Below are positions 1 through 34,831 of a stretch of 34,831 nucleotides of DNA, piece by piece; the first letter of the stretch is position 1, and each line of letters starts with the position of its first letter. This stretch comes from Defluviicoccus sp. (GTDB lineage: Bacteria; Pseudomonadota; Alphaproteobacteria; MPNO01): positions 1-34,831 of the forward strand of contig JAPPIT010000161.1 of NCBI GenBank assembly GCA_028820505.1, read 5' to 3'. The translations under genes were made by a program, and so were the position numbers. The notes under the pieces were generated by a model. It was given only the letters and a program-made list of their open reading frames with translations. It did no database searches and was not told where the DNA came from.

Positions 1-85
1 GGCCAGCCGACAGCCCGTCAAGTTATCTATATAAGCCCCTAAAGATTTGCGCGGCTCCCCTTCCATGCCCGGTTCCCGGGTCGGG

Positions 86-119
86 CCCGCGAAATAATCC
101 CGCGGGGGGCTCCGCCCCC
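86..119. other. GC-rich overlapping inverted repeats downstream of the SUMF1-domain gene
   Basis: Two competing hairpins are visible. A six-base stem pairs 105-110 with 114-119 around a three-base loop, and another pairs CCCGCG at 86-91 with CGCGGG at 101-106. They lie just beyond the stop codon at 147 of the minus-strand gene, where a terminator would be expected. No run of T follows on the minus strand, so a classical Rho-independent terminator is not well supported. The remaining bases 1-85 show nothing recognisable. Confidence 0.25.
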
Positions 120-146
120 GGACCCCCGAGGTAAACAAGTAAGGAC

Positions 147-1097
147 TCAAGGCGTAAGCGTCCGGGCAACGCGGAAGCCGAAGGTGACGACCCGATTCCC
201 GACGCTGTACCCGAGGCGGATGGCGGAACGGAGGAACCACGGTATGTTGCTCCACGAACCGCCGCGCAATATGCGCTCCCCGCAATCACCGCCCGCCACC
301 CAAGCGCTGCCGTCCGACGGCGCGCCCGCATAGTCATTGTGCCAGCAGTCCTCGACCCATTCCGATACATTGCCCGACATGTCATGCAAGCCGAAACCGT
401 TCGCCGCAAACGAACCAGCCGGAGCCGTTTCACGGCCGTCCCAGCGGCTGCCGCAGCCGCGGCAGTTCGCCCGGTTCCGGCCCACCGAATCCCCCCAGCT
501 ATAGCGCGTCCGCGTCTTCGCGCGCGCCGCATATTCCCACTCCGCCTCCGTCAACAGCCGGTACTCCTTCCCCGTCTTCCGCGACAGCCACGCGACATAC
601 GACCGCGCTTCGTTCCAGTTCACATGGATGACCGGCCGACTTCCACGGCCCCAGCCCTTGTCATCGGGGCGATACCCGTCGCACCCGCCAGCGGATACGC
701 AGGTATCCCATTCCGCAAACGTCACCTCGTGTTTGCCCACCGCAAAGGGTTGCGAGATCGTCACCTCATGCTGCAGGACTTCATCTCCGTCACGGCTTAC
801 TTCCGACCTCGGCGAGCCCATGACGAACGAACCCGCCGGCACCACCACCATTTCCGGACAGGACGGGCAATCCCGGAATGTTTCCCCCGCCTTCGGCCCC
901 ACGTCCGCTTCGGCCAGCAGCGCCGTCGGAACAAACCCCGCACGCCCGCCTGCCTCGACACGGCCCGCTGCGTCATGCAGCGCAATCTCTTCTGCTGCCT
1001 TTACAACATCATCCACGCTTCCGGCTGTTCCGTGGCTGGCAAGAAGCGAAGCGGCTACGAAGGCCACGGCGGAGAGGGTACGGGCTATGAGTTTCAT
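147..1097 (-). CDS. Exported SUMF1/formylglycine-generating-enzyme-domain protein, probably not catalytic as an FGE
   Basis: The 316-residue protein begins with a Sec-type signal peptide (MKLIARTLSAVAF, hydrophobic to about residue 20, cleavage near residues 22-26). I chose this ATG over an upstream in-frame start because the extra 67 residues are not signal-like. The FGE-sulfatase fold runs from about residue 80 (PEMVVVPAGSFVMGS) through the EYRLLTEAEWEYAAR block and HDMSGNVSEWVED to the end (GFRVAR). In true FGEs the RGGS block is followed by a C-x4-C copper-binding pair; here the block at 278-281 is followed by WSNIPWFL, with Asn284 and Leu289 at those positions. Family membership is clear, but conversion of sulfatase cysteine is unlikely. 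Bacterial proteins of this fold also serve as ligand-binding or enzyme-associated modules. It stands alone, with no operon partner in view. Confidence 0.9.
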   Translation of the reverse strand: MKLIARTLSAVAFVAASLLASHGTAGSVDDVVKAAEEIALHDAAGRVEAGGRAGFVPTALLAEADVGPKAGETFRDCPSCPEMVVVPAGSFVMGSPRSEVSRDGDEVLQHEVTISQPFAVGKHEVTFAEWDTCVSAGGCDGYRPDDKGWGRGSRPVIHVNWNEARSYVAWLSRKTGKEYRLLTEAEWEYAARAKTRTRYSWGDSVGRNRANCRGCGSRWDGRETAPAGSFAANGFGLHDMSGNVSEWVEDCWHNDYAGAPSDGSAWVAGGDCGERILRGGSWSNIPWFLRSAIRLGYSVGNRVVTFGFRVARTLTP

Positions 1098-1251
1098 GTT
1101 GGCACCATCATCTGATCGTTTGTCGTCGGCGCGATCCGCTTCAGTTCTCATTGTACTGCTCTTCGTCCTCGTCCCACTCAGGCGTAACCCTCCGCTGAGG
1201 ACCGCCTTTCTGGTTTGGCGGGATTCGGCGAGAGCGATCGATTGTGGATGG

Positions 1252-1476
1252 CCGCCGGCGCCGTTCCATGCGACGCCGCGGGGCTGGGCGGGCCCCAACC
1301 TGCTGGCGATGATCCTGTTCGAGAAGTATGGGGCGCACCAGCCGTTGAACCGCCAGCGCGATCGCTACGCGCGCGAAGGCGTCGATCTGAGCCTGTCGAC
1401 GCTGGCCGACCAGGTGGGCGCATGCACGGTGGCGCTCAGACCGCTGCACGACCTGATATCGGCGCATGTACTACTC
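1252..1476 (+). pseudogene. IS66-family transposase (TnpC) fragment
   Basis: The plus-strand frame through this stretch reads PRGWAGPNLLAMILFEKYG, then HQPLNRQRDRYAREGV and LSLSTLADQVGA, ending near LISAHVL. This is the well-conserved middle of IS66 transposases, just after the zinc-finger linker. The similarity stops abruptly at about 1476, before the catalytic DDE core, and no N-terminal part, accessory TnpA/TnpB gene or inverted repeat is visible nearby. It is therefore a decayed remnant. It occupies most of the 445-base space between the SUMF1-domain gene and the aldehyde dehydrogenase; the flanks 1098-1251 and 1477-1542 show no gene. Confidence 0.8.
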
Positions 1477-1542
1477 ACGGCTGCGACCGATGCGGAGCCC
1501 TTAAAACCATCGATGGCGCGCTAACTTTCGTACCCGGATCGA

Positions 1543-2964
1543 TCAGGAAAAGACGACCTGGATGTCGGTGTATTCCTGCAGGCCTTCCTCGCCGAACTCG
1601 ACCCCGAAGCCGGAGTGCTTGACCCCCCCGAAGGGCGCGTTGGGCTGGATCATGCCGTGCTTGTTGATCCAGACCGAGCCGCATTCCAGCTTGTCCGCAA
1701 TCCTCTTCGCCTTTTCGGCGTTGCGGCTCCACACCGAGCCGCCGAGCCCGTTCGGATTGTCGTTTGCCCTGTCGATCGCATCCTCGATCCTGCGGTAGCG
1801 GATAATGGGTAGAACGGGCCCGAACTGTTCCTCGTCCACGAGCCGGTCCCCGTTGTCGAGATCGGCGATGATCGTCAAGGGATAGAAATATCCCTTGCCG
1901 CCGGTCTTCTTGCGGATCTTCGCGGGCTTGCCCCCGAGGAGCACGCGGCCCTTCGACTTCGCGCTCCGCACCAGCCCGGCAACGACATCGTACTGTTTCC
2001 GGTTCTGGATGGGCCCGATGACCGCGTTTTCGTTCGTCCCCTTGCCCACCTTCATCTTTCGCGCGAACGCCACGAGTTCGTCGCAGACCTCGTCGTATAC
2101 GTCGTCATGGACATAGAGCCGCTTCAAGGCCGCGCAGGTCTGGCCGCCGTTGATGAAGGCGCCCCAGAACAGCCCTTCCGCGATCTCCTTCGGATCCACA
2201 TCCGGGAGGACGATGCCGGCGTCGTTGCCGCCGAGCTCGAGCGTCAGGCGTTTCATGGTATCCGCCGCGCGCGCCATGATCTGCTGGCCGGTGGCGCAGG
2301 AACCGGTGAAGACGATCTTGCCGATGCCTTCATGGGCCGCCATCGCCGCGCCCAGCCTGTCCTTGCCGGTCACGCAGTTGACCACCCCCCTGGGCAACAC
2401 CTCGTTCATCAGTTCGACGAGGCGCAGGGTCGACAGGGGCGTGAACGGGGAGGGCTTGCAGACGACGGTGTTGCCCGAAAGCACCGCGGGCACGATGTGC
2501 CAGATCGCGATCAGGACGGGGAAATTCCACGGCGTGATCGAGCCCACCACTCCGATCGGCTTGCGGTGGAGTTCGACCCTGCCCTCGTCGTTGTCCTGAA
2601 GCACCTTCACCGGCAGCGAGAGACCGGCGGTATACCGGGTCCACGCGACCGCGCCGCCGATCTCCCAGCGCGAACCGAGGCCGTTCAGGGGCTTGCCCTG
2701 TTCGGCGGTAAGCAGCCGGGCGAGTTCCTCCGCGTTCTTCTCGATCTTGGCAGCGATCTTCAGGCACGCCGCCTGCCGCTTGGCCTCGGGGACATCGCGC
2801 CATTTCTCGAATGCCCTGCGGGCCGCTCTGACCGCGACGTCGAGGTCCTTCTTCCTCGCCAGAGGCGCCAGGCCGGCCCGCTTCTCGTTGGCGGGGTTGA
2901 GGACCTCGAAGCACCGTTTCGTGGGCACTCTTCTGCCGTCGACGACCAGACGGAACGGATCCAT
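1543..2964 (-). CDS. NAD(P)-dependent aldehyde dehydrogenase
   Basis: A full-length 473-residue member of the ALDH superfamily, which oxidises an aldehyde to a carboxylate in the cytoplasm. Visible landmarks are the cofactor-binding PWNF (145-148), the glycine motif FTGSCATG (219-226), the general base Glu243 in LELGG, and the catalytic Cys277 in GGQTCAA. The C-terminal FGGVKHSGFG block is intact. A GAGGGAG ribosome site lies about eight bases before the ATG. It is the last gene of the TRAP-transporter operon, 12 bases after the nitroreductase-like gene, so its substrate is probably an intermediate from the imported compound. The ALDH subfamily and substrate cannot be fixed by eye. Confidence 0.95.
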   Translation of the reverse strand: MDPFRLVVDGRRVPTKRCFEVLNPANEKRAGLAPLARKKDLDVAVRAARRAFEKWRDVPEAKRQAACLKIAAKIEKNAEELARLLTAEQGKPLNGLGSRWEIGGAVAWTRYTAGLSLPVKVLQDNDEGRVELHRKPIGVVGSITPWNFPVLIAIWHIVPAVLSGNTVVCKPSPFTPLSTLRLVELMNEVLPRGVVNCVTGKDRLGAAMAAHEGIGKIVFTGSCATGQQIMARAADTMKRLTLELGGNDAGIVLPDVDPKEIAEGLFWGAFINGGQTCAALKRLYVHDDVYDEVCDELVAFARKMKVGKGTNENAVIGPIQNRKQYDVVAGLVRSAKSKGRVLLGGKPAKIRKKTGGKGYFYPLTIIADLDNGDRLVDEEQFGPVLPIIRYRRIEDAIDRANDNPNGLGGSVWSRNAEKAKRIADKLECGSVWINKHGMIQPNAPFGGVKHSGFGVEFGEEGLQEYTDIQVVFS

Positions 2965-2976
2965 TTCAGTGCTCCC

Positions 2977-4305
2977 TCAATTTCTCTTTCGCGGTTCCAC
3001 ACCGCCGTGCCAGTCGCGGAAATGGTGCCGGTGGGTCTCGAGATAGGCACCCGGTTTCATGTGCGCGTCGTAGAAGTCGAGGTCGAGGTGATGCGCCTGG
3101 ATCATCAGGGTCAGCTGGATCGGATCGACGGTCGCCGGGAACTTGCCGAAAGTGTCCAGGATGTAGCCGCAGATGTCCTTGACGCACTGCACGCCCTCGG
3201 GCGAGGCCTGCACCGTCGCCGCGTCGAATTCCGCGTTGGCCGCGACATGGGGCTTCAGCATTCCTCGCCCCTCCCAATCGTCCATGCTCATGGTCATGCC
3301 TTCGATCGCGGCGTCGACGGCGGCGTCCATGTCGGCGTGGTAGGGCGGGCAGAACGCCTCGAAAACGCCGTCCCGGCCGACCGGCACCGGGAACGGGTCC
3401 GAGCGCGACTGCACGAACCGGAAGCCGAGCCCGCGGCATGTCGGCGTTCCCCCGAGCACCACGAGGGAAGAGAAACCGCCATAGAGCCAGCCGCCGATGC
3501 CGGTGGCCTGCATGGCCAGCGTCATCAACTGGCCCATGAAGGCGCCCTCGGCCAGCATCCCGTCGGACAGCATCTTCTCCAGCCGCGACAGCGGCAGGAC
3601 TTTTCTTTTCGACAGGAACCCGCTTTCGACCCACGCCTCGTTGCCGCAGGGGCGCATGCCGTTGCGGTCGTCGACGATGTAATAGCCGCCGTCGCGGGCG
3701 TAGCGGCCGGCCTTGGAGTCGCAGAGATTGAGGACCAGCTTGATCATGTCCTTGGTGACGTCGATCACCGGCATGAACAGGGTGGTGCCGGGCTTGTTGG
3801 TGACCCACTGATTGTGCGGCCAGACGCCCGGCTCCACGCCTGGAAGATCCATGCGGCCGTCATCCAGCTTTTCGACGCAGGTCTCGTAGAACCCGACCAC
3901 CTTTCCGCGGTCGTCTCGCTCCTGGTACTCCCGCATCTTGGTCATCGCCGCCCGGTCGGCCTTGACGACGTAGACGCCGTGGTCGTCGGTGAAGAAAAGG
4001 CGCGCGCGGTGCGAGCCCATAGCGGACGGGTAGGGCTTGCCGATGGTCTTGACCATACCGCCGGGAAGCTCGGTCTCCGCCAGGATCGGACCCGTCGTCG
4101 CGGTGGCGGCAGCGACCAGCATGGCGGTTTCCAAATCGTCGAGACCCACCGGTTCCTTGTCCGAGCGGTGGCGGAACGGCCCCTTGGCCATTTCCATGCC
4201 GAGGCCGAAACGCCGGGACCGGCGGCCCATGATCGCGTCGAACAGGGGATAGTCCCACGCGGCTTCCGCCTGCGGCGGCAGGCCCGGGGGTTTCGGATCA
4301 CTCAT
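2977..4305 (-). CDS. Nitroreductase-like protein of unknown substrate
   Basis: The predicted protein has 442 residues. The start at 4305 has a GGGAG site upstream and overlaps the end of the preceding small gene by eight bases. The N-terminal part contains a GRRSRRFG segment resembling the FMN-phosphate-binding arginines of nitroreductases, followed by a helix LDDLETAMLVAAATATTG. A later helix, MGQLMTLAMQATGIGGW, resembles the family's second core helix. The C-terminal part is rich in His, Asp and Tyr and ends with HRHHFRDWHGG. It is about twice the length of a simple nitroreductase, so extra domain material is present. I regard nitroreductase fold as likely, but the reaction is unknown. It sits inside the TRAP operon between an 82-residue orphan and an aldehyde dehydrogenase. 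Confidence 0.85.
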   Translation of the reverse strand: MSDPKPPGLPPQAEAAWDYPLFDAIMGRRSRRFGLGMEMAKGPFRHRSDKEPVGLDDLETAMLVAAATATTGPILAETELPGGMVKTIGKPYPSAMGSHRARLFFTDDHGVYVVKADRAAMTKMREYQERDDRGKVVGFYETCVEKLDDGRMDLPGVEPGVWPHNQWVTNKPGTTLFMPVIDVTKDMIKLVLNLCDSKAGRYARDGGYYIVDDRNGMRPCGNEAWVESGFLSKRKVLPLSRLEKMLSDGMLAEGAFMGQLMTLAMQATGIGGWLYGGFSSLVVLGGTPTCRGLGFRFVQSRSDPFPVPVGRDGVFEAFCPPYHADMDAAVDAAIEGMTMSMDDWEGRGMLKPHVAANAEFDAATVQASPEGVQCVKDICGYILDTFGKFPATVDPIQLTLMIQAHHLDLDFYDAHMKPGAYLETHRHHFRDWHGGVEPRKRN

Positions 4306-4546
4306 TCGTCGCACTCCCTGCATTGCGCTTTCGGCCGAATACCGCGTAGGGCAGGAGCCGCAACGAAAACCGCCAGAAAGCAGCATTGCCGATCGTCAGA
4401 CGCAGCATTTTCAGCACGTCGTCGCGGTCCATGGAGGTCTCCGCCTCCCATACGCCCATCTTGCCGACGACCACGACATCGTTCCCCGCGACCTTCAGGG
4501 TTTCGATATGGAATTCGAACTCCCCCGCGGCGGACTCGATTTTCAT
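4298..4546 (-). CDS. Small conserved-looking protein of unknown function (82 aa)
   Basis: The protein is not recognised. It has a strong GGAGG ribosome site before its ATG and overlaps the following nitroreductase-like gene by eight bases, which implies translational coupling. The N-terminal half looks like alternating beta strands (KIESAAGEFEFHIETLKVAG, VVVVGKMGVW), and a helical segment with LLPYAVFG follows. The C-terminus is basic. It could be a small partner or chaperone of the nitroreductase-like protein, which is inference from overlap only. Confidence 0.75.
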   Translation of the reverse strand: MKIESAAGEFEFHIETLKVAGNDVVVVGKMGVWEAETSMDRDDVLKMLRLTIGNAAFWRFSLRLLPYAVFGRKRNAGSATNE

Positions 4547-4567
4547 CGCCTTCCTCCCGCCCCGCTC

Positions 4568-4999
4568 TCACGGGATCATCTTCCAGTAGGCATCCTTGCG
4601 CGCGATCAGCCCGTCGCGGATCTTGTAGAGATCCATGCCCCTCGATTTCCGCCAGCGTCCGTCGGGACCCAGATACTCGACCCGGTAGGTCTGGATCACA
4701 GTTCTCCCCCGAAAGCGCCAGACGGACCGGCTGAATCTCGGCGCGTTCGGCATCCCGAAACGCCGCTCCATGGCGGCAAGAGCGTTTTCCCGGCCGTAAG
4801 CGACCTCCCCGTTGGGCATCCGCCATTCGAATGAAGGCAGCAGACATTCCGAGATCGTTTGCAGATCCTGCCTCGTGAACCCTTCCTCGAACTTCGCGAT
4901 CAACTTTCGGTAGGCGAGGTCCGGAACGGCGTCCGCAGCGGCGGGATCCCGAGGGATGTCCTCGACGCGTTGACCCGACTTGTTCCTGACGATCTTCAT
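4568..4999 (-). CDS. NTF2/SnoaL-like cone-fold protein
   Basis: The 143-residue protein has the usual length and pattern of NTF2-like (SnoaL-type) polyketide-cyclase and dehydratase relatives: a helical N-terminal part with YRKLIAKFEEGFTRQDLQTI, then DAM-type strands ending in YKIRDGLIARKDAYWKM. The closing IRDGLIAR.DAYW pattern is typical of the family's last strands. The ATG overlaps the stop of the TRAP large permease (TGATG), so the two are translationally coupled. NTF2-like proteins may be enzymes or ligand-binding proteins; the reaction here cannot be read from sequence. The operon suggests a step after uptake. Confidence 0.85.
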   Translation of the reverse strand: MKIVRNKSGQRVEDIPRDPAAADAVPDLAYRKLIAKFEEGFTRQDLQTISECLLPSFEWRMPNGEVAYGRENALAAMERRFGMPNAPRFSRSVWRFRGRTVIQTYRVEYLGPDGRWRKSRGMDLYKIRDGLIARKDAYWKMIP

Positions 5000-6303
5000 C
5001 AGCGTCCCAGCGCCGGCAGCACGGTGACGATCTCGGGCACTGCCACCACGAGCGCGATCAACGCGACCAGGGCGGCGCAGAACGGAAGCACGCCCAGGAA
5101 TACCTGCGCGAGGGAAACGTCCGATGCCAGCCCGCGGATGACGAACACGTTGATCCCCATCGGCGGCGTGATCAGAGCCAGTTCGACGGCGATCACCACA
5201 ATGATGCCGAACCAGACCGGATCGAGGCCCATGCCCGAGACGATGGGGAAGAAAATGGGTATCGAGAGAATGATCATCGCCATCGTGTCGAGAAAGGCGC
5301 CCAGCAGGATGTATATGCCGATGATCAGGACCACCGTCATGATCGGCGAGAGCTCAAGCCCGACGATCCAGCCGCCCAGCAGGGCCGGCGTGCCGCTCAA
5401 CGAGAGGAAGCCGGAGAACAGGATCGCGCCGATGAGGATGAGAAAGATCATCGCCGTCGTCTGCACGGTCTCGATCAGGCAATGGAGAACGTCCGAGAGG
5501 CCGAGCCGACGCATGGCGGCGCCGATCGCCAGCGCGCCCACCGCGCCGATGCCCGCCGCTTCGGTGGGCGTGAAGATGCCGGCATAGATTCCGCCGATCA
5601 CCAGGACGAACAGGACCAGGGTCGACCAGATCTTTCCGAAGACGGCCGTGTCCGCTCCTCGATCCGACTCGTCGGAGATCGGAGGTGCGCTCGACGGATC
5701 GAGACGGACAACGACCAGCACCGTGATCATGAAGAAGAGCGTCAGCAGCAGTCCCGGTATGACGCCGGCTATGAAGAGATCGCCGATGCTGGTTTCGGTG
5801 AGGATTCCGTAGATCAGCATGATGACGCTGGGCGGGATCAGAATCCCGATGGTCCCGCCCGCCGCGATCGCACCGGTCGCCAGCCTGTCGCTGTATCCGA
5901 AGCGCCGCATTTCGGGGAGCGCCACCCGGCCCATGGTCGCGGCCGTGGCGAGCGATGACCCGCAGACCGCGCCGAACGCGGCACAGGCGGAAATGCTGGC
6001 ATGGGCGAGACCCGCCCGGCTGCGCCGCAGCCACATGTTGAACGCGGCGTAGAGGTCGGAGCTGATGCCGGACCTCGCGGCGAAATCGCCCATCAGCACG
6101 AAGAGCGGGATCACCGCGAGGTCGAAGCTCTGGGCGGATTCGAAAACCGAGATGCCGGCGAGCGAGAGGGCGGCATCGGGCCCGACGATCATCGCCGTCC
6201 CGAATATGGCCGCCCCCGACATCGCGAGCCCGAGATGGGCGCCCAGGAACAAAGCGCCGAACAGGAGCGCGAACACCAGGGGAACGAGAAGTCCCGTTTC
6301 CAT
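4999..6303 (-). CDS. dctM: TRAP transporter large permease, DctM type
   Basis: About 434 residues with a dozen hydrophobic segments and the DctM signature GGTIGILIPPSVIMLIYG followed by TETSIGDLFIAGVIPG. This inner-membrane subunit carries the transport path of a sodium-driven TRAP transporter. I chose ATG 6303 (METGLLVPL); a GTG three codons upstream at 6312 would give the common GTGA overlap with the small permease and is also possible. Longer starts would add a non-hydrophobic leader unlike the family. DctQ and DctP genes precede it in the canonical order P-Q-M. Confidence 0.95.
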   Translation of the reverse strand: METGLLVPLVFALLFGALFLGAHLGLAMSGAAIFGTAMIVGPDAALSLAGISVFESAQSFDLAVIPLFVLMGDFAARSGISSDLYAAFNMWLRRSRAGLAHASISACAAFGAVCGSSLATAATMGRVALPEMRRFGYSDRLATGAIAAGGTIGILIPPSVIMLIYGILTETSIGDLFIAGVIPGLLLTLFFMITVLVVVRLDPSSAPPISDESDRGADTAVFGKIWSTLVLFVLVIGGIYAGIFTPTEAAGIGAVGALAIGAAMRRLGLSDVLHCLIETVQTTAMIFLILIGAILFSGFLSLSGTPALLGGWIVGLELSPIMTVVLIIGIYILLGAFLDTMAMIILSIPIFFPIVSGMGLDPVWFGIIVVIAVELALITPPMGINVFVIRGLASDVSLAQVFLGVLPFCAALVALIALVVAVPEIVTVLPALGR

Positions 6304-6308
6304 GACGT

Positions 6309-6809
6309 TCACTCCCGGACCCCGGGCCCCGAACCGCGCAAGTCCTCGACCAGGCGCGCGATCAGGGCCAGCAGGAACAGGCAGATGCCGACACACATGA
6401 TGACGGCGGTGGGCCAGAACGGCAGCTCCCAGATCTGGGTGTATTCCTGCTCGTCGATTATCTCACCGGTCTTGACCAGCAGGCGCCAGGCAAGAAATCC
6501 GGTTACGACGACGGCGAGCAGGGAGTTGACGATCTCGGACAACCGGCGCGCGGGACGGGGGAACAGGTTCTGGAAGGTCTCGACGACGATATGCCGGCGA
6601 TTGATCTCGGTGATCGCGAGGCCGCAGAACACCAGGATGCCCAGCAGCAGCTCGACGCTCTCCACTGTGCCGACCAGGGCGCGGCCGAAGAACGTCCGTC
6701 CCACGACATCGAGGAACGTCATGACCATGATGCCCGCAAGCACCAGGGCGGCGAACCGGGCGAGCCATGACGCGGCCCGCCCGATCCCGCGGTTCAGAAA
6801 GGGGGTCAC
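6309..6809 (-). CDS. dctQ: TRAP transporter small permease, DctQ type
   Basis: The 166-residue protein has four predicted membrane helices, beginning near residues 15-33 (LARFAALVLAGIMVMTFLDV) with the typical FLDVVGRTFFG at the first helix end. This is the usual size and architecture of the small subunit that pairs with DctM. The start is a GTG at 6809, 17 bases after the DctP stop. It ends at the start of the large permease. The substrate is set by the DctP protein, not this subunit. Confidence 0.93.
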   Translation of the reverse strand: MTPFLNRGIGRAASWLARFAALVLAGIMVMTFLDVVGRTFFGRALVGTVESVELLLGILVFCGLAITEINRRHIVVETFQNLFPRPARRLSEIVNSLLAVVVTGFLAWRLLVKTGEIIDEQEYTQIWELPFWPTAVIMCVGICLFLLALIARLVEDLRGSGPGVRE

Positions 6810-6826
6810 ACCCCGCTGGCCGATCG

Positions 6827-7837
6827 TCAGAGGGCCGAGACGATGGCGTGGTAGTCAGCGAGCAAACCCTTGCCGTCGAGCCCGGCCTTGTCGGCCTTGG
6901 CGATCCAGGCATCGGTGATCGGCTGCACCATTTTTCTGAGTTTCGCGGTTTCCGCATCGCCCAGCACGGTGATCGTGTTGCCGTCGGCCTTGGCCGCCGC
7001 CATTCCGGCCTGCTCCGCCGCGTCCCACTTCTTCGAGATGAACCGCGAGCCCCACTCGCCGCTGACCTTCTCGACCGCGGCTTTCTGGCTGGCCGACAGC
7101 TTCTTCCAGGTCTTGGGGCTCATGGTCAGGAAGAAAATCCCGGCATAGGTCCCGCCGGGAATCTTGAGGTGGTGGCTGGTCACGCCGGCAAGCCTGAACC
7201 CCTTCACGGATTCCCAGGGAAACTGGGAGGCGTCCAGCGTGCCCTTGGCCAGCGACTCGTTGGTAGCGCCCGGCGGCATGAACACCGGCACCGCGCCCAG
7301 GATCTTGGCGATCTTCACGCCATTGCCGCCGGTGCGGATCTTCAGGTCCTTGAAGTCGGCGAGTTTCGTGAGCGGCTTGGCGCTGTGATAGAGGTGCGGC
7401 GCGTGAGCGAACAAGGCGAGGAGCTTGGTGTCCTTGGTGTCCTCCGCCATGAACCCGTGCTTCTCGTACCAGCGCCATGCGGCGACGCCGGCGGCTTCCG
7501 CGGTCGGGGCGGCGAACGGGGTTTCCACCGCCATCAGCTTCCAGAAGCGCTTCGGGTGATAGGCGGCCACGCTCCAGGCGATGTCGACGACCCCCTTCTT
7601 CGCGAGGTCGTATTGCCCGTCCGGCTTGGCCAGTGGCGCCGTCATGACCTCGACCTTGAGGTCGCCGCCCGACGCCTTTTCGAGTTCGTCCGCCCAGGCT
7701 CGCAAGGTTGCCGACATGTGATGCACAGGCGGCAGCCAGTTCGCGACTCGCAATTTCGTCGCCGCGGCGCTGTCGTGTACCGTGGCAAGAATCGCGGCGC
7801 TCGCCATGCCGGCGACCGCCAAGCCAAGTCTCTTCAT
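6827..7837 (-). CDS. dctP: TRAP transporter periplasmic substrate-binding protein, DctP type
   Basis: The 336-residue protein starts with a signal peptide (MKRLGLAVAGMASAAILA, cleavage near residue 25) and has the DctP fold. The substrate-contact region includes DLKIRTGG (Arg of the family that usually binds a carboxylate) and the hinge segment GTLDASQFPWESVKGF. The ATG has GGGAGAG upstream. It is the first gene of the operon that contains the two permeases and four putative catabolic genes. The conserved arginine suggests a carboxylated ligand, which is knowledge of the family rather than a specific reading. Likely regulation is by the divergent TetR-type gene. Confidence 0.95.
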   Translation of the reverse strand: MKRLGLAVAGMASAAILATVHDSAAATKLRVANWLPPVHHMSATLRAWADELEKASGGDLKVEVMTAPLAKPDGQYDLAKKGVVDIAWSVAAYHPKRFWKLMAVETPFAAPTAEAAGVAAWRWYEKHGFMAEDTKDTKLLALFAHAPHLYHSAKPLTKLADFKDLKIRTGGNGVKIAKILGAVPVFMPPGATNESLAKGTLDASQFPWESVKGFRLAGVTSHHLKIPGGTYAGIFFLTMSPKTWKKLSASQKAAVEKVSGEWGSRFISKKWDAAEQAGMAAAKADGNTITVLGDAETAKLRKMVQPITDAWIAKADKAGLDGKGLLADYHAIVSAL

Positions 7838-7922
7838 CTGTCTCTCCCTTCAACCCGCCGCGTCTTGTCGTACAGGCGGCACTGCTGGTCCCGGCCCGCA
7901 TTTTTCTTTCGACCGGACGCCG

Positions 7923-7951
7923 AGCGTAGGCGGACCCGGGGGTGCTGTCAA
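7923..7951 (-). promoter_or_regulatory. Candidate promoter of the TRAP operon
   Basis: On the minus strand a perfect TTGACA -35 box (7946-7951) is followed after 17 bases by TACGCT (7923-7928), which shares the key T, A and final T of the -10 consensus. Transcription would begin near 7915, about 80 bases before the DctP start. The -10 match is weak, so this is a candidate only. Confidence 0.4.
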
Positions 7952-7960
7952 CAAAAATGA

Positions 7961-7974
7961 ATATGAATTCATAT
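7961..7974. promoter_or_regulatory. Perfect 14-bp palindrome, candidate TetR-type operator
   Basis: ATATGAATTCATAT is fully self-complementary and lies in the 178-base divergent gap between the TRAP operon and the TetR-family gene. It is AT-rich against a GC-rich background. It touches a TATAGAT sequence (7974-7980) that could be the regulator's -10 box and sits just upstream of the TRAP -35 box. Binding there could repress the regulator and affect the transporter. The assignment to the neighbouring TetR protein is inference from position and symmetry. Confidence 0.6.
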
Positions 7975-8015
7975 ATAGATTGACGCCCCCGCAGTTCGCG
8001 GGCTAGCTTCGATCC

Positions 8016-8693
8016 ATGATCGAACGGCCCGGAATCGAAGAGTTGGAATCGGAGACGCCTGCAATCGAGGACAACGTGCCGGGCGTCTTCAAGGCGACGC
8101 AAAAGCGCAGCATCCGCATAAGGGACGCTTACATCCAGGCCGGCTTCGAAGCGCTCAACGCGACGCGTTTCAGGGACTTGCGGATTACGGATCTCGCCGA
8201 AGCGTGCCAGTGCTCGGTCGGCAGCTTCTATACCCGGTTCCAGGACAAGGAAGCCTATTTCCGGGCGCTGACGGCCGCGACCATCGCCGACTGCAACCGG
8301 CAGATCGACGCGCGCGTATCGGCAGACCTGCTGAGAGAAATGGGGGCGGACCGGGCGCTTGAGGAGCTGGTCGACCTGATGGCCGACATCTTTTCCGGGC
8401 GGTTTCGCGGCGTGCTGCGCGAGGCGCTGCTAAGGATATTGGAACCCGACGATCCCTGGGCGCCGATGCGGGCATCGGCGAGGCGGATTATCGCCAACTA
8501 CCACGCGGCACTCTCCGACGTTTTTCCCCAATTCGCGCAGGAAGAAGCGGAGATCCGTCTGAGCTTTTGCTTCCAGATCATCGTAGGCGTCCTGCAGAAC
8601 GACCTTGTCAACGACTACCACGTGTTTTCGACCAGGGATCGTTCGGTCCGGGCAGCGCTCAAGGAGAACATCGCGTGCTACATGGCGAGCTGA
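8016..8693 (+). CDS. TetR/AcrR-family transcriptional regulator
   Basis: The 225-residue protein has the TetR helix-turn-helix at about residues 35-82, with FRDLRITDLAEACQCSVGS and the FYTRFQDKEAYFRAL recognition and exit helices. The remaining all-helical part would bind an effector and form dimers. An unusual 30-residue acidic leader precedes the DNA-binding domain. There is no strong ribosome site before the ATG. The gene diverges from the TRAP operon and is the natural candidate for its control through the palindrome at 7961-7974. It converges with the metallophosphoesterase gene, ten bases away. Confidence 0.92.
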   Translation: MIERPGIEELESETPAIEDNVPGVFKATQKRSIRIRDAYIQAGFEALNATRFRDLRITDLAEACQCSVGSFYTRFQDKEAYFRALTAATIADCNRQIDARVSADLLREMGADRALEELVDLMADIFSGRFRGVLREALLRILEPDDPWAPMRASARRIIANYHAALSDVFPQFAQEEAEIRLSFCFQIIVGVLQNDLVNDYHVFSTRDRSVRAALKENIACYMAS

Positions 8694-8703
8694 TCCGCCC
8701 CGG

Positions 8704-9795
8704 TCAGGGCGTCCAGGAAAACGGTCCGGTGAGCGAAAGAGTCCGTTCCTTCGCGTCATACCACCCTGTCGGCCGATATTCGTCGGTGTGCATATAACAG
8801 CGCACGCGAACCGTGCGGCTTCCCGGCGTGAATGTCAGCACACGGCTGTGCGGCATGGCATGGTCCTCGACGAAATGGCGGGTGAGGGCCGCGGCGTTGA
8901 TGAAAGTCGTGCCGCCATAGCGCGTTTCGATATGGGACTTGCCGCCCCTCTCGTCGTCGGGGTCGGTATGGGTGTGGCCGCCGAACCACAAAGCGACCGC
9001 GCCGGGATGCTCGGCGAGGTAACGCTCGAACCGTCCTGAATCCGGGGCACCGCCGACCCAATAGAGGTAAGAAGCGCCGTTCGGCGTCCCATCGGCGTAG
9101 TAACCGTGGTAGTCGGTCTGCCAGGCGCCGTCCGGACCCTTCTTCATCCCTTCCCATTCGCCGCTGGCGACGGTGGTTTCCTTGAGCACGTAGTGGTGCA
9201 CGGTCGCGACGATCCGGTCGTTCCGGCTGCGCTCGACCATGTCCACCCACCAGTCGAACGTCTCCGACGTGACCACGCCGCCGGGATTGCCGCCGAGGGG
9301 GCCGCGGCCGAGCGGCTGGGATCGCTCGTTCACGTCGCTCATCATGAGAAAGCGGACATTGCCGACATCGAACCAGTAGCGTTCCCACGTGCCGTGGACC
9401 GGATAGGGGTAGCGGCTGCGGTCAACGCCCGATGTCGCCGGGTTCTCCCCCATCGGGTCGATCCACTTGCGGAACCAGCTTCCTTCAGGCGCGTGGAGCG
9501 GGTCGCGGTCGTGGTTGCCGCAGACGCTGTATATCTGCTCCCGCCGATGATCCCGCAACGCGCCGAACTGGCGGACGATCTCCGCGCCCTCCTCGTCGTT
9601 GGGCGGACCGAACGCGGCGCTGTAGTCGCCGACATTGACGCAGATGTCCCAGCCGAACGGGGGTGCCCCGAGGCCGTCGCCGCGCTCGGACTGGCGGAGC
9701 GCGTCGGCCAGGCTCTCCCGCCCGTGCGACTTGTCGTAGATGACATGGGCGCACCCATTGGCCCAGAGATTGAACGGCCGTGCTCCGGCGGTCAT
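8704..9795 (-). CDS. Calcineurin-like metallophosphoesterase with a degenerate first metal motif
   Basis: The 363-residue protein shows the dimetal phosphoesterase blocks NVGD (Asp57), GNHD (93-96), a His pair at 200-201 and GGHTH (272-276). Members hydrolyse phosphomono- or diesters. The first block, normally D-x-H, reads C15-A16-H17 just before a conserved-looking SHGRESLADALRQSE segment, so the first aspartate ligand appears replaced by cysteine. The ATG at 9795 overlaps the TctA stop in an ATGA arrangement, giving translational coupling; longer starts run back through TctA and are rejected. No signal peptide is visible. A phosphoesterase in a TTT-transporter operon suggests processing of an imported or intracellular phosphate ester, but this is inference. 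Confidence 0.88.
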   Translation of the reverse strand: MTAGARPFNLWANGCAHVIYDKSHGRESLADALRQSERGDGLGAPPFGWDICVNVGDYSAAFGPPNDEEGAEIVRQFGALRDHRREQIYSVCGNHDRDPLHAPEGSWFRKWIDPMGENPATSGVDRSRYPYPVHGTWERYWFDVGNVRFLMMSDVNERSQPLGRGPLGGNPGGVVTSETFDWWVDMVERSRNDRIVATVHHYVLKETTVASGEWEGMKKGPDGAWQTDYHGYYADGTPNGASYLYWVGGAPDSGRFERYLAEHPGAVALWFGGHTHTDPDDERGGKSHIETRYGGTTFINAAALTRHFVEDHAMPHSRVLTFTPGSRTVRVRCYMHTDEYRPTGWYDAKERTLSLTGPFSWTP

Positions 9796-11288
9796 CGCCC
9801 GAGGCTCCCGCGCGGACGACGGCCCAGCCAGAACACGGCAACGGCGCTGAGCGCCAGCATGAGGATCAGGAACGGATGGTCGAGGACGGCCTGGGCGTCG
9901 TCCAGCAGGATCACGGTGTGGCGCAGGGAACGTTCGACCATCGGCCCGAGGATGAAGCCCAGGATGAAGGCGATGATCGAGAAATCCAGCTTGCGCATCA
10001 GATAGCCCAGGATTCCGAAGACCATCATCGTCGCCACCGCGAACAGCCCGCCGCCGGCGACGAACGATCCGGTGACGCACAACAGGGCGACGGACGGCAT
10101 GACGACGCTGCGCGGCGCCCTGACGGCGAGCGCGAAGACCCGCAGCCCGACGCTGCCGACCAGCAGGTTCATCAGGTTGGCCACGATCAGGCAGCCGAAC
10201 ATGCCGTAGACCAGCGCAGCATGATCCCGGAAGATCATCGGGCCGGGCGTGATACCGTGGATGAGGAAAGCGCCGGCCAGCAGGGCCGCGGCCACGTTGC
10301 CCGGGATCCCGAGAGTCAGCAGGGGGATGAGGTTGGAGCCGACCACGGCGCTGTTGGCCGCCTCCGTGGCGGCCACCCCTTCCAGCCGGCCCTTGCCAAA
10401 CTCTTCGGGATGCTTGGATGCCTTCATGGCGGCGCCGTAACCGAGAAATCCGGCCAGGCTGGTGCCCAGTCCGGGAATTGCGCCGACCACCGTCCCGATC
10501 ACCGCCGAGCGGGCGACCGTCCCGCGCACCTGCCGGAAATCCCGTCGGGTGAATGCGTTGTCTTCCCGCGAACGCGAGAAAGAGACCATCCCGTCCCCGG
10601 CGCCGTTTTCCCGCAAATAGGACCGCTCGATCTGCAGCACGACTTCGGAAAAGGCGAGCAGGCCGATGGCGACGCCGGCGAAGGACAGCCCGTCCTCCAG
10701 CTCCAGAACGTCGAACGTAAGCCGCGGTATGGCCGCCTCCGGATCGATCCCCACCATGCTGAGCAGAACGCCCAGCACCGCGGCGATCAGCCCCTTGATC
10801 ATCGACTTGCCGAGCAGCGCGGTCACGAACGTGAAGGCGAAGATCAGCACGCCGAGCAATTCCGGCGGTCCCATTTTCAGGGCAATGACGGCGAGCGGCG
10901 CGGCGACCAGGATCAGAACCACGTCGCTGAAGGTGTCGCCGGCGACCGACGAATAGAGCGCCGTCTTGAGCGCCTTTCCAGCCTTGCCCCGACGCGCCAG
11001 CGGATGACCGTCCAGCGCCGTCGCGGCGGCTTCCGGCGTTCCGGGCGTGTTGAGCAATATGGCGGAAATCGAGCCGCCGAACTCTCCCCCCTTGTTGACG
11101 CCGAGCAGAAAGGCGATCGCCGCCAGCGGCGACATGTAGAAGGTCAGCGGCACCGCGATGGCGATCGCCATCGGGCTGCTCAGCCCGGGTATGGCGCCGA
11201 CGACGATCCCGAGGACGACGCCGAACAGGACGAAGCCCAGCGTGACCGGGGTGAATGCCTGGGCCAGGCCCTCCAGAACGGCTTCCAT
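9792..11288 (-). CDS. tctA: Tripartite tricarboxylate transporter large permease, TctA family
   Basis: The 498-residue, multi-spanning inner-membrane protein has the TctA hallmark block VVGAIPGLSSPMAIAIAVP and the GGSISAILLNTPGTPEAAAT segment within the first hundred residues. A second internal GAIPGLGTSLAGFLGYG repeat lies in the C-terminal half, reflecting the family's duplicated structure. It forms the transport channel with TctB. The ATG is four bases after the TctB stop and the stop overlaps the metallophosphoesterase start. Substrate identity depends on TctC. Confidence 0.96.
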   Translation of the reverse strand: MEAVLEGLAQAFTPVTLGFVLFGVVLGIVVGAIPGLSSPMAIAIAVPLTFYMSPLAAIAFLLGVNKGGEFGGSISAILLNTPGTPEAAATALDGHPLARRGKAGKALKTALYSSVAGDTFSDVVLILVAAPLAVIALKMGPPELLGVLIFAFTFVTALLGKSMIKGLIAAVLGVLLSMVGIDPEAAIPRLTFDVLELEDGLSFAGVAIGLLAFSEVVLQIERSYLRENGAGDGMVSFSRSREDNAFTRRDFRQVRGTVARSAVIGTVVGAIPGLGTSLAGFLGYGAAMKASKHPEEFGKGRLEGVAATEAANSAVVGSNLIPLLTLGIPGNVAAALLAGAFLIHGITPGPMIFRDHAALVYGMFGCLIVANLMNLLVGSVGLRVFALAVRAPRSVVMPSVALLCVTGSFVAGGGLFAVATMMVFGILGYLMRKLDFSIIAFILGFILGPMVERSLRHTVILLDDAQAVLDHPFLILMLALSAVAVFWLGRRPRGSLGR

Positions 11289-11292
11289 CGGC

Positions 11293-11733
11293 CTAGGGCA
11301 GCGGGATGGTGAGGACCTGCCAGAACACGACCCACAGCACGAGCGGCGCGGCGCAGGCCACGCCGCCGATCAGCGACGGACGGCGGATCCGCATCAGCAG
11401 CATCGCCCCGACGACCGCGACGGCGCCGCCGACCAGATAGCCGGCCAGCGCCACGGCTGCGAAGGCGGCGGCGAGCCAGAGGATCGCGAGGAGGACGAAG
11501 CTCGCGTGACGGCGGTCGAGCGACGGTTCTTCCGCGCCCTTCCGCCGCCACAGGCTGCGAAGCCCGAGCAGGATCGCGAGCGTCGTCATCAGGACGCCGG
11601 CGACCTCGGGCATGAACGCGGGCGGAAGATCGCCCAACCCCGGATCGTCCACCGTCATAGGGATGAAGACGAGAATCGTTGCGAACCCCGCCGCCGCGAG
11701 CAGCGCGGCGGCCGCGCAATCGACGGCCCGCAT
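11293..11733 (-). CDS. tctB: Tripartite tricarboxylate transporter small permease, TctB family
   Basis: The 146-residue protein has four hydrophobic segments, with an N-terminal helix (AAAALLAAAGFATILVFI), a second near residues 43-60 and two in the C-terminal half. This is the length and layout of TctB subunits. The sequence is poorly conserved in the family in general, so the call rests on topology and on its position between TctC and TctA, which is canonical. It would sit in the inner membrane in complex with TctA. Confidence 0.9.
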   Translation of the reverse strand: MRAVDCAAAALLAAAGFATILVFIPMTVDDPGLGDLPPAFMPEVAGVLMTTLAILLGLRSLWRRKGAEEPSLDRRHASFVLLAILWLAAAFAAVALAGYLVGGAVAVVGAMLLMRIRRPSLIGGVACAAPLVLWVVFWQVLTIPLP

Positions 11734-11770
11734 CCGCGGCCGACCTCGGCGGTACCGAAACTCGGGGATG

Positions 11771-12742
11771 CTACTTCTTCAGCCCCGCCTTCACCTTGGC
11801 CCAGGCCGCCGCTTCGGCACGCACTTCGGCGGTCAGCGCCTCGCTTCCCTGGTAGTTGCCGGCGAGCTTGCGGCGCTCGATGAAGGTCTGGACGGGATCC
11901 GAACCGATCGCGGCCTTGAGCGCCGCGTCCAGCTTCGATCTGACGTCGCCCGGCAAGCCCTTGGGCGCCGCCATGATGTAGGCGCCACAGAAGGAAATCT
12001 TGTAGCCCATCTCCTTGAGCGTCGGGACGTCCTTCGACGGCGCGTTGAGCCGCCGGTCGTCGGTCGCCGCGATCACCCGTACCTCGCCCTTGCGCAAGAA
12101 CGGGATGTGGTGGCCGCCGCTCCAGCCGAGATCGACATGGCCGCCAAGAATCTGCTGGATGACGGCGGGCGTGCCCTTGACGTTGACGACGCGGAGCTTG
12201 ACGCCGTTCTGGCCCGCCAGGTGCCGGAGCAGGAAGGTCGCCGGCGGCGCCGGGGACGACGCCGACAGGGCCTTGCCGCCCTTAGCCGCCGCGAACGCGT
12301 CTTGCAGAGACTTGTATGGCGACTTGGCCGCAACGAAGATCGCGCACTGCGCCCGGGCGATCGAGGCCAGCAGGGTGGCGTCGTCCACCCCGTAGCGCTT
12401 CTTCTTGGCGAACACGGGGTTGAAGGACCAGGTGCTGGTGACCGCGATCCCGATCGTGTAGCCGTCGGGTTTCGCCTTCGCCAGCGCCGCCGCAAGAACA
12501 CCGCCGCCGGCGCCCGCCTTGGCCGTCGCCACGACCGGCTGACCCAAGGTCTGTTCCATGTGCTTGGCGATCAGGCGCCCGACCGTGTCGACGCCGCCGC
12601 CGGCGCGGAAGCCGACGAGCATGGTGATCGGCTTGTCCGGATATGCCGCCGACAGCGCCTGCCCGGCAATACCCGAAATCCCGACCAGGGCGCACAGCCC
12701 GATCACCGGCACGCGCGCCGAAATTCGCATGTTCCAATTCAT
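11771..12742 (-). CDS. tctC: TctC/Bug-family periplasmic solute-binding protein
   Basis: The 323-residue protein carries a signal peptide to about residue 32 and then the Bug-family opening YPDKPITMLVGFRAGGGVDT. In family members the AGGGxD loop binds the carboxylate of the ligand. Later blocks, PDGYTIGI, GGHVDLGW and GEVRVIAATDDRR, are also typical. A GGGAGG site precedes the ATG at 12742; an ATG four codons on is an alternative. It delivers a substrate, usually a carboxylate, to TctAB. It is the first gene of a four-gene operon ending with the metallophosphoesterase. Confidence 0.95.
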   Translation of the reverse strand: MNWNMRISARVPVIGLCALVGISGIAGQALSAAYPDKPITMLVGFRAGGGVDTVGRLIAKHMEQTLGQPVVATAKAGAGGGVLAAALAKAKPDGYTIGIAVTSTWSFNPVFAKKKRYGVDDATLLASIARAQCAIFVAAKSPYKSLQDAFAAAKGGKALSASSPAPPATFLLRHLAGQNGVKLRVVNVKGTPAVIQQILGGHVDLGWSGGHHIPFLRKGEVRVIAATDDRRLNAPSKDVPTLKEMGYKISFCGAYIMAAPKGLPGDVRSKLDAALKAAIGSDPVQTFIERRKLAGNYQGSEALTAEVRAEAAAWAKVKAGLKK

Positions 12743-12944
12743 CGTGCGTCCTCCCGGGTTTGGTCTCGAAACCCTGCCATGTCAGCATATTCGACGCGGC
12801 GGCATCGCACGAGTCCGAGGACTTTCGCTCGTTCCCCCCGAGAACATGTCCCAGGGCTCGTCGACGCCTCCGGCAGCCGCGTAAACATGCCTGAGCCCGA
12901 GTCCCCCGTCGTCTCCTTGCGGGGCGTGAGCGAGCGTTCCGGTC

Positions 12945-13180
12945 CTATCCGAGCCTGCGCCAGTCCTTGAGGATTTCCCGGGCCGTGTTGTGGCCGGGAA
13001 CGCCGGAGACCGATCCGCCCGGATGTCCTGACGCGCTGCACTGGTAGAGCGCCTCGATGGGCGAGCGGTAGTCTGCGTAGCCCGGGGCGGGGCGCATGAA
13101 GAACATCTGGTCGAGGGTGAGCGCACCATGCCGGGTATGGCCGCCCGGCATCTCGGTGATGCGCTCGATGTCGGGGACAG
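12945..13180 (-). pseudogene. 3' remnant of an FAD-dependent oxidoreductase (phytoene-desaturase-like)
   Basis: The minus-strand frame reads VPDIERITEMPGGHTRHGAL, then LDQMFFMRPAPGYADYRSPI and LYQCSASGHPGGSVSGVPG, ending WRRLG at a TGA. This is the C-terminal FAD-contacting end of CrtI-like NAD(P)/FAD oxidoreductases, in which a glycine-rich segment near the end closes over the flavin. No N-terminal Rossmann motif (GxGxxG) or middle part exists upstream: the frame meets a stop near 13221, and the sulfatase gene ends at 13354. The similarity begins at roughly 13170-13180. A deletion has removed most of the gene. Bases 13181-13353 show nothing further. Confidence 0.8.
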
Positions 13181-13353
13181 CAGGAGCTTCGCGTCGAGCA
13201 CGGAAGAGGAGAAGCCTGTATCACTGTGGAATCCAATTCGGTTCCGCGTCGCTTCCATCTGCACAGTCGACCGAAGGTTCCGCGCCAAACCATGGCACGA
13301 CCTCTCGGGCGCTGCCTTCCCGCATAATGTCGGGGTTACGGCCGGCGCCGGCC

Positions 13354-14892
13354 TCAAGTCCGTGAGCGGCGCATCAGCGGCGGGTTGCGCGGCTCCGGGA
13401 ACCCTACGCGAATCTTGTCGACCAGTTCGTCGCGGACGCTGCGGTGGCCGGGGTCGTCCCAGAGGTTGACCCACTGCCGCGGGTCTTCGCGGACGTCATA
13501 CAATTCGCCCTCGCCGCCATGGTAGTAGTTGGTCGGCGCGTAGGCGGTGCACAGGAAGCCGGAGCGGTCGTAGACCGAGCGCAGCCGGATCTCGAGGCCC
13601 GCTTTTTCGGCATCCCACTGGCAGATCGCGTGATCGCGTTCCGGCGACGGATCGACCGGCAGCGCCGCGCCCTCCATCCACGGCGCCGCGTCGAGGCCGG
13701 CGATCGCGGCGAGCGTGGGCGCCAAGTCGACATGGCCCACCGGATCGTCGATGCGGGTTCCAGCGACATCGAGCCCCGCGGATGGGGCCGGCCGCCAGAT
13801 CAGCGGCAGGCGCATCAGGGCGTCGACATGGAACGGGCCCTTGAACATCAGCCCGAAATCGCCTTGGGCGGTCCCGTGATCGGTGGTGAAGAAGATGTCG
13901 GTTTCCGCCAGCCAGCCGCGCGACTCCAGCCAGCCGACGATCCGACCCAGAGCCTCGTCGATCAACTCGTTCTGGACGTGCACCATGGCGTCGATTTCAC
14001 GGACATTTTCCTCGGTCATCGTCGCGGGAACGAAGTCGTCCGGGGTTTCCTCGGCGATGTCCGCCTTGCCGAGATAGAACTCGAGCCAGTGCCTGGGTTT
14101 CTGCGACAGGAGCTCGACAATCTTGTCACGCGAACCCGGATGGCCCGGCGGCAGGTGGAGGTCGCGCCAGTTCACCCGGCCCAGCTCCGAGCGCGGCGGA
14201 TCGAAGGGGTGGTGAGGGTCGGGGAAGCTTACCCAGAGGAACCAGTCGTCGTCCCCGCCGAGGGTCGCCAGCCAGTCCATGGCCCGGTCGGCCACCCATT
14301 CGGTGTGGTAGAGCTCGCGCGGGCAATCGTTGCGATGGACCTGGATCGCGCGCGTCTCGCCGCCTCGCAGATTGTTGGGGCCGCTCTTCGGGCCGACCGG
14401 CGGGTAGAAATACTCGACCTGCTCTGCATGATTGTCCGCCATCCAGCGGCTGTAATGCGTCACGCAGCGATAGGAATGCGCGCTGTGGACGGCGAGCGAA
14501 AGATGCTCGAATCCGCGATATGGGCCGTGCTCTCCCCTTGTCGCGGCGGACGCCTCGAAGGCAGTCGGGTCCACCATCGGCTGCCAGTGGGCCTTGCCCA
14601 CCAGCGCGGTGCGATAGCCTGCCCGCTCCTTCAACAGGGCAGCGACGCTGGGATCGGATTCGGGCAGCGAAAAGCCGTTGCGGAAGACGCCGTGGGTATT
14701 GACGTGCTGCCCGGTGACGATGGTGGAGCGGGCCGGCATGCAGGTAACGTTCTGGGTGTACGCGCGCTCATACAGCACGCCTTCCGACGCCAGCCCGTCG
14801 ACGACCGGGGTCCTGGCGATCCGCCCGCCGTAACAGCCGAGACCGTCGCAGCGCTGCTCGTCGGTCGTCACGAAGAGGATGTTGCGTCCCAC
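13354..14892 (-). CDS. Type I sulfatase (alkaline-phosphatase superfamily)
   Basis: The 512-residue enzyme has the formylglycine signature C51-M-P-A-R (C-x-P-x-R) followed by STIVTGQ, N-terminal metal ligands in TTDEQRCDG (Asp11), and the second metal pair in FFTTDHGTAQGDFG. It should hydrolyse a sulfate ester once Cys51 is converted to formylglycine. No signal peptide is seen, so a cytoplasmic location is likely, acting on imported substrate. The start is a GTG at 14892 with GAGGG four bases before it. The gene follows the two ABC permeases by 28 bases, which ties it to that importer. A phosphonate hydrolase of the same fold is an alternative; the C-x-P-x-R motif occurs in both. Confidence 0.93.
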   Translation of the reverse strand: MGRNILFVTTDEQRCDGLGCYGGRIARTPVVDGLASEGVLYERAYTQNVTCMPARSTIVTGQHVNTHGVFRNGFSLPESDPSVAALLKERAGYRTALVGKAHWQPMVDPTAFEASAATRGEHGPYRGFEHLSLAVHSAHSYRCVTHYSRWMADNHAEQVEYFYPPVGPKSGPNNLRGGETRAIQVHRNDCPRELYHTEWVADRAMDWLATLGGDDDWFLWVSFPDPHHPFDPPRSELGRVNWRDLHLPPGHPGSRDKIVELLSQKPRHWLEFYLGKADIAEETPDDFVPATMTEENVREIDAMVHVQNELIDEALGRIVGWLESRGWLAETDIFFTTDHGTAQGDFGLMFKGPFHVDALMRLPLIWRPAPSAGLDVAGTRIDDPVGHVDLAPTLAAIAGLDAAPWMEGAALPVDPSPERDHAICQWDAEKAGLEIRLRSVYDRSGFLCTAYAPTNYYHGGEGELYDVREDPRQWVNLWDDPGHRSVRDELVDKIRVGFPEPRNPPLMRRSRT

Positions 14893-14920
14893 TTTACCCT
14901 CGCCGGGCGCGCTTACCGGG

Positions 14921-15754
14921 TCAGCGGTCGGACCCCTGGGTCGCGCCGTGCACGAAATGCCGCTGCACGAAATAGCTGATCGCGAACATCGGCAGCAGGA
15001 TGAAGGTCCCCGTCGCCGCCATCAGCTCCCAGCGGTCGCCCTCCTCGGTGTAGAAGGTGCTCAGCACCACCGGCAGGGTGACCGCCTCCTTCCTGGTCAG
15101 GATGAGGGCGTAAAGGAAATCGTTCCACGAGAAGATGAAGCAGAAGATCGCGGCGACGAACACCCCCGGGATGGTGACCGGAATCACGATATCCCGGATC
15201 ACCCGGAGCCGCGTCGCCCCGTCGGTCATCGCCGCTTCCTCCATCTCGACCGGGATGGTGTCGATGAACCCCTTGAGCATCCAGATCGCGAACGGCAGCA
15301 CGATTGAGAGGTTGATCCACACCATCCCGGTCCAGGTGTCGAGCAGGTGGAGCTGCCGGAACATCAGGAAGAACGGCAGCACGACCACGATGGGGGGAAC
15401 GAACTGGGTGGCGAGCACGCCGAAGAACAGCGATTTCTTGAACCGCATCGCGAAGCGGGAAAAGCTGTAGGCCGCCGCCAGCGCCACCGGCACGCCGATC
15501 AGCACCGTGAAGCCCGAGATCGCGATCGAGTTCAGCAGCCGGTCGCCGACATAGAAGGGCCGCTTGAATATGGCGCGGAAGTTGTCGAGCGTCGGCTCGA
15601 AGAACAGCGCCATCGTATAGACTTCCGACAGCGGCTTGATCGACGTCAGGAAAATCCACGCGATCGGACCGAGCAGAACCGCCAGCAAGACGGCGATCGC
15701 AAACCCGCGCAGGCAGAACAGGATCCGTTCGCGTTGTCCGGGGGTAAGCTGCAT
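14921..15754 (-). CDS. Carbohydrate-type ABC transporter permease, MalG family
   Basis: The 277-residue inner-membrane protein has six predicted helices and the EAA loop contacting the ATPase (EMEEAAMTDGATRLRVIRDIVIPVTIPG, about residues 170-197). It opens with a short cytoplasmic tail and ends with FVQRHFVHGATQG, a common MalG-family ending. The ATG is one base before the stop of the partner permease. It works with the MalF-like permease, the binding protein at 16678-18000 and presumably the ATPase encoded on the opposite arm. Confidence 0.95.
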   Translation of the reverse strand: MQLTPGQRERILFCLRGFAIAVLLAVLLGPIAWIFLTSIKPLSEVYTMALFFEPTLDNFRAIFKRPFYVGDRLLNSIAISGFTVLIGVPVALAAAYSFSRFAMRFKKSLFFGVLATQFVPPIVVVLPFFLMFRQLHLLDTWTGMVWINLSIVLPFAIWMLKGFIDTIPVEMEEAAMTDGATRLRVIRDIVIPVTIPGVFVAAIFCFIFSWNDFLYALILTRKEAVTLPVVLSTFYTEEGDRWELMAATGTFILLPMFAISYFVQRHFVHGATQGSDR

Positions 15755-15755
15755 C

Positions 15756-16637
15756 TCAGGCCGTCCCGCCCCTGGGGAAGAGCAGCCGGAAATAGACCGC
15801 CGAGACGCCGACCAGCAGGAGCGCGAGCACGAAGGCGATCGCGGAAGCGTAACCCATGTCGTAGGCGGTAAACCCCATGCGGAAGGCGTAGTAGGTCATC
15901 GTCGTGGTCGACTCGCCCGGACCGCCGCCCGTCAGCAGATAGACGTAGTCGAACATCTTGAACGAGAAGATGGTCTTGAGCACGAACGCGATGGCCAGCA
16001 CCGGCATGAGCTGCGGCAGGACGATCGTCCAGAACGACGTCCACGCCGACGCCCCGTCGACGCGCGCCGCCTCCAGCGTGTCGCGCGGGATAGAGAGCAG
16101 CCCGCCGATCAGCATCAGCGACAGGAACGGCCCCCAGTGCCACATGTCGGTGAGGATCAGCCAGGTTATCGCCCAGCCCGAGCTCCCGAGCCAGTCGACA
16201 TGGCTGAGAAACGGGAACAGCGCGTCCAGCACCGCATCGAAGATCCCGAACTCGGGGTTGAGGAAAAAGCGGAACGAGGTGCCCTGGAGCGCCGGCGACA
16301 TGGCGAACGGCAGCACTAGCACGGTGCGGGTAATCGAATAGCCGCGCCCGCGCCGCGCGAGAAGCAGCGCGATCAGCAGCCCGAACACCACCGCGCCGAT
16401 CGCCGAACCCGCGACGAATGTGATCGTGACGCCGAGCGAATTGAGAAACGACGGGTCTTCCAGAAAAGCGCGGGAGAAATTCTCCAGCCACACGAAATCG
16501 GTCGGTACGCGGGACCGGCTCAAACGCCAATCCATGAAGCTGACGATGCCGGCATAGCCGAGCGGGTAAATGACGGTTGCCGTGACCAGAAGAAAGGCCG
16601 GCATCGTCAGCAGATATTTCAGGTGTCGGTCACGCAT
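15756..16637 (-). CDS. Carbohydrate-type ABC transporter permease, MalF/UgpA family
   Basis: The 293-residue protein has six hydrophobic segments, beginning with YLLTMPAFLLVTATVIYPLG, and the EAA loop in DTLEAARVDGASAWTSFWTIVLP. The length fits UgpA/LacF-type permeases lacking the extra MalF helices. It heterodimerises with the MalG-like protein encoded immediately downstream. The ATG lies 40 bases after the binding-protein stop, without a strong ribosome site. Confidence 0.95.
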   Translation of the reverse strand: MRDRHLKYLLTMPAFLLVTATVIYPLGYAGIVSFMDWRLSRSRVPTDFVWLENFSRAFLEDPSFLNSLGVTITFVAGSAIGAVVFGLLIALLLARRGRGYSITRTVLVLPFAMSPALQGTSFRFFLNPEFGIFDAVLDALFPFLSHVDWLGSSGWAITWLILTDMWHWGPFLSLMLIGGLLSIPRDTLEAARVDGASAWTSFWTIVLPQLMPVLAIAFVLKTIFSFKMFDYVYLLTGGGPGESTTTMTYYAFRMGFTAYDMGYASAIAFVLALLLVGVSAVYFRLLFPRGGTA

Positions 16638-16677
16638 CGCAATGCGCCCGGCTCACACCCATGCGGATTGTCGCTCC

Positions 16678-18000
16678 TCAGCCGCGGTCGACCAGCTTCT
16701 GCGCCTTCTTGGCGGCCGCATCGAGCGCCTTCTTGGGATCTGCGCCGTTGCTTACCGCGTCCGAGATCGCGTTGGCCAGGACCTGCATGACCTCCGGCCA
16801 GACGGCGAGTTGCGGGAAGATACGCGAGCTTTCGAGGCTCCCCGCGGCGGCCATCTGCAGCCCCTGGTTCGCCGCGTTCACGTCCTTGTCCATCAGGTTC
16901 TTCTTGTGCAGCGCGACGATGACGTTGCGCTTCTCCTTCTCGACGACGTTGCGCTTCTCCAGGTCCGGGTTGCTGACCCATTTCAGGAACTCCCAGGCGG
17001 CCGCCTGCTTGCGGGAGTTTGCGTTGATCGCGGTCGGCATCGACATCGCGAACGTGGTCGACTTGTCGCCCTTGAACGCAGGCAGCGGCGCGAATCCCAC
17101 CTGCTCCGGCTTGAGCTTGGTGTTCTTGCCGAGGATGCGGGAGCCGTAATGCCACCACCAGCCCATGAAGAACGCGCTCTGGCCGGCGCCCATGGACAGC
17201 GAGCCGTCATACTGCTCGAACGACTTGGCGCCTTCGGAATTCACCTTCAGGTCGTTCTCCAGCGCGACATAGTATTTGAGCGCCTCGACCGCTTCCGGCG
17301 AGTTGAAGGTCACCTTGCCGCCCTTGAACAGCTCGCCGCCATTGCTCCACAGGATGTTCATCCAGACGGCGACGTTCTGCGCGGCCTTCGGCGAGTAGTA
17401 CATGCCGATGCCGATGCCTTCCTTGTCCTTGATGACTTTCGCCACCTTGGCGAGCTCGTCCCAGGTCTTGGGCACCGCGAGGCCGTGCTTCTCGAGCAGG
17501 TCCTTGCGGTAGAACATCAGCTGCGCGTGGCCCCGGAGCGGCAGGCCGTAGATCTTGCCGTCGTAGGTGACCCCCAGCTGGTGCGCCGGGTAGTAGCGGT
17601 CGAGCGTGACCTTGTCGTCCGTCATCATCTTGTCGATCGGTACGAACAGGTCCTTCAGCCCCGGACCCCAGTCGTCCTTGTAGTTGATCAGGTCCGGATC
17701 GGCGTCGCCCGCCACCTTGATCGACAGGATCTTCTCCAGCAGGTTGCGGAAGGGGATGAACTCGAACTCGACCTCGATCCCGGTCAGGTCGGTGAACTCC
17801 TTGAGCCTGGCCTCGTGGCCTTCGTACTGGCCGGCCACCGGGGCGAGATAGGTGAGCTTGGTCCCCGCATAGGGCTTGCCGGGTTTCAGGCCGTAGGGCA
17901 GCGCATCGGCCGCGTTGGCAAGGGTCGCGCCGCAGGCCAGCCCGGCCGCGACGGCGCCGGTCAGCAGCGTGCCGATCAGCGTCCTTCGGGTTGTTTGCAT
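16678..18000 (-). CDS. ABC transporter extracellular solute-binding protein, family 1
   Basis: The 440-residue protein starts MQTTRRTLIG, a twin-arginine-like signal followed by a hydrophobic stretch and an ANA-A cleavage site near residue 30. The body is a family 1 sugar-binding protein: a GxEVEFEFIP strand, DPDLINYKDDW, and the segment KIYGLPLRGHAQLMFYRKDL typical of maltose or glycerol-phosphate binding relatives. The GGAGGAG site lies close before the ATG. It is the first gene of the minus arm and diverges from the ATPase gene across the palindrome-bearing control region. The ligand may be a sulfated sugar-like compound, judged only from the sulfatase in the same operon. Confidence 0.95.
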   Translation of the reverse strand: MQTTRRTLIGTLLTGAVAAGLACGATLANAADALPYGLKPGKPYAGTKLTYLAPVAGQYEGHEARLKEFTDLTGIEVEFEFIPFRNLLEKILSIKVAGDADPDLINYKDDWGPGLKDLFVPIDKMMTDDKVTLDRYYPAHQLGVTYDGKIYGLPLRGHAQLMFYRKDLLEKHGLAVPKTWDELAKVAKVIKDKEGIGIGMYYSPKAAQNVAVWMNILWSNGGELFKGGKVTFNSPEAVEALKYYVALENDLKVNSEGAKSFEQYDGSLSMGAGQSAFFMGWWWHYGSRILGKNTKLKPEQVGFAPLPAFKGDKSTTFAMSMPTAINANSRKQAAAWEFLKWVSNPDLEKRNVVEKEKRNVIVALHKKNLMDKDVNAANQGLQMAAAGSLESSRIFPQLAVWPEVMQVLANAISDAVSNGADPKKALDAAAKKAQKLVDRG

Positions 18001-18120
18001 GGTCTCCTCCGACAGAAGTGGTTCCGACAGCCAGGCGGGTTTCCATGTTCGACGATGTCCCGCTCAGAAAGGCGATCCTCCATCGGAGAGCCTTCGTTCC
18101 GGATGTCGTTTCGGAGTATG

Positions 18121-18131
18121 TTGCATATGAA
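18121..18131. promoter_or_regulatory. Imperfect second copy of the LacI-type operator
   Basis: TTGCATATGAA resembles the outer parts of the perfect palindrome at 18152-18167 but lacks the central ACG and one base of the right half. Its centre lies about 33 bases, or three helical turns, from the centre of the perfect site. That would place two regulator dimers on the same face of the DNA. It could also be chance similarity. Confidence 0.35.
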
Positions 18132-18151
18132 GGCAAAGCCGCTAGCCTTTT

Positions 18152-18167
18152 TTGCATACGTATGCAA
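18152..18167. promoter_or_regulatory. Perfect 16-bp palindrome, LacI-family operator
   Basis: TTGCATACGTATGCAA is fully self-complementary with a central CG, the hallmark of LacI/GalR operators. It lies in the 218-base gap between the divergent binding-protein and ATPase genes, flanked by T runs. A LacI-family gene lies four genes downstream on the plus arm. One site could control both arms. The symmetry is directly visible; the link to that regulator is inference. Confidence 0.75.
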
Positions 18168-18218
18168 TTTTTTGGGAACGCGGCTTTCGATCGATGGAAA
18201 CGGGAAACCGGTGAGGGG

Positions 18219-19277
18219 ATGGCGACGATCTCGTTGCGTAGTCTGACCAAGCGTTGGGGCGACGTCATCGCGGTCGACGACCAGTCGCTCGAGATCGAGG
18301 ACACCGAATTCCTCGTGCTGCTGGGGCCGTCCGGATGCGGCAAGACCACGACGATGCGGATGATCGCCGGGCTGGAACAGCCGAGTGCCGGCGAGATCTG
18401 GATCGGCGACCGCCTGGTCAACGACGCGTTGCCGAAGGACCGGGACGTCGCGATGGTGTTCCAGAATTACGGCCTCTATCCGCATATGACGGTGTTCGGC
18501 AACATCGCCTACCCTCTGAAGGTCAGGCGGACGCCAGCGCCGGAGGTCCGGGAGCGCGTCGGGGCGGCTGCCGAGAAGGTGCAGCTCGGCGATCTCCTCG
18601 ACCGAAAGCCCCGCGAGCTTTCCGGCGGTCAGCGCCAGCGCGTTGCCCTCGCCAGGGCCATCGTGCGGCGTCCCCAGGTCTTCCTGATGGACGAGCCGCT
18701 CAGCAATCTCGATGCCAAGCTCAGGGTCACTATGCGGGCCGAGCTGAAGCATCTCAGCCACGAGCTCCAGATCACCACGGTCTACGTCACCCACGACCAG
18801 ATCGAGGCGATGACGCTGGCCGACCGCGTCGCGATCATGGACCGGGGACGGATCCAGCAGCTCGGCCGCCCGGAAGAGATCTACAACGACCCGAAGAACC
18901 TGTTCGTCGCGGGATTCATCGGATCGCCGGCGATGAACCTGGTCGAGGGCGGGATCGCGGAGAACCGGTTCCGCATCGACGGAACCGCGATCGCGCCGGT
19001 CGACGCGCCTTCGCGCGACGGGCTGGTGCTCGGGGTCAGGCCCGAGGACCTGACATTGACCGCCGCCGGAGAAGGCGATTTCGACGCGCCGGTCTACGCC
19101 TCGGAGCTCACCGGCGAGAGCGTATTGGTGACGGTGGAGGTGGGCGGCAACCGGATCGCCGCCAAGGCGGACCGCCAGGTGCAACATGCGATCGGCGAGC
19201 GGGTCGGCATCGGGGTCGACGCCTCGCGCATTTACCTGTTCGATGCCGCCAGCGGCGAACGCCTGCGCACCGGATGA
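18219..19277 (+). CDS. ABC transporter ATP-binding protein, MalK/UgpC type
   Basis: The 352-residue ATPase has Walker A GPSGCGKT (36-43), Q-loop VFQNYGLYPH, signature LSGGQRQRVALARAI, Walker B VFLMDEPLSNLDA and the VTHDQ switch histidine. The C-terminal hundred residues form the TOBE-type regulatory domain (VLGVRPEDLTL). I chose ATG 18219 because MATISLRSLTKRWGD aligns with the family's first strand; upstream in-frame codons encode control-region DNA. It should energise the importer whose other genes are on the divergent minus arm. Confidence 0.95.
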   Translation: MATISLRSLTKRWGDVIAVDDQSLEIEDTEFLVLLGPSGCGKTTTMRMIAGLEQPSAGEIWIGDRLVNDALPKDRDVAMVFQNYGLYPHMTVFGNIAYPLKVRRTPAPEVRERVGAAAEKVQLGDLLDRKPRELSGGQRQRVALARAIVRRPQVFLMDEPLSNLDAKLRVTMRAELKHLSHELQITTVYVTHDQIEAMTLADRVAIMDRGRIQQLGRPEEIYNDPKNLFVAGFIGSPAMNLVEGGIAENRFRIDGTAIAPVDAPSRDGLVLGVRPEDLTLTAAGEGDFDAPVYASELTGESVLVTVEVGGNRIAAKADRQVQHAIGERVGIGVDASRIYLFDAASGERLRTG

Positions 19278-19296
19278 CGCGCCGGGGAGAGATTGC

Positions 19297-20334
19297 GTGA
19301 TCGCCTGGACCCGGGAAGCGATGGAAGGCCGGCTCGTCCGCTACGGCGATCTCGTCCCCTGCGAGACCGCGTTCCTCGATTCCCTCACCCCCGGCTCCGA
19401 CGAGAAGGAGAATTTCTGCATTATCGGGCCGGGCGTGGCCGAGAACGGCAGCCAGTTCGTGCATATCGCCGAGCCGCACGGGTTCAATATCGGCGGGGCG
19501 CGCCAGCCCGGCGGCTGCGTCAATTCCCAGCATTCGCACGTCACCGCGGAGGTCTTCGTCGTGCACAGCGGGCGCTGGCGCATGGTGTTCGGACCGGACG
19601 GGCGGGACGGCCATATCGACGTGGAACCGGGCGATGTCGTATCCCTGCCGGTCCGCATGTTCCGCGGCTTCGAAAAGCGCGACGAAGGGAAGGGGTTTCT
19701 CTGGGTGGTGCTGGGCGGTGACGATCCGGGCAGAATCGCATGGGCGCCGGACGTGTTCGCCCGCGCGGAGGCGACCGGGCTCAAGCTCCTGAAAACCGGA
19801 AGACTGATCGATACGGGGCGTGGCGAAAGCATCCCACCCGGCGCCGAGCTGGAGGAGCCGCCTTCCCCTCAACAACTGGCGGAATGGGCCACGCCGCCGA
19901 TGGCGGAGATGGAGAAAGCCGTGTGCCGGGGCCGGGACATGGAAGGCAACCCGCAATCCCGTCTCGCGGGCGAGGGGGTCGAGGAATGCGGCATCGTCAA
20001 CCTGACAGACACCGCCGACGGGTTCCCGGCGGGGCCCATTCGTGGCGGCTGGCAACACGGGTTCGCCTTGCGCCAGCTGCGGATTGCCGCCGGCGCTTTC
20101 ATACCGGCGCACGCCCGGTCCGAAGCCGAGGTGGTGTTCGTGCACGAGGGCGAGCTGAGCGTCTGCTGGCCGGAAGGCGAAATCCTGTTGAGACCGGGGG
20201 ACACCTTGTCGGTTCCGGTGGGCGTGGCGCGAAAATTCGGGAATCGGGGGACCGGGCGCGTCGTCGCCTATGTCGTGCGCGGTGGCGACAATCCGGGCGC
20301 GCCCCAATTCCACGCTTCGAGGGAAGCGGGATAG
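19297..20334 (+). CDS. Two-domain cupin protein (bicupin)
   Basis: The 345-residue protein starts at a GTG with GGGGAGAG about six bases upstream; an upstream in-frame ATG would overlap the ATPase by 90 bases and lacks this site. Two cupin barrels are visible. The first contains HSHVTAEVFVVHSGRWRMVFG with a later GDVVSLPVRMFRGFE strand pair, and keeps the H-x-H-x4-E type metal ligands. The second has HARSEAEVVFVHEGELSV and GDTLSVPVGVARKFGN, with fewer histidines, so it may be structural. Known bicupins are dioxygenases, isomerases or decarboxylases. It lies 19 bases after the ATPase and 15 before the RraA gene. The reaction is not known. Confidence 0.88.
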   Translation: MIAWTREAMEGRLVRYGDLVPCETAFLDSLTPGSDEKENFCIIGPGVAENGSQFVHIAEPHGFNIGGARQPGGCVNSQHSHVTAEVFVVHSGRWRMVFGPDGRDGHIDVEPGDVVSLPVRMFRGFEKRDEGKGFLWVVLGGDDPGRIAWAPDVFARAEATGLKLLKTGRLIDTGRGESIPPGAELEEPPSPQQLAEWATPPMAEMEKAVCRGRDMEGNPQSRLAGEGVEECGIVNLTDTADGFPAGPIRGGWQHGFALRQLRIAAGAFIPAHARSEAEVVFVHEGELSVCWPEGEILLRPGDTLSVPVGVARKFGNRGTGRVVAYVVRGGDNPGAPQFHASREAG

Positions 20335-20349
20335 GGGCGAGACGAGGCG

Positions 20350-21057
20350 ATGGGCATACATGAGTTGACTGCTGAAACGCTGGCGGCGCTTCGCGATACG
20401 GATACCCCGACCGTCTGCAACGCGCTTGAGATAGCGATGGGCGGGCGCACGGCTTGCGGCTTTACGAAGCAGCCGGTGGTCTGCGCCGATCCTCGCCTGC
20501 CGCCGATCGTCGGGTTCGCGAGGACCGCCAAGATCCGCGCCGCCTCGCCGGCCGAGGTCGCGCCCGACGCGCTGCGCGAGCTCCGGCTTAACTATTACGA
20601 GTACGTGGCGGCAGGACCGGACCCGACGCTGGTGGTCATCGAGGACACCGACTGGCCGCAGCCCGTCGGCGCCTTCTGGGGCGAGGTCAATGTCGCGATC
20701 CACAAGGGACTCGGCACCGCCGGGGCCGTGACCAATGGCAGCCTGCGCGACCTCGGAGAGCTGGACGAGGGCTACCAGGTGGTGGCCGGCGCGATCGGGC
20801 CGAGCCACGCGTTCGTCCACGTCACCGAGACGGATTGCCCGGTCGGCGTCTTCGGCATGAGCGTCGAGCCGGGCGACCTCGTCCATGCCGACCGGCACGG
20901 CGCGGTCGTCGTCCCCGCCAGGCATTTCGCCGCCATCGCAGCCGCCATCGACACGGTGAAGCGCAAGGAACGCCCCATCCTGGAGGCCGCGCGAAAGCCG
21001 GGTTTCGACATCGCCAGGCTGCGTGCCGCATGGGCGGAGGGCGAGGATGTCCATTAG
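20350..21057 (+). CDS. RraA-family protein (HMG aldolase / oxaloacetate decarboxylase-like)
   Basis: The 235-residue protein has the RraA fold markers: DTDTPTVCNALE near the N-terminus, the active-site stretch from WGEVN (Gly111) to NGSLRD (Arg133-Asp134), and GDLVHADRHGAVVVP. The Arg-Asp pair is the substrate and metal-binding element of class II pyruvate aldolases in this family. Catabolic members split 4-hydroxy-4-methyl-2-oxoglutarate or decarboxylate oxaloacetate; others inhibit RNase E. Placement in a transport and catabolic operon favours an enzyme. The usual DG before the variable residues reads NG here. Confidence 0.9.
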   Translation: MGIHELTAETLAALRDTDTPTVCNALEIAMGGRTACGFTKQPVVCADPRLPPIVGFARTAKIRAASPAEVAPDALRELRLNYYEYVAAGPDPTLVVIEDTDWPQPVGAFWGEVNVAIHKGLGTAGAVTNGSLRDLGELDEGYQVVAGAIGPSHAFVHVTETDCPVGVFGMSVEPGDLVHADRHGAVVVPARHFAAIAAAIDTVKRKERPILEAARKPGFDIARLRAAWAEGEDVH

Positions 21058-21075
21058 CGCCGGGCCCCGCCCGCG

Positions 21076-22137
21076 ATGACCCAGAGGGCGGTGACCGCCG
21101 AGGAGGTTGCACGCCTCGCCGGCGTCTCGCAGTCGGCGGTCTCGAGGACCTATACCCCCGGGGCGAGCGTCGCCGCCAAGACCCGCGAGAAGGTCCTCGC
21201 GGCGGCCCGCCAGCTCGGCTACCGGCCGAACGCGATGGCGCGCACGCTGATCACCAACCGCTCGCGGATCATCGGCGTCGTCATGGCCTATCTGGACAAC
21301 ATGCTCTATCCCGACGTTCTGGAGAAGCTGGCCGCCGGGCTGCAGGAACGCGGCTACCAGATGCTGCTGTTCACCGGGTTCAAGGACCGCCATTCCGACC
21401 CGGTCTTCGAACAGATCATGCAGTACCGCGTCGACGGGCTGCTGCTCGCCTCGACCACGCTCTCCTCCGACCTGTCGGACGAATGCACGGCGGCCGGCGT
21501 TCCGGTGGTCATGTTCAACCGCACGACCGAGCACCCGCTGTGTTGCAGCGTGACCAGCGACAACCACAGCGGGGGCCGGCAGATCGCCGAGTTCCTCTTC
21601 GCCGGCGGACACCGGCGGTTCGCCTACATCGCGGGCGCGGCGATCTCGTCCACAAACCGGGACCGCGAGGCGGGATTTCGCCAGGGGTTGCGGCGGCACG
21701 GCATCTCCGAGATCGACTATGGCGAGGGCAATCTCGACACGGCGGACACAAGGACGGCGGCGCGCACGCTCTTTGCATCGGAAGATCCGCCCGACGCCGT
21801 GTTCGCCGGCAGCGATCACATGGCGCTCGCCGTCATGGAAATCGCCCGCCACGAGTTCGGGTTGCGCGTGCCCGACGACGTTTCCATCGTCGGCTACGAC
21901 GACGTCGGCGCGGCGGACTGGCCGAGTTTTTCGCTGACGTCCTACACGCTGCCGCTCGCGCCCATGGTCGACGCGGCGGTCGAGTTGATGATGGAGCAGA
22001 TCGAGAGCTCATCCGTTCTCTCCCACCATCGCGTGGTGCCGGGCCGTTTGGCGGTGCGCGGCAGCGCGCGCTTGCCGGGTGGGCCGGTCCACGACCGGGA
22101 CGGAACGCTCATCTGGGCGCCGGCCCGGAAGGGATGA
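21076..22137 (+). CDS. LacI-family transcriptional regulator
   Basis: The 353-residue protein has the LacI helix-turn-helix at residues 6-27 (VTAEEVARLAGVSQSAVSR) and hinge helix with YRPNAMARTL, then the periplasmic-binding-protein-like effector domain (SRIIGVVMAYLDN to YTLPLAPM). It is encoded within the plus arm it probably controls, 18 bases after the RraA gene. The best operator candidate is the palindrome at 18152-18167. The recognition helix carries QSAVSR, with Thr-Tyr following where many members have Val-Leu-Asn; this may alter specificity. The C-terminus is about 15 residues longer than common members. Confidence 0.95.
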   Translation: MTQRAVTAEEVARLAGVSQSAVSRTYTPGASVAAKTREKVLAAARQLGYRPNAMARTLITNRSRIIGVVMAYLDNMLYPDVLEKLAAGLQERGYQMLLFTGFKDRHSDPVFEQIMQYRVDGLLLASTTLSSDLSDECTAAGVPVVMFNRTTEHPLCCSVTSDNHSGGRQIAEFLFAGGHRRFAYIAGAAISSTNRDREAGFRQGLRRHGISEIDYGEGNLDTADTRTAARTLFASEDPPDAVFAGSDHMALAVMEIARHEFGLRVPDDVSIVGYDDVGAADWPSFSLTSYTLPLAPMVDAAVELMMEQIESSSVLSHHRVVPGRLAVRGSARLPGGPVHDRDGTLIWAPARKG

Positions 22138-22169
22138 CAAAACCGGGCGTGCCGGGGACAGGAGGCAAC

Positions 22170-23309
22170 ATGTTCAACACCGACCGTATCCAGACGACCC
22201 ATGTGGGGAGCCTCCCGCGGCCCGCGGATGTCGCGGACGGGCTGTTCGCGCGGGAGCGCGGCGAGGATTTCGACCCGGCGGCCTTTCGCGCCTGTCTCGA
22301 CGACGCCGTGAATGCCATCGTCGCGCGGCAGCGCGAGGTCGGCATCGACCTGCCGTCCGATGGCGAGCTCGGCAAGATCTCCTACGCCACCTATATCAAG
22401 GACCGGCTGACCGGCTTCGACGGCGACAGTCCCCGCCAGCCGCCGGCCGACCTTGCTGACTATCCGGGCTATCTGAAGAAGCTCGCCGAGAGCGGCGGCA
22501 CGCCGACCTATCGGCGTCCGCGCTGCGTAGGGCCGATCGCGGTGAAGGATCTGGCGCCGCTCGACGAGGACATCGTTCGGTTCCGCCGCGCACTCGACGG
22601 CACCGGCTATTCCGGCGGGTTCATGAATTCCGCCTCGCCCGGCGTCATCGCCCAGTTCCAGCCCTCCGACTTCCACGCCGACCACGAGTCCTACGTGCGG
22701 GATCTCGGGGCGGCGATGCGCGCGGAGTACGCGGCGATCGCCGCCGCCGGACTCACCCTCCAGATCGACGCGCCGGATCTGGCGCTCGGCCGGCACGTCG
22801 TCTTCGCCGATCTCGACGACGAGACGTTCCTCGGGATCGCGGAAATGCATGTCGAGGTGATCAACGAGGCGCTCGCCGATGTGCCGCGCGAGCAGGTCCG
22901 GCTGCACATCTGCTGGGGCAACTACGAGGGTCCCCACACCCACGACATCGCGATGGAAAAGGTGTTGCCGCTGCTCCTCAAGGTGAAGGCGGGGGCACTC
23001 CTGTTCGAGACCGCCAATCCTCGCCACGGCCACGAATGGCGGGCCTGGCGGGATGTCGACCTGCCCGACGACCTGGTGCTCATCCCGGGGGTGATCGACA
23101 GTACGACCAACTATGTCGAGCACCCGCGGAACGTCGCCGACCGCATCCTGCGCTTCGCCGACATCGTCGGACGGGAGCGGGTGATCGCCGGGACCGATTG
23201 CGGCTTCGCGACCTTCGCGGGATATGGCGTGGTCGATCCGGAGATCGTCTTCGCCAAGCTCAAGGCTCTCGCGGACGGCGCGGCGATCGCGAGCGAAGAG
23301 TTGTTCTGA
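22170..23309 (+). CDS. MetE-like cobalamin-independent methyltransferase, C-terminal-domain type
   Basis: The 379-residue protein matches the stand-alone MetE C-terminal family: IQTTHVGSLPRP at the start, SDGELGK, the zinc-site block LHICWGNYEGPHTHD and TDCGFATF near the end with the second zinc cysteine. Such proteins transfer methyl groups to or from thiols in the cytoplasm. I chose ATG 22170, which has GGAGG upstream. An ATG at 22134 overlapping the regulator's stop is possible but adds a glycine-rich leader foreign to the family. It ends the plus arm. Its place in a sulfatase/ABC regulon suggests demethylation or C1 handling of the imported compound, which is inference. Confidence 0.92.
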   Translation: MFNTDRIQTTHVGSLPRPADVADGLFARERGEDFDPAAFRACLDDAVNAIVARQREVGIDLPSDGELGKISYATYIKDRLTGFDGDSPRQPPADLADYPGYLKKLAESGGTPTYRRPRCVGPIAVKDLAPLDEDIVRFRRALDGTGYSGGFMNSASPGVIAQFQPSDFHADHESYVRDLGAAMRAEYAAIAAAGLTLQIDAPDLALGRHVVFADLDDETFLGIAEMHVEVINEALADVPREQVRLHICWGNYEGPHTHDIAMEKVLPLLLKVKAGALLFETANPRHGHEWRAWRDVDLPDDLVLIPGVIDSTTNYVEHPRNVADRILRFADIVGRERVIAGTDCGFATFAGYGVVDPEIVFAKLKALADGAAIASEELF

Positions 23310-23440
23310 CTTGCCGCGTTGCCCAGCCGCCGGCGGTCACACCAACGGACAGACCTATTCGGCGCCGGGCCAGCGCGTCGGCCAATGCCGGAGGCCACGC
23401 GGGGATGTCGTGTGACGCACCGCTCGCGGCGAAGACCCGT

Positions 23441-23656
23441 TCACGTCCCGGCGACCGCACCATTCTTGTCATGAACGATCGACCCGGAAGTGTCGGTCTC
23501 GGCGATTGCGGGGGCCCCCAACTCTTCGACCCCGGCCATCGCAGACCGGGTGCCGGCATCGTCGACCGGAATGTCGAGACGGGTCGAGAATTCCAGAGTC
23601 ACCGCGATCGCGGGACAAACCGCTGCCTCGCAGCTTTGGCGCGAAAGATGTCGCGC
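23441..23656 (-). other. Short open minus-strand frame in a 387-base gap, possible gene remnant
   Basis: The gap 23310-23696 has no clear gene. On the minus strand one frame stays open from about 23656 to a TGA at 23441-23443 and reads LEFSTRLDIPVDDAG, then AMAGVEELGAPAIAETD and SIVHDKNGAVAGT. The composition is protein-like, but no ribosome site precedes the only GTG (23602) and no family was recognised. It may be a degraded 3' end or chance. The right end of the gap holds the promoter of the next operon. Confidence 0.25.
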
Positions 23657-23663
23657 CTATAAT
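23636..23663 (+). promoter_or_regulatory. Promoter of the plus-strand HAAO-like operon
   Basis: A perfect TATAAT -10 box (23658-23663) lies 16 bases after TTGGCG (23636-23641), which matches the -35 consensus at four positions. Transcription would start near 23670, leaving a leader of about 27 bases before the GTG start and its GGGAGAG ribosome site. This is the best -10 box seen in the window. Confidence 0.65.
23638..23657. promoter_or_regulatory. Inverted repeat GGCGCGA-N6-TCGCGCC inside the promoter
   Basis: Two perfect seven-base arms (23638-23644 and 23651-23657) with a six-base spacer fill the region between the -35 and -10 boxes of the plus-arm promoter. A dimeric regulator bound here would block RNA polymerase. 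No dedicated repressor gene is adjacent. The only regulator in the cluster is LysR-type at 33647-34600, whose usual sites have a different form, so the binding protein is unknown. Confidence 0.55.
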
Positions 23664-23696
23664 TCGAGAATCCGAGGGTCGAGTCGGGAGAGAAAC

Positions 23697-24401
23697 GTGA
23701 ACGACACGCCAACAGAGATGCTTTCCATGCCGCCGCCCGCTGCGGACAAGCAGCCGCTGAAATGCAACGTCTACGAATATGCGCGCACGCTGGTCAGCAC
23801 GCTGACCCCCATGTTCCCGTACGTGGACGAGGGCGCGATGGTGCCTACCATCGCGTTGTTCTACGGCCAGCCGGGCGGCGATTACGGCTATTTCGAGCAC
23901 GAGAACACGGTCGACGAGGTGGCGATCGTCTTCGGCTCCGGCGCGACCACTGGGCGCGGCAAGGCCGGGCTGGTGCGGGCCAGCGCCCGCAGCCACGGGG
24001 TCGGCAATCTGCTGAGCGAGCCTGACAGCCCCGAAAGTTTCTCTCTGGTCTCGGTCACCCAGCGCCAGTCGACGGGCGTGCCGCAGAAGGAAGCGGTTGC
24101 CTTCACCTGTGCGGCCTGCTCGACCGAAATCTACCGGGAGGAGTTCGATTCCACCCCGCCCAAGCGCGGCAAGCAGCAGGACGAAGTCGGTCCGGTGGGC
24201 CACTTGCACACGATCTATGGCAGCGCCCGAACCGCGCTCAACTACAACGCCGACGAGAGGAACCGGACCTGCCCCAAATGCGGCAACGTCAACGCGCCGT
24301 TCCCGCTCGGACGATGGGGCTGGGACCGCTACCGAGACATGACCGACATCATCCGCGAGGCGCATCAGAGCCTGAGCGAGACCGCGGCCGCAGCCGGCTA
24401 G
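23697..24401 (+). CDS. HAAO-like cupin with C-terminal CxxC...CxxC metal site (paralogue 1)
   Basis: The 234-residue protein starts at a GTG with a GGGAGAG site; a longer frame upstream runs through the promoter and is rejected. A cupin strand YGYFEHENTVDEVAIVFGSG keeps His68 and Glu74 of an H-x-N-x3-E iron motif. The C-terminal part has Cys138/Cys141 (FTCAACSTEIYREEF) and Cys192/Cys195 (NRTCPKCGNVNAP), the rubredoxin-like site of bacterial 3-hydroxyanthranilate 3,4-dioxygenases. The whole is longer and more divergent than that enzyme, and a clear third iron ligand is missing; His100 is a candidate. It may be a ring-cleaving dioxygenase or a partner subunit of the protein encoded next. It is the first gene of the plus arm. 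Confidence 0.85.
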   Translation: MNDTPTEMLSMPPPAADKQPLKCNVYEYARTLVSTLTPMFPYVDEGAMVPTIALFYGQPGGDYGYFEHENTVDEVAIVFGSGATTGRGKAGLVRASARSHGVGNLLSEPDSPESFSLVSVTQRQSTGVPQKEAVAFTCAACSTEIYREEFDSTPPKRGKQQDEVGPVGHLHTIYGSARTALNYNADERNRTCPKCGNVNAPFPLGRWGWDRYRDMTDIIREAHQSLSETAAAAG

Positions 24402-24416
24402 CCGGAGGACCCTCGA

Positions 24417-24980
24417 ATGGCACGGAGGCCCCGCTTCGCCGCCTTCGACGAGGCCGTCAGTCGCGGCCCCTACGACGAATACCCGATGCTTCCTGCGGGC
24501 GTGGACCCCCAAATCTGTCTCAGCCGCAACGACCGGCCTCAGCCCTTTTTCCTGATCTGCGAGCACGACACGGTTCTGGTCAACATGTCGGGCGAGGGCC
24601 GGGTGGAATTTCCCGAAGGACCCGTCAGATATCACCTGGTGGTCCCTGGCGACTTCGTCTACGTGCCCTCCGGTACGCCGCATCGGATCGTTCCGGAGGG
24701 CGAGTGCGTCCAGCTTCGCTACAAGGCCGAGCATCCGGGCCTCGAGGCAGTCGCCTGGTATTGCCAGGGTTGCGGTGCAGAGATCGCCCGCGAGGTCTGG
24801 GACACGGCGGTTGAGATCCCGCAGGAGGGCTATCTCCGCGCCTGCCGCGAATTCAACGCCGATGCCGAGCGTCGGAGCTGCGCCTCCTGCGGCGGGACCC
24901 ACGAGGAGGTCGACCTCTCCCCTTATGGCTGGGAGGCGGTGGCGGCCGAAATCCGCGAGGACATGGCCAAGAGCGCATGA
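24417..24980 (+). CDS. HAAO-like cupin with C-terminal CxxC...CxxC metal site (paralogue 2)
   Basis: The 187-residue protein has the size of bacterial 3-hydroxyanthranilate 3,4-dioxygenase. It has the cupin strands VLVNMSGEGRVEF and GDFVYVPSGTPHRI (His89 at the position of the last iron ligand), and the C-terminal pairs Cys116/Cys119 (WYCQGCGAEI) and Cys155/Cys158 (RRSCASCGGTH). The first iron-binding His and Glu are not present in the usual place, where ICEHDTVLV is seen. Either the metal site is altered or this is a non-catalytic partner. GGAGG precedes the ATG, and the stop overlaps the next start (ATGA). Confidence 0.9.
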   Translation: MARRPRFAAFDEAVSRGPYDEYPMLPAGVDPQICLSRNDRPQPFFLICEHDTVLVNMSGEGRVEFPEGPVRYHLVVPGDFVYVPSGTPHRIVPEGECVQLRYKAEHPGLEAVAWYCQGCGAEIAREVWDTAVEIPQEGYLRACREFNADAERRSCASCGGTHEEVDLSPYGWEAVAAEIREDMAKSA

Positions 24981-26119
24981 ACGCCCCCGCGGAGACGGGC
25001 GAGCTCGTTTCGATAGACCTGCGGCCGAGCAACACGCCGCCCGTCGGTCAGGGGATCGCCGATCGAGTGCGCCCCCGCATCGTCGGGAAGATCGCCGATG
25101 TAGGGTGCGCCAAGGACATTGCGTTCCTCGTCATGCACCCGGCGGTGAGCTTCCTGCACCACTACGTCCAAGCGCCGCTGGCCGAACGCGGGCGCGCCGT
25201 GCTCACGCTTACCAGCCGCCACCTATACAACGACAGCGCGCTCTTGATGGAACGCCTGATCCAGGATGTCGGAGGGGGCGTGCGCTGGCTGCGCGAGCGC
25301 GGTTACGGGCGGGTCGTCCTGGTGGGCAACTCGGGGGGCGGACCGGTCATGTCGCTTTATCAGGCGCAGGCCGAGACTCTCACCATCGACTCCACTCCTG
25401 ACGGACGACCCTTCGATATCGTACCCGAAGACCTCCCGCCCGCCGACGCGGTGGTCCTCCTGAGCGCCCATCCCGGGCGCCATCAGCAGTTCCGCTCCGC
25501 GCTCGATCCTTCCGTGATCGACGAGGCGGACCCGCTTTCAGCCGATCCCGCGCTCGACATGTACAACCCCGACAACGGGCCGCCCTACGACCGTGACTGG
25601 CTTGCGCGCTACGAGACGGCGCAGGCCGCGCGCTACAATGCGATCACCAAGTTCGTGCTGGCGCGGCTGCGACAACTGGACAGCGATCCCCGCGCCGACG
25701 ACCAGGGCTTCGTCATCCACCGCACCTACGCAAAGCCCGCCACGCTCGACCGCTCGATCGATCCCAACGACCGGCCTGCGGGCGACGCCACGATCTTCGG
25801 CAAGGCGCGGGCGGTGAACTACTCCGCCGGCGTGTTCGGCCGCTTCACCACGCTCAGGTCCTATCTCAGCCAGTGGAGCCCGCTCAGCATCGCCGACGGC
25901 CCAGCGCGTCTGGCGGAAACCTCGGTACCGGTGCTGAACGTCGAATACTCGGCCGACGAGGGCTGTTTCCCGTCGGAGACCGGCCGGTACACGGAGGCGG
26001 TGGGCTCGCGCTGCGAGACCTATCTGCTGAAGGGCGCTATGCACTTCCCCTTCACCCAGCCCGACGGCGACCGGCTTATCGGCGAACTCGCCGACGTGCT
26101 GGCCGACTGGAGCGCCTGA
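24977..26119 (+). CDS. Alpha/beta hydrolase, paralogue A
   Basis: The 380-residue protein has a nucleophile elbow GNSGGG (Ser119) after the strand GRVVLVGNSG, and LKGAMHFPF near the end as the likely catalytic histidine region. A long insert between them (LDMYNPDNGPPYDRDWLARY, then FVIHRTYAKPATLDRSIDPND) would form a lid. It is closely similar over its full length to the protein at 26773-27921. Substrate is unknown; it could cleave a ring-opened product, an ester or a C-C bond. Its ATG overlaps the previous stop. It ends the plus arm, seven bases from the converging DUF1989 gene. Confidence 0.9.
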   Translation: MNAPAETGELVSIDLRPSNTPPVGQGIADRVRPRIVGKIADVGCAKDIAFLVMHPAVSFLHHYVQAPLAERGRAVLTLTSRHLYNDSALLMERLIQDVGGGVRWLRERGYGRVVLVGNSGGGPVMSLYQAQAETLTIDSTPDGRPFDIVPEDLPPADAVVLLSAHPGRHQQFRSALDPSVIDEADPLSADPALDMYNPDNGPPYDRDWLARYETAQAARYNAITKFVLARLRQLDSDPRADDQGFVIHRTYAKPATLDRSIDPNDRPAGDATIFGKARAVNYSAGVFGRFTTLRSYLSQWSPLSIADGPARLAETSVPVLNVEYSADEGCFPSETGRYTEAVGSRCETYLLKGAMHFPFTQPDGDRLIGELADVLADWSA

Positions 26120-26126
26120 ACCGCTC

Positions 26127-26753
26127 CTATTCGTAAACCTGAACGCGGAGCGCCCGTCCCATTGAGGGGCAGGCGCTGAGGGCGCACAGCGTGTCCATGC
26201 GGGCAACGAAGTCGATGTAGTCGCCGGGCTGGCTGCGCCCTTCCACGAGCGTGAACGTCCCATTTTCGACATCGTAGTCGACGGTCTGGAAGAGGTTGAT
26301 CGGGTCTGGAATTTCGTGCGGCTCGATCAGCCAGTCTCCAAGTGCCCGCTGCAGCACCTCGTAACAGCCGAAGGTCGGCATTCCGAGCGGTCCGCCGAGC
26401 GTCAACTCGTCCTCCGCGAAGCCGCGATAGTCGTCGCTCCTGAAGTTCTCGTACACCCAGGCCGAGCACATCCCGTATTGCAGGTCGTGGATGCCGTACG
26501 TGTCCTCGACGATGGTCAGCATTGGGCTGTTTTCGCGGGAGTAGAGATGGTCGCCCTCGGAGAGCAGGAACTTGCCATGATTCGTCCGGGTGCGGGCTTG
26601 GCTGAACCGTTCGGTGAGATCGTTGGCGTTGAAACAGACGAAATCGCCAATGGCGCCGCCCTCAACGTCGATGACCCGGACATGCTGCCCCTTCCTTACG
26701 ACCCAAGCGCCGCCTTCTCGGCCCGGAAGGGTGAGGTCTTCGAGGATGTTCAT
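26127..26753 (-). CDS. DUF1989 (urea carboxylase-associated) family protein
   Basis: The 208-residue protein matches the DUF1989 family found beside urea carboxylase and allophanate hydrolase. Recognisable blocks are RKGQHVRVIDVEGGAIGDF, ERFSQARTRTNHGKFLLSEG and the GIHDLQYGMCS motif, and RSQPGDYIDFVARMDTLCA near the end. The biochemical role of the family is poorly defined; links are to urea, guanidine and related nitrogen metabolism. It is the last gene of the minus arm, 19 bases after the hydrolase. Its presence is the main hint that the substrate of this cluster contains nitrogen. No urea carboxylase lies in the window. Confidence 0.93.
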   Translation of the reverse strand: MNILEDLTLPGREGGAWVVRKGQHVRVIDVEGGAIGDFVCFNANDLTERFSQARTRTNHGKFLLSEGDHLYSRENSPMLTIVEDTYGIHDLQYGMCSAWVYENFRSDDYRGFAEDELTLGGPLGMPTFGCYEVLQRALGDWLIEPHEIPDPINLFQTVDYDVENGTFTLVEGRSQPGDYIDFVARMDTLCALSACPSMGRALRVQVYE

Positions 26754-26772
26754 CGTTCGCCTCCGGCCCGGA

Positions 26773-27921
26773 TCAGCGCCGGTCGCCCCACTCGGCGATC
26801 GTGTCGGCGAGCTCGGAAATCAGCGCCGGTCCGTTTTCCTGCTTGTAGGGGAAGTGCCGCGCGCCGACGAGCGTGTAGTCATCGCAGCGTCCTTCCGCAG
26901 CATCGGAATATTCCTGCGACAGGCTGGGGTAGGTGCCTTCGTCGGCCGAGAACCGGATGTTGATCACCGGCACCGAGGTTTCGGCGAGGCGCGCCGGTCC
27001 GTCGGCGGCGCGGCCGAGCAGGCTCCACTGGCTGAGATAGGACCGGAGCGTCGTGAATCGTCCGAGGACCGTGGCCGCGTAGTTGGTCGCCCTGGCCCCG
27101 CCCCAAATCGAGGTGGCGACGGGCCGGTCGTTGGGGTCGATGGTCGGATCGAGAATCTGCGGCCGCGCGTAGGTGCGGTGAATCAGGAACGGCTCGTCGA
27201 CGAGTCCCGCTTCGTCCGGCATCTTGTCGATCTCGCGCAGCCGGCCAAGCGCCCAGTCGGTGATCCGCCTGTGCCTGGCCGATTGCGCCGCGGCATACCG
27301 CTTGAGCCAATCGCGGTCATAGGGTGGGCCGTTGGCCGGGTTGAACATGTCGAGGTCGGGATCGGTTCGGGTCAGCTCGCGCTCGTCGAGCATCGAGGGG
27401 TCGAGGGACATGCCGAAATGCCGCCCCCTGCCGATGTGGCAGGAAGCCAGCACGATCGCGTCGACCGGCGGCAGGTCCTCGGGGTAGAGGTCGATGGCGA
27501 GCCCGTCGGGCGTCGTGTCGATCGTCATCCTTTCCGCCTGCGCCTGGTAGAGCGTACCGACGGAGCCGCCGCCCGAATTTCCGATATAGACGATCCGCTC
27601 GTAGCCCCTCTCGCGCAGGAACTTCACACCCGCGCCGATATCCTGGATGACGCGCTCGACCACCAGCGTCGAATCGTTGTTCACGTAACGCGTATTGAGG
27701 CCGAGGATCGCCCGCCCCCGCGCCTGCATCGGCTCGATAAGGTAGTGGTGCATGAAATTGACGGCGGGATGGAGCACGAGGTAGGCGACGTCCTTGCCGC
27801 AGCCTTCCTCCGCCAGCCGGCCGTAGATCCGCGGTCTCACCAGGTCCTGGACCCCCTGGCGAGGGCTCCTGTCTCCCAGCTCCGCAGGCCGGACGTCGAT
27901 GGAGACGATCCGTTCGCTCAT
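26773..27921 (-). CDS. Alpha/beta hydrolase, paralogue B
   Basis: The 382-residue protein shares extended blocks with paralogue A: VRPRI.G, HPAV.F.HHY, QD.G.GV, GNSGGG (Ser116), PEDLPP.DA, NGPPYDRDWL and IDPNDRP. ATG 27921 follows a GAGGAG site, and longer starts intrude on the permease. The likely catalytic histidine lies in LVGARHFPY. Differences cluster in the region following the nucleophile (IGRGRHFGMS against PGRHQQFRSA), so the two may act on different intermediates. It lies 11 bases after the ABC permease. Confidence 0.9.
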   Translation of the reverse strand: MSERIVSIDVRPAELGDRSPRQGVQDLVRPRIYGRLAEEGCGKDVAYLVLHPAVNFMHHYLIEPMQARGRAILGLNTRYVNNDSTLVVERVIQDIGAGVKFLRERGYERIVYIGNSGGGSVGTLYQAQAERMTIDTTPDGLAIDLYPEDLPPVDAIVLASCHIGRGRHFGMSLDPSMLDERELTRTDPDLDMFNPANGPPYDRDWLKRYAAAQSARHRRITDWALGRLREIDKMPDEAGLVDEPFLIHRTYARPQILDPTIDPNDRPVATSIWGGARATNYAATVLGRFTTLRSYLSQWSLLGRAADGPARLAETSVPVINIRFSADEGTYPSLSQEYSDAAEGRCDDYTLVGARHFPYKQENGPALISELADTIAEWGDRR

Positions 27922-27932
27922 GACAGCTCTCC

Positions 27933-28736
27933 TCAGGCCCAGCGCATAGTCCAACGTTCGAAATAATCCATGCCTCGGACGATCAGCAGCGCGTAGCAGG
28001 AGGTGTAGAGCACCCAGGCCCACATCTCCGCGATCTGATAGCTCTGCGCGGTGACCGCGATCTGCTGTCCGAGCCCGGCCGAGGCGGCGAGGAATTCGGC
28101 GACGACGATCATGATGATCCCGAGCGTCACCCCGATGCGGAACCCCGCGATCAGGTAGGGCAGCGCTGCCGGCAGCACCACCGCAGTGAACAGCCGGTTG
28201 TGCGAGTAGCCGAACACCCGTCCCACGTCGATGAGAAGCCTGGGCGTCTGCTTGGCGCCGATATAGGCGTTGAACAGAACGGGAAAGACCACGCCGAGGA
28301 AGACGATGATGGTGCGGGAGAGATCGCCGATCCCGAAAATCAAGATGATGACAGGGAACAGCGCGATCCGGGGCATCGCGGAAAAGAAGACCACGTAGGG
28401 ATCGACCACGTCGCCGAAGCGCCGCCACCAGCCCATGGCGAGCCCCACGGTCGCCCCGAAGGCGATCGCCGCCACCACCCCAGCCACGTAGGCGTAGCCC
28501 GTCCGCAGCGTATGGAACAGGAGATTCCCGTCGATCAGCATCTCCCAGGCCTTGACCGAGATCGCGCTGGGCGTGCTGAAAAAGAACGTGTCGAGCACCC
28601 CGGTCCTCCCGCCCGCTTCCCAGCCGGCGAGGATGGCCACGAGAATGAGCAGCGAGAGAGTCCCGGGACTCCTTGCGAAGGCACGCAGCCGGGCGGGTTC
28701 GCTGGTTTCTAGGCGGTCGCCTGGAGGAGTTCCCAA
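27933..28736 (-). CDS. ABC transporter permease, NitT/TauT (SsuC) type
   Basis: About 267 residues with six hydrophobic segments and the family EAA-type loop (DVGRVFGYSHNRLFTAVVLPAALPYLIAGFRIG). The ending (YQIAEMWAWVLYTSCYALL) is standard for SsuC/TauC relatives. No ATG or GTG fits the expected start. A TTG at 28736 preceded by AGAGGG is the best candidate and overlaps the ATPase gene by 28 bases; a shorter non-ATG start is possible. It forms the membrane channel of an importer with the ATPase and binding protein encoded upstream. Confidence 0.88.
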   Translation of the reverse strand: MGTPPGDRLETSEPARLRAFARSPGTLSLLILVAILAGWEAGGRTGVLDTFFFSTPSAISVKAWEMLIDGNLLFHTLRTGYAYVAGVVAAIAFGATVGLAMGWWRRFGDVVDPYVVFFSAMPRIALFPVIILIFGIGDLSRTIIVFLGVVFPVLFNAYIGAKQTPRLLIDVGRVFGYSHNRLFTAVVLPAALPYLIAGFRIGVTLGIIMIVVAEFLAASAGLGQQIAVTAQSYQIAEMWAWVLYTSCYALLIVRGMDYFERWTMRWA

Positions 28737-29473
28737 AGCATCGCCCTCTGTTCCTGGAACCCGGTCGACACCCTGACCGAGTGCTCGCGCGGCTTGGGAA
28801 TTGCCACCTCGACCTCCTCGATCACGCGTGCCGGGCGCGACGAGAACACGATGACCCGGTCCCCGAGGAACAGCGCCTCCTCGATGTCGTGGGTCACCAG
28901 AAGCACGGTCACCTTCTGCTGGGTCACGATGTGGAGGAGGTCGGTCTGCATGGTCTGGCGGGTCATGGCGTCGACCGACGCGAACGGCTCGTCGCACAGC
29001 AGGAGCCGCGGTTCGACCGCGAGCGCCCGGGCGATCCCCACCCTCTGCTGCATGCCGCCGGAAAGGGCCTTCGGATGGAAGTCCTCGAACCCCTGCAGCC
29101 CGACGCGCCCGATGACGTCGTTGGCGCGGTCGCGCTGCTCGTCCTTCGGGAGACCGCTCGTCGCCAGGCCGAACAGGACGTTCTCCAGCACGCTGAGCCA
29201 TGGCATCAGCCCGAACTGCTGAAAGATCAACGAACGTTCCGGCGTCGGACCGTCGATTTCCCGTCCGTCGAGCTTGAGCGCCCCGCTGTCCGGCTCTTCC
29301 AGCCCGGCAACGAGCCTGAGGAAGGTGGTCTTGCCAGACCCGCTGGCGCCGACGATGGAGACCACCTCGCCCCGCGCCTGGGACATATCGATCCCGTCGA
29401 GCACCGGAAGCCGGCCCTGCGCCGTCGGGAAGGACTTGGTGACCCCGATCACCTCGAGGCTCGGTTCCTCCAT
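28709..29473 (-). CDS. ABC transporter ATP-binding protein, NitT/TauT (SsuB) type
   Basis: The 254-residue ATPase has Walker A GASGSGKTT, Q-loop IFQQFGLMPW, signature LSGGMQQRVGIARAL, Walker B LLLCDEPFASVDA and the VTHDIEEAL switch region. The length and the QQFGLMPW sequence are typical of SsuB/TauB proteins, which serve nitrate, taurine, sulfonate and similar small-anion importers. The ATG lies 20 bases after the binding-protein stop. It overlaps the permease gene. Confidence 0.95.
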   Translation of the reverse strand: MEEPSLEVIGVTKSFPTAQGRLPVLDGIDMSQARGEVVSIVGASGSGKTTFLRLVAGLEEPDSGALKLDGREIDGPTPERSLIFQQFGLMPWLSVLENVLFGLATSGLPKDEQRDRANDVIGRVGLQGFEDFHPKALSGGMQQRVGIARALAVEPRLLLCDEPFASVDAMTRQTMQTDLLHIVTQQKVTVLLVTHDIEEALFLGDRVIVFSSRPARVIEEVEVAIPKPREHSVRVSTGFQEQRAMLWELLQATA

Positions 29474-29493
29474 ACCCGTGGCGCCGCCGCAGC

Positions 29494-30519
29494 TCAGAAG
29501 GAGATCTTCAGTTCCTTCAGCACCTCGGCGATCGGCTCCAGCGCGCTCGCCTGGCGCACGTCGATCGAGCCCTTGGGCCGCCGCAGCGCGATTTCCGACA
29601 TCGCGGCATCGAACGAGTAGTCGCCCTTCGACGGGTCGAGGCGAAGCATCCATGAATTGCGGTGCATCTCCCAGACCTCCTTCGCCGTCGCCTCGGATTG
29701 GGCGTAAGGCTTCGCGGTCAGCACCGAGACGGCGAAATCGCGGTCCTCGCGCAGGCGGACGGTCGCCCTGGCCAGCGCGCGCAGGAAGGCGCGCACGGTG
29801 TCGGGATGCTGTTTCAGCATCTTGAGCGAGGTCCCCCAGCCGAGGTTCTGGGCCTCGTTGATCGGCAGCCCCTGTTCCTTGCGCCAGTCGTTGTAGTCGA
29901 GGATCTGGACGAGGCCGGATTTCCGCGCCTTGCCGATCCAGTTGCTGGAAATGTTGGCGATGTCGGCGTTCCCGCTCATCAGCGAGCCGAAGCCGTTGAA
30001 GGACTCGAATCGCTCGACATCCGTGATCTTGAGGCCGGCGGTCGCCAGCATCTGTTTCCAGACATTGTCGAGCGTTTCGCCTGCCCGCACGGTCTGGATC
30101 GTCTTGCCGCGCACGTCCTTGAGCGACTTGATGCCACTCGCCTTCTTGACCCAGAAGGCGTAGGGATAGCGGCTTGAGACCAGCGCGATCGCGCGCACCG
30201 GCGCCTTGCCGCCGAGCGAGGCGCGGATGAAGCTGCCGCCGCCCAGCGCGAACTGCGCCGCGTCCGCCGCGAGCGACTGTACCGGCTCGGTCCAGGAGCG
30301 GAACCCGACGATCTCCACCGCGAGACCCTCGCGCTTGAACTCGCCGGCCCTGACTGCGCCCTCCAGCGCCGCGCGCTGGACCAGCACGGTGAACGGCATC
30401 GCGACCTTGACCTTGGCAAGCGACAGTTTGGCTTGGGCGGCTTGCGCTCCGGCGGCAACCGCGACGGAGCCTGCCGCGACGAGAACGGCCGCCAAATGCT
30501 TGGTCTTCAGCAGTCTCAT
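29494..30519 (-). CDS. ABC transporter substrate-binding protein, NitT/TauT (SsuA) type
   Basis: The 341-residue protein has a signal peptide (MRLLKTKHLAAVLVAAGSVA, cleavage near AQA-A at residue 28) and the two-lobed fold of SsuA/ThiY relatives: FKREGLAVEIVGFRS, DAAQFALGGGSFI, SLKDVRGKTIQTV and the lobe-two NADIANISSNWIGK. The ATG at 30519 has GGGAGAAAG upstream. The family binds small sulfonates, aromatics, pyrimidine precursors or cyanate-like anions. It follows the third HAAO-like gene, placing import in the same transcript as the oxygenases. Confidence 0.94.
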   Translation of the reverse strand: MRLLKTKHLAAVLVAAGSVAVAAGAQAAQAKLSLAKVKVAMPFTVLVQRAALEGAVRAGEFKREGLAVEIVGFRSWTEPVQSLAADAAQFALGGGSFIRASLGGKAPVRAIALVSSRYPYAFWVKKASGIKSLKDVRGKTIQTVRAGETLDNVWKQMLATAGLKITDVERFESFNGFGSLMSGNADIANISSNWIGKARKSGLVQILDYNDWRKEQGLPINEAQNLGWGTSLKMLKQHPDTVRAFLRALARATVRLREDRDFAVSVLTAKPYAQSEATAKEVWEMHRNSWMLRLDPSKGDYSFDAAMSEIALRRPKGSIDVRQASALEPIAEVLKELKISF

Positions 30520-30560
30520 GTCTTTCTCCCTGTCCTCGTGAATTCGGCGTCCCGGGCGGC

Positions 30561-31214
30561 CTACCACAGCTCGCGGGCGGCGCGCTCTTCCGACGTATCG
30601 TTCCACGGAAAGATCGAATAGGCGACCGGATGGACCGCGCCGCAGGACGAGCAGGTCCGCACCTTCTCGTCGCCGTTGAATACCGCGAATCCGTCTTCCT
30701 GGACGGCGTAGTAGCCGCCGAGCCCGACCTTTGCGGTCTCGACCTCCACCATGTAGAGCGGATCAAGACATTCGAGGCAGAACCAGGCGAAGCGGTCGAT
30801 TCGCCCGCGCTCGGGATACCCCTCGATCAGAACCGTCAGCCGGCGGTCGTCGCCTAGCTTGAGGTTCATGACCATTTCCTGCTGGTCGTTGATGTGCCAG
30901 AAGCCGTAGACGTGCTCGGCGTGGTGAGGCACCAGCGGCGGTGTGAATTGAACGTCTTGGCGCGGTTCGGAGACGATCTTGCCGTTCATGATCTTGAGGG
31001 ACCGGCCCGGCTTGAACCCCTTTCCGTCGGGCCGGGGCTCGGCATAGCGAAGCCCGATCAGCATGTCGCCGCAGGGGTAGAAGCTCCGGTATCGGAGCTT
31101 CGATTCCTCGCTCATCAGGTCCATAGTCAGCAGCGCCGCCTCTTTGCCGACGAGGTCCTTCATCAAGCTGAAGGATTCCGGCGCAAGGGTCGATGAAGAG
31201 GTGCCGTCTGTCAT
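30561..31214 (-). CDS. HAAO-like cupin with C-terminal CxxC...CxxC metal site (paralogue 3)
   Basis: The 217-residue protein carries a cupin strand VYGFWHINDQQEMVMNLKLG with His107 and Glu113 in the H-x-N-x3-E arrangement shared with paralogue 1. The C-terminal pairs are Cys146/Cys149 (WFCLECLDPLYMVEVE) and Cys188/Cys191 (RTCSSCGAVHP). The spacing and RTC..CG.VHP ending closely match the metal site of bacterial 3-hydroxyanthranilate dioxygenase. About 90 N-terminal residues precede the barrel core, more than in that enzyme. GGAGGG precedes the ATG, which overlaps the ferredoxin stop (ATGA). This coupling suggests the two proteins act together or in adjacent steps. Confidence 0.9.
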   Translation of the reverse strand: MTDGTSSSTLAPESFSLMKDLVGKEAALLTMDLMSEESKLRYRSFYPCGDMLIGLRYAEPRPDGKGFKPGRSLKIMNGKIVSEPRQDVQFTPPLVPHHAEHVYGFWHINDQQEMVMNLKLGDDRRLTVLIEGYPERGRIDRFAWFCLECLDPLYMVEVETAKVGLGGYYAVQEDGFAVFNGDEKVRTCSSCGAVHPVAYSIFPWNDTSEERAARELW

Positions 31215-31567
31215 GCTTCCCTCCTGCTCCTTTCCGAGACCGCCGTTTCGTAGGCCGCGAGCACCGCATCGCGGTCATAGCCTTCTTCGGCGCAGGATAT
31301 TACCGCGACCGGCTCGACGACGCGCGCCTGGCAGGCGAGGCGGAAGGACGGGTGATAGCCCCACCCCTCGATGAAATAGCGTTCGATCTCGTTCGGTTCG
31401 TCCAGCATGCCCTCGACGACCAGCATGCAGCACGTCCCGCACAGCGCCTCGCCGCCGCAATACCAGCGCCAGGGAAGCCCGGCCTCGCGCGCTCCCGTCA
31501 AGAGCGCCCGGCCCTGTTTGACCTCGAAAGTCCTGTTGGCGCGGTTGACGACAGTGACGCTCGGCAT
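31211..31567 (-). CDS. [2Fe-2S] ferredoxin
   Basis: The 118-residue protein has plant-type cluster ligands Cys37-x5-Cys43-x2-Cys46, with Cys79 in RLACQA; Cys47 is an extra cysteine. The segment after the last ligand (VEPVAVISCAEEGYDRDAVL) is longer than in minimal ferredoxins. It transfers single electrons in the cytoplasm. It lies 30 bases after the flavin monooxygenase gene and overlaps the third HAAO-like gene. No ferredoxin reductase is present in the cluster, so a reductase elsewhere must be used. Confidence 0.94.
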   Translation of the reverse strand: MPSVTVVNRANRTFEVKQGRALLTGAREAGLPWRWYCGGEALCGTCCMLVVEGMLDEPNEIERYFIEGWGYHPSFRLACQARVVEPVAVISCAEEGYDRDAVLAAYETAVSERSRREA

Positions 31568-31597
31568 CGTTTCGCTCCCGCAAACTCCGGGTCCCGG

Positions 31598-32749
31598 CTA
31601 TTCGGCGGCGACGGTTTCGGTCGTCCTGCCGAGATGCTTGACCTCCGGGAACACGTGCTCGCCGAGAAGTTTCATGCTCCGAAGGACGAAATCGTCCGAC
31701 ATATTGCCGACTTTCACGATCAGATTCATGTGCCCGTGGTTCAGCGCGGCGTGCATGCGCTCGATCTGGTCGACCACCATGTCGGGCGTGCCGCAGAGAA
31801 CCTGCCCGTTCTCGATTCGCTGCTCGACCGGGGTTGCCTTCATCGTCTGGTCCTTGTCGACCGGGCGGACGAGGGTGTCGTCGGCGTTGAAGCGAGTCTT
31901 CTGAAGGACGAGGAGCTGGGCTCGGTTTATGCCGCCCTGGAGGACGTCGAAGAAATACTGCGTGCCGTCGTGCAGCTCGCGCTTCGCTTCCTCGAAGGTC
32001 TCGGCGACCGCCGTCGGCACGCCGACCATGAACCGGTCCGGGCCGGGCTCCCAGCCGTCCTCGCGGGCCTTCTGCTTGTAGATGTCGATCAACTGCAGCG
32101 CCTGGTCGAAATTGAGCACGCGGAGGATGCCCATGATCGCCCGGTGCTCGGCGGCGAAGCGGGCCGATGTCGGGCTGCCGCCCGACATCAGGATCGGCGG
32201 GTGCGGTTCCTGGACGGGTTTGGGCCAGATCGAGACCGCGCGGAACCGGTAATGCTCGCCCTCCCAGCCGAACGGCTCCGGCTCGGTCCACGCCTTGAGG
32301 ATCAGCTGCACGGCCTCGCGCATGCGGCTCCAGGACTCGTCGGGCGCGACGTTGTAGGCGACGTATTCGTGCGGGATGCCGCGCATGAAGCCCGCCATCA
32401 GCCGGCCGCCGCTCATCACGTCGATCATCGCGTATTCTTCCGCGACCCGGATCGGGTTGGTCAGCGGCACGATATTGCCGCTGAGTTGAATTTCGGCCGT
32501 GGTCGTGCGCTCGGTCACCGAGGCCGCGATCAGGTTGGGGTTCGGCATCATGCCGAACGGGCTCATATGGTGCTCGTTGCAGCCGATCGCGTCGAAGCCG
32601 CACTCTTCGGCGTGCACCTTGGCGTGGATATAGGTGCGGAACATTTCGATCGCACGCGCGGACTCGAACCGGCTGTTCGAGATCGGCCATCCCAGTCCGG
32701 GCTCGTCGATATCGGTGTAGGGCATGTGGTGGGTCTGCGAGAATCTCAT
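31598..32749 (-). CDS. Luciferase-like (LLM class) flavin-dependent monooxygenase
   Basis: The 383-residue protein is a bacterial-luciferase-fold enzyme: FDAIGCNEHH (58-61), LSGNIVPLTNPIRVAEEYAMIDVMSGGRLMAGFMRG and the HPPILMSGGSPTSARFAAEH segment are standard. Such enzymes use reduced FMN and oxygen to hydroxylate or cleave carbon-heteroatom bonds. The ATG overlaps the preceding hydrolase stop (ATGA). It lies directly before the ferredoxin gene, and no flavin reductase is encoded nearby. Its position early in the minus arm suggests an initial oxygenation of the imported compound. Confidence 0.95.
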   Translation of the reverse strand: MRFSQTHHMPYTDIDEPGLGWPISNSRFESARAIEMFRTYIHAKVHAEECGFDAIGCNEHHMSPFGMMPNPNLIAASVTERTTTAEIQLSGNIVPLTNPIRVAEEYAMIDVMSGGRLMAGFMRGIPHEYVAYNVAPDESWSRMREAVQLILKAWTEPEPFGWEGEHYRFRAVSIWPKPVQEPHPPILMSGGSPTSARFAAEHRAIMGILRVLNFDQALQLIDIYKQKAREDGWEPGPDRFMVGVPTAVAETFEEAKRELHDGTQYFFDVLQGGINRAQLLVLQKTRFNADDTLVRPVDKDQTMKATPVEQRIENGQVLCGTPDMVVDQIERMHAALNHGHMNLIVKVGNMSDDFVLRSMKLLGEHVFPEVKHLGRTTETVAAE

Positions 32750-33558
32750 GGACGGTTCCCCGCCACTGTTTCGGGCAGCGCCTGATTGACGATGAAAGCC
32801 TCGCCCCTGACCAGGAAATCCTCGATCAGCGCACCGACCCGGTCCGGCTGATCCAGCTCCAGGCTGTGGGCGGCATCGTAGACATAGACCAGCTGCGAAC
32901 TGGGAATTCGTTCCTTCAGCATCTGCACGCCCGATGCCGGCACCCGCACGTCGAGCGTGCCGTGCAGGATCAGCGTCTGGCAGCCAATCTCCGCTACCTT
33001 CGCCTGTAGGGCGGCGTCGTGGGAATTGCCCAGCCCGTATCGGACGACGGCCTCGGCATTCGCTTTTCGCATCTCCGGCGGCTTGTCGTCGGGCGGTACC
33101 CGCTCGGGATGGGCGTAAAGCTGGGCGCGCATGACGTCGGGTTCGAAACTGAGCGGCGGCGCATCCGCCGGCCGGAAACCGGCGGGCGCGGCGAGCACAA
33201 GATGTTCCACAAGATCCGGATGGCGAATGGCGAACCATGCGCCGAGCCAGCCGCCCAGCGAGCTGCCCACGACATCGACCGCCCGGCCCGGGCCGCTCTC
33301 GATGAACGCCGCCAGCAGGTCGGCGAGCGCCAGCATCGTATCGACGGTTCCGTGGGCGATGGTGCCGTCAAAACCCGGCACGACCGGCGCCCAGACGCGA
33401 AATCGTCGGACCAGGCGACGGAGCGAATCGGAAATCCGCATCCCCGCGGCGGGGTGGAGATAGACGACATCGTGGCCCGTTCCGGCCACGAAATACGTCA
33501 CCGACCCGGTGGGCAGGTCCATGGTTTCGCGCTCGAATTCGCCGGTCATCCGGTTCAC
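32746..33558 (-). CDS. Alpha/beta hydrolase, 270 aa (not closely related to the two paralogues)
   Basis: A compact alpha/beta hydrolase with oxyanion motif YLHPAAG, nucleophile elbow G-S-S-L-G (Ser100), acid in LHGTLDVRVPA and the histidine in DAAHSLELDQP. The triad is complete. Family members of this size include meta-cleavage-product hydrolases and esterases. The start is a GTG at 33558, with ATG 33549 an equally plausible alternative; neither has a strong ribosome site. It is the first gene of the minus arm and overlaps the monooxygenase start. Its fold differs from the 380-residue paralogues. Confidence 0.92.
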   Translation of the reverse strand: MNRMTGEFERETMDLPTGSVTYFVAGTGHDVVYLHPAAGMRISDSLRRLVRRFRVWAPVVPGFDGTIAHGTVDTMLALADLLAAFIESGPGRAVDVVGSSLGGWLGAWFAIRHPDLVEHLVLAAPAGFRPADAPPLSFEPDVMRAQLYAHPERVPPDDKPPEMRKANAEAVVRYGLGNSHDAALQAKVAEIGCQTLILHGTLDVRVPASGVQMLKERIPSSQLVYVYDAAHSLELDQPDRVGALIEDFLVRGEAFIVNQALPETVAGNRP

Positions 33559-33588
33559 CGTGCGAGCATGGTATTGCGAAGCGGATCG

Positions 33589-33616
33589 ATGGTAGCGTTC
33601 GCTATTGATGCGTCAA
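33589..33616 (-). promoter_or_regulatory. Promoter of the minus-arm operon
   Basis: On the minus strand TTGACG (33611-33616), five of six consensus bases, is followed after 16 bases by TACCAT (33589-33594), which keeps both outer TA and AT pairs. Transcription would begin near 33582, leaving a short leader before the hydrolase start. It lies in the 88-base gap after the LysR gene. Confidence 0.5.
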
Positions 33617-33638
33617 AGGGCCAAACAAGAGAAACTGT

Positions 33639-33651
33639 ATTGAGTGTCAAT
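33639..33651. promoter_or_regulatory. ATTGA-GTG-TCAAT inverted repeat at the end of the LysR gene
   Basis: Two perfect five-base arms with a three-base spacer span the LysR stop codon, about 25 bases upstream of the minus-arm -35 box. That is a normal place for an activator site. It lacks the T-N11-A spacing of classical LysR sites. It also contains a second TTGACA on the minus strand at 33645-33650. Function is not established. Confidence 0.35.
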
Positions 33652-34600
33652 CAATAATCGAATCCGCCAACCGGTCGATCGACCATTCCGCGGGAGTGGC
33701 CAGCGTCTCGCCGAGATAGTCGACGAAGGCGGTCAGGCGCGGCGACCGGTGCGGGTTCCGCGGATAGCACAGGAAAACCGGTACGCCGCGGAGCACATGG
33801 TCCGGCAGGACGATCTTCAATCGGCCGGCCGCCACATCGTCGGCGATCAGGAAATCCATCAGATAGGCAAGCCCGGCCCCAGATAGGGCCGCCTGGTGGA
33901 CCGCCTGTATATCGTTGGCGTTGAGTACGGAGGCGATCGGCACCGAGACTTCTTTTCCGCGGCTCCGCAGCGTCCAGTCACGTCGGCGCCCGGAACGCGG
34001 ACGCAGGTAGTTGAGGCATCTGTGCCGGACCAGATCGCCGAGTTCCACGGGCTCGCCATACGACTCGAGGTAGCTGGGGGCGGCGCAAACGGCATACCCG
34101 ATAGTGCAAATCCTGCGGGCGACGAAGCGGCCGGTCTCGGGCTCGCCGAGTATGAAGGAGGCATCGACCCCCTCCTCGCTCGGATCGATGGCGCCGTCGT
34201 TGACGGTGATATCGACGGTCACTTCGGGGTAGCGCGATAGAAACCCGGCGAGCGCCGGCACGACGACCGTCCGGCCGAAGCCGCGCGGCACCTGGATCCG
34301 GAGAGGTCCCCGGGGGACGCCGCGCGCCTCGGCAAGAGCGTCCTCGGCGGCTTCGAGTTCGGCGAGGATATGCCGGCAGCGCTCGAAATAGGCGCTGCCC
34401 TCCGCCGTCAACGACAGTCGCCGCGTCGTCCGGTCGACCAACCGGGTTCCGAGCTTGGCTTCCAGCCGCGCGATCGCCCGGCTGACGCCGGATGCCGACA
34501 GCCCGAGTTGGCGCGCCGCCTCCGTGAAGCTGGCGCTTTGCGCCACACGAACGAAGATGGCAATACCGTCGAAGCTGTCCCGCCGTTCCGGTCCCGCCAT
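33647..34600 (-). CDS. LysR-family transcriptional regulator
   Basis: The 317-residue protein has the LysR winged helix-turn-helix at residues 9-67 (FVRVAQSASFTEAARQLGLS, SGVSRAIARLEAKLGTRL, RRLSLTAEG) and the effector domain (GPLRIQVPRGFGRTVVVPAL onward). It belongs to the CrgA/YafC-like group by the FARVAE.GSF-type start and the conserved CLNYLRP.. segment. It lies upstream of and in the same direction as the minus arm, unlike the usual divergent arrangement. It may control that arm; a link to the plus arm 10 kb away is only possible. Confidence 0.94.
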   Translation of the reverse strand: MAGPERRDSFDGIAIFVRVAQSASFTEAARQLGLSASGVSRAIARLEAKLGTRLVDRTTRRLSLTAEGSAYFERCRHILAELEAAEDALAEARGVPRGPLRIQVPRGFGRTVVVPALAGFLSRYPEVTVDITVNDGAIDPSEEGVDASFILGEPETGRFVARRICTIGYAVCAAPSYLESYGEPVELGDLVRHRCLNYLRPRSGRRRDWTLRSRGKEVSVPIASVLNANDIQAVHQAALSGAGLAYLMDFLIADDVAAGRLKIVLPDHVLRGVPVFLCYPRNPHRSPRLTAFVDYLGETLATPAEWSIDRLADSIID

Positions 34601-34607
34601 GTCGTGT

Positions 34608-34831
34608 TCAACCCGGGACCGGTGCGATCCCGAGCACGGGCGGCAGGCCCGAGGCGAGGCGGGAGAACCCCTCGCCGCCGTCCCGGGTGGCCCATATCCC
34701 GCCGTCGTTGAGGCCCACGAACACGGTCTCCGGCGAGCCCGGATCCACCGCGATCGAGCGCGGCGCGGGCCCGATACGCGCCGGCAGCCCGCCCGTCAGC
34801 CGCGTCCAGCTCTCGCCCCCGTCCGCGCTCC
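34608..34831 (-). CDS. C-terminal end of a BNR-repeat (sialidase/Ycf48-like) protein, cut by the window edge
   Basis: The minus-strand frame from 34829 to a TGA at 34608 encodes 73 residues with two repeats of the type S-A-D-G-G-E-S-W-T and T-R-D-G-G-E-G-F-S, joined by a strand SIAVDPGSPETVFVGLNDGG. This is the beta-propeller repeat of BNR/VPS10/Ycf48-like proteins, in which each DGG.SW turn closes a blade. The N-terminus is outside the window, so the function cannot be assigned. It lies seven bases before the LysR gene, in the same direction, and may share its transcript. Confidence 0.8.
   Translation of the reverse strand, partial: SADGGESWTRLTGGLPARIGPAPRSIAVDPGSPETVFVGLNDGGIWATRDGGEGFSRLASGLPPVLGIAPVPG

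Follow-up and report, generated by a model that had tools for sequence, protein, structure and literature searches.

A putative local duplication of predicted alpha/beta hydrolases in a candidate catabolic cluster of Defluviicoccus-type bacteria

The window, by which we mean the whole 34,831-nucleotide stretch of Defluviicoccus sp. DNA analysed here, contains two related alpha/beta hydrolase genes on opposite strands, AB1 (24977..26119, plus strand, 380 aa) and AB2 (26773..27921, minus strand, 382 aa), which raises the question of how such a pair arose and what it does in its cluster. An earlier note on this DNA had described the two proteins as alike along their whole length. This was borne out by a protein comparison giving 59% identity over query residues 9-379 with an E value of 9e-146, so the likeness is not due to chance; the nucleotide comparison gave 67% identity along 892 bases. 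The blocks GNSGGG, PEDLPP, NGPPYDRDWL and IDPNDRP, quoted in that note as shared, are all four present in AB1 and AB2. They are not peculiar to the pair, as variants occur throughout a 35-sequence family alignment, and judged by this alignment they are family motifs. A copy was also said to lie at or near the end of each arm, and indeed AB1 is the final gene of the plus arm and AB2 the penultimate gene of the minus arm. Both frames are uninterrupted and intact, and the start of AB1 overlaps the stop of the upstream gene by four bases (ATGA). The divergence claimed to follow the nucleophile was not recovered, since identity shows no fall past this residue and varies between 36 and 68% over seven stretches of AB1: 36% (1-33), 58% (34-111), 67% (112-135), 68% (136-157), 51% (158-200), 62% (201-300) and 56% (301-380). 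AB1 and AB2 may still have different substrates, because lineage-fixed changes at positions conserved in the family distinguish each copy: 11 such sites are altered in AB1, 13 in AB2 and 11 in the two together, with gap columns counted.

The AlphaFold model of AB1 (pLDDT 93.2, pTM 0.93) has the alpha/beta hydrolase fold, as judged by a fold search in which it matched feruloyl esterases and other alpha/beta hydrolases, with Z scores of 18.7-22.9 among the 50 entries listed and of at least 8 for all 1000 aligned chains. Ser119, Asp327 and His356 are proposed as the catalytic triad, an assignment made from motif and position. Ser119 (in GNSGG) and Asp327 occur in every sequence of the 35-sequence alignment, His356 in at least 90% of them, and all three residues are kept in both AB1 and AB2, which are predicted to be serine hydrolases. 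Searches of Pfam and NCBIfam at E 0.001 gave no model for the hydrolase family, the curated NCBIfam models of meta-cleavage-product hydrolases (MhpC/BphD type) do not match AB1 or AB2 at the same threshold, and no functionally tested member of the AB1 family was found. A PDB search with the single protein gave no match at E 1, and the 35-row profile gave partial matches only, the best at 8e-8 over 76 profile positions. The structural matches span many esterase types and single out no one reaction.

The cluster around the pair probably degrades a ring-shaped compound. On the plus strand, AB1 follows the genes of two cupin-like proteins, cup1 (23697..24401, alternative start 23727; a four-Cys site and a putative cupin-like fold) and cup2 (24417..24980; weak similarity to 3-hydroxyanthranilate 3,4-dioxygenase and a C-terminal four-Cys site). 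All other genes described here are on the minus strand. A DUF1989 gene (26127..26753; urea-amidolyase-associated or TMAO-demethylase-domain type) sits between the copies, downstream of AB2, with a stop-to-stop distance of 7 bases to AB1; it matches PF09347 with 155.9 bits against a gathering cut-off of 27, and no urea carboxylase gene was recognised within the window. Beyond AB2 lie the permease (27933..28640, start approximate), the taurine/nitrate/sulfonate-type ATPase (28709..29473) and the NMT1/SsuA-type substrate-binding protein (29494..30519) of an ABC importer, followed by cup3 (30561..31214; weak 3-hydroxyanthranilate 3,4-dioxygenase similarity, in the four-Cys region), a 2Fe-2S ferredoxin of the Fer2 type (31211..31567), a luciferase-like flavin monooxygenase or LLM (31598..32749), an adjoining alpha/beta hydrolase of another subfamily (AB3, PF00561; 32746..33558) and, upstream of AB3, a LysR-type regulator (33647..34600). 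The NCBIfam model of 3-hydroxyanthranilate 3,4-dioxygenase scores 31.8 bits for cup2, 35.6 for cup3 and 17.3 for cup1 against a cut-off of 220. The four Cys are invariant in 11/11 aligned sequences; those at the C-terminus of the 3-hydroxyanthranilate 3,4-dioxygenase family we take to be metal-binding. The predicted structure of cup1 has a pLDDT of 44. In the same genome, a second LLM and AB3-like module (C21) is followed by Amidohydro_2, LigB and RidA-type genes, and two sister genomes (G003 and G004) carry a cluster of LLM, hydrolase, VOC and two cupin-like genes.

What could the two hydrolases do in this setting? A one-domain VOC (glyoxalase/dioxygenase) gene lies at most 210 bp from the hydrolase gene in 12 of the 15 closest relatives outside the pair, the VOC queries for this count being drawn from five of the loci counted. 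VOC proteins from three of these 12 loci gave weak matches to catechol 2,3-dioxygenase models (E 2e-9 to 2e-5), and matched the FosK, FosF and YaeR models about as weakly. As to a hydrolase beside a ring-cleavage dioxygenase, the candidate neighbours in the window are cupin-like and too remote to name, those of the relatives being the VOC proteins in these 12/15 cases. On a plasmid of Rhodococcus oxybenzonivorans, a more distant relative is located directly 3' of a gene annotated as homogentisate 1,2-dioxygenase. For the benzophenone-3 pathway of strain S2-17, PMC10754744 cites Baek et al. 2022. We consider it likely that AB1 and AB2 are hydrolases of a catabolic route; that they act specifically on ring-cleavage products is a tentative proposal, which we hold at somewhat less than even odds.

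The alternative that survives best is that AB1 and AB2 are esterases or amidases unmasking different conjugates of the imported compound ahead of its oxidation and playing no part once the ring is open. In line with this idea, feruloyl, chlorogenic-acid and cinnamoyl esterases are among the best structural matches, and the ring-opening dioxygenase of the cluster is itself a candidate, given cupin-like scores far under the cut-offs and the pLDDT of 44 for cup1. We nevertheless judge it unlikely, though deserving of attention, because the VOC partner gene of 12/15 close relatives and the homogentisate-dioxygenase-like gene directly 5' in one distant relative fit better with a step linked to ring opening.

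In the proposed peripheral catabolic pathway, the ABC importer would take up the compound, which would then be oxygenated by the LLM monooxygenase, perhaps together with the ferredoxin, and one or more of the putative cupin-like dioxygenases would open the ring. AB1 and AB2 would then hydrolyse one different intermediate each or, alternatively, one copy would strip a side chain held by an ester or amide bond, leaving cleavage of the opened ring to its sister. The DUF1989 protein would act on a nitrogen-containing piece, and the usual partner of the family, the one-domain VOC protein, would have been replaced in this cluster. Taken as a whole, a new catabolic route running from LLM oxygenation through ring opening by remote 3-hydroxyanthranilate-dioxygenase-like proteins to two duplicated hydrolases, which would have switched from a VOC partner to these proteins, with DUF1989 taking off a nitrogen group, is speculative, and we would not bet on it in this complete form. 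Literature searches pairing LLM with 3-hydroxyanthranilate dioxygenase, and hydrolase with VOC and ring cleavage, found nothing on such a pathway. If true, the route would belong to a small radiation of parallel pathways, given the paralogous LLM-hydrolase-cupin-like cluster in sister genomes.

Regarding the origin of the pair, AB1 and AB2 from three genomes (the window, G001 and G003) form one clade, with 100/100 support in trees of 31 and 33 chosen rows and an SH-aLRT of 100 in a third tree on all 95 rows. No sampled homologue beyond the six sequences falls inside this clade, and the branching within each copy, (G003,(window,G001)), is identical in the 33-row and 31-row trees. The phylogeny that the earlier note had proposed as a check places the copies as sisters in all three trees, and neither was found alone in other genomes; the trees thus give no support to independent acquisition. 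Because the clade has no sampled intruder, the duplication would appear to belong to this cluster and to be older than the split of the three Defluviicoccus-type species. It is thus highly probable that the pair comes from duplication of one gene in this lineage, an event that would have taken place in a Defluviicoccus-type ancestor, while the cluster assembled or afterwards. A third hydrolase copy of the same genome forms a separate lineage outside the pair.

The homologues came from 67 loci of a genome-contig scan, from 22 of 97 relatives, 40 of 385 class genomes and, at E 1e-60, 6 of 398 phylum genomes that were matched, and from 50 plasmid records, none of which reached 60% identity. The 67-locus scan was a single one seeded with six exact AB1 peptides, so distant or AB2-only loci could escape it. 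Among 97 loci, eight had no row, with fewer than 300 residues aligned (L019, L029, L092-L097), and five of the protein rows duplicated others exactly; the class-genome homologues L106-L131 were left out of all trees, and the Sphingobium TKS plasmid homologue (L159) was also left out.

The earlier note had offered an inverted duplication or the joining of two related operons as the source of the pair. Paralogy and duplication within the lineage are supported, but neither an inverted block nor the joining of sister operons is, the other genes of the arms being non-homologous: cupin-like proteins lie on one side, DUF1989 and the ABC importer on the other. The sole distant link between the arms is cup3, in the right arm, and it is confined mainly to the four-Cys region. 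The upstream flanks of AB1 and AB2 have no significant DNA similarity (best 18 bases, E 0.09). Inverted block duplication was rejected, since the flanks share short chance matches only and neither cup1 nor cup2 has cup3 as a close sister. As the neighbour genes show no homology between the arms, the pair looks like the product of a single-gene duplication rather than of an inverted block or joined sister operons. We find it improbable that related operons were brought together from two different donors, with AB1 and AB2 sisters only because these donors are unsampled: the partner genes of the arms do differ, and the distance between the copies is about 0.9 changes per site against a clade stem of 0.42 (31-row tree), which implies that they evolved apart for long enough to leave room for a donor outside the sample, but the clade has no outside homologue in all sets searched, and three of three genomes with one copy carry both.

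The proposed single-gene duplication was followed by retention, as the pair and its layout are kept in the three genomes and all three with one copy have both. Orthologues of AB1 and AB2 share 93-96% identity, and in G001 and G003, too, the DUF1989 gene separates the two copies. The dN/dS values of 0.078-0.091 for AB1 and 0.059-0.088 for AB2 indicate that both are under purifying selection, and a pseudogene reading was rejected on intact frames and low dN/dS. In G004, the LLM orthologue stops 68 bases short of the contig end (among the matches listed) and cup1 was not found, so the missing pair may be an assembly gap; the G002 genome is 89% complete. If AB1 and AB2 made up a single hetero-oligomeric hydrolase as its two subunits, this would account for their always being retained together, in each of the three genomes that have the pair and under similar constraint, but we regard this reading as very improbable in view of the full proposed triad in each copy, the lack of any heteromeric relative known here and the opposite strands, presumably unusual for subunits made in equal amounts.

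We give the whole explanation, that is duplication, catabolic hydrolases and pathway together, a probability of roughly 0.55. As a genomic observation alone the duplication is ordinary; the pair is nevertheless a clean case within a catabolic cluster, for which the relatives define the usual state of one copy and a VOC neighbour. Its function, if solved, would give a name to a hydrolase family that is widespread yet unmatched in Pfam and NCBIfam, and would reveal a food source of these little-known bacteria.

Among known systems, the feruloyl/cinnamoyl esterases and monoglyceride lipases (PDB 7wwh, 3pf9 and 7ozm) have the alpha/beta hydrolase fold in common with AB1 (Z 19.6-22.7, 13-17% identity), but the chains listed are shorter (251-278 residues) and give no single-protein sequence match at E 1, just partial-profile matches. 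The cupin-like neighbours share with 3-hydroxyanthranilate 3,4-dioxygenase (NbaC) the C-terminal CxxC...CxxC region, with weak profile and PDB matches, whereas their scores are far under the curated cut-offs, alignment is poor outside this region and the cup1 model is unreliable. The DUF1989 protein shares PF09347 with urea-amidolyase-associated and TMAO demethylase domain proteins and matches PDB 3di4 and 9q59, although it scores under the cut-offs of both urea-amidolyase-associated models. The closest likeness is to an uncharacterised family of alpha/beta hydrolases of 370-430 aa from Pseudomonadota, Actinomycetota and others, similar to AB1 over their full length, with conserved Ser-Asp-His and family motifs and often beside a VOC gene; WP_162572108.1, from a Variovorax sp. 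SRS16 plasmid, is 46.5% identical over 98% of AB1. The closest relatives have one hydrolase copy per neighbourhood, mostly by a VOC gene and in some cases by an FAD monooxygenase, while the window, unlike them, has no VOC match and two copies of the hydrolase.

The window (G000:C60:1-34831, in a genome of 5.49 Mb and 228 contigs) carries two alpha/beta hydrolase genes facing each other, AB1 (24977-26119, plus strand, 380 aa) and AB2 (26773-27921, minus strand, 382 aa), both with open and intact frames. The earlier note had described the two proteins as alike over their whole length, and they indeed share 59% identity across almost the full chain (E 9e-146). The four blocks it listed (GNSGGG, PEDLPP, NGPPYDRDWL and IDPNDRP) are each found in both copies; they are family motifs, variants of which occur throughout an alignment of 35 homologues. 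Identity between the copies is 36% over residues 1-33 and 51-68% in the remaining stretches, so the special divergence it had placed after the nucleophile is not observed.

Gene calling by codon usage, with the window as training set, and comparison with the locus of a public Defluviicoccus sp. bin (L031) gave the layout of the genes. The cluster contains three divergent cupin-like proteins resembling 3-hydroxyanthranilate dioxygenase, cup1 (23697-24401), cup2 (24417-24980) and cup3 (30561-31214). On the plus strand the order is cup1, cup2 and AB1, with a 4-base overlap of cup2 with AB1. The stop of a minus-strand DUF1989 gene lies 7 bases beyond that of AB1, and behind it follow AB2, an ABC permease, an ATPase, an NMT1-type binding protein, cup3, a 2Fe-2S ferredoxin, a luciferase-like flavin monooxygenase (LLM), AB3 (an alpha/beta hydrolase of another subfamily) and a LysR regulator. 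A promoter-like site (23636-23663; TTGGCG, 16, TATAAT) is located immediately 5' of cup1, two such sites being present in the region against 1.2 expected by chance. A MetE-like (Meth_synt_2) protein, scoring below equivalog cut-offs, is encoded 5' of the plus arm (22170-23309).

In a careful tree of 33 rows, three AB1 and three AB2 sequences form a single clade (100/100), each copy being itself supported at 100/100. The same clade came back in another careful tree, whose 31 rows included further close homologues from plasmids and from other Pseudomonadota, and in a quick tree built from all 95 rows (SH-aLRT 100). The phylogeny with homologues that had been suggested as a check thus groups the copies, which do not occur separately in other sampled genomes, and the main point of the earlier note, a duplication, is upheld by the three trees. 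The next rows outside the pair are singletons with 47-54% identity to the window copies, from two Rhodospirillales bins, one Rhodospirillaceae bin and Antarcticimicrobium luteum. A third copy in the same genome (C204, 47-48% identity) groups with contig C160 of the genus-mate G004 and with genomes from a different family in the order. AB1 and AB2 with DUF1989 in between are also present in G001 and G003; there the AB1 and AB2 proteins are identical to their counterparts in the public Defluviicoccus sp. bins L031 and L032, which by their names may come from sponges. The pair was found in three of the five genus genomes searched; its true absence from G004 and G002 is not certain, since the LLM orthologue of G004 lies at a contig end (cup1 was not found there) and the G002 assembly has a completeness of 89%.

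The matches yielded no single-copy member of the AB1/AB2 clade; they comprised 67 loci in assembled genome contigs, 22 of 97 relatives, 40 of 385 class genomes, 6 of 398 phylum genomes with a strict limit of 1e-60, and 50 plasmid records, all below 60% identity. A part of these loci entered the trees. Every match outside the three pair-bearing genomes stayed well short of the 59% identity between the copies, and within this sampling the duplication belongs to this lineage alone. The split between AB1 and AB2 is deep, about 0.9 changes per site in the 31-row tree, which leaves room for two unsampled donors as the source of the copies. Duplication of a single gene with inverted placement fits best, since the genes beside the copies show no homology from one arm to the other and the flanking DNA shares no significant similarity. 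The same two results lend no support to the inverted-operon reading proposed earlier.

The proposed triad (Ser119, Asp327 and His356) is kept in both copies in the 35-homologue alignment, and both are under purifying selection (Nei-Gojobori dN/dS 0.059-0.091). Pfam and NCBIfam searches gave no family match at E 0.001 for either protein. The predicted structure of AB1 is confident (pLDDT 93.2) and is that of an alpha/beta hydrolase, its best match being a Candidatus Kryptobacter alpha/beta hydrolase (7qjn, Z 22.9, rmsd 3.1, 241 aligned), followed by a feruloyl esterase (7wwh, Z 22.7, rmsd 3.0, 234 aligned) and, just below, many esterases. The two copies differ in what is fixed at family-conserved sites: AB1 alone is altered at 11, AB2 alone at 13 and both at 11, counting gap columns. 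The AB1 alterations include N58S, N79T and Y82H, which adjoin the HP and NTRY motifs and may lie near the active site. These changes would be compatible with different substrates. As a case, AB1 and AB2 are ordinary: two duplicates within an uncharacterised, probably catabolic gene cluster.

Ring opening by this cluster is a putative step, as cup1, cup2 and cup3 score far under the cut-off of 3-hydroxyanthranilate dioxygenase models and the cup1 structure model is unreliable. Four cysteines (CxxC...CxxC) are common to all 11 aligned cupin-like sequences, these three included. The upstream metal ligands vary among the three when compared by eye with the ligand positions of the family, and cup2 and cup3 may lack part of the set. 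Elsewhere on the contig, a sulfatase (13354-14892) with a CMPAR motif, of the CxPxR form of Cys-type sulfatases, is accompanied by a protein with a sulfatase-modifying-factor (FGE) domain (147-851), TRAP and tripartite tricarboxylate transporters being located between them. At 2977-4305, downstream of TRAP transporter genes, a protein of 442 aa is encoded whose coding signal is good and which matched nothing in Pfam or NCBIfam at E 0.001; it lies upstream of an aldehyde dehydrogenase gene on the minus strand.

The LLM family is large in the genus (33-42 matches per genome), and paralogous modules exist. In the genome of the window, contig C21 carries an LLM-AB3 paralogue module with CN_hydrolase, Amidohydro_2, HbpS-like, LigB and RidA-type genes behind it. 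G004 (C122) and G003 (C92) carry a cluster, its domains tested on the G004 copy, with LLM, alpha/beta hydrolase, two cupin-like, M24 and Rieske-type proteins and a protein of the glyoxalase/dioxygenase superfamily (VOC). Among the 15 nearest relatives of the pair (all non-pair rows of a 21-row clade in the 31-row tree), 12 have a VOC gene no more than 210 bp from the hydrolase gene and one has it at a distance of 3.1 kb, and none was found in the available DNA of the other two loci; the window gave no match with the same queries. The VOC proteins of three loci (L033, L133 and L167) match PF00903 and, weakly, several VOC models including that of catechol 2,3-dioxygenase. On plasmids, the hydrolase neighbours a VOC and an FAD-dependent oxidoreductase in Variovorax sp. 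SRS16, a VOC in Cupriavidus necator N-1 and in Bosea vaviloviae, and, in a more distant relative from Rhodococcus oxybenzonivorans, a protein annotated as homogentisate-dioxygenase. By analogy, these contexts of relatives and paralogues point to a putative role in the catabolism of ring compounds.
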